Below are positions 1 to 64,000 of a stretch of 64,000 nucleotides of DNA, in pieces. The stretch lies in contig NZ_LN869528.1 of the NCBI RefSeq assembly GCF_001244995.1, forward strand, positions 5,001 through 69,000, written 5' to 3'. Position numbers and translations under genes: made by a program. The number at the start of each line of letters is the position of its first letter. The first letter of the stretch is position 1. Origin of the DNA: Intestinimonas massiliensis (ex Afouda et al. 2020). Its GTDB lineage: Bacteria; Bacillota; Clostridia; Oscillospirales; Oscillospiraceae. The notes under the pieces were generated by a model. It searched no databases and was not told the DNA's origin. It was given only the letters and a program-made list of their open reading frames with translations.

Positions 1-141
1 TTAAATCGGTTCCCCATTCACAAACTTGCTTGCACAAATTTCCTGAATGGACAACAATTTGTCCTCTTCTGGTGCTTGTGTGTTTCACTTCACGTTGTTT
101 AATTTACAAGGTGCACGCCGCAGCTCCGCGGCAGGGCCTTT
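1..141 (-). other. Leader region of a probable leftward rRNA operon
   Basis: No open frame here is convincing. Read on the minus strand, the segment lies directly downstream of three strong promoters and contains a boxA-like stretch followed by an A-rich run (minus strand CCTTGTAAATTAAACAACG, about 95-115), as is common in front of 16S genes of Clostridia. Small inverted repeats such as GACAA-ttg-TTGTC near 49-63 would fit pre-rRNA processing stems. The 16S gene itself would lie left of position 1, so this identification is an inference from promoter architecture and leader style. Confidence 0.55.
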
Positions 142-170
142 ATTGTATCACATCTCAGGCCCTTTGTCAA
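142..170 (-). promoter_or_regulatory. Sigma-A promoter P1 (leftward)
   Basis: On the minus strand TTGACA (165-170) and TACAAT (142-147) are separated by exactly 17 bp, with an A-rich GAAAAAAG stretch just upstream. It is the promoter nearest the putative rRNA leader. Confidence 0.85.
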
Positions 171-240
171 GAACTTTTTTCAGCCCTTTTTCGAAGGCTT
201 TCCGCCGGTTCTCAACCGCTCGCCTCACGCGAACTTTTGT

Positions 241-269
241 ATTTTACTACATCCCGTTCGCTTTGTCAA
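241..269 (-). promoter_or_regulatory. Sigma-A promoter P2 (leftward)
   Basis: Minus-strand TTGACA (264-269), 17-bp spacer, TAAAAT (241-246). It is preceded by the same GAAAAAAGGT block as P1 and P3 and lies 99 bp upstream of P1. Confidence 0.85.
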
Positions 270-344
270 GACCTTTTTTCAAAACCCTCCAGATTCCTCT
301 CTCATCGGGCTCCTACTCGCCAGCCTCTCGTGAGGCGCTCGATT

Positions 345-373
345 AATATACCAAACCTTTCGCCCTTTGTCAA
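345..373 (-). promoter_or_regulatory. Sigma-A promoter P3 (leftward)
   Basis: Minus-strand TTGACA (368-373), 17-bp spacer, TATATT (345-350). An A-rich tract upstream (374-410) could act as an UP element. It is the most upstream of three tandem promoters spaced about 100 bp apart. Confidence 0.85.
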
Positions 374-502
374 CACCTTTTTTCATTTCTCTGCAATTTC
401 TTTTTCTCGCCCCGCTTCGTGCTTTACTTCCCCGCTGAAAGTTGATATGATAACTTATACTTTATAATATATAATAGTATCAAATCAGAGAGGGATGGTC
501 CT

Positions 503-2746
503 ATGAAGCGGAGCAGCCGGGTTCTTTCCGCCCTATTATGCGCAGTCTTTTTGTGTTCCATGCTCTGCGGGGCCCAGGCACAGGAAGCCCCGCGTTTTGA
601 GCACTGGCCCGAAGAAGTGGAATTCCGGGACCTCACCTACGACCTGTCGGCCGCCGACGAGCTGCTTGACCAGTGTATCCAGGCTGAGCAGCTCGCCGCG
701 TCGCCGGAGAGCGCTCAGGCCGTGGTGGACTGCTGGCTGGCCCTGGAAGCTGCCTATGACGACTGGGATACCCAGTGCGCCATCTGCGGCGTTCGCTACT
801 ATCAGGATTTCAAAGCCTACGAGGCGGACTATCTGGCCTCCCGCTCCCTCTCTCTACAGGTCTACCGCGCCTGTCTCATGGCCGTTCAGGCCTTGCTGGC
901 CTCCGACTACGGTACTGAGCTGGCCCAGGCCATGGGCCAGGAACTGGCCGACTCCTATCGCAGCGCGGCGGTCCCCACCGACCGTCAGATCGCCCTCAGC
1001 GAGGAGGACAACGAGCAGGTCGCCGATTACTGGGCGGCCCTGTACGGCGACTACACCTATTTCTATCAGGGGGAGTCGTGGACCCTCGCCCGCCTGGAGG
1101 ATGAGGCCGACGGGCTGGACGCCGCCGCCTACCTGGCCATCTACAGCGGGCTGGCTCAGGCCAAGAATCAGGCCGCAGGGGCCACCCTGCTGGAGATGAT
1201 CCCCCTGCGCAATCAGATGGCCGCCGCCTGCGGCTACGACACCTTCCCCGAATACGCATATGCCGAGACCTACGGCCGGGACTACACCGTGGCGGACGCT
1301 CAGGCCCTGCACCGGCTGGTGAAGGACTATATCGTCCCGGTGGAGACCGCCTACCTCTCCTACCGTTACTATGATCTGGACCAGACCGGCCTGGACCGGT
1401 ATGCCCACGCGGACCAGGAGGCCAAGCTGGACGCGGTGGAGCCCTGTATGGACCAGGTGTCCGGCGAACTGGGCGAACTGTTCCGCTACATGCGGAAGAG
1501 CCACCTGTGCGACATCGAGGCCAGCGACACCAAGCTGGACGTGGGCTTCACCGTAAATTTGCCCTCTTACCACTCGGCTTTCCTGTTCGACCAGCCTCAG
1601 GGCACCTATTATGATCTGAAAACCGTCATCCACGAGTTTGGCCACTTTTCCGCCTTCTGTCTGGCCCCCTCCGACGATTTCCCGGTGGATGTGGCCGAGA
1701 TCCACTCCCAGGGGCTGGAGATGCTCTTCCTGCCCTACGCAGGGGAGCTATTCGGCGCGGACGGCGGGACCTTTGCCTGCGCCCAGCTCTCCGACCTCAT
1801 CAGCGCCGTGGTGGAGGGCTGTCTCTACGACGAGTTCCAGATCTATCTCTACAGCCACCCGAGTCTGACGCTGAGCGAGATCAACCAGGCCTTCCTGGAA
1901 CTGGCCCAGGAATACGGCTACTCCCCCTATCCCGGGTTGGAGTATCAGTGGGTCGATGTGAGCCACACCTTTGAATCCCCCCTGTACTACCTGAGCTACG
2001 CCACCTCCGCCCTGTCGGCGCTGGACCTCTTTCTCCGCTCCCAAGAGGACTATGACGCCGCTGTGGATACCTATCTGGACCTAATTGCCGGCTCCGACGG
2101 CAGCGGCTACCGCGCCACCGTCCAGGCCGCCGGGCTGTCCGATGTGTTCCAGGAGGAGAGCGTCGCGGCCCTGGCCGGCGCGCTGAACGAGTACCTCTAC
2201 ACCGCGCTCTACGGTCTCCAGGATCTGGCGGGCCACTGGGCCCTGCCTGAGATCGGTCCGCTGGTCAGCGCCGGTATCATGGAGGGCAGCGGCGGGGCCT
2301 TCCAGCCGGATGCTCCCATGAGCCGCGCCATGCTGGTGACCACCCTCTACCGCCTGGCGGGCGAGCCCAAGCCCACGGTGAAGCAGCCGGTCTTTCCCGA
2401 CGTGCCCGTCTGGACCTGGTACTCCGACGCCGCAGCCTGGGCCTATGAATCCGGTCTGGCCGAGGGGACCGGCCGCGGCTTTGACCCCAACGGCCCCCTC
2501 ACCCGGGAAAGCATGGCCGTGCTGCTCTGCCGCTTCTCCGCCCTGTTGGAGCTGGACGCCTCCGGCGGGAGTCTGTCCGGCTTTCCGGACGCCGATTCAG
2601 TCTCGCCCTGGGCCGCCAACGCAGTGGGCTGGGCGGTAAAGGCCGGGGTCATCCGGGGCGCGGATGGCCGTCTGAACCCCTCCGGCGGAGCCAGCCGGGC
2701 CGAAGCAGCCGCCATGCTCTACCGCTTCCTTACGCTGGAAGGGTAG
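503..2746 (+). CDS. Secreted M3-like zinc peptidase with three SLH domains
   Basis: A 747-residue protein with a Sec signal peptide (about residues 1-26, ending near AQAQE). The catalytic core resembles M3 oligoendopeptidases: the zinc motif HEFGH begins near residue 377 and is followed 22-30 residues later by acidic candidates for the third ligand (AEIHSQGLE). The last 180 residues contain three S-layer-homology repeats (GHWA..., WTWYSDAA..., SPWAANAV...), so it is probably held on cell-wall secondary polymers and trims peptides outside the cell. The start is set by AGAGGG at 488-494. An AT-rich region at 442-475 probably holds its promoter. M3 enzymes are usually cytoplasmic, so a secreted SLH version is notable. 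Confidence 0.85.
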
Positions 2747-2807
2747 GCGGCCGCGCCCTTGCGCCCGAAGCCGAAATGTGATACGCTATGGGAAAAGATC
2801 CACACCC

Positions 2808-2822
2808 GGAGGTAATCGTCCC
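2808..2822 (+). promoter_or_regulatory. Ribosome binding site fixing the metA start
   Basis: GGAGGT at 2808-2813 lies 9 bp before the ATG at 2823. It selects this start over an upstream in-frame ATG at 2778 that has no such site and precedes the conserved N-terminus. Confidence 0.8.
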
Positions 2823-3737
2823 ATGCCCATCAAGATTCCCGATTCCCTGCCGGCCCGTTCGGTGCTGGAGGGAGAAAACATCTTCGTCATGACCGAGCAC
2901 CGGGCCCTGCACCAGGACATCCGTCCTCTGAACGTTCTGATCCTCAACCTGATGCCCACCAAGATTGTCACCGAGACCCAGATCCTGCGCAAGCTGTCCA
3001 ACACCCCCCTCCAGATCCAGGTGGAGCTGCTCCAGACCTCCAGCTACCGCTCCCGAAACACCGACAGCGAGCATCTGGCCTCCTTTTATACCACCTTCGA
3101 TCAGGTAAAGGACCGCAAATTTGACGGCATGATCATCACCGGTGCGCCGGTGGAAAATCTGGACTTCGATCAGGTGGAATACTGGGAGGAGCTGTGCCAG
3201 ATCATGGCCTGGACCCCCACCCACGTCCACTCCACGCTGCACATCTGCTGGGGCGCTCAGGCCGGACTCTACTTCCACTACGGCGTGGAGAAGCGCTCCC
3301 TGCCGGAAAAGCTCTTCGGCGTCTTTGACCACCGTGTCCTCAAGCCCAGCTCCCCTCTGTTCCGGGGCTTTGACGACGTATTCCAGGCCCCCCACTCCCG
3401 GTACACCGAGGTGTGGGAGAGCGACATCCGCCGCACGCCGGGGCTGGAGCTGCTGTCGGTGTCGGGAGACGCCGGCGTGTTCGCCGTCAAGAGCCTGGAC
3501 TCCCGCCAGTTCTTCATCACCGGGCACCCGGAGTACGACCCGGACACCCTGGCCCGGGAGTATTTCCGGGACCGGGATCAGGGCATCCCCATCCGCGTGC
3601 CCCAGAACTATTTCCCCGGCGACGACCCCAGCCGCCCGCCCATCGTCCGCTGGCGCAGCGCCGGGCAGCTTCTGTATACCAATTGGCTGAATTATTACGT
3701 GTATCAGACCACACCCTATGACATCAAGGAGATTTGA
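2823..3737 (+). CDS. metA: Homoserine O-acetyltransferase (MetA family)
   Basis: 304 residues, the usual MetA length. It activates homoserine for methionine synthesis by acyl transfer from an acyl-CoA. The catalytic triad is visible: Cys142 in HICWGAQAG, and His235 and Glu237 in GHPEYD. Residue 111 is glutamate (GAPVEN). In characterised MetA enzymes Glu111 marks acetyl-CoA use and Gly111 marks succinyl-CoA use, so acetylation is predicted despite the common name succinyltransferase. The next gene begins 4 bp after its stop, so the two are probably cotranscribed. No SAM riboswitch or T-box is seen upstream. Confidence 0.95.
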
Positions 3738-3740
3738 GCC

Positions 3741-4403
3741 ATGCGCGTGACCTATGAGGACGTAAAGCGCTCAGAGGAGATCCGGACCTATATCACCCAG
3801 GCGGACGCCTCTCTCATCGCCCTGGGCTACACCGAGCACAGTTTCGCCCATGTGACCCGCTGTGCCGAGGTGGCGGGGGACCTGCTGGCGGAGCTGGGCT
3901 ACGACGAGCACCAGATCGAGCTGTGCAAGATCGCCGCCTATATGCACGACATCGGCAACGTGGTCAACCGGCACGACCACAACGTCAGCGGAGCCACCAT
4001 GGCCTTCCGCATCCTGGACAACATGGGCATGGAGCCGGAGGATGTGGCGGCGGTCATCACCGCCATCGGCCATCACGACGACGCCACCGCCTTCCCGGTC
4101 AACGCCATCGCCGCCGCCCTCATCCTGGCGGACAAGACCGACGTGCGCCGCAGCCGGGTCCGCAACCGGGAGACCATCAATTTCGACATCCACGACCGGG
4201 TGAACTACGCCGTGGAGCGCTCCGAGGTCTCGCTGGACCGGGACTCCAAGACCTTTACCCTCTCCCTGTCCATCAACACGGAGGTCTGCGCCGTGATGGA
4301 TTATTTTGAGATCTTCCTCCAGCGCATGCTCCTGTGCCGCAAGGCCGCCGGTTTTTTCGGCCTGACCTTCAAGCTCGATATCAATGGCTTGACTTTGCTG
4401 TGA
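3741..4403 (+). CDS. HD-domain metal-dependent phosphohydrolase
   Basis: 220 residues. It has the HD-superfamily metal site: an early histidine (HSFAHV), the HD pair in MHDIGN, a histidine cluster (HDHN, GHHDD) and a distal aspartate (LADKTD). Members hydrolyse nucleotides or phosphoesters, and the substrate cannot be told from sequence. Its RBS (AAGGAG) lies in the last codons of metA, so translation may be coupled. A strong terminator follows at 4423-4456. Confidence is high for the fold and low for the substrate. Confidence 0.85.
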   Translation: MRVTYEDVKRSEEIRTYITQADASLIALGYTEHSFAHVTRCAEVAGDLLAELGYDEHQIELCKIAAYMHDIGNVVNRHDHNVSGATMAFRILDNMGMEPEDVAAVITAIGHHDDATAFPVNAIAAALILADKTDVRRSRVRNRETINFDIHDRVNYAVERSEVSLDRDSKTFTLSLSINTEVCAVMDYFEIFLQRMLLCRKAAGFFGLTFKLDINGLTLL

Positions 4404-4422
4404 CGCAGTGATATGATTTCTT

Positions 4423-4456
4423 GCCCGCTCCGGTACGGTCCCGGGCGGGCTTTTTT
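4423..4456 (+). terminator. Intrinsic terminator after the metA-HD operon
   Basis: GCCCGCTCCGG pairs imperfectly with CCCGGGCGGGC around a short loop, followed by six T residues at 4451-4456. Confidence 0.85.
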
Positions 4457-4493
4457 CTTCCATTTGTCGCCGTCAAGGGAGATGTGACACGTC

Positions 4494-5879
4494 ATGCAGA
4501 ATTCCATCACGGAGGGTCCCATCGCAAAGCCCCTCCTGTCCTTTTTCTTCCCCATCCTGCTGGGCACCTTCTTCCAGCAGCTCTACAACACGGTGGACGC
4601 CATCATCGTGGGCAACTTCGTGGGCAAGGAGGCTCTGGCCGCCGTGGGTGGCGCCACGGCGGTGCTCATCAACTTTCTGGTGAACCTCTTCGTGGGGCTC
4701 TCCTCGGGGGCCACGGTGGTCATCGCCCAGCGGTACGGCGCCCGGGACCCGGAGGGCCTCAGCCGCACCGTCCACACGGCCATCGCCCTGGCCCTGGCCG
4801 CCGGCGTGGGCATCACCGTGCTGGGGGTCTCCGCCTCCGGGCCCGCCCTGCGGCTGATGGGCACGCCGGCCGATGTGCTGCCCCACGCCACCGTCTACCT
4901 GCGGGTCTACTTCGCCGGAAGCATCGCCTCCTTCCTCTACAACATGGGCTCCAGCATCCTGCGGGCCGTGGGCGACACCAAGCGCCCCCTCTATTTTCTG
5001 ATCGCCGCCTGTCTGACCAACATCGTGCTGGACCTGCTCTTCGTGGTGGTGCTGGACCTGGGGGTGCTGGGCGTGGGACTGGCCACGGTGCTGTCCCAGG
5101 TGGTCAGCGCGGCGCTGGTGCTTTTCGTGCTGCTCCAGCCCGCCTGTGTCTATACCCTGGTCCCCAAAGAGGTCCGCTTCTATCCCGGCACCCTGAAAAA
5201 CATCCTGCGCATCGGCGTCCCTGCGGGCATCCAGTCGGATATGTACGCCGTGTCCAACATCCTGCTTCAGTCCTGTATCAACGCCTTCGGCACCGATACC
5301 GTGGCCGCCTACACCGCCTTCGGCAAGGTGGACGGCTTTTACTGGATGATCAGCGGCGCCTTCGGCGTGGCCATCACCACCTTCGTCAGTCAGAATTTCG
5401 GAGCCCAGAAGTACGACCGGCTGCGCAGGAGCGTCCGGGTCTGCCTGGGGCTCACCTTCGGCGTCACCGCCTTCGTCAGTTTGGTGTTTTTTGCCGCAGC
5501 CCCCTGGCTGCTGCGCATGTTCTCCGGCGACACCACCGTTATCTCCCTGGGCGTGGGGATGCTCCGCTTCATCTGCCCCTTCTACTGTACCTTCGTCTGT
5601 ATCGAGATCTTTTCCGGCACCGTCCGGGGCACCGGCGACTCCCTGCCCCCCATGCTGCTCACCTGCGGCGGAGTCTGCGTGCTGCGGGTGCTGTGGGTCT
5701 TCCTGATCCTGCCCCACTACCCCTCCATGGATACCGTGCTGGTGAGCTATCCCGTCAGTTGGGTGGTCACCTCCCTGCTCTACATCCTCTACTACCTCCA
5801 GGGCGGCTGGCTGCGCCGCCGCATCCGGGTCTACGGCTATGTCCCCGAGGAATGCGGGCGCAAACCGGCAAAGGTCTGA
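4494..5879 (+). CDS. MATE family efflux transporter
   Basis: 461 residues with about twelve hydrophobic segments and typical MATE N-terminal sequence (ITEGPIAKPLLSFFFPIL, DAIIVGNFVGKEALAAVGG), repeated in the second half (VAAYTAFGKVDGFYWMISGAFG). It is predicted to export organic cations or drugs across the inner membrane using an ion gradient. It is monocistronic between two terminators. Substrate and coupling ion are not predictable. Confidence 0.93.
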   Translation: MQNSITEGPIAKPLLSFFFPILLGTFFQQLYNTVDAIIVGNFVGKEALAAVGGATAVLINFLVNLFVGLSSGATVVIAQRYGARDPEGLSRTVHTAIALALAAGVGITVLGVSASGPALRLMGTPADVLPHATVYLRVYFAGSIASFLYNMGSSILRAVGDTKRPLYFLIAACLTNIVLDLLFVVVLDLGVLGVGLATVLSQVVSAALVLFVLLQPACVYTLVPKEVRFYPGTLKNILRIGVPAGIQSDMYAVSNILLQSCINAFGTDTVAAYTAFGKVDGFYWMISGAFGVAITTFVSQNFGAQKYDRLRRSVRVCLGLTFGVTAFVSLVFFAAAPWLLRMFSGDTTVISLGVGMLRFICPFYCTFVCIEIFSGTVRGTGDSLPPMLLTCGGVCVLRVLWVFLILPHYPSMDTVLVSYPVSWVVTSLLYILYYLQGGWLRRRIRVYGYVPEECGRKPAKV

Positions 5880-5884
5880 ACCGC

Positions 5885-5922
5885 AAAAGGAGTCCCCTGG
5901 CTTCCGCCAGGGGACTCCTTTT
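5885..5922. terminator. Bidirectional terminator between the MATE gene and the converging gene
   Basis: A perfect 16-bp stem (5885-5900 with 5907-5922) around a 6-base loop, with A4 on the left and T4 on the right. It serves both converging genes, and the leftward gene's TAA stop lies inside it. Confidence 0.9.
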
Positions 5923-6898
5923 ATGGCTCATCCGGCCATTCGATGCTGGGCCGGTCCAGGCCGCTGGCCATCAGCTTTCCGCCCTGGACGTCGCTGGGCA
6001 CCCCCTGCCGGATGCCGCCGTCCTCCGTCATGTACCAGACCTCGATGGGAAATTTATAGCCGACCCCGGTGGGCCGGTCCACCCCCCGGAAGGTAAGCAG
6101 GAAGGTGTCCCCATCCTGCGCCGGATAGCTCTCCTGCCAGTCCCGGCAGGTCCACATAGCCTCGCCGCCGCTGCCGGCCGTCTCGGACAGCACGCCCGCC
6201 GCAGAAAAGGCCAGCGCTCCATTGCAGTACATGCGGAACTCCGTGTCGGTCCAATCGGCCCTTGTACCGTCCGGGTCCTCGATCCACACGTCGTAGTCCA
6301 GCGGCGGCACGAAGGCACCCCCAGTCCGCTCGGGCTTCCCGCTCCAGCTCCCGCCGCCGTAGTGGGGCAGCACCGACCAGGCGTCCAGGCTGTACTCCAT
6401 CTTCTCCCGGGCCACGGTGCCGTCGTCGGACAGCTCGGCATTCAGGGTCCACCAGCCCTCCCCTTCCAGAGACAGGGGCAGGGTACAGGCAAAGCCGTGC
6501 GCCCCGTTGTCCGCCATGGGTTCTCTCCGGGTATCTCCTGTCTGGCCGTCGCTCACCAGCAGCACAGCGGTCATACCCTTCCGGTACTCCTTGGGCCACA
6601 GAGTCACCTCCGCCAGGGCGCTGCGGGTCTGTGCATCCAAGCCGGCCATCTTCACCTCATAGGAGGACAGCAGACTGTCGGCCTCCTCCAACGCGTCCCA
6701 GACCGTCCGCTGGACCGTTCCGCTCAGGCTCTGGACCTCACGGCCCAGATCCTGCACCGAGCGCCGCAGGCCCGCGATCTGTTCCCCCTGTTCCCGCAGC
6801 GTCCATCCCTGCCAGATCGTCAGCGCCAGCAAAACCGCCGCTCCCGCCAGCAGGATAGTTCCCTTCTTGCCGTCCACAGGCATCCCCCCTTTTTCCAT
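5921..6898 (-). CDS. Membrane-anchored extracellular protein, divergent from blaI
   Basis: 325 residues from the ATG at 6898, which has GGGAGG upstream; another ATG at 6883 is possible. There is one N-terminal membrane helix (about residues 14-32, TILLAGAAVLLALTIW). It is followed by a heptad-rich stalk (EQIAGLRRSVQDLGREVQSL) and a large extracellular region rich in Trp, Asp and Gly (about residues 95-325) that I do not recognise. It is transcribed away from the blaI gene, with the BlaI-type operator in the shared intergenic region, so it may belong to the same regulon. Function unknown. Confidence 0.7.
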   Translation of the reverse strand: MEKGGMPVDGKKGTILLAGAAVLLALTIWQGWTLREQGEQIAGLRRSVQDLGREVQSLSGTVQRTVWDALEEADSLLSSYEVKMAGLDAQTRSALAEVTLWPKEYRKGMTAVLLVSDGQTGDTRREPMADNGAHGFACTLPLSLEGEGWWTLNAELSDDGTVAREKMEYSLDAWSVLPHYGGGSWSGKPERTGGAFVPPLDYDVWIEDPDGTRADWTDTEFRMYCNGALAFSAAGVLSETAGSGGEAMWTCRDWQESYPAQDGDTFLLTFRGVDRPTGVGYKFPIEVWYMTEDGGIRQGVPSDVQGGKLMASGLDRPSIEWPDEP

Positions 6899-6959
6899 AG
6901 GATAACATCTCCCTCCCGCGGTGCGCAAGCCCCAGGCCGCTTTGTCTCCATTCTGTAAC

Positions 6960-6988
6960 TTGACTTTCACTTACTTCAACTGTAGTAT
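6960..6988 (+). promoter_or_regulatory. Promoter of the BlaI / divided-receptor operon
   Basis: TTGACT (6960-6965), 17-bp spacer, TAGTAT (6983-6988). The -10 lies inside the dyad described next. Confidence 0.6.
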
Positions 6989-7001
6989 TATAATAACTAC
7001 A
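6981..7001. promoter_or_regulatory. BlaI/MecI-type operator dyad
   Basis: A 21-bp near-palindrome with perfect TGTAGT / ACTACA arms around an AT-rich centre. TACA/TGTA dyads are the known target of BlaI/MecI repressors. It overlaps the -10 of the operon promoter and lies between the two divergent genes, which suggests autorepression. Confidence 0.7.
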
Positions 7002-7026
7002 TTTGAAATAGATGGGAGCAATGCAC

Positions 7027-7407
7027 ATGAAACGGCTGCCCGACACCGAGCTGGAGGTCATGAAGGCCCTGTGGGCCTCGGAGCGCGCCCCGGTCCCCCG
7101 CTCGTCGCTGGAGGAAGCTCTGCGGGACCGGGGCTGGGCCACCAATACCTTCAACACCTATCTGTCCCGTCTAGCGGAGAAGGGCTTTGTCTCCTGCGAG
7201 AAGCGGGGCAAGACCAACTACTACACCCCCCAGGTCCGTCAGGCGGACTATCTGGCCTTTGAGAGCGGCACGGTGCTCAACAAGGTCTTTGGCAGCTCCC
7301 TAAAGAGCTTCGTGGCCTCGCTGGCCCGGGGCGGCGCGCTGCGCGATGGGGAGCTGGATGAGCTTCAGCAGTACCTGGAGGAGCTGAAGCGAGGGGACCG
7401 GCCTTGA
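7027..7407 (+). CDS. BlaI/MecI/CopY family repressor
   Basis: 126 residues starting at the third of three nearby ATGs; GGGAG (7014-7018) is best spaced for this one. The winged-helix core is typical (LPDTELEVMKALW..., NTFNTYLSRLAEKGFVSCEKRGKTNYYTP), followed by a C-terminal dimerisation helix region. Family members hold target operons off until a BlaR1-type M56 protease triggers their cleavage. It heads the operon containing the divided M56 receptor, its likely partner. Its stop overlaps the TTG start of the next gene. Confidence 0.92.
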   Translation: MKRLPDTELEVMKALWASERAPVPRSSLEEALRDRGWATNTFNTYLSRLAEKGFVSCEKRGKTNYYTPQVRQADYLAFESGTVLNKVFGSSLKSFVASLARGGALRDGELDELQQYLEELKRGDRP

Positions 7408-8597
7408 GGGCCCCCCGTACGCCGCTGACCACCGAGTTTCGGGGCGGATACCGCGCGGTCCGCGGCCGGCTGGAGAATCTCTTCTGCCCCAACGCCCGCC
7501 GCCGGGGCGGCCGCCTGATCGCGGTGGTGGCGCTGCTGGCGGGTCTGGCGGGGTCCCTGGTGGCCTGCCAGACGGATGCCGAAGTCCCATACGGGGTCTA
7601 CGCCGGGGATGGGCTGGTCTGCCAGTTCCCCTTCCTCTCCTATCGGCCCAGCCAGGCGTCCACCGAGCAGTGGCGCGTCACCCTCACCCAGGAGGTCCTG
7701 TTCAGCACCTTCCCTGAGGCGGTTGTCGAACAGGCGTTTCCCACCTGCACGGAGCTGGATTTTGAGGAGGCGACAGCCGCCGGCTTTGCCGAATATGGGG
7801 CCTTCGCTCCGGACCTCTCCAGCTTCACCGACCGCCGCGCCTGGTCGGTGGAGGGCCTGGGGGTCCTCCTGCGGCTGGATGACCAGCTCTGGCTGGCCCT
7901 TCCCTTCCCGGACGGGATCTTTCTCCGGGTCTACCGCCTCACGCCAGCCACAGACAGCCCCATGCGGCAATCGACGCTGGCCGGGCTGCTGGCCGCCGCC
8001 TTCTCCGAGCCGGACCCGGAGGGCAGGGACACCTGGGAGCTCCTCTGTGACCTGCCCGGCGACGGCTGTACCCTGGGAGTCCTGCGCTATGCCGCCGGCA
8101 GCCACGCCGGGGGCTTCGGCAGCCTGCTGCTGGGGGTGGTGGACAACCGGAGCCACCAACCGCTCTCCCCTGCGGTGGAGCTGCGGGGAGACGACAATCG
8201 GCTCGCGGTCTGGACCTCGGAGGGCCTGACCTGGCTGCTGTGCACCGGTTCCACCACCTACCAGGGAGTCGAGAGCGGTTCTGCCCGCCTGTTCACCTTT
8301 GACGGCCGGACCCTGACCTCGGTGACCGAGCTACCGGAATCCGCCCGGGTCAAATCCATTGCGGCGGACCAGTCCCTGGACCTTCCCACCGGAGCCGAGA
8401 CCATGTTCGACCCCGACCAGAGCGCCGGCTTCTGGGCAGCCCATAAGGCCGTCCCCATCCACGGCGGGCTGGACCTCTATGCCCAAAACCCGGACTGGCG
8501 TCCCGACCGGCAGGCCGACGGGGCGCAGTGGGAATTCTTCTGCACCATTCTTCTCGCACCCGACCCAATTCCAGACGAAGGGGTGGTAACACCATGA
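7404..8597 (+). CDS. Helix-plus-sensor chain 1 of a divided M56 receptor
   Basis: 397 residues from a TTG start overlapping the blaI stop, with GAGGGG suitably placed upstream. Residues 1-55 match the segment that follows the protease loop in intact M56 receptors: TPLTTEFRGG, a basic amphipathic stretch, then a membrane helix (about 36-54) ending LVAC. Residues 56-397 are an exported domain with no family I recognise. The same adapter heads the genes at 10471 and 11766, and its counterpart is internal in the intact M56 protein at the right window edge. A lipobox reading of LVAC is possible. The sensor role is inferred. Confidence 0.7.
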   Translation: MRAPRTPLTTEFRGGYRAVRGRLENLFCPNARRRGGRLIAVVALLAGLAGSLVACQTDAEVPYGVYAGDGLVCQFPFLSYRPSQASTEQWRVTLTQEVLFSTFPEAVVEQAFPTCTELDFEEATAAGFAEYGAFAPDLSSFTDRRAWSVEGLGVLLRLDDQLWLALPFPDGIFLRVYRLTPATDSPMRQSTLAGLLAAAFSEPDPEGRDTWELLCDLPGDGCTLGVLRYAAGSHAGGFGSLLLGVVDNRSHQPLSPAVELRGDDNRLAVWTSEGLTWLLCTGSTTYQGVESGSARLFTFDGRTLTSVTELPESARVKSIAADQSLDLPTGAETMFDPDQSAGFWAAHKAVPIHGGLDLYAQNPDWRPDRQADGAQWEFFCTILLAPDPIPDEGVVTP

Positions 8598-9556
8598 AAC
8601 GACTGCTGATCATCGGGGCCGTCATGGCCCTGCTTCTGGCTGCCTGCGCCCCTGCCGGCGAGGCGCCGTCCCCCTCCCGCTCCGCCCCGCCGGAGGCTTC
8701 CCCCACACAGGCCCAGCCGGTGGAGCAGCCCCCCGTGATGGCCGCCGCCCAGGTCTTTGTGGACCAGGACGCCGCCGTCTTTGAAGCCCAGCCCGGGGTG
8801 GTCATCGCCTCCAACGAAATCACCCGCCTGGAGCTGGAGGCCCGGTATCCCGGCATGCTGCCCGGCGCGGACATGGAGATCTGGCGGCTGGAATACCGCC
8901 TTCTCCCCGCCGACATGGCCCAGGTGGCCATCACCGGCGGGCGGGAGACCGACGGGCAGGGCGGCATCACCGAATACACCGCCCAAGGCCGGCCCTATCT
9001 GGTGCTCTCCACCGCCCCCGACGGGAGCTATACCTATCTGGACGTGCTGTGGAGCACCGCGTTTACCGGCGACGCGGCCGACCTGCAAAGGCGGGTCACC
9101 GAGCTGGCCTACGGCGTCCCGGACCTGGAGTACGCCCTGACCCGGGAGGGCTACAACGGCTGGTACGGCCTGGGCAGCCCGGACGTGAGCTTCCTGGAGG
9201 GAGAGCCCGCTGTGGAGCCACTGGACTACGACGTGACCTACGGCGAGGGAGACCGCTGGGAAAAGCGGACCTGGGAGGGTCTGACCGCCGAGTTCTACGT
9301 CAGTGCGGAATACGGCCCCCGTCTTCACGCCCTATCCACCACCCTGCCGGACCTGTCCACCTACCGCGGCGTCTCGGTGGGCGACACCCACGCCCAGGTG
9401 CGGGAGGCCTACCCCGAGATTCACAGCGAGCCCATCTGGGACTATACCGGCGACTACCTGTGGTACGGCGGCGATATGGCCTTCGGCCCCCTGCTGTTTT
9501 TCTATTTCGACGGTGACGCCGTGTCCCACTTCGACCTGGTCACCATTCTGGACTGA
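8594..9556 (+). CDS. Lipoprotein of the BlaI operon, function unknown
   Basis: 320 residues. It has a clear lipoprotein signal (MKRLLIIG..., lipobox LLAAC, Cys near residue 18), a Ser/Pro/Glu-rich linker (to about residue 45), then a globular domain. The ATG overlaps the preceding stop (ATGA), so translation is coupled. Residues 270-290 (GVSVGDTHAQVREAYPE) resemble short gatekeeper motifs of small secreted domains, but no family assignment is safe. Its place between the receptor chains suggests an accessory extracellular sensor or ligand-binding component. Confidence 0.7.
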   Translation: MKRLLIIGAVMALLLAACAPAGEAPSPSRSAPPEASPTQAQPVEQPPVMAAAQVFVDQDAAVFEAQPGVVIASNEITRLELEARYPGMLPGADMEIWRLEYRLLPADMAQVAITGGRETDGQGGITEYTAQGRPYLVLSTAPDGSYTYLDVLWSTAFTGDAADLQRRVTELAYGVPDLEYALTREGYNGWYGLGSPDVSFLEGEPAVEPLDYDVTYGEGDRWEKRTWEGLTAEFYVSAEYGPRLHALSTTLPDLSTYRGVSVGDTHAQVREAYPEIHSEPIWDYTGDYLWYGGDMAFGPLLFFYFDGDAVSHFDLVTILD

Positions 9557-9586
9557 CCGACTCCATCCATCGACGGAGGTCCTTCT

Positions 9587-10456
9587 ATGACGGACTTGCT
9601 CATGACCCTGGCCGAGATCTCTCTCACCATGTCGGCGGTCATCCTTCTGCTGCTGGCCCTTGGCCCGCTGCTGGCCAGGCGCTACGCCGCCCGGTGGCGG
9701 TACTGGGCCTGGCTGGTGGTGGCGGTGCGGCTGCTGGTCCCGGTCAACCTCTCCCTGCCCCGGGCCCCCGTGCAGTTGGAGGCCCCGGCGGACCGGATAG
9801 TCTATACCTACCCCCCGCCGGCAGCGCCCTCCGCCGCCCCGGTCGGGCCGGAGTTTTCCGCCGAATCGCCCTCCCCGCTCCCCTCCGTCCCGCCGGAGAC
9901 CTCCGCCGGCGCGGTGCGCAGCCTCACTCTGGGCAGCGTCGCCGCCTGGGTCTGGCTGGCGGGCGCCGCGGCGCTGACCGTCTGGTACGGGGCGGGCTAT
10001 CTCCGCTTCCTCCGCTACGTCCGCCGCTGGTCCTCGCCCGCCGTCCGACCCGCCGCGCGGGAGACGCTCTCCGCCCTGCAAACGGAGCTGGACGTCCGGC
10101 GGCCGGTCCGTCTGCTGGTCTGTCCCGGCCTCTCCGGCCCCATGATGGCCGGCCTCCTCCGGCCGGTGATCCTGCTGCCCCATGAGGAGGAGGACAGCGA
10201 GGCCCTCTGGTTCATTCTTCGGCATGAGCTCACCCACTGCCGCCGCCGGGACATCGCCTACAAGACCCTGCTGCTGTGCGCCAAGGTGGTCCACTGGTGC
10301 AATCCGCTGGTGTGGCTCATGGTCCGCGCCGCGGAGGGGGATCTGGAGCGCGCCTGCGACGACCGCGTGGTGGCCGGGCTAGGCCCGGAGGCCCGGGCCC
10401 GGTACGGACAGATCATCCTGGCGGCGCTGGGCTCCGGCCGGGCGTCCCGCCCATAA
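9587..10456 (+). CDS. M56 (BlaR1-like) protease chain lacking the fourth helix and sensor domain
   Basis: 289 residues. It has two membrane helices near the N-terminus (about 8-30 and 36-53), a Pro/Ser-rich exposed loop, a third helix (about 112-135), then the cytoplasmic zinc-protease loop with HELTH at residues 213-217, a downstream helix with ERACDD, and an abrupt end at GSGRASRP. Intact BlaR1 relatives continue with a basic TTxFxG segment, helix 4 and an extracellular sensor; here these are absent and appear at the start of the next gene, which has its own RBS. It is predicted to cleave or trigger loss of the BlaI-type repressor at 7027. Confidence 0.8.
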   Translation: MTDLLMTLAEISLTMSAVILLLLALGPLLARRYAARWRYWAWLVVAVRLLVPVNLSLPRAPVQLEAPADRIVYTYPPPAAPSAAPVGPEFSAESPSPLPSVPPETSAGAVRSLTLGSVAAWVWLAGAAALTVWYGAGYLRFLRYVRRWSSPAVRPAARETLSALQTELDVRRPVRLLVCPGLSGPMMAGLLRPVILLPHEEEDSEALWFILRHELTHCRRRDIAYKTLLLCAKVVHWCNPLVWLMVRAAEGDLERACDDRVVAGLGPEARARYGQIILAALGSGRASRP

Positions 10457-10470
10457 AAGGAGGTCTTTTC

Positions 10471-11751
10471 ATGTGTTCCCATCCCCGCCCTGGCCGGGCG
10501 CCCCACACCCCCTTTTCCACCGAGTTTAAGGGCGGCGCCCGCGCCGTCCGGGAGCGGCTGCGCAATCTCTTTCTGGGGCCCCGCCGGCAGGGCCGCGCCC
10601 TGGTGCTGTGCGTGGCCGTTCTGGCCCTCTTCACCGGAGGGATGGTGGCCTGCCGCACCGCCGTCCGGGAGACGCCCCCAGCTTCCGACACCGCCGTCCC
10701 CCCCCTGATGATGCTCCCTCCCACCGCCGAGCTCTTCGGTATCACCGGGGTGGAGGCGGCCCTCTACGAGGCCGCCCGCTGGGCTCATAACCCCTACGGC
10801 TGGCAGAACGGCACGCTGGCGCTCCCCTTCGTGGGGGTGTACGCCAGCTATGAGGACGGCAACGGGGACACCGTCTATCTCTGCAACCTGTGGACCCGTT
10901 ATTACTACGACTTTCTGGCCACCCGGGGGGCCAACAGCGGCGGGGGCGGGGGCCCCGCCGCCATCACGGTAGCGGGGGACGGCTCCTCCGGCCGCTTCCG
11001 CTCCGTGAAAAGCGCCGCCGACGGCGAGGGCTGGGCCCAGTCCATCCGGGACCTGTGCGCGCCGGTCCCTGGTCTGGCCGACCAAATTCTGGAGGGCGCG
11101 ATTGCCTATACTCTCACCACACCCGACACCGACACCCTGCTGGCCCAATACGTCCAGGCGGTCATCGGAACGGTGGACGAAACCAACGTCAACAAGGAGG
11201 CCGCGGCGGACGCCTACCTGGCCGGGCTCATCGCGGCCGGACCGGGGGACCGGCTTTACGACGCGGCGGTTTCCGCCTTCGGCTCCGGCGCCTGGGACCA
11301 CGTGACCTACGCCATGGAGCAGACCGAGAGCGTGGAGACCCGCCCGGCCTATGTCCTGCGCGCCACCGGAGAGGAGATCACCGAGGCGGAGTACACCGCC
11401 CTCAATCTGGACGTCTGGACCGGGCTGGCGGAGGAAAACGGCTTTACCGTGGGGGAGCTGCTGGACGCCGCCGCCTTCGATGCCCCCGGCCAGGTGTCTG
11501 CCCCAGAGGGGGAGCGGGCCGCCCGGGCGCGGGAGCTCTTTCTGGCCCACATCGACCAGCTTCCTGCCTGCTACACCTCGGTGTCCACCTGTGACGCCTG
11601 GGAGGTGGAGCTGGCCTTTCACGGTCAGACCGTCGGGAGCGACGGGTCCGATCACTATCACTTTGTGGTATCCAACCGCCGCGGAGTCTGGGGGGTGGAA
11701 GTTCCCCTGACCTGGGATGGGCACAACCCGGACTCTCCCACCGGCGATTGA
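10471..11751 (+). CDS. Helix-plus-sensor chain 2 of a divided M56 receptor
   Basis: 426 residues. Its RBS, AAAGGAGG at 10456-10463, lies in the 14-bp gap after the protease chain. Residues 1-60 carry the adapter (HTPFSTEFKGG, RAVRERLRNLF) and a hydrophobic helix ending MVAC. The exported part is about 360 residues with low-complexity Gly stretches and a C-terminal beta-rich region (WEVELAFHG, HYHFVVSN, GVWGVEVPL). It directly follows the protease chain, where helix 4 and the sensor would be in a one-piece receptor, so it is the most likely cognate partner. Confidence 0.7.
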   Translation: MCSHPRPGRAPHTPFSTEFKGGARAVRERLRNLFLGPRRQGRALVLCVAVLALFTGGMVACRTAVRETPPASDTAVPPLMMLPPTAELFGITGVEAALYEAARWAHNPYGWQNGTLALPFVGVYASYEDGNGDTVYLCNLWTRYYYDFLATRGANSGGGGGPAAITVAGDGSSGRFRSVKSAADGEGWAQSIRDLCAPVPGLADQILEGAIAYTLTTPDTDTLLAQYVQAVIGTVDETNVNKEAAADAYLAGLIAAGPGDRLYDAAVSAFGSGAWDHVTYAMEQTESVETRPAYVLRATGEEITEAEYTALNLDVWTGLAEENGFTVGELLDAAAFDAPGQVSAPEGERAARARELFLAHIDQLPACYTSVSTCDAWEVELAFHGQTVGSDGSDHYHFVVSNRRGVWGVEVPLTWDGHNPDSPTGD

Positions 11752-11765
11752 AAGGAGCAGACTCT

Positions 11766-12833
11766 ATGAAGGAAAGACGTATCGCCCCCCGCACCCCCTT
11801 CACCACCGAGTTCCGGGGCGGGACCCGGGCTGTCCAGGAGCGGCTGTGCAACCTCTTCACCGGGGTCAAACGCCGGGGGACCCCGCTGGTGGCCCTGACC
11901 CTGGCCCTCACGCTGCTGGCCGGAGGGCTGGTAGCCTGCACCTCTTCCGTCCAGGCCGCAAACACCTTCGACGTGCCCGATCCGGTCTTTGAACTGGCCC
12001 GGGATCTGGTACCCGACATCAGCGGGGCCAAGCTCACCCATCTGGCCTGGGCCGGCAGCTACAGCGGCCTGTTTGAGAACGCCACCGTGGATGCCTTCTC
12101 CTATGACGTGGGCGTGCCGGTGGAGGACCCGGACGGCGTTCCTCTGGTGGGCGGCCAGTATGTGGATGAGGATGGGCTCTTCCACGAGGGCCCGTACTCC
12201 CTGCTGGCGGTGCTGAACCGGGAGGGCAACTTCACCTTTTTGGCCGACGCCGGGCCTTGGATCGACGGCCCCGCGCCCCTGCTGCTTTCTGACGCCCTCC
12301 GTACCATCGGAGAGTCCAGGGGGGACGAGGCCCTCACGGCCGCCGGGGAAATGCTCTTTGTCCAGTACCACCTGGATCTGGCCGACGAGGCTCTGGGCTG
12401 GCTCACCGGCGCCGCCCCATGCACCGGGGATACCTACACCGACGGAGCGGGCGTGGTGTGGCTCCAGTTGGCGGGCTACGAGAAGTGGCACCCCGATCTG
12501 CGGGTGGATGATCAGGTGCTGTCCCAGCTCTATTTCATCTTTCCCCGGGAGCTGGCCGTCCGGATCATGCAGCAGTATGTCTATACCCCCGACGGTCTCC
12601 TGCTGGAGCGGGACGGCAGGCTGTGGATGCGGCAGGACGCCATCCAGCGCTCGTACTGGCCCTACACCGCCGACCGGGATACCCTGGCGGTGGTGGAGTT
12701 TACCAGTACCCGCTGTGTATTCACCATGGAGGGCACCGACCATGATGAACCCGCTACCTGGGTCTTTACCCTGGATGGTAAGGAGAGCAACATCGTCTGG
12801 TTGTTTACACAATACTACACCCTCTCTTCCTGA
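11766..12833 (+). CDS. Helix-plus-sensor chain 3 of a divided M56 receptor
   Basis: 355 residues, start chosen by AAAGGAG at 11752-11758. The N-terminus has the same adapter (RTPFTTEFRGG, RAVQERLCNLF), a basic KRR, then a helix ending LVAC. The extracellular part differs from chains 1 and 2 and is not recognised; it is rich in Asp, Leu and Tyr with alternating strand-like segments. It is the last gene of the operon before a long terminator. Duplication and divergence of the sensor half is the simplest explanation for the three chains. Confidence 0.7.
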   Translation: MKERRIAPRTPFTTEFRGGTRAVQERLCNLFTGVKRRGTPLVALTLALTLLAGGLVACTSSVQAANTFDVPDPVFELARDLVPDISGAKLTHLAWAGSYSGLFENATVDAFSYDVGVPVEDPDGVPLVGGQYVDEDGLFHEGPYSLLAVLNREGNFTFLADAGPWIDGPAPLLLSDALRTIGESRGDEALTAAGEMLFVQYHLDLADEALGWLTGAAPCTGDTYTDGAGVVWLQLAGYEKWHPDLRVDDQVLSQLYFIFPRELAVRIMQQYVYTPDGLLLERDGRLWMRQDAIQRSYWPYTADRDTLAVVEFTSTRCVFTMEGTDHDEPATWVFTLDGKESNIVWLFTQYYTLSS

Positions 12834-12878
12834 AAAACCAGAAAGGCCGGAGGCAATGCCTCCGGCCTTTCTGGTTTT
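12834..12878. terminator. Bidirectional terminator at the end of the divided-receptor operon
   Basis: A perfect 21-bp stem (12834-12854 with 12858-12878) around AAT, with A4 and T4 flanks. It separates the operon from the converging PstS-like gene. Confidence 0.92.
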
Positions 12879-12888
12879 CATCGTTCCG

Positions 12889-13818
12889 TTATTCCTCCGG
12901 GGCCAACACTGCGACATAGCCCTCGTGGTCCACCAGCTTCTGGCCCTCCGGGCTCAGAAGCCACCGATAGAGGATGGCGGTGGGGCCGTCCTCCGGCTCG
13001 CCGGCGTTCATCACGGCGTAGTAAAAGGTGCGGAAGGGATAAGCCCCGGACCGGATGGTATCGTCGTTGGGCTCCACCCCGTCCACCTTCAGCAGCTTCA
13101 GTCCGTCGGCCATGTTCATGTCCTCGGCGTAGTAGTAGACGGTATAGCCGATGGCGGCGGGAGAGCCGTCAAAGGAGCGGACCGCCTCGATGAGTCCCTC
13201 CATGGTGCCGATGAAATACTCGGTATTGGCGGGCTGCATCATCTCCAGATCCCCCATGACCTCTTTTTCCATGATGGCCTGGCTGCCGCCGCCCTTATTG
13301 CGCTGGAAGGGGACGATCTCCCGGTCCTCCCCACCCACCTGACTCCAGTTGGTGATCTCTCCGGTGTAGATCTTCTGGATCTCCTCCACGGTGAGGCTGT
13401 CCACCGGATTGTCGGCGTTGACCATAAAGACCAGCGCCTCGGTGGCGATGGGCTCCTGGGACCACTCCAGCCCCTGCTCGTCCCGCTGGGCATAGGTGGC
13501 CTCACCGGCCTCGGCCACCACCAGAAGGTCGGCCTCACCGGCCATCAGGGCATTATAGGCCCCCGTCGTTTTGGAGAAATGGATGAGGTCGGCCACGTTC
13601 TCCCGGCTCTCCCCCAGCAGCACCGAGGCGATGGCCTCGCCTAAGGGCACCGTGGCGGTGGAGCCGTCCAGCCGCGGAAAATTCTCCCGGGTAAACACAA
13701 AGGTCTCGCCCGGCGTGGGGGTGGGCGTCGCGGCAGGGCCGGACGAGCTCCGGCCGCCCTGGGGCGCGCAGGCGCACAGCAGCGCCAGCACGAGCAAAAC
13801 AGGTGTCAGTTTCTTCAT
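12889..13818 (-). CDS. PstS-like substrate-binding lipoprotein
   Basis: 309 residues with a lipoprotein signal (lipobox LLCAC, Cys near residue 17), a Thr/Pro linker and a periplasmic-binding-protein core. LDGSTATVPLGEAI near residue 50 is the phosphate-loop style motif of PstS proteins, followed by FSKTTGAYNALMAGEADLL and a second-lobe GGGSQAIMEK segment. It resembles phosphate-binding components, but no pstCAB genes are adjacent, so it may act as a sensor or work with a distant transporter. The RBS is GGAGG just upstream. A long noncoding region with its own RNA lies upstream. Confidence 0.8.
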   Translation of the reverse strand: MKKLTPVLLVLALLCACAPQGGRSSSGPAATPTPTPGETFVFTRENFPRLDGSTATVPLGEAIASVLLGESRENVADLIHFSKTTGAYNALMAGEADLLVVAEAGEATYAQRDEQGLEWSQEPIATEALVFMVNADNPVDSLTVEEIQKIYTGEITNWSQVGGEDREIVPFQRNKGGGSQAIMEKEVMGDLEMMQPANTEYFIGTMEGLIEAVRSFDGSPAAIGYTVYYYAEDMNMADGLKLLKVDGVEPNDDTIRSGAYPFRTFYYAVMNAGEPEDGPTAILYRWLLSPEGQKLVDHEGYVAVLAPEE

Positions 13819-13953
13819 GCAAGTACCTCCTTACTGGCCTCATTTTACCACAGCCCGTCCGGGAAAGCGCGTATATCCGGCTACATTCCGTTACAAATCA
13901 TGACAACGCAGGCCCGGCCCGCAATCCGCTTTTCAATGCTTCCGTATCAAAAA

Positions 13954-13971
13954 GAGCGCGTTTCCGCGCCC
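13954..13971 (-). terminator. Second intrinsic terminator of the unknown RNA
   Basis: In the leftward direction, GGCGCG-GAAA-CGCGC forms a short GC stem followed by CTTTTTG. It lies just downstream of the first terminator, giving a tandem pair. Confidence 0.65.
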
Positions 13972-14340
13972 AAACAAAACCCAGCCCCTCGGCCATCCAG
14001 CGTGACCGAGGGGCTATCCGTGGTTCTGAATTTCTACCAAATTGTCTACCTCGTACTTTCTGCAGAATGGTGCGTCCGGAATCCGGTGCCAGGGGAGTGA
14101 TCCTTCTTTTGCAAGTTACCAGGTCAACAACACATGCACATGCGGTTTCCGTCGACTGCGATATTTCGCGAGAGGTTTGCCGTGTGCTTCTCACTCGAGT
14201 GAGCCTTGTTCCGGAATTTGCCGATGGAATGGATCGTTTTCTGGACCTTAGGACTCGTTTCGCGGCAGACGCCTGATTGGATTTGCGTCCGTCAAAAGGT
14301 TTTTTGAGGTCTAGTACATGGGACTCACCTCTTCCTTTCT
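13972..14340 (-). ncRNA. Unidentified RNA of about 370 nt with its own promoter and terminators
   Basis: This stretch has lower GC than the neighbouring genes and no convincing protein. It is bounded on the right by a near-consensus leftward promoter and on the left by tandem intrinsic terminators, so a discrete transcript is expected. Internal inverted repeats include the perfect palindrome CTCACTCGAGTGAG near 14188-14201. I could not find conserved core sequences of tmRNA, RNase P RNA, SRP RNA or 6S RNA. It could also be a long regulatory leader of the PstS-like gene, which lies about 150 bp past the terminators in the same direction. Confidence 0.6.
13983..14015 (-). terminator. First intrinsic terminator of the unknown RNA
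   Basis: AGCCCCTCGG (13983-13992) pairs perfectly with CCGAGGGGCT (14006-14015). In the leftward direction the stem is followed by GGGTTTTGTTT. Confidence 0.8.
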
Positions 14341-14346
14341 GGATAT

Positions 14347-14375
14347 ATTGTACGACTTCATTTTGTATTTGTCAA
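14347..14375 (-). promoter_or_regulatory. Strong sigma-A promoter of the unknown RNA
   Basis: Minus-strand TTGACA (14370-14375), 17-bp spacer, TACAAT (14347-14352), with an A-rich upstream region. The quality equals the rRNA-type promoters at the left edge. Confidence 0.85.
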
Positions 14376-14456
14376 TAGTTTTTGTGCGATCGACCCAAAA
14401 ATCTTTTGAGGGGCGCCGCCCCTTCTATGTACCGGCGGACCGCGCCGCCGGACCCG

Positions 14457-14900
14457 TCAGCCCCGGAAAAACAGCAGCAGGATCAGCCCGTAGAGGATAG
14501 AGGCGCTGATGCCAAAGACCAGCACCGGCCCTGCCACCGTGAACAGCTTGGCTCCGGTGCCAGTGACCATACCCTCGCTTTTGAACTCCAGGGCGGGCGA
14601 GACCATGGCGTTGGCAAAGCCGGTGATGGGCACCAGCGTGCCGGCGCCTGCCCGCTTGGCCAGCTTGTCGAACAGCCCCAGCCCGGTGAGCAGGGCGGCG
14701 GCGAAGATCAGGGTCATGGATACGGCGCTTCCCGCGTCGTCCCGGCCCATGCCGGCGTTCTGATAGAGGTTGAGCAGCGCCTGTCCGACGGTGCAGATCA
14801 AGCCGCCCACCACAAAGGCCCACAGCATATCCCGGCCCAGCGGCGAGGGCTTGGATTTTGCATTGACATACTGGCCGTATTCCTTGTTGGTCATATCCAT
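14457..14900 (-). CDS. spoVAC: Stage V sporulation protein AC
   Basis: 147 residues with four to five hydrophobic segments and family sequence (MTNKEYGQYVNAKSKPSPLGRDMLWAFVVGGLICTVGQALLN). SpoVAC is part of the forespore inner-membrane channel for dipicolinic acid and calcium. The ATG at 14900 has AAAAGGAGG 9 bp upstream. It normally sits beside spoVAD and spoVAE, but here both neighbours are unrelated, so it is a lone copy or a paralogue. A sigma-G-like promoter lies 27 bp upstream. Confidence 0.93.
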   Translation of the reverse strand: MDMTNKEYGQYVNAKSKPSPLGRDMLWAFVVGGLICTVGQALLNLYQNAGMGRDDAGSAVSMTLIFAAALLTGLGLFDKLAKRAGAGTLVPITGFANAMVSPALEFKSEGMVTGTGAKLFTVAGPVLVFGISASILYGLILLLFFRG

Positions 14901-14926
14901 GGAATCTTCCTCCTTTTGCTCGGCGC

Positions 14927-14956
14927 TAGTTTGCCCCTTGACAGCGAAAAACATGC
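14927..14956 (-). promoter_or_regulatory. Candidate sigma-G (forespore) promoter of spoVAC
   Basis: Minus-strand GCATG (14952-14956), 18-bp spacer, CAAACTA (14927-14933). This resembles the sigma-G consensus (GHATR, about 17-18 bp, CATnnTA) with one or two mismatches. Forespore expression is known for spoVA genes. Confidence 0.5.
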
Positions 14957-14985
14957 GTGGTATTCTTATTTTACTAAATTGCTTA

Positions 14986-15002
14986 TTTACTATATTAGTA
15001 AA
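14986..15002. promoter_or_regulatory. Palindromic operator upstream of the DUF6530 gene
   Basis: TTTACTA-TAT-TAGTAAA is a perfect 7-bp dyad 21 bp before the next start, and a half-site TTTACTAAA lies about 16 bp upstream. It is a probable repressor site; the regulator is unknown. Confidence 0.55.
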
Positions 15003-15023
15003 TTACTGATTGGAGCGATAGAC

Positions 15024-15506
15024 ATGCACATCCCAACCACGCTCAAGCACAAGCCGGTCATCACCGTCGAGGACTATGAGCACATTGACGGCCGAACCGC
15101 CTATCAAAGCGACGCGAAGGGCCTCTCCCTCGGTTTGGCCCAGTGGAACGATCGGGGCAAGGTGGACATCTCCGCCAAGGTCTGGCGCTACACCGGGGAA
15201 AAATGGTCCCGCCAGTCGGAGGAGCTGCCCCTCCACCGGGTGCTGGACCTGGCCATCCTCACCTGCCGGGCCCAGCTTTACTTGCGGGAGGACGCCTATC
15301 AGTACCCCAAGGGCTACGACCCGGAGCACCCCCTCATCGACCGGGTGGGGCTTCAGGGCGACGCCATGTCGGTGACGGTCTGTACCGAGAACGACCACAT
15401 CGACGAGGATCTGGCCCTCTTCCGGGACGCGCTGGCCCGGGATGGAGAGCTGCTGGGGGAACGCCTGGCGGTGCTGGGTCGGCTGGTGAAGGAGCTGGGG
15501 TACTGA
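15024..15506 (+). CDS. DUF6530 family protein
   Basis: 160 residues, cytoplasmic. The sequence (LKHKPVITVEDYEHIDGRTAYQSDAKGLSLGLAQWNDRG, VDISAKVWRYTGEKWSRQSEELPLHRVLDLAIL) matches a conserved Firmicutes family with no known biochemical role, which I recall as DUF6530. The start has GGAG 10 bp upstream. Its stop is one base before the ATG of the next gene, so the two form an operon, possibly controlled by the palindrome at 14986-15002. Confidence 0.75.
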   Translation: MHIPTTLKHKPVITVEDYEHIDGRTAYQSDAKGLSLGLAQWNDRGKVDISAKVWRYTGEKWSRQSEELPLHRVLDLAILTCRAQLYLREDAYQYPKGYDPEHPLIDRVGLQGDAMSVTVCTENDHIDEDLALFRDALARDGELLGERLAVLGRLVKELGY

Positions 15507-15507
15507 C

Positions 15508-15864
15508 ATGGCCAGAACGGAACCGCAGCGGCAGCTTCTGGCCGCTTATAAACAGCGCCCCATTGTCGGAGGCGTGTGCGCCATCCGGTGCCCCGCCGCG
15601 GGACGAACCCTCCTGCTGGCCGCCCCCAACCCGGAGGGGCAGCGCAACCGCTTCGCCTTCTCCGTCTCCACCGGCGCCTGTGTCCACGCCGCGCTGGCCC
15701 GGGATTGGCGCGTCTTTGGACCGGATTCCTTCACCTTCGAGGTGCTGGAGACGCTGGAGCGCGGCCCCGGCCAGACCGACGCGGCCTTTCGCGCCGACCT
15801 GGAGACCCTTCGGGACATCTGGCGGGACAAGCTGACGGCGGAGGGCGCGGCCCTGTATCACTAA
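15508..15864 (+). CDS. GIY-YIG-like nuclease family protein
   Basis: 118 residues. The length and C-terminal half (AALARDWRVFGPDSFTFEVLETLE) match small GIY-YIG-family proteins of Clostridia. The usual GIY...YIG strands near residues 20-40 are degenerate (VGGVCAIRC, RTLLLAA), so catalysis is doubtful. It is translationally linked to the DUF6530 gene. It could be a nucleic-acid-binding derivative of the fold. Function inferred with low certainty. Confidence 0.6.
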   Translation: MARTEPQRQLLAAYKQRPIVGGVCAIRCPAAGRTLLLAAPNPEGQRNRFAFSVSTGACVHAALARDWRVFGPDSFTFEVLETLERGPGQTDAAFRADLETLRDIWRDKLTAEGAALYH

Positions 15865-15865
15865 G

Positions 15866-15897
15866 AGGAGGCAGCGGCACTTGCCGCTGCCTCCTTA
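15866..15897. terminator. Bidirectional terminator between the GIY-YIG and RluA genes
   Basis: A 13-bp stem (15866-15878 with 15883-15895) with an ACTT loop between converging genes. Confidence 0.85.
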
Positions 15898-16803
15898 TTA
15901 ATGCAAAAGCTGCTCCATATCTTCCGGCAGAGGGACGCGGAGCCGGATGAGCACCCCGGTCAGAGGCTGCACCAGCTCCAGCTCCGCCGAGTGGAGGGCG
16001 GGCCGGCGGATCAGCGCCGTATCCTCGGTCCCGTAGAGGAAATCTCCGGTAAGGGGGTGTCCTAGATGGGCCATGTGGACCCGGATCTGGTGAGTACGTC
16101 CCGTCTCCAGCTCCAGCCGCAGCAGGGCCCGGCCCGCCCCTGTCCGCAGCACCCGGTAACGGGTCCGGGCCGGCTGGCCGTCCGCCCGGACCTCCCGGGC
16201 CAGCAGGGAGCCCTCCACCCGGCCGATGGGGGCGTCCACCACGCCGGCCTCCGGTTCCGGCCTGCCCTCGCACACCGCCAGATAGATGCGCCGAAAGGCC
16301 CCGGTGTGGAGCTGCTCCTTCAGCCGCTCCTGGGCGTGGGGGTGCTTGGCTACCACCATCAGCCCCGAGGTCCCCTTGTCCAGCCGGTGGACCGGGTGGT
16401 AGTCGGCAAAAACGCCTTGTTTCTGGTAATAATTCATCAAAAAATTACCCAGCGTATCGTTATAGTGGCCCGGTCCGGTGTGGCTGGGCACGCCGGGTGC
16501 CTTATTGACTACCAGCAGGTCCTCATCCTCGTAGACGATGTCAAGAGGGCCAGGAACCGGAGTCAGGCCGCTGCGCAGGGCCGCCTCCCCCACCAGGACG
16601 GAGAGCTCTTGTCCTATCCGTACCCGCTGGCTGGTATAGACCCGCTGACCGTCCAGCAGGATGCCGTCAGGCAGCCACTTGACCCGCCGGACCACCGTGC
16701 CGGACAACCCCAGCTCCCTGCGCAGCACGGTGTCCACCTTCTGGCCGTCCCGCTGGGGCGTGACGATCCAGGTCAGCCGCCGCCCGGTCCGCTTCTCTGC
16801 CAC
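15898..16803 (-). CDS. RluA family pseudouridine synthase
   Basis: 301 residues from a GTG start with GGAGG 7 bp upstream; an ATG further upstream at 16854 lacks a site. An S4-like N-terminal domain (about 20-80) precedes the catalytic domain, whose motif HRLDKGTSG holds the catalytic aspartate. ETGRTHQIRVH and GDFLYG are also present. It isomerises uridines in rRNA or tRNA; the target site cannot be assigned. Confidence 0.92.
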   Translation of the reverse strand: MAEKRTGRRLTWIVTPQRDGQKVDTVLRRELGLSGTVVRRVKWLPDGILLDGQRVYTSQRVRIGQELSVLVGEAALRSGLTPVPGPLDIVYEDEDLLVVNKAPGVPSHTGPGHYNDTLGNFLMNYYQKQGVFADYHPVHRLDKGTSGLMVVAKHPHAQERLKEQLHTGAFRRIYLAVCEGRPEPEAGVVDAPIGRVEGSLLAREVRADGQPARTRYRVLRTGAGRALLRLELETGRTHQIRVHMAHLGHPLTGDFLYGTEDTALIRRPALHSAELELVQPLTGVLIRLRVPLPEDMEQLLH

Positions 16804-16915
16804 AGGACCGCCTCCTCTCTTTGGGATCTGCAAAGTATAGCACAGATGGCGCAAAGATCCAAGTCCAGGCCACTAAATTCACAATTGCCGCATTGCATGC
16901 CGGGTGCAAAACGTA

Positions 16916-17185
16916 TATAATAATGTCTACTGAATAAACCGCCAAGCGGTTTATTCGTGCGGCCACTGCCGCATAAGTGCATCAAAATGGGCTATAAACA
17001 GCCCTTTTGATGCAATTGAGGCATTGTTACAATGCGTATTTCCGCTGGAGCGCCGGATTGCTCCAGCGGAAGGTGCAAGGTTTTCTGGCAAATGAGCCAG
17101 AAAACCTTGCACCTGAACAAAGCCAGTTGGCCTTGAAAGCCTTGGGATTCATGGCCTTCGCCTTTGTTTCGTACGCATTATAATA
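16916..17185. repeat. Hairpin-rich MITE-like intergenic element, long copy
   Basis: The 270-bp element begins TATAATAATGTCTACTGAAT and ends TACGCATTATAATA. These ends are inverted relative to one another and match the ends of a 65-bp element at 35404-35468. Inside are five near-perfect hairpins: 16932-16956 (11 bp), 16959-16972 (5 bp), 16978-17014 (about 15 bp with one bulge), 17040-17071 (12 bp) and 17072-17113 (18 bp perfect). There is no open frame and no T tract. It fills the space between the divergent rluA-type and hemW genes. Confidence 0.65.
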
Positions 17186-17222
17186 AGAAAACATCCGGAA
17201 CGAAAAGCAAGGTGGGACCACT

Positions 17223-18422
17223 ATGGGCAGGCAACTGGGCCTTTACATCCACATTCCCTTCTGTAAGAGCAAATGCGACTACTGCGACTTTTACTCCCTG
17301 CCGGAGCGGGAAGCCCGCATGGACGCCTATCAAAAGGCCCTGCTGGCCCATCTGAAGGAGACGGCTCCCCAGGCCAAGGGCTATCTGGTGGACACCGTCT
17401 ATTTCGGCGGCGGCACCCCCAGTTTTTACGGGGAAAAGCGCCTGCGGGAGCTCCTCTCCGCCGTAAAAAAACGCTTTGAGGTGGCGGGCAACGCCGAGAT
17501 CTCCCTGGAAGCCAACCCGGACAGCGTGGACAAAAAGAGCATGGTCCGCCTGCGCCGGGCGGGCGTGAACCGGGTCTCTCTGGGGATGCAGTCGGCCCAC
17601 GACGACGAGCTGGAGGCCCTCCACCGGGCCCACACCTGGCAGCAGACCCGGCAGGCGGTGGCCGCCATCCGGGAGGCCAAGGTCAAAAACCTCACTCTGG
17701 ACCTGATCTACGGCCTGCCCGGTCAGGATATGGCCCGCTGGCAGGACTCGGTGGAGCAGGCCATCGCCCTCCAGCCAGAGCACCTGTCCTGCTACGGCCT
17801 GAAGGTGGAGGAGGGCACTCCCCTCTGCGGCCGAGTCCAGCGGGGTGAGGTCCTGCCCACCGACGACGAGCAGGCCGACATGTACCTGTGGGGGGTAGAG
17901 CGGCTGGAGGCTGCGGGCTACCACCAGTACGAGATCTCCAACTTTGCCCAGACCGGCTTTCAGTCCCGGCACAACCTGAAATACTGGCTCACCCGCCCCT
18001 ACCTGGGCTTTGGCCCCGGCGCCCACTCCGACTTCGGCGGCCGCCGGTTCTCCTTCGTCCGGGACCTGGACGCCTACATCGACGGGGTGCTCAACGGCGG
18101 TCCCATCATCGACGAGGACGACCTCATCCCCAAGCGGGAGCGCTCAGGGGAGTATCTGATGCTGCGCCTGCGGACCACCTGGGGGATCGAGGAGTGGGAG
18201 TACCGGCGGGAGTACTTCATGAACTTTGATCCCATCGAGCAAAAGCTGGCTGAATACGAGCACCGGGGCTGGGCCGCCCGGGACGGCCAGCGCTGGCGGC
18301 TGACGCCCCAGGGCTTTCTGGTCTCCAACCAGCTCATCGGCGAGCTGCTGGAGCTCCAGAAGAGCGCCACGCTGGAGACCACCCTGCCCAGGGTCCGGCG
18401 GGAGCGGGACCAGGAGATTTGA
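17223..18422 (+). CDS. hemW: Radical SAM heme chaperone HemW
   Basis: 399 residues. The N-terminal YIHIPFCKSKCDYCDFYS carries the CxxxCxxC cluster motif plus the extra cysteine typical of HemW rather than HemN. FGGGTPS, HNLKYW and the C-terminal HemN domain (ERSGEYLMLRLRTTWG) are present. HemW proteins bind heme and deliver it to apo-proteins; many were misnamed oxygen-independent coproporphyrinogen oxidases. A weak AAGGTGGGA site precedes the ATG. Confidence 0.93.
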   Translation: MGRQLGLYIHIPFCKSKCDYCDFYSLPEREARMDAYQKALLAHLKETAPQAKGYLVDTVYFGGGTPSFYGEKRLRELLSAVKKRFEVAGNAEISLEANPDSVDKKSMVRLRRAGVNRVSLGMQSAHDDELEALHRAHTWQQTRQAVAAIREAKVKNLTLDLIYGLPGQDMARWQDSVEQAIALQPEHLSCYGLKVEEGTPLCGRVQRGEVLPTDDEQADMYLWGVERLEAAGYHQYEISNFAQTGFQSRHNLKYWLTRPYLGFGPGAHSDFGGRRFSFVRDLDAYIDGVLNGGPIIDEDDLIPKRERSGEYLMLRLRTTWGIEEWEYRREYFMNFDPIEQKLAEYEHRGWAARDGQRWRLTPQGFLVSNQLIGELLELQKSATLETTLPRVRRERDQEI

Positions 18423-18429
18423 GCTCTCG

Positions 18430-18471
18430 AACCGGGGGAGGCGGTGCGCGCACCGCCTCCCCCGGTTTTGT
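18430..18471 (+). terminator. Intrinsic terminator after hemW
   Basis: A 17-bp perfect stem (18430-18446 with 18451-18467) with a CGCG centre, followed by TTTTG. Confidence 0.9.
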
Positions 18472-18536
18472 CCGCTCTGCTTTCTAACACTTTGCTAACA
18501 TCGTCCCAATCGACAGGATTTGGCGGGCCGGGCTTG

Positions 18537-18566
18537 TTTACAAAGGCCGCAGGGGTGTGGTAGGAT
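18537..18566 (+). promoter_or_regulatory. Promoter of the SLH phosphodiester glycosidase gene
   Basis: TTTACA (18537-18542), 18-bp spacer, TAGGAT (18561-18566), about 45 bp before the start codon. Confidence 0.6.
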
Positions 18567-18610
18567 AGGGGGGATCACACCCACCCATGCGACTGTTTTG
18601 GAGGCAGACT

Positions 18611-21600
18611 ATGAGGCAATTCTTTCGACGGGCCACGGCCCTCACCCTGGCGCTGCTGTTGGGGCTCACCCCCATGGCCGCCGCGTCTGAGGCACTTGGC
18701 GACGACCTGCATACCGGCACGGTGAGCCTGGCCCCCGGTGTGGAGCTGACCCGCCAGATCTTCTGGAGCAATTCCAAGTCCGACCTGCGCACCGAACGCT
18801 ACTTTACATACTCCCCCGGCTCCGGCGTCTACCCGGCGGTGGTCTACGGCGACAAGGTGCTGGACAAGCAGACCCTGTCCGCCATGGCCCAAAGCCTGGA
18901 GTCCCAGGGCTACCGGGTGGTGGGCGGCGTCAACGGCGATTTTTATGACATGTCCACCGGCAACACCTTGGGCGTGCTCATCTCCGATGGGGTTCTCCGC
19001 TCCACCTCCGGCGGCTTTTACGCCGTGGGCTTCCGGGAGGACGGCTCCGCCTTCATCGGCTGGCCCGCCATCTCGGTGACCGCCACCTTCTCCGGCTATA
19101 CCCTTCAGGTCACCGACGTGAACAAGACCCGCACCGCCCTTAGCAACAGCACCCCCGGCGGCTACTACCTCTATACCGACGATTACAGCAAGACCACCCA
19201 GCACACCAGCCCCGGCATCGACGTCATCCTCTCCCCCGTCACCGACCATCTGGGCGAGTCGGTGGACGTGGACCTGGATGTGTCCGGCCACGACGGCAAG
19301 CCCGTGGAGCGCTCCGAGGATCAAACGGAGGACCGGGCCGCAGGGGAGGGCGAGACGGCCCCCGACGCGGCGGATTCCGAGGCTCTGGAGGCCGAAGAGC
19401 GGACCGGCGAGACCACCGAGGTCTCCGAGATCAACGCCACCCTGGTCCAGACCGACCAGCTCCAGGTGGGGGGCCGCGTCTCCTGCGTGGTGGAGCAGGT
19501 ACTGGAGTCCACCGGCTCCATCGCCATCCCCGAGGGTAAGATGGTGCTGACCATCAACAAGGCCAACAACCAGTGGCTGGTGGACATGGCCGCCGGCCTC
19601 AAGCCCGGCGATACGGTGGACATCGACGTAACCAGCACCGACACCCGCTGGAACGACGCCGTCACCGCTCTGGGCGGCTTCTACCGCATCGTCACCAACG
19701 GCCAGATTGGCCCCAACACCGGCTCCACCGCCACCCCCCGCACCGCCGTAGGCATCAAGGCCGACGGCACCGTGGTCATCTACGCCATCGACGGCAGCCA
19801 GCCCGGCTACAGCGTGGGGGCTTCCCTCACCCAGGTGGCCCAGCGGATGATCGAGCTGGGCTGCGTGGACGTGGTGGGCCTGGACGGCGGCGGCTCCACC
19901 ACCCTGGGGGCCACCCTGCCCACCAAGGACAGCATGGAGATCGTCAACAAGCCCTCCCAGTCCGGCGGCCTGCGGGCGGTGAGCACCGGCCTGTTCCTCA
20001 TCGCCAAGCTGCAGCCCACCGGCGAGGCCGACCATGTCTATGTCTCGCCCTACGACTCCCTGCTCCTCTCCGGGGCCAGCGTCCCCCTGTACGCCACGGT
20101 CATGGACAGCGCCTATTACCCCATGAGCGACAGCGGCAATGTGACCTGGTCCATCAGCAACGGGGATGGGACCGTCTCCTCCGCCGGCGTGTTTACCGCC
20201 GGAGAGGCGGGCGGCGCCGTCCAGGTCACCGCCACGGCGGGCCGGGCATCCGGCCAGGCCACCATGACGGTGTTCCGCACCCCCAGCTCCATCACCCTGT
20301 CCAATGAGACCACCGGCGCCGCCGTCACCAGTCTGGCCCTGGAGCCCAACCAGAGCGTGGACCTGAAGGCCAGCGCCACCTATCGAAACCTCTCCCTGAT
20401 GTCTCAGGATACCTGCTACACCTGGTCGGCGGACCCGGCCGTGGGCACGGTGGATGAAAACGGCGTCTTTACCGCCGGCCCCAAGACGGCCACCGGCAAT
20501 CTCACCGCCACCGCCGGAGGCAGAACGGTCACCGTCCCGGTCACTGTGGCCGGCCACATTCTGGAGCTGGAGGACTTCGAGGGGGATCTCACCGCCTTTA
20601 CCGGCACCAGCGCCGCCTCCCTCTCGGCCGAGACCGCCTCGGACTACGTCCGCTTCGGCCGGCAGAGCGGCAAGCTGGACTATGACGCCTCCGCGGGCGG
20701 TACCGCCGTCCTCTCCTCCGCCCTGCCCATCGCTGAGGGCGAGCGCTACCTCAACCTCTGGGTCTACGGCGACGGCTCCGGCAACGCCTTGACCGCCACC
20801 ATCACCAGCCAGACGGGCGAGACCTCCGACGTGGTCCTCACCGGCCTGGACTTCTCCGGCTGGAAGCGCCTCAGCACCGCCCTGCCGGAGAATGCCCGTA
20901 CCCTCAGCGCCCTGAACGTGGTCTACGGCGGCAGCGGCGTCTCCTCCGGCACCCTGTGGCTGGACCAGATCACCACCGCCAACGAGGACTTCGTGGACGA
21001 GACCGCGCCCACTGTGACCCTCAAGGTCTCGGGCACCGCAGTCACCGCCACGGTCAGCGACAACGTGGACCAGAGCTTCGCCGCCGCCTCCCTGACCCTG
21101 ACGCTGGACGGCCGGGTGCTGGACTTCCAGTGGGATGCCTCCAAGTCCGCCCTCACCGCCAAGCTGCCCGCGGCCGACGGCAAGCTCCACCGGCTCACCG
21201 TCACCGCCGCCGACCAGAGTGGCAACATCGGCCGGGCCTCCCATGACATCCAGCCCGCTTCCTCCACTGACCCGGAGGCCCCTGGCTACACCGGCCCCTT
21301 CGTGGACATGACCACCCACTGGGCCCGGGCGTATACCACCTATCTCTATGACATGGGCGTGACCAACGGGGTGGAGACCACCGAGGGGCTCCAGTTCCAG
21401 CCGGAGAAGAACATCACCCGGGGCGAGTTCGCCCTGATGGTCACCCGCTGGATGGGGCTGAACCCGGACGACTACGCCGGCGTGGAGCTCCCCTTCGCGG
21501 ACCTGGCGTCCATCCCGTCCTGGATGCTGGGCGGCATGAAGGCCACCTACTCCCTGGGCATCCTCAAGGGCAGCCTGGAGGGCGGACAGTTGGTGAGCCG

Positions 21601-21838
21601 GGCCACCGAGACCATCAGCCGGGCCGAGGCCATGACCATCCTGGGCCGCATCCAGCCCAAGGGCTATCCCCTGGCCGCCCTCACCTTTAACGACGCCGCA
21701 TCCGTGGCAGGCTGGGCCCGGTCCCACGTGCAGTCCCTGGTGGGGCAGGGGGTCATCTCCGGCTACGACAACCAGCTTCGCCCCAACGACCCCGTCAAGC
21801 GCAGCGAAGTGGCCAAGATGCTCTACGCCATCCTGTAA
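18611..21838 (+). CDS. Secreted phosphodiester glycosidase (NAGPA/DUF2233) with SLH domains
   Basis: 1075 residues. The start at 18611 is chosen over 18587 because GGAGG (18600-18604) precedes it and the signal peptide then begins MRQFFRR. Domains: signal peptide (1-27), NAGPA-type glycosidase with GVNGDFYDM and LDGGGSTTL separated by an acidic insertion (about residues 215-290), two Ig-like modules (about 480-660), a carbohydrate-binding-like module (about 650-800), a further beta domain, then SLH repeats (about 900-1075). NAGPA-family enzymes cleave sugar-1-phosphodiesters, so it may edit wall polymers or capsule. Monocistronic. Confidence 0.88.
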   Translation: MRQFFRRATALTLALLLGLTPMAAASEALGDDLHTGTVSLAPGVELTRQIFWSNSKSDLRTERYFTYSPGSGVYPAVVYGDKVLDKQTLSAMAQSLESQGYRVVGGVNGDFYDMSTGNTLGVLISDGVLRSTSGGFYAVGFREDGSAFIGWPAISVTATFSGYTLQVTDVNKTRTALSNSTPGGYYLYTDDYSKTTQHTSPGIDVILSPVTDHLGESVDVDLDVSGHDGKPVERSEDQTEDRAAGEGETAPDAADSEALEAEERTGETTEVSEINATLVQTDQLQVGGRVSCVVEQVLESTGSIAIPEGKMVLTINKANNQWLVDMAAGLKPGDTVDIDVTSTDTRWNDAVTALGGFYRIVTNGQIGPNTGSTATPRTAVGIKADGTVVIYAIDGSQPGYSVGASLTQVAQRMIELGCVDVVGLDGGGSTTLGATLPTKDSMEIVNKPSQSGGLRAVSTGLFLIAKLQPTGEADHVYVSPYDSLLLSGASVPLYATVMDSAYYPMSDSGNVTWSISNGDGTVSSAGVFTAGEAGGAVQVTATAGRASGQATMTVFRTPSSITLSNETTGAAVTSLALEPNQSVDLKASATYRNLSLMSQDTCYTWSADPAVGTVDENGVFTAGPKTATGNLTATAGGRTVTVPVTVAGHILELEDFEGDLTAFTGTSAASLSAETASDYVRFGRQSGKLDYDASAGGTAVLSSALPIAEGERYLNLWVYGDGSGNALTATITSQTGETSDVVLTGLDFSGWKRLSTALPENARTLSALNVVYGGSGVSSGTLWLDQITTANEDFVDETAPTVTLKVSGTAVTATVSDNVDQSFAAASLTLTLDGRVLDFQWDASKSALTAKLPAADGKLHRLTVTAADQSGNIGRASHDIQPASSTDPEAPGYTGPFVDMTTHWARAYTTYLYDMGVTNGVETTEGLQFQPEKNITRGEFALMVTRWMGLNPDDYAGVELPFADLASIPSWMLGGMKATYSLGILKGSLEGGQLVSRATETISRAEAMTILGRIQPKGYPLAALTFNDAASVAGWARSHVQSLVGQGVISGYDNQLRPNDPVKRSEVAKMLYAIL

Positions 21839-21855
21839 GCCCATGATAAAACGCC

Positions 21856-21892
21856 AAACGTCCGGCGGACCTTTGCGGTCCGCCGGACGTTT
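21856..21892. terminator. Bidirectional terminator between converging genes
   Basis: A perfect 16-bp stem (21856-21871 with 21877-21892) around a 5-base loop, followed by T-rich sequence. Confidence 0.88.
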
Positions 21893-21897
21893 GATGT

Positions 21898-23100
21898 TTA
21901 TCGTGCGCTGAGGCTGGCGATGAACTGCCGTGCCCCTCTGGGGGTTCGACCCGGAAATTTCATGTCCCACTTGACCGCCTCCCGCATCAGCTCGCCCCGG
22001 TCCATGCTCACCCCCGCCTGGTCGGCCAGTTGCTCGATCAGCTCCAGGAATTCCGCCTTGTTCAGGGCCAGATAGGGAATGCGCAGTCCAAAGCGATCGG
22101 ACAGGGCGGTTTTTTCCGCAATGGTCTCTCGGATGTCCACCTCGTCCCCCGCCCGGTCGCTGAAGGTCTGCCGCACCAGCAGACGCCGATTGGAGGTGGC
22201 ATAGATGGCCACGTTGTCCGGCCGCTTCTCCAGGCCGCCCTCCAGAATGGTCTTGACCACCGAGTAGGTGTTATCATCCTGATCAAAGGCCAGATCGTCG
22301 ATGAAGAGGATGAATTTCTGCTGCCGACCCCGCAGGCTGCGGATCAGGGCCGGCATATCCCGCAGGCCCTCCTTCTGCACCTCGATGAGCCGCAGATTGC
22401 CGAAGTCCGGCACCGACAGCAGGCACTTCACCGTGGCCGACTTGCCGGTACCGCTGTCGCCGTAGAGCAGCACGTCGTTGACCCGGCGGCCCTCCAGCAG
22501 GGCCCGGGTGTTGGCGATGACCTGGTCCCGCTGGAGGGTATAGCCCATCATCTCCTCCTCGTCAGGGCAGTCGGGCTCGTGTACGGGAATGAGGGCGCCG
22601 TCGGTCCACACGAAGGCCCGATACCGAGCGAAGAGTCCCGCCCCGTGCTCCCGGTAGAAGGCGGTGAGCCCGTCAAAGTCGAAATCCGCCCCCGCCTGCC
22701 AGCGGGGCAGCTCCTCCAGCACGGGAGCGAACTCCGGTCCCAGCAGGCCGGTCAGCTTCTCCAGCACCGCCCCGCAGTCCAGCCCGCGCAGCCGCTTCAG
22801 GACGTTCACATCCCGCCGGGCCGCAGCCTCCAGGACCGCGTCCGCCCCCGCCGGGCCGGTCAGCGCCCGGGGATAGGGGGTCTCCCGGTAGCGCAGCAGC
22901 GCCAGCAGCCCGTCGCCCATACCGTGGGCACCGGCCTCCTGCAGCGCCAGCACCACGTCGGTGTAGGCCCCCAGCGCCTCCTCGCCCCGGCCCGCCGCCA
23001 GTCCGTCCAGCAGATTTCCCACCGCCTTCAGCAGGGGCTCCTCCCTCAGCGCCTTATAGGCGGACAACCCCAACAGGGCGGCTCTCAGCTCCCGTGTCAT
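21898..23100 (-). CDS. DUF815 family AAA ATPase
   Basis: 400 residues from the ATG at 23100. The C-terminal two thirds is a P-loop ATPase with Walker A GDSGTGKS (near residue 217), Walker B FILFIDDLAF, a sensor-like ATSNRR and a helical lid. The N-terminal third is helical and Ala/Leu-rich. This matches DUF815, a widespread uncharacterised AAA family resembling DnaC-like loaders. It is divergent from mutT, with a 160-bp promoter region between them. Confidence 0.88.
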   Translation of the reverse strand: MTRELRAALLGLSAYKALREEPLLKAVGNLLDGLAAGRGEEALGAYTDVVLALQEAGAHGMGDGLLALLRYRETPYPRALTGPAGADAVLEAAARRDVNVLKRLRGLDCGAVLEKLTGLLGPEFAPVLEELPRWQAGADFDFDGLTAFYREHGAGLFARYRAFVWTDGALIPVHEPDCPDEEEMMGYTLQRDQVIANTRALLEGRRVNDVLLYGDSGTGKSATVKCLLSVPDFGNLRLIEVQKEGLRDMPALIRSLRGRQQKFILFIDDLAFDQDDNTYSVVKTILEGGLEKRPDNVAIYATSNRRLLVRQTFSDRAGDEVDIRETIAEKTALSDRFGLRIPYLALNKAEFLELIEQLADQAGVSMDRGELMREAVKWDMKFPGRTPRGARQFIASLSAR

Positions 23101-23185
23101 CCCACATCGCCTCTTTCTCTGTTTGCCCATCAGGATAGCACAATTCCCCCTGTCGGACAAGCCTGTGCCGTCTGCTTCGTACCAA

Positions 23186-23214
23186 TTGACAGGGCTCCCC
23201 AAAGGGATTATGAT
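23186..23214 (+). promoter_or_regulatory. Promoter of the mutT-like gene
   Basis: TTGACA (23186-23191), 17-bp spacer, TATGAT (23209-23214), 46 bp before the start codon. Confidence 0.8.
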
Positions 23215-23260
23215 TTTTCTTGTGAATTTGACCGCGTGGAACGCGCCGTAAGGAGGAAAA

Positions 23261-23662
23261 ATGATGACAGAAGTCGTGGCGGCCCTCATCTGGGAGGGCG
23301 AACGGTTTTTGATCTGCCAGCGACCGGCCCACAAGGCCCGGGGCCTGCTGTGGGAGTTTGTGGGCGGCAAGGTGGAGCCCGGGGAGACCCCGGAGCAGGC
23401 GCTGGCGCGGGAGTGCCGGGAGGAGCTGGATGTAACGGTATCGGTGGGCGAGCCCTTCATGGATGTGGTCCACGCTTATCCGGACCTTACGGTCCATCTG
23501 ACTCTGTTCCACGCCGCCCTTGCCGGAGGCGTCCCCAGGTTGCTGGAACACAACGATCTACGGTGGGTCACCCCCGCCGAGATCCCCAACTACACCTTCT
23601 GTCCCGCTGACCGGCCCATTCTGCAGCGTCTGGCTGAATGTTCCGCTTCTCCTTGTATGTAA
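23261..23662 (+). CDS. mutT: MutT-type NUDIX hydrolase (8-oxo-dGTP diphosphatase)
   Basis: 133 residues. The Nudix box is intact (GGKVEPGETPEQALARECREEL) and the N-terminus (VVAALIWEGERFLICQRP) is typical of MutT enzymes that remove oxidised dGTP. AAGGAGG lies upstream; the second ATG at 23264 could also be used. Substrate specificity is inferred from similarity. Confidence 0.9.
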   Translation: MMTEVVAALIWEGERFLICQRPAHKARGLLWEFVGGKVEPGETPEQALARECREELDVTVSVGEPFMDVVHAYPDLTVHLTLFHAALAGGVPRLLEHNDLRWVTPAEIPNYTFCPADRPILQRLAECSASPCM

Positions 23663-23709
23663 ATAAAAAATGCGCCGCACCCTTCCAGAGGATACCAGCG
23701 CTGCCTGTC

Positions 23710-23738
23710 GCATAGGGAAAAGAATCCTGCAAATACTA
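23710..23738 (+). promoter_or_regulatory. Candidate sigma-G promoter of spoVT
   Basis: GCATA (23710-23714), 17-bp spacer, AATACTA (23732-23738), close to the sigma-G consensus. spoVT is a known sigma-G target in Bacillus. Confidence 0.55.
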
Positions 23739-23779
23739 GCTTTGTCTAGAACAACAAGACCGCAGGAGGAATTCTATAT

Positions 23780-24322
23780 ATGAAAGCAACTGGTATCGTG
23801 CGGCGGATCGATGACCTGGGCCGCGTGGTCATTCCCAAGGAAATCCGCCGTACTATGCGTATCCGCGAGGGCGACCCCTTGGAGATCTACACCGACAAGG
23901 ATGGAGGGGTCATCTTCAAAAAATACTCCCTCATGGGAGGGCTCGGCGACTTTGCCGGGCAGATGTGCGAGACCCTGAACAAAACTACCGGCGAGATCGC
24001 CGTCATCACCGACCGGGACGCCTGCATCGCCGTGGCCGGAGCGGCCCGCCGGGAACTGGCCGACAAGCGGGTCTCCCCTGAACTGGAACAGATCATGGAA
24101 GGCCGCCAGATCTATCAGTTCAAGCCTGGCGCCCCCCCCCTTCCGCTGTGCGAGGACAGCGACAAATATGTGATCTCCTGTGCCGCGCCCATTCTTTCCG
24201 AGGGCGATGTGCTGGGCTGCGTGCTCTTTGCCGGCACCGACAGCGAGATCCAGAGCAGCGAGACCGATTATAAGCTGGCGCAGACCATTGCCGGCTTCCT
24301 GGGCCGTCACATGGAGTCCTGA
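23780..24322 (+). CDS. spoVT: Stage V sporulation protein T
   Basis: 180 residues. Residues 1-50 form the SpoVT/AbrB swapped-hairpin DNA-binding domain (MKATGIVRRIDDLGRVVIPKEIRR) and residues 55-180 a GAF-like ligand domain. It is a forespore regulator that tunes sigma-G genes. CAGGAGG precedes the ATG. A run of nine cytosines at 24132-24140 lies within the coding sequence; slippage there would truncate the GAF part. Confidence 0.95.
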   Translation: MKATGIVRRIDDLGRVVIPKEIRRTMRIREGDPLEIYTDKDGGVIFKKYSLMGGLGDFAGQMCETLNKTTGEIAVITDRDACIAVAGAARRELADKRVSPELEQIMEGRQIYQFKPGAPPLPLCEDSDKYVISCAAPILSEGDVLGCVLFAGTDSEIQSSETDYKLAQTIAGFLGRHMES

Positions 24323-24337
24323 TCCCTTGTCCCCCCA

Positions 24338-24366
24338 TTGCGCACCGCATCCCCCTTTGCTATAAT
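24338..24366 (+). promoter_or_regulatory. Promoter of thpR
   Basis: TTGCGC (24338-24343), 17-bp spacer, consensus TATAAT (24361-24366), 34 bp before the start codon. Confidence 0.75.
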
Positions 24367-24400
24367 GGCCGCAGCAGGACCAATAGCAAAGGGGGATTTT

Positions 24401-24937
24401 ATGCGTCTGTTCATCGCCGTCTCCTTTCCCGCGCCGCTGCGGGAACAGCTCCGTCAGGCCGCCGGGCGGCTGCAGGGCCAGTGTCTGCGCGGCAGATTCA
24501 CCCTGACGGACAATTTTCATCTCACCCTGGCCTTTCTGGGCGAGACCGAACGCCGGGCCGCCGCTGAGGCCGCCATGGATCGGGTGTCGGCTCCGGGCTT
24601 TGATCTCCAGATTGGGGCCCCGGGCCTGTTTCGCCAGCGGGATGGTGATCTCTGGTGGCTGGGCATAGAGCCCTCTCCCGCCCTGCTGGAGGTGCACCGG
24701 CAGCTCACCGAGGAGCTGAGCGCGGCGGGCTTTGTTCTGGAACGCCGCCCCTTCCGCCCTCATCTCACCCTGGGCCGTCAGGTGGTCCCCGCCCCAGGCT
24801 TTGACCGGGCGGCCTTTGCCCGCTCCCTGCCGCCCATGGGTACAAAGGTGCGTCGCATCACTCTGATGCAGTCGGAGCGCATCCAGGACCGCCTGACCTA
24901 TACTCCTCTCCACCACCGCGCCCTTTCGTCCGGTTGA
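24401..24937 (+). CDS. thpR: RNA 2',3'-cyclic phosphodiesterase
   Basis: 178 residues. The two HxTx motifs of the 2H phosphoesterase fold are present (HLTLAFLGE near residue 45 and HLTLGRQ near residue 125), with the usual N-terminal MRLFIAVSFP. It opens 2',3'-cyclic phosphates and can ligate tRNA halves in vitro. The start is set by AAAGGGGG just upstream. It is monocistronic, with its own promoter and terminator. Confidence 0.92.
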   Translation: MRLFIAVSFPAPLREQLRQAAGRLQGQCLRGRFTLTDNFHLTLAFLGETERRAAAEAAMDRVSAPGFDLQIGAPGLFRQRDGDLWWLGIEPSPALLEVHRQLTEELSAAGFVLERRPFRPHLTLGRQVVPAPGFDRAAFARSLPPMGTKVRRITLMQSERIQDRLTYTPLHHRALSSG

Positions 24938-24979
24938 CAAGAAAGCGCGCGCACGGTATCCGTGCGCGCGCTTTCTTGT
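24937..24979. terminator. Bidirectional terminator between thpR and the M23 gene
   Basis: A perfect 20-bp stem (24937-24956 with 24960-24979) around TAT. Confidence 0.88.
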
Positions 24980-25735
24980 TCAAGGCGTGTGCTGGGGCAG
25001 GAAGGAGGCCGGGTCCACCGGCTCATCCCCCCGGATCATCTCAAAGTGGAGATGAGGGGCCTTGGCGGCCTCCGCCGCGGCGGTGTCCCCCACCGCGCCC
25101 AGGACGGCCCCCGTCTGAACCGCGTCTCCCACCTGAACGGCAGGGGTGGCGGCCAGGTTGGCATAGACGCTTTTCAGCCCGTCGCCATGGTCCACCACGA
25201 TGGTGGTCCCCATCAGCACGTCGTCCTCAATGGACGCCACCGTGCCCGCCGAGACAGCCAGCACCTCCGTGCCCAGGCTGGCCGCAATGTCCAGACCCGA
25301 GTGAGTGCGCCAGTCGCCCATGGTTTCGTCATAGGCCAGCACCTCCAGGGAATAATCCGCAATGACTTCCCCCTTCACCGGCCAGGTAAAGACCGTTGGG
25401 GCCGCAGGCGTCTGGGCCGGGGCGGGGCTGGTCGAAACTGCCGGGCTGCCGGACGGCTGCATGGTTGCGGGGGCAGCCGTGCCCGGGCTGGGCGAAGCCT
25501 GGGGGGAGACCGATGGCTTCACCGGCTGGGGCGTGGCCGACTGGGAGGGGGAGGGGGTCACCACCACCTGGATGGGCCCCGCCACGGCGGTATTGCCGCC
25601 GTCTCCCAGATTCAGAGAGGAAAAGAGATAATAGCCCGAGATTCCAATTGCGGCGACGCAGAGGAACAGGACTATGTAAAAGCCCTTTCCCGCCATAAAG
25701 TCGCCAATCCGTTCCACAAAAGGTCGTTTTTTCAT
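24980..25735 (-). CDS. Membrane-anchored M23 (LytM) peptidase, SpoIIQ-like
   Basis: 251 residues. One membrane helix (about 18-40), a long Ser/Pro/Thr/Ala linker (about 55-125), then a LytM domain. Zinc ligands are visible: H-x3-D in HSGLDIA and H-x-H in HLHFE, so it may be an active peptidoglycan endopeptidase, as SpoIIQ is in Clostridioides, unlike Bacillus SpoIIQ. The SpoIIQ assignment rests on topology and the sporulation genes nearby; a general wall hydrolase is the alternative. The RBS GGAGG lies just before the ATG. Confidence 0.82.
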   Translation of the reverse strand: MKKRPFVERIGDFMAGKGFYIVLFLCVAAIGISGYYLFSSLNLGDGGNTAVAGPIQVVVTPSPSQSATPQPVKPSVSPQASPSPGTAAPATMQPSGSPAVSTSPAPAQTPAAPTVFTWPVKGEVIADYSLEVLAYDETMGDWRTHSGLDIAASLGTEVLAVSAGTVASIEDDVLMGTTIVVDHGDGLKSVYANLAATPAVQVGDAVQTGAVLGAVGDTAAAEAAKAPHLHFEMIRGDEPVDPASFLPQHTP

Positions 25736-25809
25736 TGGTTGGAAACACCTCCGGTCCTATTGTGGACAGGCTGCTTCCAGCTTATACATTCTTACCCAGA
25801 AATTTCTCT

Positions 25810-25839
25810 TGACTTTTTGATTTTCCTGTGCATATATAT
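25810..25839 (+). promoter_or_regulatory. Probable promoter of the MacAB-like operon
   Basis: TTGACT (25810-25815) with AT-rich -10 candidates TATATA (25834-25839, 18-bp spacer) and nearby alternatives. The 245-bp intergenic region is strongly AT-rich compared with the genes. Confidence 0.55.
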
Positions 25840-25980
25840 TATACCCAGTATAAACAGTTGAGGTCCTTGAAAAATTTTATGAAAATTTAAGGTTTCCTCT
25901 TCCCTTCCCTTCATCTTTCTCTGGTATCGTAAAGGGGCATCGGGAAAGGTACATATCCCATTCGTAAAGGAGTCGGCAAC

Positions 25981-27657
25981 ATGGAACAAACTGTCGTCAA
26001 GCAAAAACCCGCGGTCGAAGCGGCCGTCACTCCCACCCGGGAGACGGCGCAGAAGCCCAAAATCAAATCTCCTGCGTCTAAAAAGCGGCGCAAGTGGATC
26101 AAGCGTCTGATCATCCTGGCGGTGCTGGCCGCCCTGGTGGTCTTTCTGTTCAAAAGCTGCTCCGGCACTGGCAGCATCATGGCCGCGGGCTCCTACATAC
26201 CCGCCGTCGCCGCCCGGCAGGAGCTGCTGGTCTCCGTCTCCGGCACCGGCACCATCGAGCCCATCCACTCTTATAAGGTGACCACCCTGATCCAGGGCGA
26301 GGTGCTGGAGGCCCCCTTCGAGGAGGGTCAGACCGTCCACAAGGGCGATCTGCTCTTCCGTATCGACTCCAAGGACGTGGAGGCCTCCATCCGGCAGGCT
26401 GAGCTGAGTCTGGAGTCCGCCCGCCTCAACTACAGCCAGCTCCTCAAGAACCAGTCCGACAGCCAGAAAAACGCCACCGTCAAGGCCACCGCCGCCGGCG
26501 TGGTCACCAAGCTGTATGTGGACCAGGGGGACATGGTGTCGGCGGGCGCACCCATCGCCGACATCCTGGACCGGGACAACCTGAAGCTCACCGTTCCCTT
26601 CCACTCCGTCCAGGCGGCCTCCATCTCCGTGGGCCAGCAGGCCCTGGTCAGCGTGGACGGTGCCCTGGACACCCTGTACGGCACGGTGGACTCCATCGCC
26701 GCCACCGACGAGGTGGGTCCCGGCGGCACCCTGGTCCGGCCGGTCACCATCCGGCTGGTGAACCCCGGCGCGCTGGACAACACCTCCAGCGGCTCGGCCA
26801 CCATCAACGGCTCCGCCAGCGCCGCCAGCAGCACCTTTGCCTACGCAGAGAGCAAGCAGGTGGTGGCCAAGACCTCCGGCGAACTCAAGAGCCTCACCGT
26901 CCAGGAGGGGGACCGGGTCTTCCTGGACCAAGTCATCGGCGGCTTTGACGAGACCGATATGGACACGCAGATCCAAAATGCCGCCATCCAGGTCAAGACC
27001 GCCGAGCTGACCCTCCAGAACGCCAGAGACAAGCTGGAGGACTACTCCATCACCTCCACCATCGACGGCGAGGTCATCGAGAAAAACTACGACGTGGGGG
27101 ACAACATCGACGCCACCACCGGCTCCACCAGCGGCGTCACCTACCCCGCCGTCATCTACGACCTGTCCGCCCTCACCTTTGACATCAACATCCACGAGTT
27201 GGACATCAACAAGATTCAGGTGGGTCAGCAGGTGGAGATTACCTCCGACGCGCTGGACGGCCAGAGCTTTACCGGCACGGTGGACAAAGTGAACATCAAC
27301 GGAACTACCTCCAACGGCGTCACCACCTACCCCGTCACCGTGCGTATTGACGGCTCCCCCCAGGAGCTGAAGCCGGGCATGAACATCTCCGCCCGCATCA
27401 TTGTGGAGGACGCCGGCCAGGTGCTGTGCATCCCCGTGGAGGCAGTAAGCCGGGGCCAGAACGGCGTCAGCCTCGTCAAGGTGGCGGGCCCCGGCGCGCT
27501 GGACGAGGCGGGCAGCCTGGCCGACCCCTCCAAGCTGGAGGACCGGGAGGTCACCCTGGGCCGGAACGACGAATCCTTCATCGAGGTCCTCTCGGGGCTG
27601 GAGGAGGGCGAGACCGTCTTTATCCAGAACGCCGCTTCCGCCAACCCCTGGGGCTGA
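25981..27657 (+). CDS. MacA/HlyD-like efflux adaptor
   Basis: 558 residues. A basic cytoplasmic N-terminus (to about residue 40), one membrane helix (about 42-59), then lipoyl/biotinyl-like and beta-barrel modules split by a helical hairpin (about 125-165 and 315-360). GTGTIEPIHSYKVTTLIQGEV and DGEVIEKNYDVGD are typical of membrane-fusion proteins. It probably links the ABC pair downstream to extracellular substrate release. The RBS is AAAGGAG. It is first of a four-gene operon. Confidence 0.88.
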   Translation: MEQTVVKQKPAVEAAVTPTRETAQKPKIKSPASKKRRKWIKRLIILAVLAALVVFLFKSCSGTGSIMAAGSYIPAVAARQELLVSVSGTGTIEPIHSYKVTTLIQGEVLEAPFEEGQTVHKGDLLFRIDSKDVEASIRQAELSLESARLNYSQLLKNQSDSQKNATVKATAAGVVTKLYVDQGDMVSAGAPIADILDRDNLKLTVPFHSVQAASISVGQQALVSVDGALDTLYGTVDSIAATDEVGPGGTLVRPVTIRLVNPGALDNTSSGSATINGSASAASSTFAYAESKQVVAKTSGELKSLTVQEGDRVFLDQVIGGFDETDMDTQIQNAAIQVKTAELTLQNARDKLEDYSITSTIDGEVIEKNYDVGDNIDATTGSTSGVTYPAVIYDLSALTFDINIHELDINKIQVGQQVEITSDALDGQSFTGTVDKVNINGTTSNGVTTYPVTVRIDGSPQELKPGMNISARIIVEDAGQVLCIPVEAVSRGQNGVSLVKVAGPGALDEAGSLADPSKLEDREVTLGRNDESFIEVLSGLEEGETVFIQNAASANPWG

Positions 27658-27677
27658 TAACGGGGTGATCAGATAAT

Positions 27678-28448
27678 ATGGAACACCTCATTGAACTCAA
27701 GGACGTCTACAAGATCTACCAGATGGGCGACGAGACCGTCCACGCCCTGGACGGCGTGAGCTTGGCCATCGACCCAGGCGAATTTGTGGCCATCGTGGGC
27801 TCCTCCGGCTCGGGCAAGTCCACTGCCATGAACATCATCGGCTGTCTGGACGTGCCCACCTCCGGCACCTACCACCTGGGCGGCGTGGACGTGTCCACCA
27901 TGGACGACGACGACCAGGCCGAGATCCGAAACAAGATGCTGGGCTTTATCTTTCAGCAGTACAACCTGATCCCCAAGCTGAACGTGCTGGAGAACGTGGA
28001 ACTCCCCCTTCTCTATGCCGGCGTGGACGCCGCGGAGCGTCGGGAACGGGCCATGAGCGCTCTGTCCCGGGTGGGCCTGACGGACAAGGGCAAAAACCTG
28101 CCCAGCCAGCTCTCCGGCGGACAGCAGCAGCGGGTCTCCATCGCCCGGGCCCTGGCGGGCAACCCCTCGGTCATCCTGGCCGACGAGCCCACCGGCGCGC
28201 TGGATTCCCGCACCGGCCGGGAGGTGCTCTCCTTCCTCCAGAAGCTGAACCGGGAAGGGGACACCGTGGTCCTCATTACCCATGACAACTCCATCGCCGT
28301 CAAGGCCAACCGCATCGTACGGCTCCAGGACGGCCGGATCATCTACGACGGCGACGCCCGGGACCCCAAGGCCGTGGTCCAGCCCGAGGAGGATATCGAC
28401 GACATCCAGGGCTTTGACGCGCCAGACGGAGAGGAGGCCAGGGCATGA
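27678..28448 (+). CDS. MacB/LolD-type ABC transporter ATP-binding protein
   Basis: 256 residues. Walker A GSSGSGKST, Q-loop FQQYN, signature LSGGQQQR, Walker B ILADEPTGALD and H-loop THD are all present. The family powers MacB-type mechanotransmission exporters rather than importers. The stop overlaps the permease start (ATGA), so expression is coupled. Confidence 0.95.
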   Translation: MEHLIELKDVYKIYQMGDETVHALDGVSLAIDPGEFVAIVGSSGSGKSTAMNIIGCLDVPTSGTYHLGGVDVSTMDDDDQAEIRNKMLGFIFQQYNLIPKLNVLENVELPLLYAGVDAAERRERAMSALSRVGLTDKGKNLPSQLSGGQQQRVSIARALAGNPSVILADEPTGALDSRTGREVLSFLQKLNREGDTVVLITHDNSIAVKANRIVRLQDGRIIYDGDARDPKAVVQPEEDIDDIQGFDAPDGEEARA

Positions 28449-29680
28449 ATTTTACGCAGTCCTTCCGCCTGGCCATCAAATCCCTGCTGACCAGCAAGAT
28501 GCGTGCCCTGCTGACCATGCTGGGCATCATCATCGGCGTAGGTGCCGTCATCGTCATCACCAGCCTGGGCAACGGCATGCAGCAGATGATGAACCAGCAG
28601 TTTGAGCAGTTGGGCGCCAACCTGCTCCAGGTGCAGATCTACAACTACGGCGGGGCCTCCTCCCGCATGGTGGACCCCGCCGACATGTACGCTCTGGTAG
28701 ACAAGTATCCCCAATATCTCTCCGGCGTCAGCCCCTATGTGCGCACCCAGGCCATGGTGCGGCAGGGCTCGGAGGAGTTTGGGCGCACCACCATTTACGG
28801 TGTCAGCGAGTTTTTCTATGACGCCGACCGGAACCAGACCATGAGCGGCGAGACCCTGGCCCAGGGCCGGTTCCTCTCCTACGTTGACGTGGATCGCTAC
28901 CAGAACGTGTGCGTCATCGGCAGCTACCTGGCACAGAACGCCTTCGGCGGAGACGCCCTGGGCAGGACCCTCACCATCCGTGGCACGCCTTTCACCGTCA
29001 TCGGCGTGCTGACCCAGAAGGCCGACGGCACCGAGGGCAGCGGCGACGACATCCTCTTCCTCCCCTATGGAAACGCCATGCGGCTCAACGGCACCGGCTG
29101 GGTGGACCTCTATCTCTTCAACAGCACCAGCAAGGCCGGCTCCACCGCCGCCAAGGGCATCATTGAAAACCGGCTCTTCCAGACCTACCAGGACGACGAC
29201 GCCTACTTTGTCATGTCCAGCGCCGAGATGATGGACGCCATGAACACCATGATGAGCACCATGATGCTGGTGCTGGTGGCCATCGCCGCCATCTCCCTGC
29301 TGGTGGGCGGCATCGGCATTATGAACATCATGCTGGTCTCCGTCACCGAGCGCACCCGGGAGATCGGCATCCGCAAATCCTTGGGTGCCAAGCGCAAGGA
29401 TATCCGGGGCCAGTTCATCATTGAGGCCGGCACCACCTCCGCCATCGGCGGCGTGCTGGGCATCGGCGTGGGCATCGGCCTGGCCCAGCTTGCCGGCGGC
29501 CTCATCGGCGGCATGATGGCGGCCCAGATGGGCGGCAACGCCACCTTCTCCGCCGTACCTACCCTGGGCTCGGTGGCCATCGCCTTCGGCGTCAGCGTAG
29601 GCATCGGCGTCCTCTTCGGCTATCTGCCCGCCAACAAGGCCGCCCGCCTCAACCCCATCGACGCCCTGCGGTATGATTGA
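28445..29680 (+). CDS. MacB-like FtsX-type ABC permease
   Basis: 411 residues. Helix 1 (about 20-45) is followed by a large extracellular MacB core domain (about 50-265), then three helices with GGIGIMNIMLVSVTERTREIGIRKSLGAKRKDI, a hallmark of the FtsX/MacB C-terminus. With the two upstream genes it makes a complete exporter; peptide, lipid or drug substrates are possible. Confidence 0.93.
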   Translation: MNFTQSFRLAIKSLLTSKMRALLTMLGIIIGVGAVIVITSLGNGMQQMMNQQFEQLGANLLQVQIYNYGGASSRMVDPADMYALVDKYPQYLSGVSPYVRTQAMVRQGSEEFGRTTIYGVSEFFYDADRNQTMSGETLAQGRFLSYVDVDRYQNVCVIGSYLAQNAFGGDALGRTLTIRGTPFTVIGVLTQKADGTEGSGDDILFLPYGNAMRLNGTGWVDLYLFNSTSKAGSTAAKGIIENRLFQTYQDDDAYFVMSSAEMMDAMNTMMSTMMLVLVAIAAISLLVGGIGIMNIMLVSVTERTREIGIRKSLGAKRKDIRGQFIIEAGTTSAIGGVLGIGVGIGLAQLAGGLIGGMMAAQMGGNATFSAVPTLGSVAIAFGVSVGIGVLFGYLPANKAARLNPIDALRYD

Positions 29681-29722
29681 GCCGGCGCGTCATCCCCTTA
29701 CTTGACAGAAGGAGCGAAAAAG

Positions 29723-31588
29723 ATGAAGAAACGAGTTGCAAGCGCCCTGCTCTGCGCGGCCCTGGTTCTATCCCTGCTGCCCGCCGCCCGGGCGGCCCAG
29801 GCGCCCACCGAGGCAGAGGCCGCCCAGGTGCTCTCCGCCCTGGACATCATGACCGGCAACGAAAACGGCGACCTGATGCTGGGCCGCGCCGTCACCCGGG
29901 CCGAATTCACCAAGCTGGTGGTGGCCGCCTCCCCGCTGCGGGACAACGTGGGCCCCGAGACCGCCACCGATCCCTACCCCGACGTGCCCCGTACCCACTG
30001 GGCTGCGGGCTATGTGGCCGCCGCCGTCAGCGCCGGACTGGTCCGGGGCAACCTCTACGGCTACTTTGAGCCCGACCGCAACATCACCCTGGCCGAGGGC
30101 GTCACCATGGTCCTGCGGCTGCTGGGCTACCGGGACTCCGACTTTACCGGCGCCTATCCCGCCGGTCAGATGGCCAAATACCGGGCCCTGGGCCTGGACA
30201 CCGGCGTACCCACCACCGCCTTCAACGGGGAGCTGACCCGGCGGGATGCGCTGTACCTCTTTTACAATTTGCTGACCGCCAAGACCGCCGACAGCTCGGC
30301 CTACCTGCTGGACGTGCTCAAGCCCGGCGAGCACCTGGTCACTCCCTCCGGCACCATCAACACCGTGGCCCTTGTCAACGCGGCTATGGAGGGCCCCGTG
30401 GTGGCCAGCGGCGGCTGGCAATCCAAGCTACCCTTCGACCTGTCCACCGCTAAGGTCTACCGGGGCGGCTCCGCCTCCACCCTCTCCGCCGTGGCCGCCA
30501 ACGATGTGGTCTACTATTCCAAGTCCATGCGCACCCTATGGGTGTACTCCAACAAGGTCACCGGCAGCATCGAGGCCATCACCCCCGCCTCCTCCCCCAC
30601 CTCGGTCACCGTGGCGGGCAAGAGCTATTCCATCGAGACCCCGGCCGCCGCCTACGACCTCAGCGATCTGGGCCCCTTCCGGGTGGGCGACTCGGTCACC
30701 CTCCTGCTGGGCCGGGACAACCAGGTGGCCGCCGTGCTGGATCCCGTCCGGACCAGCTCCACCGTCTACGGCATGGTGACCGCCGTGGAGACCGCCTCTT
30801 ATGAGGACGCCTCCGGCAATCCCTATACCGCCTCCACCCTCACCGTCCAGGCCACCGACGGCAACACCTACTCCTACCGCTGGGACCAGAAGAATCTGAA
30901 GGCGGGCGCTCTGGTCCAGGTGACCACCAACGGCGGCTCGGTCCAGGTCACCCGCCTGAGCGGCAGCGGCATCAGCGGCAAGGTGAGCACCGACGGCACC
31001 CGGCTGGGCTCCTACGACCTGGCCGACGACGTGGAGATCCTGGACACCTACGGCGACACCCAGGCCGTGCGGGTCTATCCCTCCCGCCTGAAAGGCGTCA
31101 GCCTCCGGGAGAGCGATGTCCGCTTCTACCAGTTGGACGAACACGGCGCCGTCCGCCGTCTCATCCTGAACGAGGTCACCGGCGACATGCACCGCTACGG
31201 TGTGCTCACCCACATCAGCGAGACGGATATGGGCATGGCGGTCTCCGGCGTCTATGAGTACGACATCGGCGGCGTCCAGCAGGCCCCCATCACCGGCGCC
31301 ACCCTGTACAACGTCAAGACCGGCCCCTTCCAGCTCAAGCAGGACGCGGACGGCGTCAAGCTGGCCAACCTGAACGAGGTGACTCTGACCAGCGTAGACG
31401 GCAAGACGGTCTATGCCGGCAGCCGGACGTATCCCCTCTCCGATACGGTGGCCGTCTATGAGCTGCGGGGCAACACCTACTATTACTCCTCCCTCTCCCT
31501 GGTGTCCGGCGGGGACTACACCCTCACCGGCTACTATGACAAGCCCGCCGACCAGGGCGGCTGCATCCGGGTCATCGTGGCCCGCTGA
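29723..31588 (+). CDS. SLH-domain surface protein of the MacAB-like operon
   Basis: 621 residues. The start at 29723 has AAGGAG upstream and gives a clean signal peptide (MKKRVASALLCAALVLSLLPAARA). Three N-terminal SLH repeats (about 30-215) anchor it to the wall. The rest (about 220-621) is beta-rich with Thr/Ser/Val repeats and is not recognised. It lies 42 bp after the permease in the same direction, so it may help export or be exported or assembled by the transporter. Confidence 0.8.
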   Translation: MKKRVASALLCAALVLSLLPAARAAQAPTEAEAAQVLSALDIMTGNENGDLMLGRAVTRAEFTKLVVAASPLRDNVGPETATDPYPDVPRTHWAAGYVAAAVSAGLVRGNLYGYFEPDRNITLAEGVTMVLRLLGYRDSDFTGAYPAGQMAKYRALGLDTGVPTTAFNGELTRRDALYLFYNLLTAKTADSSAYLLDVLKPGEHLVTPSGTINTVALVNAAMEGPVVASGGWQSKLPFDLSTAKVYRGGSASTLSAVAANDVVYYSKSMRTLWVYSNKVTGSIEAITPASSPTSVTVAGKSYSIETPAAAYDLSDLGPFRVGDSVTLLLGRDNQVAAVLDPVRTSSTVYGMVTAVETASYEDASGNPYTASTLTVQATDGNTYSYRWDQKNLKAGALVQVTTNGGSVQVTRLSGSGISGKVSTDGTRLGSYDLADDVEILDTYGDTQAVRVYPSRLKGVSLRESDVRFYQLDEHGAVRRLILNEVTGDMHRYGVLTHISETDMGMAVSGVYEYDIGGVQQAPITGATLYNVKTGPFQLKQDADGVKLANLNEVTLTSVDGKTVYAGSRTYPLSDTVAVYELRGNTYYYSSLSLVSGGDYTLTGYYDKPADQGGCIRVIVAR

Positions 31589-31593
31589 ACGTA

Positions 31594-31627
31594 AAGGGCC
31601 CCCGGCGGAAATCCGCCGGGGGCCCTT
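31594..31627. terminator. Bidirectional terminator between converging genes
   Basis: A perfect 16-bp stem (31594-31609 with 31612-31627) with a two-base centre. Confidence 0.88.
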
Positions 31628-31629
31628 CG

Positions 31630-32508
31630 TCATTCTACGCCGGTCAGGTCGAAGGGAGGAATGTAGCCGCTGTCGGCGGCGGCCCCCTCCTGAACAAAGC
31701 CCTCCAGGCCCAGATTTTCCATATACTCCGCCGCCGTCCGGGCCTCCGAGGCCCGCAGTTTCCGGTCGATCTCCGGGAACTCCGCCGCCCGCCCCTGAGG
31801 CACATACTGCCGCATCAGGGAGAAGAGCACCGTCCCCGCCGGGAAAGTCTCCGCCACCCAGTCCATAACGGCCTTGGCCTCGTTCACCCGGCCGGGCAGG
31901 ATCAGGTGGCGGACGATCACCCCTCTGCGAAGCAATCCGTCCGGCCCCAGCTCATAGGGTCCGGTCTGCCGCACCATCTCCCGGATGGCGGCGGCGGCAG
32001 TCTCGGGGTAATCCGCCGCGCCGGAGTACCGCTCTGCCAGAGCGGGGGTCCGGTATTTCAGGTCGGGCAGGTAGATCTGGATCTTCCCCTCCAGGGAGCG
32101 CAGGGTCTCCACCCGGTCATAGCCGCCGGAGTTCCACACCACCGGCGCCGGCAGGGGCTCGTCCAGCATCCGGGCCACAACGTGGGCGTAGTGGGTGGGG
32201 TTGACCAGGTTGACGTTGTGGGCCCCCTGGCCGATCAGCTCGCAGCAGATCTCCCGCAGGCGCTCCACCGTCACCGGCCGGCCAAAATCCTCCTGACTGA
32301 TCCGGTGATTCTGGCAAAACACGCAGCCCAGGGAGCACCCGGAGAAAAACACCGTACCGGAGCCGTTTGTCCCGGAGATCGGGGGCTCCTCCCACATGTG
32401 CAAGGCCGCCCGGGCCACCACCGGCACGCCGGGCATCCGGCAGCGGCCCTCCCCGGCGGTCTCGGTGCGCAGGGCTCCGCACTGGCGGGGACAGAGGTTG
32501 CAGCGCAT
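31630..32508 (-). CDS. Radical SAM protein of the PFL-activase-like COG1313 type
   Basis: 292 residues from the ATG at 32508 (AAGGAAG upstream). It has an N-terminal Cys cluster (CNLCPRQC) and then the radical SAM motif CSLGCVFC near residue 60. NLVNPTHYAHVV and LPDLKYR are typical of the PflX-like group. Members are annotated as pyruvate formate-lyase activating enzyme homologues, but no glycyl radical enzyme is nearby and the substrate is unknown. Confidence 0.85.
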   Translation of the reverse strand: MRCNLCPRQCGALRTETAGEGRCRMPGVPVVARAALHMWEEPPISGTNGSGTVFFSGCSLGCVFCQNHRISQEDFGRPVTVERLREICCELIGQGAHNVNLVNPTHYAHVVARMLDEPLPAPVVWNSGGYDRVETLRSLEGKIQIYLPDLKYRTPALAERYSGAADYPETAAAAIREMVRQTGPYELGPDGLLRRGVIVRHLILPGRVNEAKAVMDWVAETFPAGTVLFSLMRQYVPQGRAAEFPEIDRKLRASEARTAAEYMENLGLEGFVQEGAAADSGYIPPFDLTGVE

Positions 32509-32575
32509 GGGGTTCACTTCCTTTGCCTGAAAAAATGAGGCCGTATGCTTTGCTCCCACAGAGGTGCGCCGCCTC

Positions 32576-32797
32576 CTATTCGTCCAACTGATGCAGCCGG
32601 GGATCATCCGTCCGGCCCATGAGGTAGTCCACCGACACTTCAAACCCATCTGCAAGCTTCAACAGGCTGTCATAGCCCGGTTTTTTCCCTGCCTCCAGGT
32701 CCTGAAGTCCCCGATAGGACATCCCAGTGGCTTCCGCCGCCTCTCTTTGCGTCCACCCGTTCTTTTTGCGCAGGGCCTTTAATCGTTCCGGAAACAT
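32576..32797 (-). CDS. Small XRE-family repressor
   Basis: 73 residues from the ATG at 32797 (AAGGAGG upstream). A single helix-turn-helix fills most of the protein (LKALRKKNGWTQREAAEATGMSYRGLQDLEAGKKPGYDSLLKLADGF), ending in the common VSVDYLMGRTD. Two CACGC-N4-GCGTG dyads lie in the 84-bp region between this gene and the divergent small gene, so it probably represses both. Phage-immunity-like layout. Confidence 0.88.
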   Translation of the reverse strand: MFPERLKALRKKNGWTQREAAEATGMSYRGLQDLEAGKKPGYDSLLKLADGFEVSVDYLMGRTDDPRLHQLDE

Positions 32798-32809
32798 CCC
32801 TTTTCCTCC

Positions 32810-32838
32810 TTGACACACGCAAGAGCGTGTGATATAGT
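32810..32838 (+). promoter_or_regulatory. Promoter of the 59-aa gene with an embedded operator
   Basis: TTGACA (32810-32815), 17-bp spacer, TATAGT (32833-32838). The whole spacer is filled by the dyad CACACGC-aaga-GCGTGTG (32814-32831), so a bound repressor would block RNA polymerase. Confidence 0.75.
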
Positions 32839-32851
32839 ATCCTTATAAATA

Positions 32852-32865
32852 CACGCAACCGCGTG
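32852..32865. promoter_or_regulatory. Second XRE operator dyad
   Basis: CACGC-AACC-GCGTG repeats the core of the dyad at 32814-32831. Centres are about 36 bp apart. It overlaps the likely -35 (minus-strand TTGCGT) of the leftward repressor gene and lies between the rightward promoter and its gene. Confidence 0.65.
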
Positions 32866-32881
32866 CTAAGGAGATGTTCTC

Positions 32882-33061
32882 ATGATCCCTGCCATCGAAG
32901 CCCTCTACGACGCCTGGGTCTGCGACCCCAAGCCCAACCTTTGGCCCGACTACCTCCGGGACCACCCCATGAAAGCCCACGGCCTCTATTGCTTCCGCGA
33001 GGGGCTCCGCCTGGGCCTCCTGCTGGCCTCAGACGCCTTCCTTTCGGAAGTCGGGCCCTAA
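32882..33061 (+). CDS. 59-residue protein under XRE control
   Basis: The gene encodes a 59-residue protein beginning MIPAIEALYDAWV and ending SEVGP. AAGGAG at 32868-32873 lies 8 bp before the ATG. It has one long amphipathic or hydrophobic C-terminal stretch (FREGLRLGLLLASDAF). Its promoter is overlapped by the XRE dyad. Its last 33 bp overlap the 3' end of tdk on the other strand. I do not recognise the family. An anti-repressor, toxin or small phage-derived effector are possibilities by context only. Confidence 0.65.
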   Translation: MIPAIEALYDAWVCDPKPNLWPDYLRDHPMKAHGLYCFREGLRLGLLLASDAFLSEVGP

Positions 33062-33616
33062 ATTGCCCTCCCGCCAGTGCTTGCGGCACAGGCCGATGTA
33101 CTGGTCGTTGGCCCCCAGCACCACCTGCTCCCCCTCCCGGAGCACCGTCCCGTTTTCGTCGAAGCGGGCGTTGCAGGTGGCCTTCTTGCCGCACCAGCAG
33201 ATGGTCTTCACCTCCTCGATGATGTCCGCCGTGGCCAGCAGCTCCTGAGAGCCCGGGAAGAGCTGGCCGGAAAAGTCCGCCCGCAGGCCGTAGCAGATCA
33301 CCGGCACGTTCCAATCGTCCACCACGCGGACCAGATACTGCACCTCGTCCCGGCTGAGAAACTGCGCCTCGTCCACAATGACGCAGGCATAGGACCGCAC
33401 CTGCTCCTCCGGCATGGCCGCCAGCTCGGAAAAATAGATGCACGCATGGGACAGTCCCATCCGGGAGGCCACGAACTTGGCCCCGTCCCGCTGGTCGATC
33501 TCCGGCTTGACCAGCAGGGCCACCTGCCCCCGTTCCTCATAATTATAGCGCACCATCAGGGCGTTGGCCGTCTTGCTGGACCCCATAACGCCATACCGAA
33601 AGTATAATTTTGCCAC
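33029..33616 (-). CDS. tdk: Thymidine kinase
   Basis: 195 residues from a GTG start at 33616 with AGGGGGA upstream. P-loop GVMGSSKT, DEAQF Walker B, and zinc cysteines (CWCGKKATC, later CRKH) identify a type II thymidine kinase of the pyrimidine salvage pathway. It lies 2 bp after the mutY stop, so they are cotranscribed. The N-terminus is short and begins directly with the first strand (AKLYFRYG). Confidence 0.93.
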   Translation of the reverse strand: MAKLYFRYGVMGSSKTANALMVRYNYEERGQVALLVKPEIDQRDGAKFVASRMGLSHACIYFSELAAMPEEQVRSYACVIVDEAQFLSRDEVQYLVRVVDDWNVPVICYGLRADFSGQLFPGSQELLATADIIEEVKTICWCGKKATCNARFDENGTVLREGEQVVLGANDQYIGLCRKHWREGNLGPDFRKEGV

Positions 33617-33618
33617 AA

Positions 33619-34683
33619 TTATTCCCCCTGTAATCTCTGTTCCACCGTTTTCGCAAAGCTCTGGAAGGCGCTGGGCACCGCATAGGTGCTGCGCAGCCCC
33701 GCCTGGTCGGCCCACACCCAGCCCTCCGGCAGGGATGTCTCCGCCGCCTCCACCGCCAGGGCCCCCATGTGCCACTCGATGTGGGAGAAAACGTGCTTCC
33801 CCACTCCCACCGGCTCCACAGACCGGGGGATGATCCCCCACTGCGTCAACGGTTCCAGCCCGCCCCCGGCCTGATTGGGGTACTCCCACAGCCCGGCCAG
33901 CAGGCCCCTGCCCGGCCTGCGGCGCAGGGCCACGGTGTCCCCGTGGAAAATCAGATAGACCGTCCGACGCTCCGTCCGCCGTGCCTTTTGGGCGGTCTTG
34001 ACGGGGAGCTGCCCCGTGCGCTCCTCCCGCCTGGCCCGGCAGAACCCGCCGGCCGGGCACGCCCCACACCGGGGCGCTCCGTTGGGCAGGCACACCATGG
34101 CTCCCAGCTCCATCATGGCCTGGTTGAAATCTCCCGGGTCCTGCCGGGGCATAACGGCCTGGAGGGCCGAGCGCATCCGCTTTTTGGTCTCCGGCCTTGC
34201 GATATCCCCCTCATCTCCGGTGATGCGGGAGACCACCCGCAGCACGTTGCCGTCCACTGCGGGCACTGGCGCTCCGAAGGCGATGGAGGCGATGGCGCCG
34301 GCGGTGTACTCCCCCACGCCAGCCAGGGCCAGCAGGCCCTCATAAGTGTCCGGAAACCGCCCGCCGCATTCGCCCGTGATCTGTTGTGCGGCCTTGCGCA
34401 GGTTGCGGGCCCGGTTGTAGTAACCCAGCCCCTGCCACAGCTTCATCAGCCGGTCCTCCTCCACCGCCGCCAGGGCCTCCACGGTGGGCAGCGCCGCCAT
34501 AAAGCGCTGATAATAATCCAGCACCGCCGCCACCCGGGTCTGCTGGAGCATAATTTCCGACACCCACACCCGATAGGGGTCCCCCAGCGTGCGGCTCCCC
34601 GGAGCGGGCCGCCAGGGCAGCGCCCGGGCGTTATCCCGGTACCACTCCAGCAGCGGAATGGGCAAACGGTCCAGTTCGTTCAA
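33619..34683 (-). CDS. mutY: A/G-specific adenine glycosylase
   Basis: 354 residues. HhH-GPD core with LAGVGEYTAGAI and the catalytic aspartate in AVDGNVLRV, iron-sulfur cysteines (CLPNGAPRCGACPAGGFC) and a C-terminal NUDIX-like domain for 8-oxoG recognition. It removes adenine opposite 8-oxoG. Its 5' end overlaps a phage-like reading frame by 53 bp, showing that a prophage deletion ended at or near this gene. Confidence 0.95.
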   Translation of the reverse strand: MNELDRLPIPLLEWYRDNARALPWRPAPGSRTLGDPYRVWVSEIMLQQTRVAAVLDYYQRFMAALPTVEALAAVEEDRLMKLWQGLGYYNRARNLRKAAQQITGECGGRFPDTYEGLLALAGVGEYTAGAIASIAFGAPVPAVDGNVLRVVSRITGDEGDIARPETKKRMRSALQAVMPRQDPGDFNQAMMELGAMVCLPNGAPRCGACPAGGFCRARREERTGQLPVKTAQKARRTERRTVYLIFHGDTVALRRRPGRGLLAGLWEYPNQAGGGLEPLTQWGIIPRSVEPVGVGKHVFSHIEWHMGALAVEAAETSLPEGWVWADQAGLRSTYAVPSAFQSFAKTVEQRLQGE

Positions 34684-34834
34684 GCCAAATCCTCCATCCG
34701 ATCCATCGGCCCAGCGTCTCCTTCATTTCGTCCATATCCTTGCTGAACACCTTCGTTTTTTTCCCGATGCCGTCCAGAGGGGACGACACCTTGTCGATCA
34801 GGGACATATAGATATTGATGCCGTCATTTGGCAT
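34631..34834 (-). pseudogene. Truncated phage tail tape-measure-like gene
   Basis: 67 codons from an ATG with GGAGGTGAG upstream. The first 40 residues (INIYMSLIDKVSSPLDGIGKKTKVFSKDMDEM) resemble the start of siphophage tape-measure proteins, which are normally over 500 residues long. The frame runs into mutY and stops at once. It is probably the 5' stub left by a prophage deletion. The family call is an inference from style and from the adjacent tail-chaperone remnant. Confidence 0.5.
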
Positions 34835-34848
34835 AGGCTCACCTCCAG

Positions 34849-34876
34849 TTGACTTCTGTGGGAAACTTGATATAAT
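34849..34876 (+). promoter_or_regulatory. Promoter of the embedded small gene
   Basis: TTGACT (34849-34854), 16-bp spacer, consensus TATAAT (34871-34876). It reads against the phage genes around it. Confidence 0.75.
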
Positions 34877-34902
34877 GTTGGTACGGGAGGTGCGGCACGC
34901 AT

Positions 34903-35082
34903 ATGAGAAAGTTCAAACTCATCAGCCACCACTTCGCTCTTTATATTTGGATCTTAGCAGTCGGTCTCCTGCTTTGCGGACTCTCGGAGGCTACCATCGG
35001 TGGCACTCAATTTTACCGACCCCTTGGCTTCCTTACACTTATCTGGGCCATCTGGGCCAGCTTCCCACCCAAAGAAGAATAG
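34903..35082 (+). CDS. 59-residue membrane peptide inside the prophage tail remnant
   Basis: The gene encodes 59 residues (MRKFKLISHHFALYIW... ending PPKEE) with two hydrophobic stretches (about 12-26 and 42-53). GGGAGGTG lies 11 bp before the ATG. It has its own promoter and terminator and lies on the strand opposite the flanking tail-gene fragments. That layout is typical of morons, extra genes carried by prophages and expressed in the lysogen. Function unknown; a membrane exclusion or small stress peptide is possible. Confidence 0.6.
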   Translation: MRKFKLISHHFALYIWILAVGLLLCGLSEATIGGTQFYRPLGFLTLIWAIWASFPPKEE

Positions 35083-35086
35083 CGCC

Positions 35087-35112
35087 GCCGCCCCGCTCCG
35101 GGGCGGCTTTTT
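35087..35112 (+). terminator. Terminator of the embedded small gene
   Basis: GCCGCCCCG (35087-35095) pairs with CGGGGCGGC (35099-35107) around CTC, followed by five T residues. Its right edge touches the stop codon of the converging chaperone frame. Confidence 0.88.
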
Positions 35113-35386
35113 CATGCCCGGGGCCGCAGGAAGGGGCAGCCCGGCGGCGGGCCGTGCTCCGCCTCGTAGGACGCCAGCGCCCAGACCAAATCCCGCTCCC
35201 CGGGGGACATCCGGGCGTAGTCCCCCGGGGCCCAGCCCTTCACGCGGAAGAGCCAGTACACGAGACCCAGCTCCGGGTCGCTGCCGTCCTCTAGGCGTTT
35301 TTTATCTCTTCAATGGTGTTGGCCCGGTAGCCGCACAGCTTCTCCACCGCCCGGCTGAGGTCCTCGATCTCGCCGGGCAAAAGCAT
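35112..35386 (-). pseudogene. Phage tail assembly chaperone remnant with a -1 frameshift signal
   Basis: Frame 0 from the ATG at 35386 encodes 31 residues (MLLPGEIEDLSRAVEKLC...EEIKNA) and stops at 35291. Just before the stop is an in-phase A AAA AAC heptamer (35297-35303, minus strand). A -1 slip there continues for about 60 residues (RLEDGSDPELGLVYWLFRVKGWAPGDYARM...) to 35112, giving 91 residues in all. Tail chaperone pairs (gpG/gpGT) of siphophages are made this way. The upstream part is missing; a 65-bp repeat element lies 17 bp before the ATG. Confidence 0.5.
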
Positions 35387-35403
35387 GGCCTTGTATTGTG
35401 TGC

Positions 35404-35468
35404 TATTATAATGCGTACTGAATATAGGAATCCGCCGCAGCGCGGTTGATTCAGCAGACATTATTATA
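35404..35468. repeat. MITE-like element, short copy
   Basis: 65 bp beginning TATTATAATGCGTACTGAAT and ending ATTCAGCAGACATTATTATA. The two ends are imperfect inverted repeats of about 20 bp and match the ends of the 270-bp element at 16916-17185. The centre is a short GC hairpin. It lies between the chaperone remnant and the sigma factor gene. Confidence 0.65.
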
Positions 35469-35549
35469 GCGTGGAACGAAAAAAATTTCAACGCGCGCAA
35501 TCAAAACCCCCACTGAAATCATCTAATGGGCGGAAAGGAGGGATGGGGC

Positions 35550-36026
35550 ATGACCGAGGCCGCTTTTGCCGCCCGGGCGGAGGGGCGGAAAGCCTGCCTT
35601 TACCGCACGGCGCTGCTCTACCTGGGCAGCGAGGCCCTGGCGCTGGAAGCGGTGGATGAGGCCGTCTACAAGGGCTTCCGTGCCTGCGGAACGCTGCGGG
35701 AGGAGCAATACTGCGACACCTGGCTCACCCGCATCCTCATCAACGTATGCAACGCCGAGCTGCGCCGGCGGAGGCGGGAGGTGGCCATGGCCGAGCTGCC
35801 TGAGACGGCGCAGGAGGTCTTTGACGCCCTGCCCCTGCGGGATGCGGTGGCCCGGCTGCCCCGTGACCTGCGGGCCGTCATCATCCTGCGGTACTTTGAC
35901 GGGCTGACCCTGGCCCAGACCGCCGAGACATTACAGATTCCCCAGGGGACGGTGGCCACCCGCCAGCGGAAGGCCCTGTCCCTGCTGCGGCTGGAGCTGA
36001 CAGACAGCGAGGAGGTGGGCGCATGA
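35550..36026 (+). CDS. ECF-type sigma factor
   Basis: 158 residues. Region 2 (about 10-75) and region 4 (about 105-150, LPRDLRAVIILRYFDGLTLAQTAETLQIPQGTVATRQRKAL) are both present without a region 3, as in ECF factors. The ATG at 35550 is preceded by AAAGGAGGG. The stop overlaps the next start (ATGA). The downstream DUF4179 membrane protein is probably its anti-sigma partner. Confidence 0.9.
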   Translation: MTEAAFAARAEGRKACLYRTALLYLGSEALALEAVDEAVYKGFRACGTLREEQYCDTWLTRILINVCNAELRRRRREVAMAELPETAQEVFDALPLRDAVARLPRDLRAVIILRYFDGLTLAQTAETLQIPQGTVATRQRKALSLLRLELTDSEEVGA

Positions 36027-37396
36027 GCCGTAAAGAAGAATACTGGACCCTGATCCAAACGCTGAACGAGACTCCGGCCGCCCTGGATGGCGCGGTGGCC
36101 CGGGCCCGCACCCGGGCCAGGCGGTCCCGCGCCGGGCGCCGCTTCGGCATCCCGCTGGCCTCCCTGGCCGGGGTCGCGGCGGCTTTTGTCGTATTGGTCA
36201 ACGTCTCCACCCCCTTCGCCATGGCCTGCAAAAGCGTCCCCGTCATCCGGGAGCTGGCCGAGGCGGTGGCCCTCGAGCCCAGCCTCAAAGCAGCTCTGGA
36301 GCACGACTATCTCCAGCCCGTCTTCCAGACCCAGGCAAAAGACGGCGTGACCGCGTCGGTCCGGTATCTCATCGTGGACCAGAACAATCTCAACGTGTTC
36401 TATACCCTGCGCTCCGACGGCGACACGCAGTTGGAGGCCCACCCCGAGCTTCTGGATTCGGATGGGAATCGGGTCGACGGCTATGTGGCGACCTGGGGAG
36501 CTCCCAGCCAGCAGGATGAGGAGGACTACAAGCTGGCCAGCTTCTACTTTGTGGACGGCCGTGTACCGGAAGCCTTGCGCCTGCGCCTGGATATCCAGGA
36601 TACCGGACGAGCTAAAGAGGGCCTGGCCTCAGCCACCGCCATCCCCACACCGGCCCCCACCGCACCGCCCGGCGGTCCCTGGCACGACGCCGGGCCCAGC
36701 CAGCTCCCCCCCGCCCTGACTACCTTTACCTTCGGCCTGACCATTGACCCCAATCTGCTGGGCCCTGGCCGGAGCATCGCCCTGGACCAGTGGGTGGAGC
36801 TGGACGGCCAGCGTATCCGCCTGGAATCGCTCACCATCGACCCCACCCGCATGGAGTTCACCCTGTCGGAGGACCCGGACAACACCGCCCTGCTCAAAGG
36901 GCTGAGCTGCTACGCCGTGGACGGTCTGGGGAACCGCTATGAACGGCCGAGCGTCACTTACGGCGGCGGAGAGACAATCCAACTGGAGAGCTGCTATTTC
37001 TCGGATAGCCGGGACCTGACCCTCTGCATCACCGGAGCCAGTTGGCTGGACAAAGATAAAACCACCTTCACCCTGGACCTGAGCACCGGCAAGGCCGACT
37101 GGCTCCCCGAGGGCATGGTCATAGAGAGCGTGGAGCGGAGCGGGAACAACGTATACTGGGCCCTTCAACCCGGGGACGGCGTGTCCCTGCACTGGAGCTA
37201 CTACGACCCCGAGGGGGGGGAGCACGCGTGGGGCGGCTACTCCATGTCGGCCACCGACGAGGATGGGGACGGCTGGTGCGAGCGCTCCACGGAGTACCGC
37301 ACCCTGCTGGACTACCCTTGGGACACCGTAACCATCGTCCTAACCTCCAACCGCTCCACGGAATTTGCCCAGCCCATCCAAATTCCCATAAAATAA
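36023..37396 (+). CDS. DUF4179 membrane protein, probable anti-sigma factor
   Basis: 457 residues. A cytoplasmic N-terminus (about 1-45, basic) precedes one membrane helix (about 46-66), then an extracellular DUF4179-type domain (VRYLIVDQNNLNVFYTLRSDG) and further beta-rich domains. The pairing with an ECF factor by a 4-bp overlap is the usual arrangement for a sensor/anti-sigma. A run of eight guanines at 37213-37220 lies in the coding sequence. The signal sensed is unknown. Confidence 0.8.
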   Translation: MSRKEEYWTLIQTLNETPAALDGAVARARTRARRSRAGRRFGIPLASLAGVAAAFVVLVNVSTPFAMACKSVPVIRELAEAVALEPSLKAALEHDYLQPVFQTQAKDGVTASVRYLIVDQNNLNVFYTLRSDGDTQLEAHPELLDSDGNRVDGYVATWGAPSQQDEEDYKLASFYFVDGRVPEALRLRLDIQDTGRAKEGLASATAIPTPAPTAPPGGPWHDAGPSQLPPALTTFTFGLTIDPNLLGPGRSIALDQWVELDGQRIRLESLTIDPTRMEFTLSEDPDNTALLKGLSCYAVDGLGNRYERPSVTYGGGETIQLESCYFSDSRDLTLCITGASWLDKDKTTFTLDLSTGKADWLPEGMVIESVERSGNNVYWALQPGDGVSLHWSYYDPEGGEHAWGGYSMSATDEDGDGWCERSTEYRTLLDYPWDTVTIVLTSNRSTEFAQPIQIPIK

Positions 37397-37402
37397 TGCT
37401 GA

Positions 37403-37434
37403 AACGGGAGATTTTCCACGGGAAATCTCCCGTT
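37403..37434 (+). terminator. Stem-loop at the end of the sigma/anti-sigma operon
   Basis: A 12-bp perfect stem (37403-37414 with 37423-37434). The T tract is poor, so it may be a weak terminator just before the rpsF promoter. Confidence 0.55.
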
Positions 37435-37439
37435 CCGGC

Positions 37440-37467
37440 TTGACAAATCCGAAATTTCCTATATAAT
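37440..37467 (+). promoter_or_regulatory. Promoter of the rpsF operon
   Basis: TTGACA (37440-37445), 16-bp spacer, TATAAT (37462-37467). Confidence 0.85.
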
Positions 37468-37473
37468 AGTGTA

Positions 37474-37524
37474 GCTTGTCTGGATATTGACAGGCACATC
37501 CTTGCCCTCACCGCAGCGTGAGGG
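37474..37524 (+). promoter_or_regulatory. S6:S18 autoregulatory leader
   Basis: The leader folds into GCTTGTC/GACAGGC and CCCTCA-ccgcagcg-TGAGGG (37505-37524). The CCG at the start of the loop matches the known S6:S18-binding leader, in which the protein pair represses its own operon. Location directly before rpsF supports this. Confidence 0.65.
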
Positions 37525-37552
37525 CCATATGTCCATAAGGAGGTGCAAGAAA

Positions 37553-37849
37553 ATGGCAAAAGTCAACGGAAATTATGAGGTGGTCTACATCCTCGACCCC
37601 GCGATGAGCGAGGAGGCCACCGCCGCTCTGGTCGCCAAGTTCAAGACCATGGCTGAGGCTCACGGCACCGTCAAGGAAGTGGATGAGTGGGGCAAGCGTC
37701 GTCTGGCCTATCCCATCAACGACCTGAACGAGGGCTACTACGTGCTTATGAGCTTCGACTCTGACGCCGCGTTCCCCAACGAACTGGCCCGTGTGCTGCG
37801 GATCACCGACGGCGTGATGCGCTCTCAGGTCGTCTGCCTGGACGAGTAA
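37553..37849 (+). CDS. rpsF: 30S ribosomal protein S6
   Basis: 98 residues from the ATG at 37553 with AAGGAGGTG upstream. NYEVVYILDPAMSEE, EWGKRRLAYPINDLNEGYYV and VLRITDGVMRSQVV are characteristic. It binds 16S rRNA as a heterodimer with S18 in the platform. First gene of the classical rpsF-ssb-rpsR operon. Confidence 0.97.
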   Translation: MAKVNGNYEVVYILDPAMSEEATAALVAKFKTMAEAHGTVKEVDEWGKRRLAYPINDLNEGYYVLMSFDSDAAFPNELARVLRITDGVMRSQVVCLDE

Positions 37850-37858
37850 GGAGGGCCC

Positions 37859-38329
37859 ATGCTCAACCGCATTATTTTGATGGGCCGCCTCACCCGCGAC
37901 CCGGAGCTCCGTCACACCCAGACCGGGACCCCCGTGGCCTCCTTCTCTCTGGCTGTGGATCGGGACTTCAAAGATAAATCCACCGGTGAAAAGGCCACCG
38001 ATTTCATTGACATTGTGGCCTGGCGCTCCACCGCCGAGTTTGTCTCCCGCTTCTTTACCAAGGGCCGGCTGGCCGTGGTGGAGGGCCGGCTCCAGTTGCG
38101 TGACTGGACCGACCGGGACGGCAACAAGCGCCGTAGCGCCGAGGTGGTAGCCGACAACGTCTATTTCGGCGACTCCAAACGGGACGCCGAGGGCGGCGGC
38201 AGCTACGGCGGTTATTCCGCTCCCGCGCCCGGCAGCGCCCCGGCCGCTCCCCCTGCCTACTCCGCCCCCATGGGCGGCGGCGACCAGTTCGCCGGGCTGG
38301 ATGACGATGACGGCGAGCTGCCCTTCTGA
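37859..38329 (+). CDS. ssb: Single-stranded DNA-binding protein
   Basis: 156 residues. OB-fold (MLNRIILMGRLTRDPELRHTQTGTPVASFSLAVDR...), then a flexible Gly/Ala/Pro-rich linker and the acidic tail DDDDGELPF that recruits DNA repair and replication partners. It starts 9 bp after rpsF with GGAGGG upstream. Confidence 0.97.
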   Translation: MLNRIILMGRLTRDPELRHTQTGTPVASFSLAVDRDFKDKSTGEKATDFIDIVAWRSTAEFVSRFFTKGRLAVVEGRLQLRDWTDRDGNKRRSAEVVADNVYFGDSKRDAEGGGSYGGYSAPAPGSAPAAPPAYSAPMGGGDQFAGLDDDDGELPF

Positions 38330-38344
38330 GCATTGATTTCCTGA

Positions 38345-38380
38345 GACCGCAGCGGCGGGATCGGCCCGCCGGCAGTCTCC
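38345..38380 (+). promoter_or_regulatory. Structured spacer between ssb and rpsR
   Basis: GAGAC and CGGCGGG pair with CCCGCCG and GTCTC to give a two-part hairpin. Its left arm contains ACCGCAGCG (38346-38354), the same nine bases found in the rpsF leader loop (37510-37518). It may be a second S6:S18 or S18 contact, or simply a stabilising hairpin. Confidence 0.4.
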
Positions 38381-38413
38381 CAATAAAAACCATTTTATAG
38401 GGAGGTAAGTACC

Positions 38414-38653
38414 ATGGCTATGGATAGAGAGCGTCCCCGCGGCCGGAAGCGCCGCAAGGTCTGCAGCTTCTGCGTGGACAAGGTGGAGCACATCGACTAT
38501 AAGGACGCGGCCAAGCTGCGCCGTTTCCTGTCTGAGCGTTCCAAGATCCTGCCCCGCCGGACCACCGGCACCTGCGCCATGCATCAGCGTCAGCTGACCA
38601 AGGCCATCAAGCAGGCTCGTCAGATCGCCCTGCTGCCCTTCGTCACCGACTGA
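38414..38653 (+). CDS. rpsR: 30S ribosomal protein S18
   Basis: 79 residues. Family signature [49 protein letters not shown]. The N-terminal CSFC plus a later Cys and His mark the zinc-binding (C+) form. GGGAGGTAAG precedes the ATG. Confidence 0.97.
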
Positions 38654-38667
38654 TCGAAGCGCTATCC

Positions 38668-38705
38668 AAAGCGGCGCGTCCCCACTGGGACGCGCCGCTT
38701 TTTTG
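38668..38705 (+). terminator. Terminator of the rpsF operon
   Basis: A 15-bp perfect stem (38668-38682 with 38687-38701) with a CACT loop and a run of T residues. Confidence 0.92.
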
Positions 38706-38759
38706 TTTCCAGAGCCCCTTTGTGGGAATAATACCCGGTAGCCGCCTCGCTTCTTCCCG

Positions 38760-38775
38760 TGGTATCATCATACCA
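38760..38775. promoter_or_regulatory. Inverted repeat upstream of the recombinase
   Basis: TGGTAT-catc-ATACCA, a perfect 6-bp dyad 25 bp before the recombinase start. It is a possible operator; no T tract follows. Confidence 0.4.
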
Positions 38776-38800
38776 TCAAACCAATCTGGAGACATGCATT

Positions 38801-40513
38801 ATGGATATCCACAGCGCCCGTTCCCAGCTCAGAACCCGCACCGTCTACGACCTCCCTCTCCGGGTAACCTTCTATGCCCGGGTGTCCAGCGAATCCGACG
38901 AACAGCGCAACTCCCTGGGCAACCAGATCTCCTATTATGAGGAGCTGATCCGCAAAAACCCCAACTGGACCTATGTGGAGGGCTATATTGACGAGGGGCT
39001 CTCCGCCGCCACCACCAAGAACCGGGAAAACTTTCACCGCATGGTGGAGGACGGCCAGGCCGGAGCCTTTGACCTCATCATCACCAAGGAGATCACCCGC
39101 TTCGCCCGGAACACCCTGGACTCCATCCAGTACACCCGCCGACTGTTGAACGCCGGCGTGGGGGTCTTTTTCCAAAACGACAACATCAACACCCTGGACG
39201 AGGATTCCGAGCTCCGGCTGACCATCATGTCGGGTATCGCCCAGGACGAGCTGCGCAAGCTGTCCAGCCGGGTGAAGTTTGGTCATCAGCAGGCCATCAA
39301 AAACCGGGTGGTGCTGGGCAACAGCCGCATCTTCGGCTACCGCAAGGACAAGGGCCGGTTGGTCGTCGACCCGGAGGAGGCCCCCATGGTGCGGGAGCTG
39401 TTCCAGCTCTATGCCACCGGACAGTACAGCCTGAAACAGTTGGAGAACCGCTTCTGGACGCAGGGCTACCGGAACCACAACGGCAAAAAGCTGTCTCACA
39501 CCACCATGTCCGGTATCCTCTCCAATCCGAAGTACAAGGGCTACTATGCGGGCAACAAGGTCAAGGTCATTGACCTGTTTACCAAAAAGCAGAAATTTCT
39601 TCCTCCGGAGGAGTGGGTGCTGTTCAAGGATGAATCGGGCACTATTGTGCCCGCCCTGGTGGAGGAGGCCCTCTGGGAGCAGGCCAACCAGGTGCTGAAA
39701 CGGCGTAGCGCGGATGTTCGGCACCGCCAGGGCATCTGCAACCACGCCAACCTGCTCACCGGCAAGCTCTACTGCGCCCACTGCGGCTCCGCCTACTACC
39801 GCCGGGACTCTGTCGACCGGACCGGCCGCAAAAACAGCAAGTGGGTGTGCAGCGGTAAGATCAAAAACGGCGCGGCCTCCTGCCCCTCCTTTCCCATCTA
39901 CGAGGAGGAACTCAAGCCCCTTCTCTTCCAGGTGTTCCGTCAGGCCGACGCCGACGCCGGGGCGCTGGTGGAGGAGTATATCGAGCTGTACCGTTCTCTG
40001 GAGCAGGAGGGCGGGCTGACCCGGCACATGGAGGCGCTGGAGCAGGCCATTGGGACGGCGGAAAAAAAGCGGCAGAAGCTGCTGACCTTCAACGCTCTGG
40101 GCGAGCTGTCCGACCAGGACTTTCTCTCCATGAACCGCCAGTGCGCCCAGGAGATCGAAGCCGCCCGGGCGGAGCTGGAGGAGTTGTCCGCCCAGCGCGG
40201 CTCCGCCTCCGACTTCAAATCCCACATCGAATCTGTACGCCGGACGCTCCAGGCCGCCCGGCAGGAGGCATCCAGCGGTCTGATCGGTAAGGAATTCGTG
40301 GACCAGTATATCCAGCGCATCGTGGCCACACCGGAGGCCGACGGTTCCATGCGCCTCCAGATCCAACTCTTTACCGGCGAGACCACCGACCGTTATCTGC
40401 GGAATCTGCGCTCCAGTGCCGCGCGGGATGTGGGTTGGAGCCAGCCGCAGCCGGTTCGTTCGGGTCACACGTTCAAGAAAATGATCGAGGCCTACGAGAA
40501 CGGCATGAAGTAA
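38801..40513 (+). CDS. Large serine recombinase
   Basis: 570 residues from the ATG at 38801 (GGAG upstream). The resolvase domain has the catalytic serine in YARVSSESDEQRNSLGNQ. It is followed by the recombinase domain, a zinc-ribbon (CAHCGS...CS.....C) and a C-terminal coiled coil (about 410-480). Such enzymes integrate or excise phages and conjugative elements. No element, excisionase or att duplication is visible next to it, so it is an orphan, a relic, or a DNA-rearrangement enzyme acting elsewhere. Confidence 0.9.
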   Translation: MDIHSARSQLRTRTVYDLPLRVTFYARVSSESDEQRNSLGNQISYYEELIRKNPNWTYVEGYIDEGLSAATTKNRENFHRMVEDGQAGAFDLIITKEITRFARNTLDSIQYTRRLLNAGVGVFFQNDNINTLDEDSELRLTIMSGIAQDELRKLSSRVKFGHQQAIKNRVVLGNSRIFGYRKDKGRLVVDPEEAPMVRELFQLYATGQYSLKQLENRFWTQGYRNHNGKKLSHTTMSGILSNPKYKGYYAGNKVKVIDLFTKKQKFLPPEEWVLFKDESGTIVPALVEEALWEQANQVLKRRSADVRHRQGICNHANLLTGKLYCAHCGSAYYRRDSVDRTGRKNSKWVCSGKIKNGAASCPSFPIYEEELKPLLFQVFRQADADAGALVEEYIELYRSLEQEGGLTRHMEALEQAIGTAEKKRQKLLTFNALGELSDQDFLSMNRQCAQEIEAARAELEELSAQRGSASDFKSHIESVRRTLQAARQEASSGLIGKEFVDQYIQRIVATPEADGSMRLQIQLFTGETTDRYLRNLRSSAARDVGWSQPQPVRSGHTFKKMIEAYENGMK

Positions 40514-40537
40514 CCTTCCCTCTGGGAATGGAAGCAT

Positions 40538-40578
40538 AAGGGGGCCCGGAGGGAAGTTTCCCTCCGGGCCCCCCTTTA
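40538..40578 (+). terminator. Terminator after the recombinase gene
   Basis: An 18-bp near-perfect stem (40538-40555 with 40558-40576) followed by TTTATA. Confidence 0.88.
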
Positions 40579-40635
40579 TACACTCAGAAATTGCTGGAAG
40601 CGCACCTGGCGGTGGGTATTCGCTTTAGAAAAGAA

Positions 40636-40670
40636 GAAGGCCCGCGGCAAATGCCGCGGGCCTTTCTTTC
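40636..40670 (-). terminator. Terminator of the etf / acyl-CoA dehydrogenase operon
   Basis: A GC-rich stem (40636-40649 with 40652-40666) around AA, with an A-rich left flank giving T residues in the leftward transcript. Confidence 0.85.
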
Positions 40671-40690
40671 GTCATTTGGCAGGGGGATGC

Positions 40691-41833
<1,143 letters not shown>

Positions 41834-41926
41834 AACAATTTCCCTACCTTTCTTTTTGTGCGTCAGCTTCCCAACTTATGTATCCCATCCCGGCCGCCAC
41901 GGCCGGGTAAGATACCCAATCCGATC

Positions 41927-42931
41927 TCAGGCCTTGAGCTTCTTGATCTCGTCGATCATGACCGGCAGAACCTCGAACAGGTTGCCCACCACGCCGTAGT
42001 CGGCGATGTCGAAGATGGGCGCGTCGGGGTCCTTGTTGATGGCCACGATGCAGTCAGCGCCGCTCATGCCAGCCACGTGCTGGATGGCGCCGGAAATGCC
42101 GCAGGCGATGTACAGCTTGGGGCCCACGGTCTTGCCGGTCTGGCCCACCTGATGGGCATGGGCAATCCAGCCCGCGTCCACCGCCGCGCGGGAAGCGCCG
42201 ACCACGCCGCCCAGCAGGTCCGCCAGCTCCTTGATGGGAGCGTAGCCCTCGGGCCCGCCCACGCCGCGCCCGCCGGACACGATGATCTCCGCGCCCTCCA
42301 GGTCCACGGTCTCACCGCCCTCTTCCTTGATCAGCTCAAGGATCTGGGTGCGGATATCGGCGGCATCCACATGGATGTCTTCCTTGATGATCTCGGCCTT
42401 GGCCTCGCCGGCCTCGCCCTTCTTGAACACACCGGGACGCACTGTGCCGATCTGGGGACGGTGATCCGGGCACAGGATGGTGGCCATCAGGTTGCCGCCG
42501 AAAGCGGGACGGGTCCACGCCACGTTGCCGCTCTCCGCGTCGACGTCCAGGCCGGTGCAGTCGGCCGTCAGGCCGGTCTTCAGGCGGCAGGACACACGGG
42601 GGCCCAGGTCGCGGCCGTTGTTGGTCGCGCCGATCAGCATGCTGGTGGGGCCGTACTTCTCCACCAGGGTGCACAGTGCGATGGCGTAAGCGTCGGTGGT
42701 GTAGGTGGCGTACTCAGGGCCATCCACCACGATCACCTTGTCCGCGCCGTGCTCCGAGGCGGCCTGCACAGCGGCGTCCACGCCGCTGCCGATGACCACC
42801 GCCACCAGCGCGCCGCCCTGCTTCACAGCCATGTCGTGGCCGGGAGTCAGCAGCTCAATGCCCACGTTCTTCGCGGTACCGTCTTCATTGGTCTCTACAA
42901 ATACCCAAAGGTCCTTTGTCTTGGCTTCCAT
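41927..42931 (-). CDS. etfA: Electron transfer flavoprotein subunit alpha
   Basis: 334 residues from the ATG at 42931 with GGAGGGGGAG upstream. The C-terminal FAD domain shows [39 protein letters not shown]. It transfers electrons with EtfB to the acyl-CoA dehydrogenase. It begins 17 bp after etfB. Confidence 0.96.
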
Positions 42932-42948
42932 TGTTAACTCCCCCTCCC

Positions 42949-43752
42949 TCAGATGATTCCGGCCTCGCTCAGAAGCTGGCACAGCTTCTTCGCGGAGTCC
43001 TCGTTGGTCTCTTCCTTGATCTTCACGCCGCCGCTCTTCTTCTGCGGTACGAAGGTCTTCTTCACCTTGGTGGGGGAACCCTTCAGACCGGCGTGCTCCA
43101 GGTCAATGCTGGGCAGATCCGCAGCGGTCAGGGTGGGGATCTCAGCCTTGTTCGCGGCCATCTTGCGCTTGATGGTGGGGTAACGGGGGTCCCACGCCGG
43201 CTTCGTGAAGGTCACCACGCAGGGCATCTTCACGCCGATCACGGCCGCTCCGTCGTCCATCTCCTTCTTCACCTTCACCAGATCGCCGTCCACCTCGGCC
43301 TCCAGACCGTAGGTGACCTGCGGATAGCCCAGATGCTCGGCAATCTCCGGGCCCACCTGGGCCGTGTCGCCGTCGATGGCCTGCTTGCCGCAGAAAATCG
43401 CGTCAAACTTGCCCTCGGTCTCCTCGATCTTCTTAATGGTCTCGGAGATGATGTAGCTGGTCGCCAGCGTGTCGGACCCGCCGAACGCGCGGTCGCTCAC
43501 CAGGTATGCCTTATCCGCCGCAATGGCCAGTGACTCCTTCAGCACCGCCTTCGCCTGCTCGGGGCCCATGGACAGCACCACGATCTTCGCGGAGGGGTCC
43601 TTATCCTTGATCCGGGCAGCCGCTTCCAGCGCGTACCCGTCGAACGGGTTCAGAATGCTGGGCACGCCGTCGCGGATCAGCGTGTTCTTCACCGGATCGA
43701 TCTTGATTTCCGTCGTATCCGGCACCTGCTTGACGCATACAAGCATGTTCAT
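42949..43752 (-). CDS. etfB: Electron transfer flavoprotein subunit beta
   Basis: 267 residues. MLVCVKQVPDTTEIKIDPV, LNPFDGYALEAA and CGKQAIDGDTAQVGPEIAEHLGYPQ are typical. Relatives in butyrate-forming Clostridia carry a second FAD here and bifurcate electrons from NADH to ferredoxin and crotonyl-CoA; that role is likely but not proven by sequence alone. First gene of the operon; TAGGAGG upstream. Confidence 0.96.
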   Translation of the reverse strand: MNMLVCVKQVPDTTEIKIDPVKNTLIRDGVPSILNPFDGYALEAAARIKDKDPSAKIVVLSMGPEQAKAVLKESLAIAADKAYLVSDRAFGGSDTLATSYIISETIKKIEETEGKFDAIFCGKQAIDGDTAQVGPEIAEHLGYPQVTYGLEAEVDGDLVKVKKEMDDGAAVIGVKMPCVVTFTKPAWDPRYPTIKRKMAANKAEIPTLTAADLPSIDLEHAGLKGSPTKVKKTFVPQKKSGGVKIKEETNEDSAKKLCQLLSEAGII

Positions 43753-43869
43753 TTCTGTGTTTCCTCCTATTACGTTTTTTCAGGACTGCGGCGAACCTCA
43801 GTCCCGTGGCCCTTCCCCGGCCATACCCCCAGTGGGCATAGCCTGGCCAAACCACTTTTCCCGTCTTAC

Positions 43870-43899
43870 ATCATATACCGGAAGCGCCCCCCTTGTCAA
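43870..43899 (-). promoter_or_regulatory. Promoter of the etfB operon
   Basis: Minus-strand TTGACA (43894-43899), 18-bp spacer, TATGAT (43870-43875). Confidence 0.75.
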
Positions 43900-44036
43900 T
43901 CGGAATCGTCACTCCCCCCACAAAAAAGGCCCCGGATTTGGAACGGCTTCCGGCAAACCGCATATCTTCCGGCCGATATTCCTCCGACCCTCCCGCGGCG
44001 GAGCCGTCCAAAAAGCAGAATTTTAAAAAATACCTC

Positions 44037-44065
44037 TTTACACCATTAGTTTATCATGGTAAAAT
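44037..44065 (+). promoter_or_regulatory. Promoter of the amino-acid ABC transporter operon
   Basis: TTTACA (44037-44042), 17-bp spacer, TAAAAT (44060-44065), followed by a small CCGGG...CCCGG hairpin before the RBS. Confidence 0.75.
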
Positions 44066-44122
44066 GCTAAAGCACCCGGGTTATACCCGGCAGGATTTTG
44101 GATATTGGAGGATACATACGTT

Positions 44123-44983
44123 ATGAACATGAAACGCCTGATCGCGCTTGCCCTGGCGCTGGTCCTGTCTCTGGCCTTGGCCGCCTGCGGCAGCGGCGCT
44201 GCACCCTCTCCCTCCGCCTCCGCCCCCGCGGAGAGCGCTCCGGCCGAGTCCGCCTCTGCCGAGAGCGATCTGGACTACGTCAAGGGCAAGGGAGCTCTCG
44301 TCATCGGCTACACCGTCTACGCCCCCATGAACTACACCGACGACAACGGTGAGTTCACCGGCTTCGACACCGAACTGGCCAAGGCCGTCTGCGAAAAGCT
44401 GGGCGTGGAGCCCCAGTTCCAGGAGATCGTCTGGGAAACCAAGGAGATCGAGCTGGCCGGCAAGACCATCGACTGCATCTGGAACGGCATGACCCTGGAC
44501 CCTGAGCGCGAGGCCAACATGGCCTGCACCGTCCCCTATGTGAAGAACGCCCAGGTGGTGGTGATGAAGGCCGACGCCGACTATGCCGACACCTCCTCCC
44601 TCATCGGCAAGTCCGTCTGCGCCGAGGTGGGCTCCGCCGGCGAGACGCAGATCCTGGGCAATGAGGAGACCAAGCCCGACGCCAACCTGGCTCAGGCCGA
44701 CTACGTGGGCAAGAGCGTCCAGACCGACTGCCTCATGGAGGTGGCCGCCGGCACCTGCGACGCCGCCGTTCTGGATATGACCCTGGCAAACGCCATGATC
44801 GGCGAGGGCACCGACTATGCCGGCCTGAAGATCGTGGATGAGCTGGCCGTGGAGAACTACGGGGTGGCCTTCCGGCAGGGGTCCGACGTACGGGACGCCG
44901 TCAATGAGATCTTTGCCGAGCTGGTGGCCGACGGCTCCTTGGGCGCCCTGGCCGACAAATACGGCCTGGAGCTGGCCGATTAA
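44123..44983 (+). CDS. Polar amino-acid ABC transporter substrate-binding lipoprotein
   Basis: 286 residues. Lipoprotein signal (LSLALAAC, Cys about 23), Ser/Ala linker, then an SBP family 3 core: GALVIGYTVYAPMNYTDDNGEFTGFDTELAKAVCEKLGV and the second-lobe VGSAGETQ. Ligand is a polar or acidic amino acid or cystine; not resolvable from sequence. GGAGG at 44107-44111. A stem-loop separates it from the permease gene. Confidence 0.92.
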   Translation: MNMKRLIALALALVLSLALAACGSGAAPSPSASAPAESAPAESASAESDLDYVKGKGALVIGYTVYAPMNYTDDNGEFTGFDTELAKAVCEKLGVEPQFQEIVWETKEIELAGKTIDCIWNGMTLDPEREANMACTVPYVKNAQVVVMKADADYADTSSLIGKSVCAEVGSAGETQILGNEETKPDANLAQADYVGKSVQTDCLMEVAAGTCDAAVLDMTLANAMIGEGTDYAGLKIVDELAVENYGVAFRQGSDVRDAVNEIFAELVADGSLGALADKYGLELAD

Positions 44984-45013
44984 GCGGATTTTCCCGTCCA
45001 TGGAATCTGATCG

Positions 45014-45044
45014 TCTGGGACAGGGGCCAAGCCCCTGTCCCAGA
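45014..45044 (+). other. Stem-loop between the substrate-binding and permease genes
   Basis: A perfect 14-bp stem (45014-45027 with 45031-45044) with a CAA loop and no T tract. It may protect the upstream mRNA so that more binding protein than permease is made. Confidence 0.7.
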
Positions 45045-45067
45045 TGGTGTCTTTTGAGGTGTACTGT

Positions 45068-45718
45068 ATGAGCGTCATCTTGGGCCGTCTGTTCGAGGGC
45101 TTCTGGATCAACTGCCAGCTTTTCGGCCTGACCCTGCTGTTTGCCCTGCCCCTGGGGCTGCTGATCTCCTTTGGTTCCATGAGCCGGTTCCAGCCGTTGG
45201 CCTGGCTCATCAAGACCTTCGTCTGGATCATTCGGGGCACTCCCCTGATGCTCCAGCTCATCATCATCTTTATGGGCCCCGGGCTTCTGGGCTGGGGCAA
45301 CCCGTGGCCCGCCGGCAACTCGGGGCGGCTCACCGCCGCTGTGGTGGCTTTCGTCATCAACTACGCCTGCTATTTCTCTGAGATCTACCGGGGCGGTATC
45401 GAGGCCGTCCCCAAGGGTCAGACGGAGGCGGGCCAGGTGCTGGGCATGACCAAACGGCAGATCTTCTTCAAGGTCACCCTGCTCCAGGTGGTCAAGCGCA
45501 TCCTTCCGCCCATGGGCAACGAAATCATCACCCTGGTGAAGGACACCTCCCTGGCCCGGATCATCTCCAACAAGGAGATCATCATGATGGCCGGCGAATA
45601 CTCCTCCAAGGGTCTGATCTGGCCTCTGTTTACCACGGGGCTGTTCTTCCTGGTGTTCGTGGGCGTGCTGACGCTGCTGTTCGGTTACCTCGAGCGGCGG
45701 CTGGACTATTTCCGGTAA
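45068..45718 (+). CDS. Polar amino-acid ABC transporter permease
   Basis: 216 residues from the ATG at 45068 (GAGGTG upstream). HisM/GlnP-type topology with about five helices. The coupling loop is [31 protein letters not shown], contacting the ATPase. Single permease gene, so it likely acts as a homodimer. Confidence 0.94.
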
Positions 45719-45731
45719 GGGGGCGGCAGAT

Positions 45732-46523
45732 ATGGCGATCCTTGAGGTCCAACACATTGAAAAGAGCTTTGGCGCCACCCAGGTGCTTCAGGATATCTCC
45801 TTTGGTCTGGAGCGGGGCCAGGCTCTGGCCATCATCGGCTCCTCCGGCTCCGGCAAGACCACGCTGCTGCGCTGCCTCAACTTCCTGGAGACCCCCGACC
45901 GGGGCAGCATCACCGTGGACGGCCATCGCCTCTTTGACGCCGCCGACCCCGCCACCCAGCGGGAGAGCGAAATCCGCAAAAAGAGGCTCCACTTTGGGCT
46001 GGTGTTCCAGTCCTTCAATCTCTTCCCTCAGTATACCGCCCTACAGAACGTTACCCTGGCCAAGGAGCTACTGGCTCAGGAGGCCCCGGGTTACAAGGCC
46101 GGCCGCAAGCGCATCCACGCCGGGATCGAGGCCGAGGGCCGGGAGCTGCTGGAGCAGATGGGGCTCAGCGACCGGGCCGACCACTATCCCCACCAGCTCT
46201 CCGGCGGCCAGCAGCAGCGGGTGGCCATCGCCCGGGCCCTGGCTCTGCACCCGGACATTCTCTGCTTTGACGAGCCCACCTCGGCCCTGGACCCGGAGCT
46301 CACCGGCGAGGTGCTGAAGGTCATCCGGAGCCTGGCCGAGCGGAACACCACCATGGTCATCGTCACCCACGAGATGGCCTTCGCCCGGGATGTGGCCGAT
46401 CGGGTCATCTTCATGGATGGCGGCGTCATTGTGGAGGAGGGCCCCGCCCGGGAGATCATCGAGCACCCCCGGCAGGAGCGCACCCGGCAGTTTCTGGCCC
46501 GGTACGCAGACAACGAAGCATAA
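45732..46523 (+). CDS. Polar amino-acid ABC transporter ATP-binding protein
   Basis: 263 residues. Walker [10 protein letters not shown], signature LSGGQQQR, Walker [15 protein letters not shown] and H-loop VTHEMAF are present; GlnQ-type. It carries a slightly long insert after the Q-loop ([21 protein letters not shown]). Last gene of the operon, 13 bp after the permease. Confidence 0.95.
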
Positions 46524-46528
46524 CAAAA

Positions 46529-46562
46529 ACGCGCCCGCCGGGAGTTTTCCCGGCGGGTGCGT
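46529..46562. terminator. Bidirectional terminator between converging operons
   Basis: A 15-bp stem (46529-46543 with 46548-46562, one G-T pair), with A5 on the left and T-rich sequence on the right. Confidence 0.85.
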
Positions 46563-46574
46563 CTGCTTTTCCGC

Positions 46575-48233
46575 TCAGACCTCCATGATGACAGGCAGGA
46601 TCATGGGGTTGCGCTTGGTCTTTTTGTAGAGGAAGCCGGACAGGTCGTTCTTGATCTCCCCCTTGATGGTGGCCCAGTCGGTGGTGTTGCTCCGGTGGCA
46701 GCGCTCCAGCGCCTCCACGGCCACCCGGCGCAGCTCCTCCATCAGCTCCTCGGACTCCTTGACGTAGACGAAGCCGCGGGTGATGATGTCGGGGCCGGAC
46801 ACCACGCTGCCGTCCTCGCCGGACATGGAGGTGACCACCACGATCATGCCGTCCTCGGCCAGGTGCTTCCGGTCCCGCAGGACCACGCTGCCCACGTCGC
46901 CCACGCCGTAGCCATCCACGAAGACCCGGCCGGCGGGCACGGTGCCGTTGATCTTGGCGGAGTTGGGCGTGAACTCCATCACCTTGCCGATGTCGCTGAT
47001 GAGGATGTGGTTGGGGTGCATCCCCATCTCCTGGGCCAGCTTGGCGTGGATCTTCAGGTGCCGCTGCTCCCCGTGGAGGGGGATAAAGAATTTGGGCTTC
47101 ACCAGGGCGTGGATGATTTTCAGCTCGTCCTGGCAGGCGTGGCCGGACACATGGAGCTGGCCCGTCCGCTCGTTGACCACCTCGGCCCCCTTGCGGTAGA
47201 GCTCGTTGATGACGTTGCCGATGGCGTTCTCGTTGCCCGGAATGGCGGAGGCCGAGATGATGATCCGGTCCCCGGCCTGGATGTCCACCTGGCGGTGGGT
47301 GGAGAAGGCCATGCGGGTCAGGGCGGACATGGTCTCGCCCTGGCTGCCGGTGGTGACGATGCAGATCTTGTCCTTGGGCAGGCTCTTGATGTGGTTGACG
47401 TCCACCAGAGTCCCCTCAGGCACGTTCATGTAGCCCAGCTCAGTGGAGACCTTCATGGCGTTTTCCATGCTGCGGCCGGTGACGGCCACCTTGCGCCCGT
47501 ACTTGGCGGCCACCGAGATAATCTGCTGGATGCGGTCCACGTTGGAGGCAAAGGTGGTGACGATGATGCGCTGGTCGCAGCCCCGGAACAGGGCGTCGAA
47601 GGAGGCGCCCACGCACCGCTCCGACTTGGTGTAGCCGGGGCGCTCCACGTTGGTGGAATCGCACAGCAGGGCCAGCACGCCCGCCTTGCCCAGCTCGCCC
47701 AGCCGGGCCAGATCAATCATGCCGCCCTGGATGGGGGTGGAGTCGATCTTGAAGTCGCCGGTGTGGACGCACAGGCCCACCGGCGTCTTGATGGCGAAGG
47801 CCACCGCGTCGGCAATGGAGTGGTTGACGTGGATGAACTCCACGCTGAACCGCCCGGCCTTGACCACCTCGCCCGCCTCGCAGGTGATGAGCTTGGTCTT
47901 GTCCAGCAGGCGGTGCTCCTCCAGCTTGAGCTTCACCAGCCCCGCCGTCATGCGGGTGGCGTAGATGGGGGCGTTGATGCTGCGCAGCAGATAGGGGATG
48001 GAGCCGATGTGATCCTCGTGACCGTGAGTCAGGAAGATGCCCCGGATCTTCTCCTTGTTCTTGATCAGATAGGTGAAGTCAGGGATGACCACGTCGATGC
48101 CGTACATGTCGTCGTCGGGGAAGCCCATGCCCACGTCCACCACGATCATGTCGCCGCCATACTCATAGACGGTCATGTTCTTGCCGATCTCGTTGAGTCC
48201 GCCCAGGGATATGATTTTCAATTTTTCTGCCAT
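46575..48233 (-). CDS. rnj: Ribonuclease J
   Basis: 552 residues. Beta-lactamase/beta-CASP fold with the zinc motif HGHEDH near residue 73, later HVNHSIADA, HTGDFK, and the C-terminal HVSGHACQDELK. It acts as a 5'-3' exonuclease and endonuclease in mRNA decay and rRNA maturation. The first ATG consistent with the family start (MAEKLKIISLGGLNEIGKN) is used; the RBS (AAGGAG) is about 15 bp upstream, somewhat far. A structured leader of about 215 nt precedes it. Confidence 0.94.
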   Translation of the reverse strand: MAEKLKIISLGGLNEIGKNMTVYEYGGDMIVVDVGMGFPDDDMYGIDVVIPDFTYLIKNKEKIRGIFLTHGHEDHIGSIPYLLRSINAPIYATRMTAGLVKLKLEEHRLLDKTKLITCEAGEVVKAGRFSVEFIHVNHSIADAVAFAIKTPVGLCVHTGDFKIDSTPIQGGMIDLARLGELGKAGVLALLCDSTNVERPGYTKSERCVGASFDALFRGCDQRIIVTTFASNVDRIQQIISVAAKYGRKVAVTGRSMENAMKVSTELGYMNVPEGTLVDVNHIKSLPKDKICIVTTGSQGETMSALTRMAFSTHRQVDIQAGDRIIISASAIPGNENAIGNVINELYRKGAEVVNERTGQLHVSGHACQDELKIIHALVKPKFFIPLHGEQRHLKIHAKLAQEMGMHPNHILISDIGKVMEFTPNSAKINGTVPAGRVFVDGYGVGDVGSVVLRDRKHLAEDGMIVVVTSMSGEDGSVVSGPDIITRGFVYVKESEELMEELRRVAVEALERCHRSNTTDWATIKGEIKNDLSGFLYKKTKRNPMILPVIMEV

Positions 48234-48467
48234 AAAAGTAATGTAACACTCCTTGTCTGAATTTACCATAAACGGTATGTACGGGCACAGAGGAGCGCTT
48301 TTGAGCGCATCAACACAAGGGCGGCGGCCACCCGCTCTTTCCGGCCCTGCCTCGCCGGAAAAAGGGGCGGCCCCAGCCGCCTGCGCGCCCGTGATTTTCT
48401 CTGTGTCCCTGCCTTATCAAAGTGCGGTAACGCACATAAAGCCATTCCAAGTCACTCTAGTATACCA
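48234..48467 (-). promoter_or_regulatory. Structured leader and extended -10 promoter of the RNase J gene
   Basis: A leftward extended -10 (TGG-TATACT, 48459-48467) lacks a good -35. The resulting leader of about 220 nt contains GTGCG-gtaa-CGCAC (48422-48435) and TTTCCGGC/GCCGGAAA (48340-48363). No protein frame is convincing. It could allow feedback control of rnj. Confidence 0.5.
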
Positions 48468-48495
48468 CAAGGGACTGGAAAAGTATACAAAAATT

Positions 48496-50831
48496 TTATA
48501 GCGGTCTCTCGGCCTCCGCTCCCTGCCGGTCCAGCTCCTGGGCCCGCTTCACATAAAAATCGCACAGTTCCGCCGCCGTCTCCATGTCCGCCGCCTCGGC
48601 CACTACCCGCAGGGCGGAGCGTCGGCTCAGGGGCGCCATCCAGATCCAGGCCTCGCCGGAGCGGATGCGCACCCCCTCGCCCCGGGCGTCGCCACCCGTC
48701 TCGGCCAGGCTCTGCATGACCTCCCCCCGCCCCCGCCGGAGGGGCACCTCCCGCTGGAGGCGCACGAACCGCGGGACCCGGCCGACCAGAGTGCGCAGCC
48801 GCTCTCCCGTCTGTCCCAGTCGGGCACAGATGCGGCAGGCGGCGAACACCCCGTCCCGGAGCCAGGGCAGCGCCGCATAGAGCTCCTCCGCCTCCGGCCC
48901 GTCCCGGTCCAGCCGGAGCACGGCCTCCGGCCGTCCCTCAGCCAGCGCCTCCACGGCGGCGGGGGCCCCGGCGGGGACGGCTACCCGGCCGCCGCCCCGG
49001 TCCAGCTCGATGCGGCTCACCAGCGTGAGCAGCGCCCCCGAATCCACCGTCCGGCCCTCCTCGTCCCAGGCCGTCAGACGCAGGCCGCCGTACTCCGCGG
49101 CAAAGCCGGGCACGCCCGGGGCCCGTTTGCGCAGCACCACGCATCCCAGCTCCTCCAGGGAGGAGGCCAGGACGCGGTCGGCGGGGGTCTCGCCCGGCAC
49201 CGACACCGCCACCGGCGTGATGGGCTGCCGGTCCAGGCGGCTGACCTTGGCCGCCTCGGCGGCGTAGGCCGCCGACACGCCGGAGACGTTCCGCCAGGGC
49301 CCTACCCGTCCGGCGGGCACCCGGCGGACCTCTCCCCGGAGGACGGCCCCCTCCAGCTTGCGCTCCCGGCTGCGGCTCAGGGGCAGGCCCCGCCGGTCGA
49401 AGAAATGGAGAAAGGTCCGCTCCCCCGCCTGCTCCACAAAGAGAGAGACCGGCAGGGCATAGCGTCCGGCCAGCCAGGCCCCGGCGGAGGGACAGCCCCC
49501 GTCGTGGACCAGCACCTCGGCCCCCGCCGCCGCCGCGCCGCACCCGGCGGAGCGGGCCAGCAGTCCCCGCCGGCCCAGCCCAGGCCCACCTTGCCCTCGG
49601 CGCCTAGGGCGGAGCCCAGGGCCATCAGGGCCTCCGGGGAGAGCTCCTCTCCCAGCTCACCCCGGACCACACCGCCGTCCCCAAAGAACAGCCCGCCGCG
49701 GCTTCCCCCGTGGATGAGCGAGGCGGTGAGCCGGGCCCCGGCGGCACTCTCCCGGCCGGGCCACACCTTGACCCGCTCCAGCAGGACGGAGCCCTCGCCG
49801 GCGGCGCTCTCCGCCCCCAGGACGGCCCCCTCATTGAGGACGGCCCCGTTTTTGGCGGTGGACGAGCGGCACAGGATGGCGCCGTAGAGGGTGCAGCGGT
49901 CTCCCACCGCCGCGCCGGCCATGAGTATGCTGCGCTGCACCAGAGACCGGCGGCCCACCCGGGCCCCCTCCTCCAGTATGGTGTGGGGCCCGATGAGGCT
50001 CCCCTCGCCCAGCTCAGCCCCCGGCCCGATCCAGCACGGGGGCACCACCGACACCCCCGCCGGAATGGGCTGGGCCGCCCAGACGCCGGGCGCGCTCTGG
50101 GGCAGGGCGAGGTCCAGCTTCACCCGGCCGGACAGGGCGTCGGCGGCGCAGTCCAGATAGGCCGCGCAGTCCCCCATATCGCACCAGTAGCCGTCGGCCA
50201 CGTGGCCGTACAAAGGTGCGCCTCGGGAGAGCAGCAGGGGGAACAGGTCCTTGCCGAAATCGTAGGGCTGGTCCCCGGGCACCAGGTCCATGGCCCGGCG
50301 GGTCAGCAGGTAGATACCGGTGTTTACCGTGTCGGTGAACACCTGGCCCCAGCCCGGCTTTTCGATGAACCGCTGGATGCGCCCGTCGTCCCGGGTGAGC
50401 ACCAGGCCGTACTCCAGGGGGGCGGAGTGGCGGTGGAGGATCAGGGTGGCCGCCGCCCGGCTGGTGCGGTGGAACCCCAGGGCGGCGGACAGGTCCAGGT
50501 CGCACACCGCGTCGCCGCTGATGACCAGGAAGTCCTCACCGCCCAGGTGAGCCATACAGTTTTTCACGCTGCCCGCGGTGCCCAGGGGCTCCTTCTCCAC
50601 AAAATAGGTCAGCTTTACCCCCAGTTCGGCGCCGTCCCCGAACCACTCGGTGACCACCTGGGGCATATACTGCAGGGTGACGCAGATATCGGTAAAGCCG
50701 TGGCGCTTGAGCAGGCCGATGATGTGCTCCATCACCGGCTTGCCGAAGAGAGGGATCATGGGCTTGGGCCGGTCCAGGGTGAGGGGTCGCAGCCGGGTGC
50801 CCTCCCCTCCCGCCATGATGACTGCTTTCAC
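48496..50831 (-). pseudogene. Sugar-nucleotidyltransferase / phosphomannomutase fusion, broken by a frameshift
   Basis: Starting at a GTG at 50831 (MKAVIMAGGEGTRLRPLTLDRPKPMIPL) the first frame encodes an NTP-transferase domain (1-235), a left-handed beta-helix (about 240-370) and the start of a phosphoglucomutase-like domain, then drifts into Arg/Pro-rich nonsense. The family sequence resumes in another frame (GLLARSAGCG, GAEVLVHDGGCPS...) and runs to 48496. Adding one base to the G4 run at 49565-49568 restores a continuous protein of about 778 residues, the usual length for these fusions. It would make and/or interconvert sugar phosphates for surface polysaccharides. A sequencing error is possible. 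Confidence 0.8.
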
Positions 50832-50896
50832 AGGAAAACCATCCTTTCCGGCCTTATAAAAGGCGATTTTCCCTAGTATGGCCGAAACCGGAAAAA

Positions 50897-51088
50897 TTAT
50901 TGTCCGGCGGTCTCCGCCGCCGTCCAGTAGGGACAAGTCTGGTCTTTGACCCGCTGCTTGATCCGGGGATACCGGCAATGCCCGCAGGCGACGGGATGAA
51001 AGGCCGTACCCCATTTCCGGTAGTGCTGGCAGAAATATTTGCAGGCCCCGCAGACCCGCTCGTCCGTTTTTATGAGCTTCTTTACCAT
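50897..51088 (-). CDS. Small Cys-rich protein
   Basis: 63 residues. C-x2-C-x3-C near residues 13-20, C-x2-C near 35-38 and a lone C near 52 suggest one small zinc-binding module. Basic N-terminus (MVKKLIKTDERV). GGGGG upstream of the ATG. It is divergent from the XRE-DUF1653 gene, with paired operator repeats in between. No family recognised. Confidence 0.65.
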   Translation of the reverse strand: MVKKLIKTDERVCGACKYFCQHYRKWGTAFHPVACGHCRYPRIKQRVKDQTCPYWTAAETAGQ

Positions 51089-51114
51089 ATCGAAAGCCCC
51101 CTTTTCTAATTATA

Positions 51115-51156
51115 TTAGTCTCCACACGACTAATTGCCAATAGTCACACAGCGACT
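51115..51156. promoter_or_regulatory. Paired AGTC-N7-GACT operator dyads
   Basis: TTAGTC-tccacac-GACTAA (51115-51133) and AGTC-acacagc-GACT (51142-51156), centres 25 bp apart, just upstream of TATAAT at 51161-51166. Two matching dyads between divergent genes suggest cooperative binding by the XRE protein encoded next to them. Confidence 0.65.
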
Positions 51157-51182
51157 GTTGTATAATTGCAAAGGGTGATTTT

Positions 51183-51605
51183 ATGTACTTTTCCCGCATT
51201 CGGGATCTCCGTGAGGACAATGAATTGAGCCAAGAAAAGGCGGCCTCCGTTTTAGGTGTCACGCAAACCACCTATTCCAAGTATGAGCTTGGAAAAATTA
51301 CCGTTCCAACGGAATCGTTGATCAAACTTGCCGACTTTTACAAAGTCAGCCTGGACTATCTGGTGGGCCGCGACGTCAGGCCCGCCCGGACGGGTCCCAT
51401 CAAGCCCGGCCGCTACCGCCACTTCAAGGGCGGCGAATACCGGGTGCTCGGCACCGCCGCCCACTCGGAAACACTGGAGCCCATGGTGGTCTATCAGGCC
51501 CTTTACGGAGAGCGGGGGATGTGGGTGCGGCCCGCCGCCATGTGGAACGAGCGGGTGGAGCGGGACGGCTATGCCGGCCCCCGCTTCACCTATGTGGGGG
51601 AGTGA
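51183..51605 (+). CDS. XRE regulator fused to a DUF1653 domain
   Basis: 140 residues. Residues 1-60 are an XRE helix-turn-helix (IRDLREDNELSQEKAASVLGVTQTTYSKYELG...). Residues 75-138 match DUF1653 (IKPGRYRHFKGGEYRVLGTAAHSETLEPMVVYQALYGERGMWVRP), normally a stand-alone domain of unknown role. The fusion suggests the DUF1653 part senses a ligand or partner. It is followed 4 bp later by an ArsC-like gene. Confidence 0.85.
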   Translation: MYFSRIRDLREDNELSQEKAASVLGVTQTTYSKYELGKITVPTESLIKLADFYKVSLDYLVGRDVRPARTGPIKPGRYRHFKGGEYRVLGTAAHSETLEPMVVYQALYGERGMWVRPAAMWNERVERDGYAGPRFTYVGE

Positions 51606-51609
51606 GCCG

Positions 51610-51942
51610 ATGAACATCCAGATTTTTGGAAAATCCAAGTGCTTCGACACCAAAAAGGCGGAGCGGTATTTCAAGGAGCGGCGGGTCAAATTTCAGTCCG
51701 TCGATCTCATCAAGTACGGCATCCGCCCCGGCGAGCTGAAGAGCGTTAAAAACGCCGTAGGGCTGGAGGCGCTGATCGACGCCAGGCACCCAGACGCCGC
51801 TCTGGTGACCTGCCTGGCCTATGACGACGACAAGCTGGAAAAGCTGCTGGAAGACCCCAGGCTGCTGAAAACGCCCCTCGTGCGCAACGGCCGGCAGGCC
51901 ACGGTGGGCTACTGCCCCGACGTGTGGAAAACCTGGGAATAA
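51610..51942 (+). CDS. ArsC/Spx-family thioredoxin-fold protein
   Basis: 110 residues. MNIQIFGKSKCFDTKKAERYFKERRVKFQSVDLIK is typical of ArsC/YffB-like proteins, with one N-terminal cysteine in the KSKCFDT loop and TPLVRNGRQATVGYCPDVW at the end. It has no CxxC, so it is unlikely to be Spx itself. It may act as a thiol reductase. Coupled to the XRE-DUF1653 gene. Confidence 0.85.
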   Translation: MNIQIFGKSKCFDTKKAERYFKERRVKFQSVDLIKYGIRPGELKSVKNAVGLEALIDARHPDAALVTCLAYDDDKLEKLLEDPRLLKTPLVRNGRQATVGYCPDVWKTWE

Positions 51943-51945
51943 CGG

Positions 51946-51983
51946 AAAAGCGGCCCGGCGGGAGAACCCGCCGGGCCGCTTTT
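51946..51983. terminator. Bidirectional terminator between the ArsC-like and WYL genes
   Basis: A 17-bp perfect stem (51946-51962 with 51967-51983) with an AGAA loop. Confidence 0.9.
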
Positions 51984-52966
51984 CAGGTTTCATACCGCCG
52001 CCGGGCCTCCTCCAGCCGCCGCCGGAAGTCCTCCACCGCCCAGTCCGGGCTCAGGAGGGTCACGCCGGGCCCCAGGCCGAAAAGCCAGCCGAAAAACTGG
52101 GGGGAGACCACCGCGTCCACGGTGACGGTGAAATGGCTCTCCCCGTCGGGCACCAGCATCACGTCCTGTCCGAAGCGGTCCAGCACCACCCCCACCATCG
52201 GATTCTCACAGCGCAGACGCAGCTTGCCCTCCCGGCCGGAGAACATACCGAAGTGCTTGGCGGCATAGGCCGCCACGTCGAAGCCCTCCGGGCCGCCCTC
52301 CGCTGGGACACAGGTGACCGCCAGCTCGGCCATCTTGTCCACCCGGTAGTGCCGCACCTCCCCCATGGCGCCGTCCCAGCCCACCAGATAATAGTTCTCG
52401 CTGTTCCAGATGAGGCCGTAGGGCGACACGCTGTACCGCCGCCCCTCCCGGCGAAAGACCTTTTCCTTGCGCACGTTGTACTCAAAGTACCGGAAGGTCA
52501 CCGTCTTTCCGGCGGACAGCGCGGCGTGGAGCTTGTCAATGGAGTAGTAGACGCTCTCGTTCATGGTCTTGACCCGCCGTTCGACGTAGACCTGCCGCTG
52601 GAGCTGCCGGGCCTGATGGACGCTGGTCAGGCCCTCCAGCTTGCGGATCAGGCTGTCGCTTTTGCGCCGGGTGATGAACTTGCACGACTGCACCGCATCC
52701 ACCAGCAGCTTCAGCTCCGGCAGCTCGAAGGGCCGCTCCCCCACAAACCAGCCCGGCGTCTTGCCCTTTCGGCTCTGGATATCCAGGCCGAAGGCCCGCA
52801 GGGCCTCCAGGTCGTCGTAGATGCTCTTCCGCTCCGCTGTCACGTCCCAGGCCGCCAGCGTGTCGATGAGCTCCTTCACCGTCATGGGGTGTTCCTCGTC
52901 GGTACGCTCCAGCAGGGTCTTTTGCAAAATCAGAGTTTTCAGCTTTTGATTTGGGCTTCGCGCCAT
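51983..52966 (-). CDS. WYL-domain transcriptional regulator
   Basis: 327 residues. An N-terminal winged helix (about 1-75, LKTLILQKTLLERTDEEHPMTVKELIDTL), a WYL domain (about 140-210, YSVSPYGLIWNSENYYLVGWDG) and a C-terminal WCX domain. WYL proteins bind ligands, often nucleic acid fragments or nucleotides. It is divergent from the murein-peptide cluster and may regulate it. Confidence 0.9.
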   Translation of the reverse strand: MARSPNQKLKTLILQKTLLERTDEEHPMTVKELIDTLAAWDVTAERKSIYDDLEALRAFGLDIQSRKGKTPGWFVGERPFELPELKLLVDAVQSCKFITRRKSDSLIRKLEGLTSVHQARQLQRQVYVERRVKTMNESVYYSIDKLHAALSAGKTVTFRYFEYNVRKEKVFRREGRRYSVSPYGLIWNSENYYLVGWDGAMGEVRHYRVDKMAELAVTCVPAEGGPEGFDVAAYAAKHFGMFSGREGKLRLRCENPMVGVVLDRFGQDVMLVPDGESHFTVTVDAVVSPQFFGWLFGLGPGVTLLSPDWAVEDFRRRLEEARRRYET

Positions 52967-53280
52967 GGGCTCATCCCCTTTCCTGATGCCAGTTTAGCGG
53001 CCGTCGTGTCCGTTAAACCGGACTTTCTTACAGCATAGCATATCCCGCCGGTTTCGCCAAGTTCTTGAAAAAAAATTTCAATGCAGTTTCACTGCGGAGA
53101 AGTTGCATTTCAAGGCGTCGAGGGGTCACAGCCCCATCGGCTTTTTTGGTTTCTCTGCGGCTGTACCCTTTACAAATGTGCCATTCCATGATACAATTTA
53201 TCACATTAAATTCCGAATCCGGCCTCGGCCGGAATGTGAAACTTTTCAAAATACAAATTTCATTTCAGGGGGTGTTGGGC
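52967..53280. other. Divergent promoter region between the WYL and epimerase genes
   Basis: 314 bp without a gene. Leftward promoter: minus-strand TTGGCG (53055-53060), 17-bp spacer, TATGCT (53032-53037). Rightward promoter: TTTACA (53169-53174), 17-bp spacer, TACAAT (53192-53197). Between them are AT-rich stretches with TTTCAATGCA / TGCATTTCAA near-repeats that could be regulator sites. Confidence 0.65.
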
Positions 53281-54369
53281 ATGGTCATTCGGGATATACA
53301 GGCGGGCAGGATTTCTCTCCCTCTGCGAGCCCCCTTCAAGACAGCCCTGCGCACGGTAGACGCGGTGGACGATGTGGTGGTCCGGGTGGTGGCCGACGAC
53401 GGGCAGGTGGGCTACGGCGAGGCGCCTCCCACCGCCGTCATCACCGGCGACACGCTGGGCTCCATCGCCTGTGCGGTCAAGGACTTCATCCGTCCCGCCC
53501 TGGTGGGCATGGACGTGGAGGACCTAGATGCGGTCATGGCGAAGCTCCAGGGCTGCATGGTCAAGAACACCTCGGCCAAGGCCGCCGTGGACATGGCGGT
53601 GCTGGACCTGTGGGGCAAGCGCTGGGGCGCCCCCCTCTATCAGTTGCTGGGCGGCGCCCGCCGCTCCTTCCAGACCGACATCACCATCTCGGTCAACTCC
53701 ATCGACCAGATGGTGTCCGACAGTCTGGACGCCGTCCGCCGGGGCTACCGCACCCTGAAGATCAAGGTAGGCAAGGAGGGCGTGCAGGATGTGGCGCGCA
53801 TTGCCGCCATCCGCAAGGCCGTGGGCCCCGAGGTGCTGCTCCGGGTGGACGCCAACCAGGGCTGGGACGCCCGCCAGTCGGTGGCCATCATCTCCGCCAT
53901 GGAGGACCAGGGGCTGGACATCGAGCTGGTGGAGCAGCCGGTGAAGGCCCACGATCTGGAGGGGATGCGTTATATCACCCAGCGGGTGCAGACCCCCATT
54001 CTGGCCGACGAGTCGGTCTTTTCGCCCGCCGACGCCATCCACATCATCCAGTCCGGCGCGGCCGACCTCATCAACATCAAGCTGATGAAAACCGGCGGCA
54101 TCTGGCCCGCTCTGAAGATCTGCGACATCGCAGAGCTCTACGGCGTGGAGTGCATGATCGGCTGTATGCTGGAATCCCGTCTGTCGGTGGCCGCCGCCGC
54201 CCATCTGGCCGCCGCCCGCGGCATCATCACCCGGGCCGACCTGGACGGCCCCTCCCTCTGCGCCGCCGATCCCTTTACCGGCGGCCCCAACTTCGACGAG
54301 GCCACCATCACCATGTCGGACGACCCCGGCATCGGCGTCTCCTCCATCCCCTGCTCCTCCTGGAGCTGA
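53281..54369 (+). CDS. ykfB: L-Ala-D/L-Glu (dipeptide) epimerase
   Basis: 362 residues. Enolase-superfamily catalytic residues: KIKVGK (K-x-K), metal ligands in RVDANQGW, ELVEQP and LADESVF, and the second lysine in NIKLMKTGG. The epimerase converts L-Ala-D-Glu from murein into L-Ala-L-Glu for catabolism. The start at 53281 has AGGGGGTG upstream. First gene of a seven-gene murein-peptide cluster. Confidence 0.88.
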   Translation: MVIRDIQAGRISLPLRAPFKTALRTVDAVDDVVVRVVADDGQVGYGEAPPTAVITGDTLGSIACAVKDFIRPALVGMDVEDLDAVMAKLQGCMVKNTSAKAAVDMAVLDLWGKRWGAPLYQLLGGARRSFQTDITISVNSIDQMVSDSLDAVRRGYRTLKIKVGKEGVQDVARIAAIRKAVGPEVLLRVDANQGWDARQSVAIISAMEDQGLDIELVEQPVKAHDLEGMRYITQRVQTPILADESVFSPADAIHIIQSGAADLINIKLMKTGGIWPALKICDIAELYGVECMIGCMLESRLSVAAAAHLAAARGIITRADLDGPSLCAADPFTGGPNFDEATITMSDDPGIGVSSIPCSSWS

Positions 54370-54392
54370 TCCGGCTCCCCCACCCCCCATCC

Positions 54393-54412
54393 AAAAGCGG
54401 CCCGCCGCTTTT
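54393..54412 (+). other. Stem-loop between the epimerase and oppA genes
   Basis: AAAAGCGGC (54393-54401) pairs with GCCGCTTTT (54404-54412), then a second small GC hairpin. It may partially terminate or stabilise mRNA. Confidence 0.5.
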
Positions 54413-54492
54413 GCAGGCGGCGAGCGCCGCCTCAACACTTGTGTGCAATGGGGCACAAACCCGTTTATATCAAAAGGAAAGAAGGAGATTCC

Positions 54493-56445
54493 ATGAAGAG
54501 AACCAAACAGCTCATCGCGCTCTTGCTCGCCACGGTTCTGGTGCTGGGCCTGGCCGCCTGCGGCGGCGGCAGCGCCGGCAGCCCCAGCCCCTCCGCCTCC
54601 GGTACGGGCGGCGAAGCCGCCCCCGTGGTCTACCGGGAACTCTATGTCCTGGAAGCCACCACGCTCAACTATCTGGTGACCTCCCAGGCCACCGAGTTCG
54701 AGCTCTCCGCCAACTTCATCGACACCCTGGTCCAGTATGACCAGTACGGCGTGGCACAGCACGGTCTGGCCACCGACTGGTCCGTCAGCGACGACGGCCT
54801 CACCTGGACCTTTACCCTCCGCGACGGCGTGAAGTGGTACAGGAGCGACGGCACCGAGTACGCCGACCTGAAGGCCCAGGATTTCGTGGATTCCATGCAC
54901 TATATCTGCGATCCCGCCCACGACTCCAAGACCTTCGACATCGTCTCCAGCGCGGTGAAGAACGCCCAGAAGTTCTACTCCGGCGAGATCACCGACCCCA
55001 ACGAGATCGGCGTGCGGGCCGTGGACGAGAAGACTCTGGAGTACACTCTGGAGGCGCCCACCCCCTACTTCCTGTCCATGCTGAGCTATGTGTGCTTCAT
55101 GCCCGTCAACGGCGACTTCCTGGCTGAGGTGGGTGACCGCTTCGGCACCAGCGCCGACACCATCCTCTACAACGGCGCCTATATCTGTCAGGAGTTCAAC
55201 CCCCAGGAAAACCAGGTCTGGGTCAAAAACGCCAACTACTGGAACGCCGACAACGTGAACATCGACCGCATCGAGCGCACCTATAACGCCGAGGCTCTGA
55301 AGCTGGCCCCCGATATGTATAAGCAGGGCTCGGTGGACCAGGCCAAGATCCCCTCCGAGCTGTTGCAGGCCTGGCTGGACGACGCCTCCACCGCCGACCT
55401 GGTGCGGCCCACCCGCGCCTCCTACTTCACCTACTGGTGGCTGTTCAACTTTGACCCCCAGTTTGACGCGGCTTACGAGCCCGACAACTGGAAGCTCGCC
55501 GTCAACAACGAGGCCTTCCGCCTGTCCATTGCCCGCGGCATCAACCGGGCCAAGGCTGAGTTCCCCTACGAGCCCAACAACCCCAACGCCAACCTCATCA
55601 ACACCATCACCCCCGAGGGCTTCTGTGACTACAGCGGCACCGATTACACCCAGATGGGCGACCTGGCCGCCGTGTCCAACACCAATCCCTTTAACGCAGA
55701 GGAGGCCTTGCAGTATAAGGAGCAGGCCATCCAGGAGCTGACCGCCGCCGGCGCCACCTTCCCCATCAAGGTCCTCATGCCCTATAACCCCGGCACCACC
55801 TACTGGGGCGAGAGCTGCCAGATCCTGGAGCAGCAGCTAGAGGGCCTGCTGGGCACCGACTACATCGATATCATCGTCGAGGCCGGCCCCTCCACCAACT
55901 TCCTGTCCGAGGTCCGCAAGACCGGCAAGTACGCTTTGATGCTGTGCAACTGGGGGCCCGACTACGCCGACCCCGAGACCTACTCTGACCCCTGGAGCCT
56001 GGGCTACACCTACTCCTGGCCTGAAAAGACCACCCAGGCCGACCTCCTTACCGGCTACACCTACACTGCCGAGGACATGTCCAAGGGCGTCTTCGACGAG
56101 GATAAGTTCATCGGCACCCCTGAGACCGTCTACATCAAGATGGTACAGGAGGGCAAGGACGAGAAGCTGGACATCGAGAAGCGCTATACCTCCTTCGCCA
56201 ACGCCGAGGCCTTCCTCATCAACCACGCCATCGTGATCCCCTTCCACCGCCAGGCCAGCGACGGCTATGTGGTCTCCAAGCTGTCCGTCTTCGACCGGCC
56301 CTTCGCCCCCTTCGGCGTGGCCAACTATCGCTATGAGGGCGCCCATCTGCTGGATACTCCCATTAGTATGGACGAATACTATGCCCAGATGGCCGAGTGG
56401 GAGACCGCCCGCGAGGCCGCTCTGGCCGCCTCCGCCTCCAAGTAA
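54493..56445 (+). CDS. oppA: Oligopeptide ABC transporter substrate-binding lipoprotein
   Basis: 650 residues. Lipoprotein signal (VLGLAAC, Cys about 22), Gly/Ser linker, SBP family 5 fold (EYTLEAPTPYFLSMLSYVCFMPV, FRLSIARGINRAKAEFPYEP). Placed after a dipeptide epimerase, it is expected to bind murein tri- or tetrapeptides or other short peptides. AAGGAG upstream. A strong stem-loop separates it from oppB. Confidence 0.93.
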   Translation: MKRTKQLIALLLATVLVLGLAACGGGSAGSPSPSASGTGGEAAPVVYRELYVLEATTLNYLVTSQATEFELSANFIDTLVQYDQYGVAQHGLATDWSVSDDGLTWTFTLRDGVKWYRSDGTEYADLKAQDFVDSMHYICDPAHDSKTFDIVSSAVKNAQKFYSGEITDPNEIGVRAVDEKTLEYTLEAPTPYFLSMLSYVCFMPVNGDFLAEVGDRFGTSADTILYNGAYICQEFNPQENQVWVKNANYWNADNVNIDRIERTYNAEALKLAPDMYKQGSVDQAKIPSELLQAWLDDASTADLVRPTRASYFTYWWLFNFDPQFDAAYEPDNWKLAVNNEAFRLSIARGINRAKAEFPYEPNNPNANLINTITPEGFCDYSGTDYTQMGDLAAVSNTNPFNAEEALQYKEQAIQELTAAGATFPIKVLMPYNPGTTYWGESCQILEQQLEGLLGTDYIDIIVEAGPSTNFLSEVRKTGKYALMLCNWGPDYADPETYSDPWSLGYTYSWPEKTTQADLLTGYTYTAEDMSKGVFDEDKFIGTPETVYIKMVQEGKDEKLDIEKRYTSFANAEAFLINHAIVIPFHRQASDGYVVSKLSVFDRPFAPFGVANYRYEGAHLLDTPISMDEYYAQMAEWETAREAALAASASK

Positions 56446-56470
56446 GACCCCCTTCCCGGAAGCCCGATCC

Positions 56471-56501
56471 AGGGAAGGCCCCGCAAGCCGGGGCCTTCCC
56501 T
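56471..56501 (+). other. Stem-loop between oppA and oppB
   Basis: A perfect 12-bp stem (56471-56482 with 56490-56501) and no T tract. As at 45014-45044, it would favour higher levels of the binding protein than of the membrane parts. Confidence 0.7.
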
Positions 56502-56607
56502 GCCCTGTATCTTGTACGCTGAAACGAGGGCGCGCCCGACGCGCCTCCCTTTCAACGCACAAAACGGCAGAGCCGGACCCCATCCTCCTCTGAAAGGAGC
56601 CTGTTTC

Positions 56608-57549
56608 ATGTTTAAGTACATCCTCAAGCGCCTGGCCTTCGCCGTGGCGGCCCTGTTTATCATTACGGCCGTCATCTTCTCCCTGCTGCGCCTCATGCCG
56701 GTGGAGGGCTACTTCCCCAACTTCGACAAGATGTCCCCCGAGATGATCCAGAACGGCCTGGAAAACCTGGGCCTTAACGACCCGCTGCCCGAGCAGCTCT
56801 TCCGCTTCTACCGGGACCTCTTCCACGGGGACCTGGGCACCTCCTGGATCTACCAGCCCAAGGTGCCCATCACCGAGATCCTGGCCCGGAAGATCCCGGT
56901 CTCCCTCACCCTGGGCTGCATCGCCATGGCGCTGGCCCTGGTGGTGGGCATCCCCCTGGGCGTGGCCATGAGCCGGTATAAGGGCCGCCTGCCGGACAAG
57001 CTGGGTACCGGCTTCATCGTGCTTCTGAACGCCGTACCGGTGGTGGTATACTATCTGGTCATCCAGCTCTACGGCTCCCGGGCCTTCAACCTGCCCATGC
57101 TCTATTCCAAAAACGACGTACGTACTTGGATCCTGCCCATCCTCTGCCTGTCCCTGGCCAACATCGCGGAGTACGCCATGTGGATGCGCCGGTATATGGT
57201 GGATCAGCTCAACTCCGACTATGTGAAGCTGGCCCTGGCCAAGGGCGTCTCCCGCCGGAACATCATGTACCATCACGTGCTGCGCAACGCCTTTGTGCCC
57301 ATCATCCAGCTCCTGCCCACCTCCTTCCTCAACACCATCATCGGCTCCATCTATGTGGAGTCGCTGTTCTCGGTGCCCGGCATGGGCGGGCTGCTGGTGG
57401 ATGTCATCAAGCGTCAGGACAACACCATGGTCCAGGCCCTGGTCCTCATCTTTGCCACGGTGGGCATTTTGGGGCTGCTGCTGGGCGATCTGTTCATGAC
57501 GCTGGCGGACCCGCGTATCCGGCTGGATCAGAAGGGAGGGGCTCGGTAA
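56608..57549 (+). CDS. oppB: Oligopeptide ABC transporter permease OppB
   Basis: 313 residues from the ATG at 56608 (AAAGGAG upstream). Six-helix OppB topology with MFKYILKRLAFAVAALFIITAVIFSLLRLMP and the ATPase-coupling loop LALAKGVSRRNIMYHHVLRNAFVP. Adjacent to oppC with one base between stop and start. Confidence 0.95.
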   Translation: MFKYILKRLAFAVAALFIITAVIFSLLRLMPVEGYFPNFDKMSPEMIQNGLENLGLNDPLPEQLFRFYRDLFHGDLGTSWIYQPKVPITEILARKIPVSLTLGCIAMALALVVGIPLGVAMSRYKGRLPDKLGTGFIVLLNAVPVVVYYLVIQLYGSRAFNLPMLYSKNDVRTWILPILCLSLANIAEYAMWMRRYMVDQLNSDYVKLALAKGVSRRNIMYHHVLRNAFVPIIQLLPTSFLNTIIGSIYVESLFSVPGMGGLLVDVIKRQDNTMVQALVLIFATVGILGLLLGDLFMTLADPRIRLDQKGGAR

Positions 57550-57550
57550 T

Positions 57551-58600
57551 ATGCCCAGGATCGGGAAAAAGACCATCGAGCGGCTGGAGACCTCTCTGGA
57601 GGACGAGCTCCACCGCCGCGCCGACGCCGGCGCCCTCACCGCCGAGGACCTGCAGGGCCTGGACGCCGGGCTCTTTGCCCCCGCCGTCTACGACGAGTCC
57701 GCCGCCGAGCGGGGCGGCTACTCCAACTATTCCTATTGGGGTTCCACCCTGCGCATCTTCTGGCGCAACCGGGTGGCCCGTTGTCTGGTCATCCTGCTCA
57801 TCGCCCTGCTGGCCTTCACCTTTATCCAGCCCTATCTGCCCAACCAGAAGGACCCCAACGTCATCTACTACGACGAAACCACCGGGATGCCCCTGGCCAA
57901 CAAGCAGCCCGGCCAGGCGGAGGGCTTTATTCTGGGGACCAACAAGGTAGGACAGGACCTGTGGTCCCGAATCTGGTTCGGTACCCGCACCAGTCTGTTC
58001 ATCGGCTTTGTGGTGGCTCTGGTCAACGCCGTCATCGGCGTCACCCTGGGGGTGCTGTGGGGCTACGTCCGGCGGCTGGACCAGCTACTGACCTCCCTTT
58101 ACAATATCATCGACAACGTACCCAGGACCATCATCCTCATCCTCATCTCCTATATCCTGCGCCCATCCATGACCACCATCATCCTCTCCATGTGCTTCGT
58201 GGGCTGGCTGAAGATGGCCCGCTACACCCGTAACCAGGTGGTCATCATCCGGGACCGGGATTACAATCTGGCCTCCCGCTGCCTGGGCACCGGCACCGGG
58301 CGTATCATCTTCCGGAACCTACTGCCCTATCTGGTGTCCATCATCATGCTCCAGACCGCCCTAGCCGTCCCCACCGCCATCACCGACGAGGTGTTCCTCA
58401 CCTACATCGGCCTGGGTCTCCCCCTGGACACCCCCTCTCTGGGCACCCTCATCATCGCGGGCAAGGCCCTGATGACCACCCCCTCCCTCAGCTATCAGCT
58501 CATCATCCCCTGCGTGGCCCTCTCGGTGGTCACCGTCTGCTTCTATGTCATCGGCAACGCCTTTGCGGACGCCGCCGATCCCAAAAATCACGTCAGCTAA
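57551..58600 (+). CDS. oppC: Oligopeptide ABC transporter permease OppC
   Basis: 349 residues. A long cytoplasmic N-terminus (about 1-75) precedes the OppC core (FWRNRVARCLVILLIALLAFTFIQPYLP; LGTNKVGQDLWSRIWFGTRTS). The coupling loop is NLASRCLGTGTGRIIFRNLLPYLVS. It pairs with OppB. Confidence 0.95.
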   Translation: MPRIGKKTIERLETSLEDELHRRADAGALTAEDLQGLDAGLFAPAVYDESAAERGGYSNYSYWGSTLRIFWRNRVARCLVILLIALLAFTFIQPYLPNQKDPNVIYYDETTGMPLANKQPGQAEGFILGTNKVGQDLWSRIWFGTRTSLFIGFVVALVNAVIGVTLGVLWGYVRRLDQLLTSLYNIIDNVPRTIILILISYILRPSMTTIILSMCFVGWLKMARYTRNQVVIIRDRDYNLASRCLGTGTGRIIFRNLLPYLVSIIMLQTALAVPTAITDEVFLTYIGLGLPLDTPSLGTLIIAGKALMTTPSLSYQLIIPCVALSVVTVCFYVIGNAFADAADPKNHVS

Positions 58601-58612
58601 GGAGGTCAGGAT

Positions 58613-59659
58613 ATGGAACGAGACGTCATTCTCTCCGTCCGCGACCTGGACGTGAAGTTTACCCTCCGGGGCCGCGTCCTCCACGCCATCCGCGGGGTCT
58701 CCCTGGACGTATACCGGGGAGAATCCCTGGCCATCGTGGGGGAATCCGGCTCCGGCAAGAGCGTGTTTACCAAGACCTTCATGGGCCTCACCGACCAAAA
58801 CGGCTATATTGACGCAGGCTCCATCCTCTACGACGGCAAGGACCTGGCCGCTTATCAGGGTGAAAAGCAGTGGCGGACCATCCGGGGGGGCGAGATCGCC
58901 ATGGTCCTCCAGGATCCCATGACCTCTCTGAACCCCCTCAAGACCATTGGCAGGCAGATCGAGGAGGCCGTGATCCTCCACCAGCACCTGCGGGGGGCCG
59001 AGGCCCGCCGGGCGGTGCTGGAGACGCTGTCCGACGTGGGCATCGACGATCCGGAGCGGCGGTACAAGCAGTACCCCCACGAGTTCTCCGGCGGCATGCG
59101 GCAGCGGGTGGTCATCGCCATCGCCGTGGCCTGCCGGCCCAAGATCCTCATCTGCGACGAGCCCACCACTGCCCTGGACGTGACCATCCAGGCCCAGATC
59201 CTGGACCTCATCAAGCAGCTTCAGAAGAAGCTGGAGCTGACCACCATCTATATCACCCACGACCTGGGCGTAGTGGCCAATGTGGCCGACCGCATCGCCG
59301 TCATGTACGCCGGGGACATCGTGGAGGTGGGCTCCTGCGAGGAGGTCTTTTACGATCCCAAGCACCCTTATACCTGGGCGCTGCTGTCCTCCCTGCCCCA
59401 GCTCGGCGTAAAGGGCGAGCCCCTCTATTCCATCGCGGGCACGCCCCCCAACCTCTTCTATGAGGTCCACGGGGACGCCTTCGCCCCCCGCAATCCCCAG
59501 GCGCTGAAGATCGACTTTGAGCTCCGCCCGCCCTATTTTGACGTGTCCCCCACCCACCGGGCCCGCACCTGGCTGCTGGACCCCAGAGCCCCCAGGGTGG
59601 AGCCGCCCGAACACATCCGCGTCCTGAGGGAACAGGGGGTGAAGCTCCATGTCCAATAA
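58613..59659 (+). CDS. oppD: Oligopeptide ABC transporter ATPase OppD
   Basis: 348 residues. Walker A GESGSGKS, signature FSGGMRQR, Walker [16 protein letters not shown]-loop ITHD, and the Opp C-terminal extension ([11 protein letters not shown]). In Bacillus the equivalent gene in the murein-peptide cluster is ykfD. Overlaps oppF by 11 bp. Confidence 0.95.
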
Positions 59660-60587
59660 CCGGCGGGAAAAGCTGCTGGAGGTTCAAAATCTCTCCGTCA
59701 CCTTTGGCAGCAAGCGCGCCCCCTTCCGGGCCGTGGACGATGTGTCCTTCCACATCTACAAGGGCGAGACCTTCGGCCTGGTGGGGGAGTCCGGCTCCGG
59801 CAAAACCACCATCGGCCGCTCCATCATCCGCATCAACCCCATCTCCGGTGGTGCGGTGCTCTACAAGGGGGAGCGCATCAGCGGCAGGATCAGCCGGGAG
59901 ATGGACCGCAAGGTCACCCGGAGCATCCAGATGATCTTCCAGGACCCCATGGCCTCCCTAAACGAGCGGGCCAAGGTCTCCTACATCGTCTCCGAAGGGC
60001 TCTATGCGGGCGGTCATCGCCTGACCGAGGCGGAAAAGCAGGAGAAGGTGGCCAAGGCTCTCAGCGACGTGGGCCTGCTACCCGAGTTCGCCAGCCGCTT
60101 CCCCCACGAGTTCTCCGGCGGTCAGCGCCAGCGCATCGGCATCGCCCGGGCCCTCATCATGGACCCGGAATTCATCATCGCCGACGAGCCCATCTCCGCC
60201 CTGGACGTGTCCATCCGGGCCCAGGTGCTCAACCTGATGGGGCAGCTCCAGAAGGAGCGGGGGCTCACGTATCTGTTCATCGCCCACGACCTGAGCGTGG
60301 TCCGCTTCATCTCCGACCGCATCGCCGTCATCCACAAGGGCAAGCTGGTGGAGCTGGCCGAGTCGGAGCAGCTCTTCGCCCACCCCCTGCACCCCTACAC
60401 CCGGGCGCTGCTGTCCGCCATACCCATGCCGGACCCGGCGTCGGAAAAGGGCAAAAAGCTCCTGGTCTATGACCCCTCCTGTCACGACTATACCCAGGAC
60501 GGGCCGGTATGGTCCGAGCTGGAGCCCGGCCACTTTGTGCTGGGCAACCAGCGGGAGCTGGACGCCTATCGGAAGATGCTCCTGTAA
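59649..60587 (+). CDS. oppF: Oligopeptide ABC transporter ATPase OppF
   Basis: 312 residues. Walker [10 protein letters not shown], signature [15 protein letters not shown], Walker [15 protein letters not shown]. It forms the heterodimeric motor with OppD. Its start lies inside the oppD end (11-bp overlap). Confidence 0.95.
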
Positions 60588-60600
60588 CGGAATTTTGCCG

Positions 60601-60632
60601 ATTGCCGCACCATATCCTTGTGGTGCGGCAAT
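60601..60632 (+). terminator. Stem-loop after oppF
   Basis: A 12-bp perfect stem (60601-60612 with 60621-60632) around an 8-base loop. The T tract is poor, so it may be a partial terminator before the carboxypeptidase gene. Confidence 0.55.
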
Positions 60633-60660
60633 CCGTCTGTGTATCATTGAGGTGATCGCT

Positions 60661-61575
60661 ATGTTTACGCCCGCCCCTCTCTTCCCCGGCGCCCGGGTCG
60701 CCCTGCTCTGCACCTCCTCGGCGGTGCCGGACGGGCGGCTGGCGCCCGCCGTGGCCGCCGTCCGCTCCCTGGGCCTGGAGCCGGTGATCTACCCCTCCTG
60801 CACCGAGCTCCACGGCTACTTTTCCGGCGACGACGCCCGCCGGGCCGCCGATCTGAACGCCGCCTTTGCCGACGAGTCCATCGACGGCATCCTGTGCGCC
60901 CGGGGCGGCTACGGGGCTCACCGCCTGCTGCCTCTGCTGGACTTCGACGTCATCGCCGCCCACCCCAAGTTTTTTTCGGGCTACAGTGACGTGACCGCCC
61001 TGCACACCGCCTTCCAGCAGGAGTGCGGCTTCGTCACCTATCACACCATCATGCCCACCACCGAATACTACCAGCCGGTGGACTGCTACTCCATGGACTA
61101 CCTACGGCGGGCCCTCTTCGGCTGCCTCACGGGCCCCCTTTGCAACCCGCCCGACCAGCCGCCGGTGACCCTGGCGGGCGGGCGGGTCACCGCCCCTCTG
61201 TGCGGCGGCAATCTGTCCCTGCTGGCCGCCTCCCTGGGCACCCCCTGGGAGATTGACACCCGGGGCAAAATCCTCTTCTTGGAGGACATCGGGGAAAAGA
61301 CCTACCGCATCGACGGGATGCTCACCCAACTCCGCAACGCCGGAAAATTGGACGACTGCGCCGGGGTGCTGCTGGGCGCCTGGACCGACTGCCCGCCGGA
61401 AGACCCCGACCGGACCCTGCTGCTGCCGGATCTCTTCCGGGAGCTCATTCTCCCGGCGGGCAAGCCCACTCTGGCCGGCCTGGCCTGCGGCCATGTACTG
61501 CCCACCATGGCCCTGCCCCTGGGAGCGACGCTCACACTGGATGCCGACGCCGGCACATTGGAGGTAATCGCATGA
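60661..61575 (+). CDS. ykfA: Murein LD-carboxypeptidase (S66 family)
   Basis: 304 residues. The catalytic serine lies in FSGYSDVTAL, the glutamate in FLEDIGEKTYRID and the histidine in CGHVLPTMALPLG; ARGGYGAHRLLP is also typical. It removes the terminal D-Ala of murein tetrapeptides in the cytoplasm. Related to LdcA and Bacillus YkfA. Ends by overlapping the next start (ATGA). Confidence 0.9.
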   Translation: MFTPAPLFPGARVALLCTSSAVPDGRLAPAVAAVRSLGLEPVIYPSCTELHGYFSGDDARRAADLNAAFADESIDGILCARGGYGAHRLLPLLDFDVIAAHPKFFSGYSDVTALHTAFQQECGFVTYHTIMPTTEYYQPVDCYSMDYLRRALFGCLTGPLCNPPDQPPVTLAGGRVTAPLCGGNLSLLAASLGTPWEIDTRGKILFLEDIGEKTYRIDGMLTQLRNAGKLDDCAGVLLGAWTDCPPEDPDRTLLLPDLFRELILPAGKPTLAGLACGHVLPTMALPLGATLTLDADAGTLEVIA

Positions 61576-62390
61576 AAGCCCTGATCAACGCACCCATCTG
61601 TCCCCTGATGACCCGCCCCTCCCGCCAGTGCGAGCTGGGAGACGAGGCCCTCTTCGGCATGGCCGTGGAGGTGCTGGAAGAGACCCTGCCCGGCTGGTAT
61701 CGGGTCCGCACCCCCTACCGCTATGAGGACTACGCCCCGGCGGACTGTCTTCTCTTCGGCGAGCACAACGTCCAGCGGTGGCTCTCCCTGCCCAAGCGGG
61801 TGGTCCTCAAGTCCATCTGCGACGTGCTCTCCGGCCCCGCTGTGGCCTGCTTCCCTCTGGTCACCCTGACCCGGGGTGCGCTGGTGGCCCCGGTTCGGGA
61901 GCCCGATGAAAAGGGCTGGGTCCGGGTGGAGCTGCCCGACGGCCGCGAGGGCTATACAAAGAGTAGTTTTTTGGGCGAATATTATGAAAAGCCCGCCTTT
62001 GACCAGGAGGACGCTCTGCGCAGCGCCATCGTCAACTCGGCTCTGAGCTATCTGGGCACCCACTACCGCTGGGGTGGCAAGACCCCCATGGGCATCGACT
62101 GCTCCGGCCTGGCCTCCATGGCCTACCTGCTCAACGGGGTGGTCATCTGGCGGGACGCCAGCATCAAGGAGGGCTTTCCTCTGCACGAGATCCCCCGGGA
62201 GCGGATGAAGCCCGGCGACCTGCTCTTCTTCCCCGGCCACGTGGCGGTGTATATCGGCGGCGGTGAGTTTGTCCACTCCACCGCCTTCCCCGGCAGCGAC
62301 GGAGTGGTGCTCAACAGTCTGGACCCCGGCCATCCCCGTTACCGGCTGGACCTGGACAAGGGCATGACTGCGGTGGGCAGCCTCTTCTAA
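61572..62390 (+). CDS. ykfC: NlpC/P60 gamma-D-glutamyl endopeptidase
   Basis: 272 residues. Two N-terminal SH3b-like domains (about 1-65 and 85-135) precede an NlpC/P60 domain with catalytic Cys in GIDCSGLASM, His in GHVAVYIGGG and a third polar residue in FVHSTA. YkfC-type enzymes cut between D-Glu and the diamino acid of free murein peptides with an N-terminal L-Ala. No signal peptide, so it acts inside the cell. It completes the uptake-to-catabolism pathway. Confidence 0.9.
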   Translation: MKALINAPICPLMTRPSRQCELGDEALFGMAVEVLEETLPGWYRVRTPYRYEDYAPADCLLFGEHNVQRWLSLPKRVVLKSICDVLSGPAVACFPLVTLTRGALVAPVREPDEKGWVRVELPDGREGYTKSSFLGEYYEKPAFDQEDALRSAIVNSALSYLGTHYRWGGKTPMGIDCSGLASMAYLLNGVVIWRDASIKEGFPLHEIPRERMKPGDLLFFPGHVAVYIGGGEFVHSTAFPGSDGVVLNSLDPGHPRYRLDLDKGMTAVGSLF

Positions 62391-62392
62391 GG

Positions 62393-62428
62393 AAAACGCG
62401 GGACGCGCAGCAGCGCGTCCCGCGTTTT
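62393..62428. terminator. Bidirectional terminator after the murein-peptide cluster
   Basis: A perfect 16-bp stem (62393-62408 with 62413-62428) with an AGCA loop. Confidence 0.9.
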
Positions 62429-62430
62429 GT

Positions 62431-64000
62431 CTACCGATCCTCCCAGCGCTTCTCCATAGCCTCGTCCCGCTGGATGCGCACCGCCCGGCCGTCCTCCATC
62501 TCCACGGTCAACCCCATCCAGGGCGGCGTTTGGGAGGATACCTCAGTGGCCATCCGAAGGCCCTGGCCCGGGTGGACGGTGCTCCGCCCCCACCGGGTCT
62601 GGAAGCCTACGTACTCCGCGTCCTCCGCAACGGGCACAGCGTACAGGGCCAGGCCCTCCGCCACCCGCTCCCGGCTGTGGTCGTAAAAATACCACACGCC
62701 CTTCGCCTCATCGTAGCCGTCGGCCTCCAGCACGGCCAGAGAGTCCGGCGGGCCCAGCCGATCGCCAGTGGAGGAGGGCCCCACACTGTAGAGCACCATG
62801 TGGTAGACCCCGTCGGACAGAGCGCTCCCGTCGGCGCGATACGCCGCCGTCATGGGAAAGGTCCGCTCACTCCCCGCCCCGTCAGTCACCCGGAGGGTGC
62901 AGGCGGGGTCCCTGGCCACCGCGGTCCGGAGCTCCTCCTCGGCAGCCGTATTCCGCCCGGTGCGAAACCGGACCGAGCCATGGCGCAGATCCTCGCCCAA
63001 CTCGTCGGGCTGCCCGTCAAAGGGCGTCACCCCCACCGCTTCCAGCAGAGGGCTGTCCCGGTCGAACAGGAGCTGATAGTGCAGGGTGTCCGCCGTGACC
63101 TCCACCCCCTGCCCCTCCTCCCGCGCGTCCAGGAAAGCGTATTCCAGGTCAAACTGAAACCAGTTGATGCCCATGCCGTCCGGGCCGGTATAGGTCAGGG
63201 TCAGGCTCTGGGGCTCAAAGCGCTCCAGCGGGGTCCGGGGCTCCCCCGTCTCCTGGACCGGCGGGGTCTGGGGGAGCGCCGCCGTCCGGCAGGCCCCCAG
63301 CCCGCCCGCCAGCGCTACGGCGGTACACAGCACGGCCAGGGCCGCCCGTCCCGGCCGCTTGGGACCGCCGTCCATTACGGCTCGGAGCCGCCGTTTCAGC
63401 GCCCGCTTCTCCCCGGAAAACGAGGTGGTCAGCGCGGGGGCCGACATGCTCACTGCCCGGAGCAGCACCCGGCCGTAGGCCCGGCGTTCCTCCAGGCTCC
63501 GGCCCTGGAGGACCTGGGCGTCACAGGCCATCTCCACGTCCCGCTCCGCCACCCGCCGCATGCCCCATACCAGAGGATTGAACCAGTGGATGGCATTGGC
63601 CAGCACCAACAGGAGCTGGAACCACAGGTCCCGCCGCCGGGCGTGGGTATATTCGTGCAGCAGGGCCGCCTCCTCCGCCCCGCCGGTCGGCGTTACAATG
63701 ACCGGACGGAGCCAGCCCATCAGCAGGGGCGTCCCCACCAGGCCACACTCCAACAGCGGGATTCCGCCATACGTCCCCGCGGGACGGCTCCAGCGCCGTA
63801 TGCGGCGCCGGAACGCCCGGCAGTGCAGAATCTGATCCCCCAAAAACAGGAGAGCCCCCGCGCCCCACAGGAACGCCAGCAGCCATTCGGCGGGGATGCG
63901 CCGCACCTCGACCACGGGGGCGGCGTCTTCCCCTCCGGAGCCCGCGGGCCCATCCTCCGTCCGGACCACCCGCTCCATCGAAGGGGCCCCAGCCGCTGCC
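62431..64000 (-). CDS. One-piece M56 (BlaR1-like) receptor, partial at the window edge
   Basis: At least 523 residues, open to the right edge, so the N-terminal helices are missing. It shows a third helix region (EWLLAFLWGAGALLFLGDQIL), the zinc loop with HEYTH and later EMACDAQ, the connecting segment ALTTSFSGEKRALKRRL, helix 4 (AALAVLCTAVALAGGLGAC) and a 260-residue extracellular domain. This continuous chain is the layout that appears divided at 9587-12833. A BlaI-type gene is expected just outside the window. Confidence 0.88.
   Translation of the reverse strand, partial: AAAGAPSMERVVRTEDGPAGSGGEDAAPVVEVRRIPAEWLLAFLWGAGALLFLGDQILHCRAFRRRIRRWSRPAGTYGGIPLLECGLVGTPLLMGWLRPVIVTPTGGAEEAALLHEYTHARRRDLWFQLLLVLANAIHWFNPLVWGMRRVAERDVEMACDAQVLQGRSLEERRAYGRVLLRAVSMSAPALTTSFSGEKRALKRRLRAVMDGGPKRPGRAALAVLCTAVALAGGLGACRTAALPQTPPVQETGEPRTPLERFEPQSLTLTYTGPDGMGINWFQFDLEYAFLDAREEGQGVEVTADTLHYQLLFDRDSPLLEAVGVTPFDGQPDELGEDLRHGSVRFRTGRNTAAEEELRTAVARDPACTLRVTDGAGSERTFPMTAAYRADGSALSDGVYHMVLYSVGPSSTGDRLGPPDSLAVLEADGYDEAKGVWYFYDHSRERVAEGLALYAVPVAEDAEYVGFQTRWGRSTVHPGQGLRMATEVSSQTPPWMGLTVEMEDGRAVRIQRDEAMEKRWEDR

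Follow-up and report, generated by a model that had tools for sequence, protein, structure and literature searches.

We consider it likely that an operon of Intestinimonas massiliensis is of the BlaI/BlaR1 type but has its receptor made as separate polypeptides, with several sensor chains docking on a common protease. The operon occupies positions 6977–12878 of the window, i.e. the whole stretch of 64,000 nucleotides analysed, and comprises a BlaI repressor, a 289-aa M56 protease, three adapter chains (A, B and C) and a plain lipoprotein (Table 1). Locus association, kept contact residues, a predicted fused fold and purifying selection together support a split receptor rather than an assembly error or decay. 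The split architecture is present in Intestinimonas and related gut bacteria and is thus much broader than the window. A search of the literature returned no description of split M56 receptors, although most subscription journals lay outside it. An earlier note on this DNA had already proposed a divided receptor, and all the genes that it named are present at the positions it gave; its inventory overlooked the lipoprotein gene inside the operon.

Organization of the operon

Table 1. Features of the operon in window coordinates (a slash within a peptide marks the predicted cleavage position in BlaI or, in the adapters, the position matching the BlaR1 autocleavage site).
Feature	Position	Strand	Basis
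Sigma-70-type promoter overlapping the operator: TTGACT-17-TAGTAT; 6 bases on, TTCACT-17-TATAAT	6960..6994	+	consensus scan
Operator-like dyad CAACTGTAGTATTATAATAACTACATTTG, core TGTAGT-N9-ACTACA, just upstream of blaI	6977..7005	.	related dyads in split loci
BlaI-type repressor, predicted cleavage site KSFVAS/LARGG	7012..7407	+	PF03965 E=1.5e-24; site by alignment
Chain A adapter: autocleavage-site peptide PRTPLTTE/F, helix a9 with Arg294 equivalent, TM4, lipobox SLVAC	7404..7568	+	sequence
Exported sensor domain of chain A; related domains among the other split chains but no match to Pfam	7569..8597	+	
Plain lipoprotein (MKRLLIIGAVMALLLAAC), sensor module without adapter	8594..9556	+	blastp/phmmer to adapter chains
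Truncated M56/BlaR1 protease: TM1-3 and gluzincin domain, HELTH at 10223-10237, stops before autocleavage loop	9587..10456	+	PF05569; orthologue fold; invariant residues
Chain B adapter: TPFSTE/FKGG, helix a9, TM4, lipobox MVAC	10471..10653	+	sequence
Exported sensor domain of chain B; BLASTP shows no relation to A or C	10654..11751	+	
Chain C adapter: TPFTTE/FRGG, helix a9, TM4, lipobox LVAC	11766..11939	+	sequence
Exported sensor domain of chain C; orthologues at 31-41% identity in further split chains from Intestinimonas	11940..12833	+	
Terminator: 21-bp perfect hairpin, then T-rich tail	12834..12878	+	-39.8 kcal/mol, z=-8.95

The protease chain matches Pfam PF05569 over positions 2–269 of 296 with 171 bits (cut-off 31), so it ends before the fourth helix, just as the earlier note had read the gene at 9587 with its HELTH motif. 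Only this protease part matches NCBIfam NF000326, the family of BlaR1 beta-lactam receptors, and at 95 bits it does not meet the equivalog cut-off of 400 bits. The usual M56 architecture, which is not a Pfam requirement, places the protease and TM4/sensor on one polypeptide, and this does not hold here. Among 16 diverse split proteases, H213-E214-H217 and the third zinc ligand E254 are invariant, as are D258, Y273 and I277, the equivalents of D246, Y261 and I265 in BlaR1. The protease stop codon (10454–10456) is followed by AAAGGAGGT and an ATG, and the next open reading frame lies in a different frame; the junction 10456/10471 is therefore a designed boundary between genes rather than a one-base indel. 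ATGA-type overlaps at many gene boundaries suggest translational coupling, and the TTG start of chain A (7404), which fits homologues beginning M[RK]AP, overlaps the BlaI stop as TTGA.

One BlaI repressor heads the operon, as previously proposed; its start is probably 7027 rather than 7012, given homologues that begin MKRLPDTELEVM. Two promoter sites were found by consensus scan where 0.3 were expected. The adjoining dyad occurs as a single exact copy in its own genome, and roughly half of the split loci have a similar TGTAGTAT...ACTACA dyad ahead of blaI, with perfect 20-bp arms in one of them (L040). A BlaR1-type system would include a blaI gene whose promoter carries an operator, and this operon does so, the binding of BlaI to the dyad being inferred without binding data. 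The output of the system is unknown because a second good operator was not found in the genome, where matches with two mismatches were no more frequent than in the control; a longer operator pattern matched only the already known site in the genus. In the BlaR1-type mechanism the receptor cuts BlaI ahead of a Phe or other bulky P1' residue. The predicted BlaI cleavage site aligns with the S. aureus reference row, and P1' is Leu in 43 of 45 split operons; cleavage itself is inferred in the absence of cleavage data.

Adapters, lipoboxes and exported domains

The genes at 7404, 10471 and 11766 had been described as beginning with the segment that follows the protease in one-piece receptors, and their N-terminal ~56 aa are indeed common to all three (56–58% identity, pairwise E from 1e-14 to 6e-11). 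In L003, the one-piece paralogue from this genome, the adapter segment is continuous with the protease (RYGEVLLHAAGGGGPVLCTRFGDSGTRLKGRLMNLFQTKRTGAAMVCVVLAGAVLAGGLVACES). The autocleavage-loop anchors and the Asp246–Arg294 pair of BlaR1 are retained (residue roles from PMC9834060): P4 is Phe or Leu in 130 of 131 split adapters, P1' is Leu, Phe or Met in all 131, and the Arg294 equivalent, which chains A–C carry as the Arg in the motif R-L-x-N-L-F, is kept in 131/131 split and 50/50 one-piece adapters. Both partners of the Asp246–Arg294' contact are thus present, on separate chains. At P1, however, the split chains often have Pro, Glu or Arg where BlaI has Ala or Ser, a point against the split-receptor reading.

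TM4 ends in a lipobox in 127/131 chains ([LVI][ASTVI][GAS]C after a hydrophobic segment); a Cys at the TM end is present in 34/50 one-piece receptors, and the other 16 have no lipobox. The 'VAC' that the earlier note took for the end of a helix was correctly placed but is more than that, namely part of a lipobox (L-V-A-C). Some relatives exchange adapter and TM4 for a normal lipoprotein signal at the same point. In locus L041, for example, a homologous sensor (70% identity, E=1e-115) sits behind an ordinary lipoprotein signal peptide, and P0005 and a gene of L126 are comparable cases. The C-terminal ~190 aa of the lipoprotein in the window have counterparts in the exported domain of some 20 adapter chains elsewhere (blastp best E=1e-28 over 194 aa at 42% identity; phmmer to E=3e-31). 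The earlier note foresaw neither the lipobox nor a lipoprotein sensor without adapter, nor that the split coincides with the autocleavage site of BlaR1.

The three exported domains do look unrelated, as had been suggested, since BLASTP among chains A, B and C gave nothing significant past the adapter except for a low-complexity extension. Searches of Pfam and NCBIfam returned no match for these three chains, and across 65 chains only scattered BNR/FG-GAP/VPS10 and XAC2610-type matches and one LytR-CpsA-Psr match; no sensor matched a penicillin-binding family (SxxK sensor). A ligand guess from a full-chain model of one sensor (L120; pLDDT 80, pTM 0.61) was rejected, its PDB matches being mostly beta-propellers with TM <0.2 by query length.

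Distribution and descent

Truncated M56 genes were found in 47 loci, mainly in Oscillospiraceae, so homologues are not always one continuous gene; had they been, the proposed division would have been refuted. BlaI lies upstream in 47/47 of them, and 46 carry one to seven stand-alone adapter chains, the exception ending at a contig edge, versus none of 46 one-piece M56 loci. This answers the search that the earlier note had suggested for adapters beside truncated proteases. Past the protease match, 1–17 residues remain in 45 of the 47 split loci compared with 210–1017 in one-piece genes. We collected 142 stand-alone chains; the sensors of split and one-piece receptors together fall into about 80 clusters. 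Forty split proteases form one clade (SH-aLRT 97), the main Oscillospiraceae clade, in which the split is, as inferred from this phylogeny, an old state inherited by ~40 genomes from several genera. The data neither establish nor exclude one common origin for all split loci, four from other families (L237–L239, L242) among them (AU p 0.49).

Structural comparison with BlaR1

In S. aureus BlaR1, autocleavage occurs at S283/F284 in a loop that occupies the active site, and helix a9 and TM4 are domain-swapped with an Arg294'–Asp246 contact between subunits (PMC9834060). The split system resembles S. aureus BlaR1/BlaI (PDB 8exp, 8exs; PMC9834060) in its TM1-3 protease, autocleavage loop, a9, TM4 and exported sensor, in the location of blaI in the same operon and in the kept equivalents of Asp246–Arg294, Tyr261 and Ile265. 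However, it is divided at the autocleavage loop, has one to seven alternative sensor chains with a lipobox and has no recognized penicillin-binding sensor. One-piece Oscillospiraceae M56 receptors (for example L003, L098 and L104) share the same adapter-TM4, mostly with a lipobox, and BlaI upstream, and some of their exported domains are related to those of split chains, whereas each is one gene with one sensor. Mycobacterial BlaR is likewise an M56 protease without its own sensor, so that its signal must come from another protein; the suggested partner is a PASTA kinase, and adapter-TM4 sensor chains are not described there (PMC9834060).

Taken together, the two halves are homologous to BlaR1: a profile built from one-piece and split rows aligns with residues 4–320 of 8exp (E=2e-27) and places F284 and R294 in register. 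The predicted fold of a natural in-frame read-through of protease and adapter (L094) reached pLDDT 88.4 and pTM 0.84, with helix a9 and TM4 at about 92, and matched only BlaR1 entries at E<=0.001, over up to 342–351 alignment columns. Its rmsd on BlaR1 is high (10–15 A, TM 0.5), which a swapped TM4 likely explains. The underlying alignment was bridged by one-piece rows; an unpaired mix of proteases and adapters was discarded, as MAFFT scattered adapter rows over the protease. Because of these one-piece relatives, and with no separate-chain complex modelled, the fused model tests compatibility and not independent docking.

Proposed mechanism and alternatives

The trans-contact residues and the fused-chain prediction strongly imply that the chains assemble physically and that several sensors switch the protease, without direct demonstration. 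The M56 chain would supply TM1-3 and the zinc protease, and each sensor chain the active-site loop, helix a9, TM4 and its exported domain. Chains A, B and C would each be able to dock on the common protease via a9/TM4, in the way these elements already join the two subunits of BlaR1 in its domain-swapped dimer. This assembly in trans is inferred, and so is any competition or mixing of the sensors on a single protease. In the resting complex, the N-terminal peptide of the chain, which resembles the BlaI site (P4 Phe/Leu, P1' Leu/Phe), may fill and block the active site, an inferred pseudosubstrate role. A signal on the exported domain would then shift TM4/a9 and withdraw the peptide, and the freed protease would cut BlaI at FVA[AS]/L, derepressing the operon and any unknown targets. 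The exported domain could, however, be cut from TM4 at the lipobox, breaking a simple push-pull mechanism.

An artefact or gene decay finds little support. That a sequencing or assembly error split a normal gene has nothing in its favour and is practically ruled out: the frames differ, a ribosome-binding site lies at the junction and the same boundary recurs in independent isolate genomes and MAGs. Decay of a duplicated one-piece receptor operon, with stand-alone chains as relics, could account for the few truncated or frame-broken chains (L041 near 11527, L087 near 5335). It was nevertheless rejected as very improbable, given dN/dS of 0.13–0.39 for the protease and 0.15–0.39 for whole chains, well below 1 wherever tested and indicative of purifying selection, invariant functional residues, and a split inherited over many genomes with sensors kept orthologous between genera.

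The lipobox raises two further possibilities. The chains might be lipoprotein substrates and not sensors, adapter and TM4 forming a long tagged signal peptide whose tag M56 trims or removes to control lipoprotein maturation or release. The frequency of lipoboxes in both architectures, the sensor homologues on ordinary lipoprotein signals and the autocleavage-site peptide at the N-terminus of every chain would agree with this, but we regard it as improbable: every locus has BlaI in the operon, one-piece paralogues carry the same adapter as a receptor part, the Asp–Arg pair and a9 helix would be needless for a bare cleavage tag, and P1 Pro or Glu looks unfavourable for cleavage, an inference of ours. 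In a variant of the split-receptor reading, a new chain would control the protease until signal peptidase II cuts the lipobox, so that the operon reads ligand- or stress-dependent processing of several lipoprotein sensors. The strong lipobox and the natural swap for a normal signal peptide fit, and S. aureus BlaR1 is also cut by signal peptidase between TM4 and sensor, which beta-lactam is proposed to block (PMC9834060). Yet an n-region of ~35 aa ahead of the hydrophobic segment is longer than lipoprotein signals usually have, the one-piece receptors without a lipobox do not fit, and there are no processing data; we think this variant rather unlikely without dismissing it.

Significance

BlaR1 has so far been studied as a single chain with the sensor fixed to the protease, and its transmembrane signal path remains a matter of debate. 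A receptor that nature has divided at the autocleavage loop, its swapped a9/TM4 module encoded by separate genes and joined to many different exported domains, is a dissection kit for sensor swapping, add-back and competition in trans, in which the contact set of a9, TM4 and the Asp–Arg pair is what every sensor has kept. The stand-alone chains are a large uncharacterized family in common gut bacteria, and the annotation of the system, as we infer from absent family matches, now goes no further than truncated M56 peptidase and hypothetical protein. Following the split-receptor reading, one switch can probably be addressed by several different sensors. More tentatively, and with some doubt on our part, this may be a multi-input receptor, in which an M56 effector is shared by up to seven sensor subunits, possibly as mixed pairs in a dimer, each with a pseudosubstrate plug and timed by lipoprotein processing at the TM4 end, so that one repressor would integrate several envelope signals.

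A protease that ends early and its detached adapters

The earlier note claimed that the protease gene at 9587 stops early, and this is borne out: its product matches PF05569 over positions 2-269 of 296 (Pfam, 171 bits) and does not reach the end of the family model. Chains A, B and C, encoded by the genes at 7404, 10471 and 11766, were said to begin with the same segment and to be otherwise unlike, and indeed they have only their first ~56 residues in common (56-58% identity; pairwise BLASTP E 1e-14 to 6e-11), while Pfam returned no family match for any of them. That this adapter (autocleavage-site peptide, helix a9 and TM4) is the segment following the protease in one-piece receptors is supported by L003, a one-piece paralogue in the same genome whose corresponding segment is continuous with the protease, and by a profile built from both one-piece and split sequences: it aligned with residues 4-320 of S. 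aureus BlaR1 (E=2e-27), and the adapter lined up with Arg294 and with Phe284 of the autocleavage site.

BlaR1 is spontaneously cleaved at Ser283/Phe284, its autocleavage loop fills the active site whether cut or uncut, and its helices a9 and a10 (TM4) are domain-swapped, Arg294' from one subunit forming a bridge to Asp246 in the other (PMC9834060). Judged from the alignment, the gene boundary would sit in the loop that BlaR1 self-cleaves, and the detached module would be one already acting in trans within the BlaR1 dimer, which would explain why a split is tolerated at that point.

The operon is compact, from promoter/operator to terminator. Its operator was found only once in a search of the organism's own genome, which gave no target beyond the operon.

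Features of the split-receptor operon (window positions)
Feature	Position	Place in operon
Promoter/operator	6960-7005	start
BlaI repressor		first gene
Chain A	7404-8597	second gene
Plain lipoprotein	8594-9556	third gene, between chain A and protease
Truncated M56 protease	9587-10456	fourth gene
Chain B	10471-11751	fifth gene
Chain C	11766-12833	sixth gene
Terminator, 21-bp perfect hairpin	12834-12878	end

Upstream lies a MATE-type transporter-like gene (4494-5879); other Intestinimonas (loci L039, L041, L043, L045) have a gene of this kind directly upstream of blaI. Part of a further M56 receptor gene, a one-piece one that has the adapter motif too, lies in the window at 63379-64000 (minus strand, continuing beyond its end; C6:68379-69254 on the genome's contig C6).

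Distribution and descent

The arrangement is not a peculiarity of one assembly. After removal of duplicate contigs, the comparison comprised 47 truncated M56 loci and 46 one-piece loci, so the split survives the objection that homologues might always show one continuous gene. BlaI lies upstream in all 47; the search for stand-alone adapters that the earlier note proposed found 1-7 such chains in 46 of them (the 47th ends 225 bases past the protease match) versus none in the 46 one-piece loci. The tail after the protease match measures 1-17 aa in 45/47 split loci and 210-1017 aa in one-piece genes; the exceptions are L102 (34 aa) and L161 (76 aa), the latter tail perhaps a frame error.

A genus search found stand-alone adapter clusters in most members, with seven adapters within 10 kb in one genome (G007), and a family search plus a named-genome scan added split loci from a number of other genera of Oscillospiraceae (Flavonifractor, Pseudoflavonifractor, Flintibacter, Colidextribacter, Lawsonibacter MAGs). 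The truncated proteases of Oscillospiraceae form one clade (40 rows, SH-aLRT 97; in a second tree 42 rows, 95). Four more split BlaI-M56-adapter operons lie outside Oscillospiraceae, three of them (L237-L239) in a different family of the class and one (L242) in a different family of the order, with adapters reading [FR]LSTSFSESGKKAK or similar. They possibly represent an independent second origin; a single origin of all split loci was neither shown nor rejected (AU p 0.49).

Only Intestinimonas and its nearest relatives (L048/L094, L080/L096, L039, L041, L081 and the window) have chains encoded between the repressor and protease genes; in other split loci all chains lie 3' of the protease.

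Conserved contact residues and a predicted joint fold

At the level of sequence, the two halves retain the residues they would need for each other. A diverse set of 16 split proteases shows no variation at the zinc ligands or at the positions equivalent to Asp246, Tyr261 and Ile265. All of 131 split adapters keep the Arg294 equivalent; 130 of them have Phe or Leu at P4, and P1' is always Leu, Phe or Met. In close pairs, dN/dS lay between 0.13 and 0.39 for the protease and between 0.15 and 0.39 for whole chains. S. aureus BlaI is cleaved at Asn101/Phe102 (PMC9834060), and the residue that aligns with this P1' in BlaI from split operons, with an S. aureus reference row in the alignment, is Leu in 43/45.

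A naturally linked pair is offered by L094 (Candidatus Intestinimonas pullistercoris; L048 has the same gene content), where the next adapter is in frame with the protease, so that reading through a single TGA would join the two. The read-through product was predicted with mean pLDDT 88.4 and pTM 0.84 (a9 and TM4 ~92). In a structure search with this fold, BlaR1 entries were the only matches at E<=0.001, with alignments of up to 342-351 columns. Because the underlying alignment included one-piece relatives, the model indicates compatibility of the halves in one fold, not independent docking.

Exported domains and lipobox

TM4 ends in a lipobox, [LIMV][VAI][ASG]C, in 127/131 split chains and, by the same test, in 34/50 one-piece receptors. 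At L041 (minus strand, reverse-complement 8048-9946), an ordinary lipoprotein occupies the chains' operon position; its sensor is ~70% identical to adapter-chain sensors of two congeners, and everything before the Cys is a normal lipoprotein signal in place of adapter and TM4, which reads from sequence as a natural swap of adapter plus TM4 for a signal peptide. Similar cases are one gene in L126 and the window lipoprotein 8594-9556, whose C-terminal domain corresponds to the last sensor domain of ~20 adapter chains elsewhere; some relatives (e.g. L120:10887-12830) carry domains like chain A's and this lipoprotein's on one chain. The exported domains thus occur in plain lipoproteins too. In S. 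aureus BlaR1 a signal peptidase cuts between TM4 and the sensor, and beta-lactam has been proposed to prevent this cut (PMC9834060). Signal peptidase II may likewise act on the split chains, and with the lipobox this leaves our explanation weakest for the steps that follow binding of a ligand.

Among other exported parts, 1 of the 65 stand-alone chains in alignment A6 matches the LytR-CpsA-Psr family of cell-wall glycopolymer transferases (Pfam E=5e-31). On contig C7 of the organism's own genome, the exported parts of the one-piece receptors L002 and L003 end in a seeming M23-type peptidase domain (HSGVDIAAPEGTPVLA...GNYVELTHENG).

Proposed mechanism and meaning

Gene structure, association, conservation, selection and a predicted joint fold rest on the data; the most likely mechanism goes beyond them by inference. 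Each chain would dock in trans on the protease via a9/TM4, and its N-terminal peptide would, we infer, block the active site until the exported domain receives a signal and the site is released; the freed protease would then cut BlaI, a cleavage likewise inferred, and derepress the operon. One protease may in this way be shared by several sensors, again an inference. The window protease is an M56/BlaR1 family member by sequence and catalytic residues, and the system resembles the working of S. aureus BlaR1 as far as anatomy shows, but the protease departs from the usual layout on a single polypeptide, and the NCBIfam cut-off for beta-lactam receptors excludes it. No description of a split M56 receptor was found in the open literature searched, and we regard it as a variation on a known receptor type; the claim is well backed by comparative evidence and easily testable.
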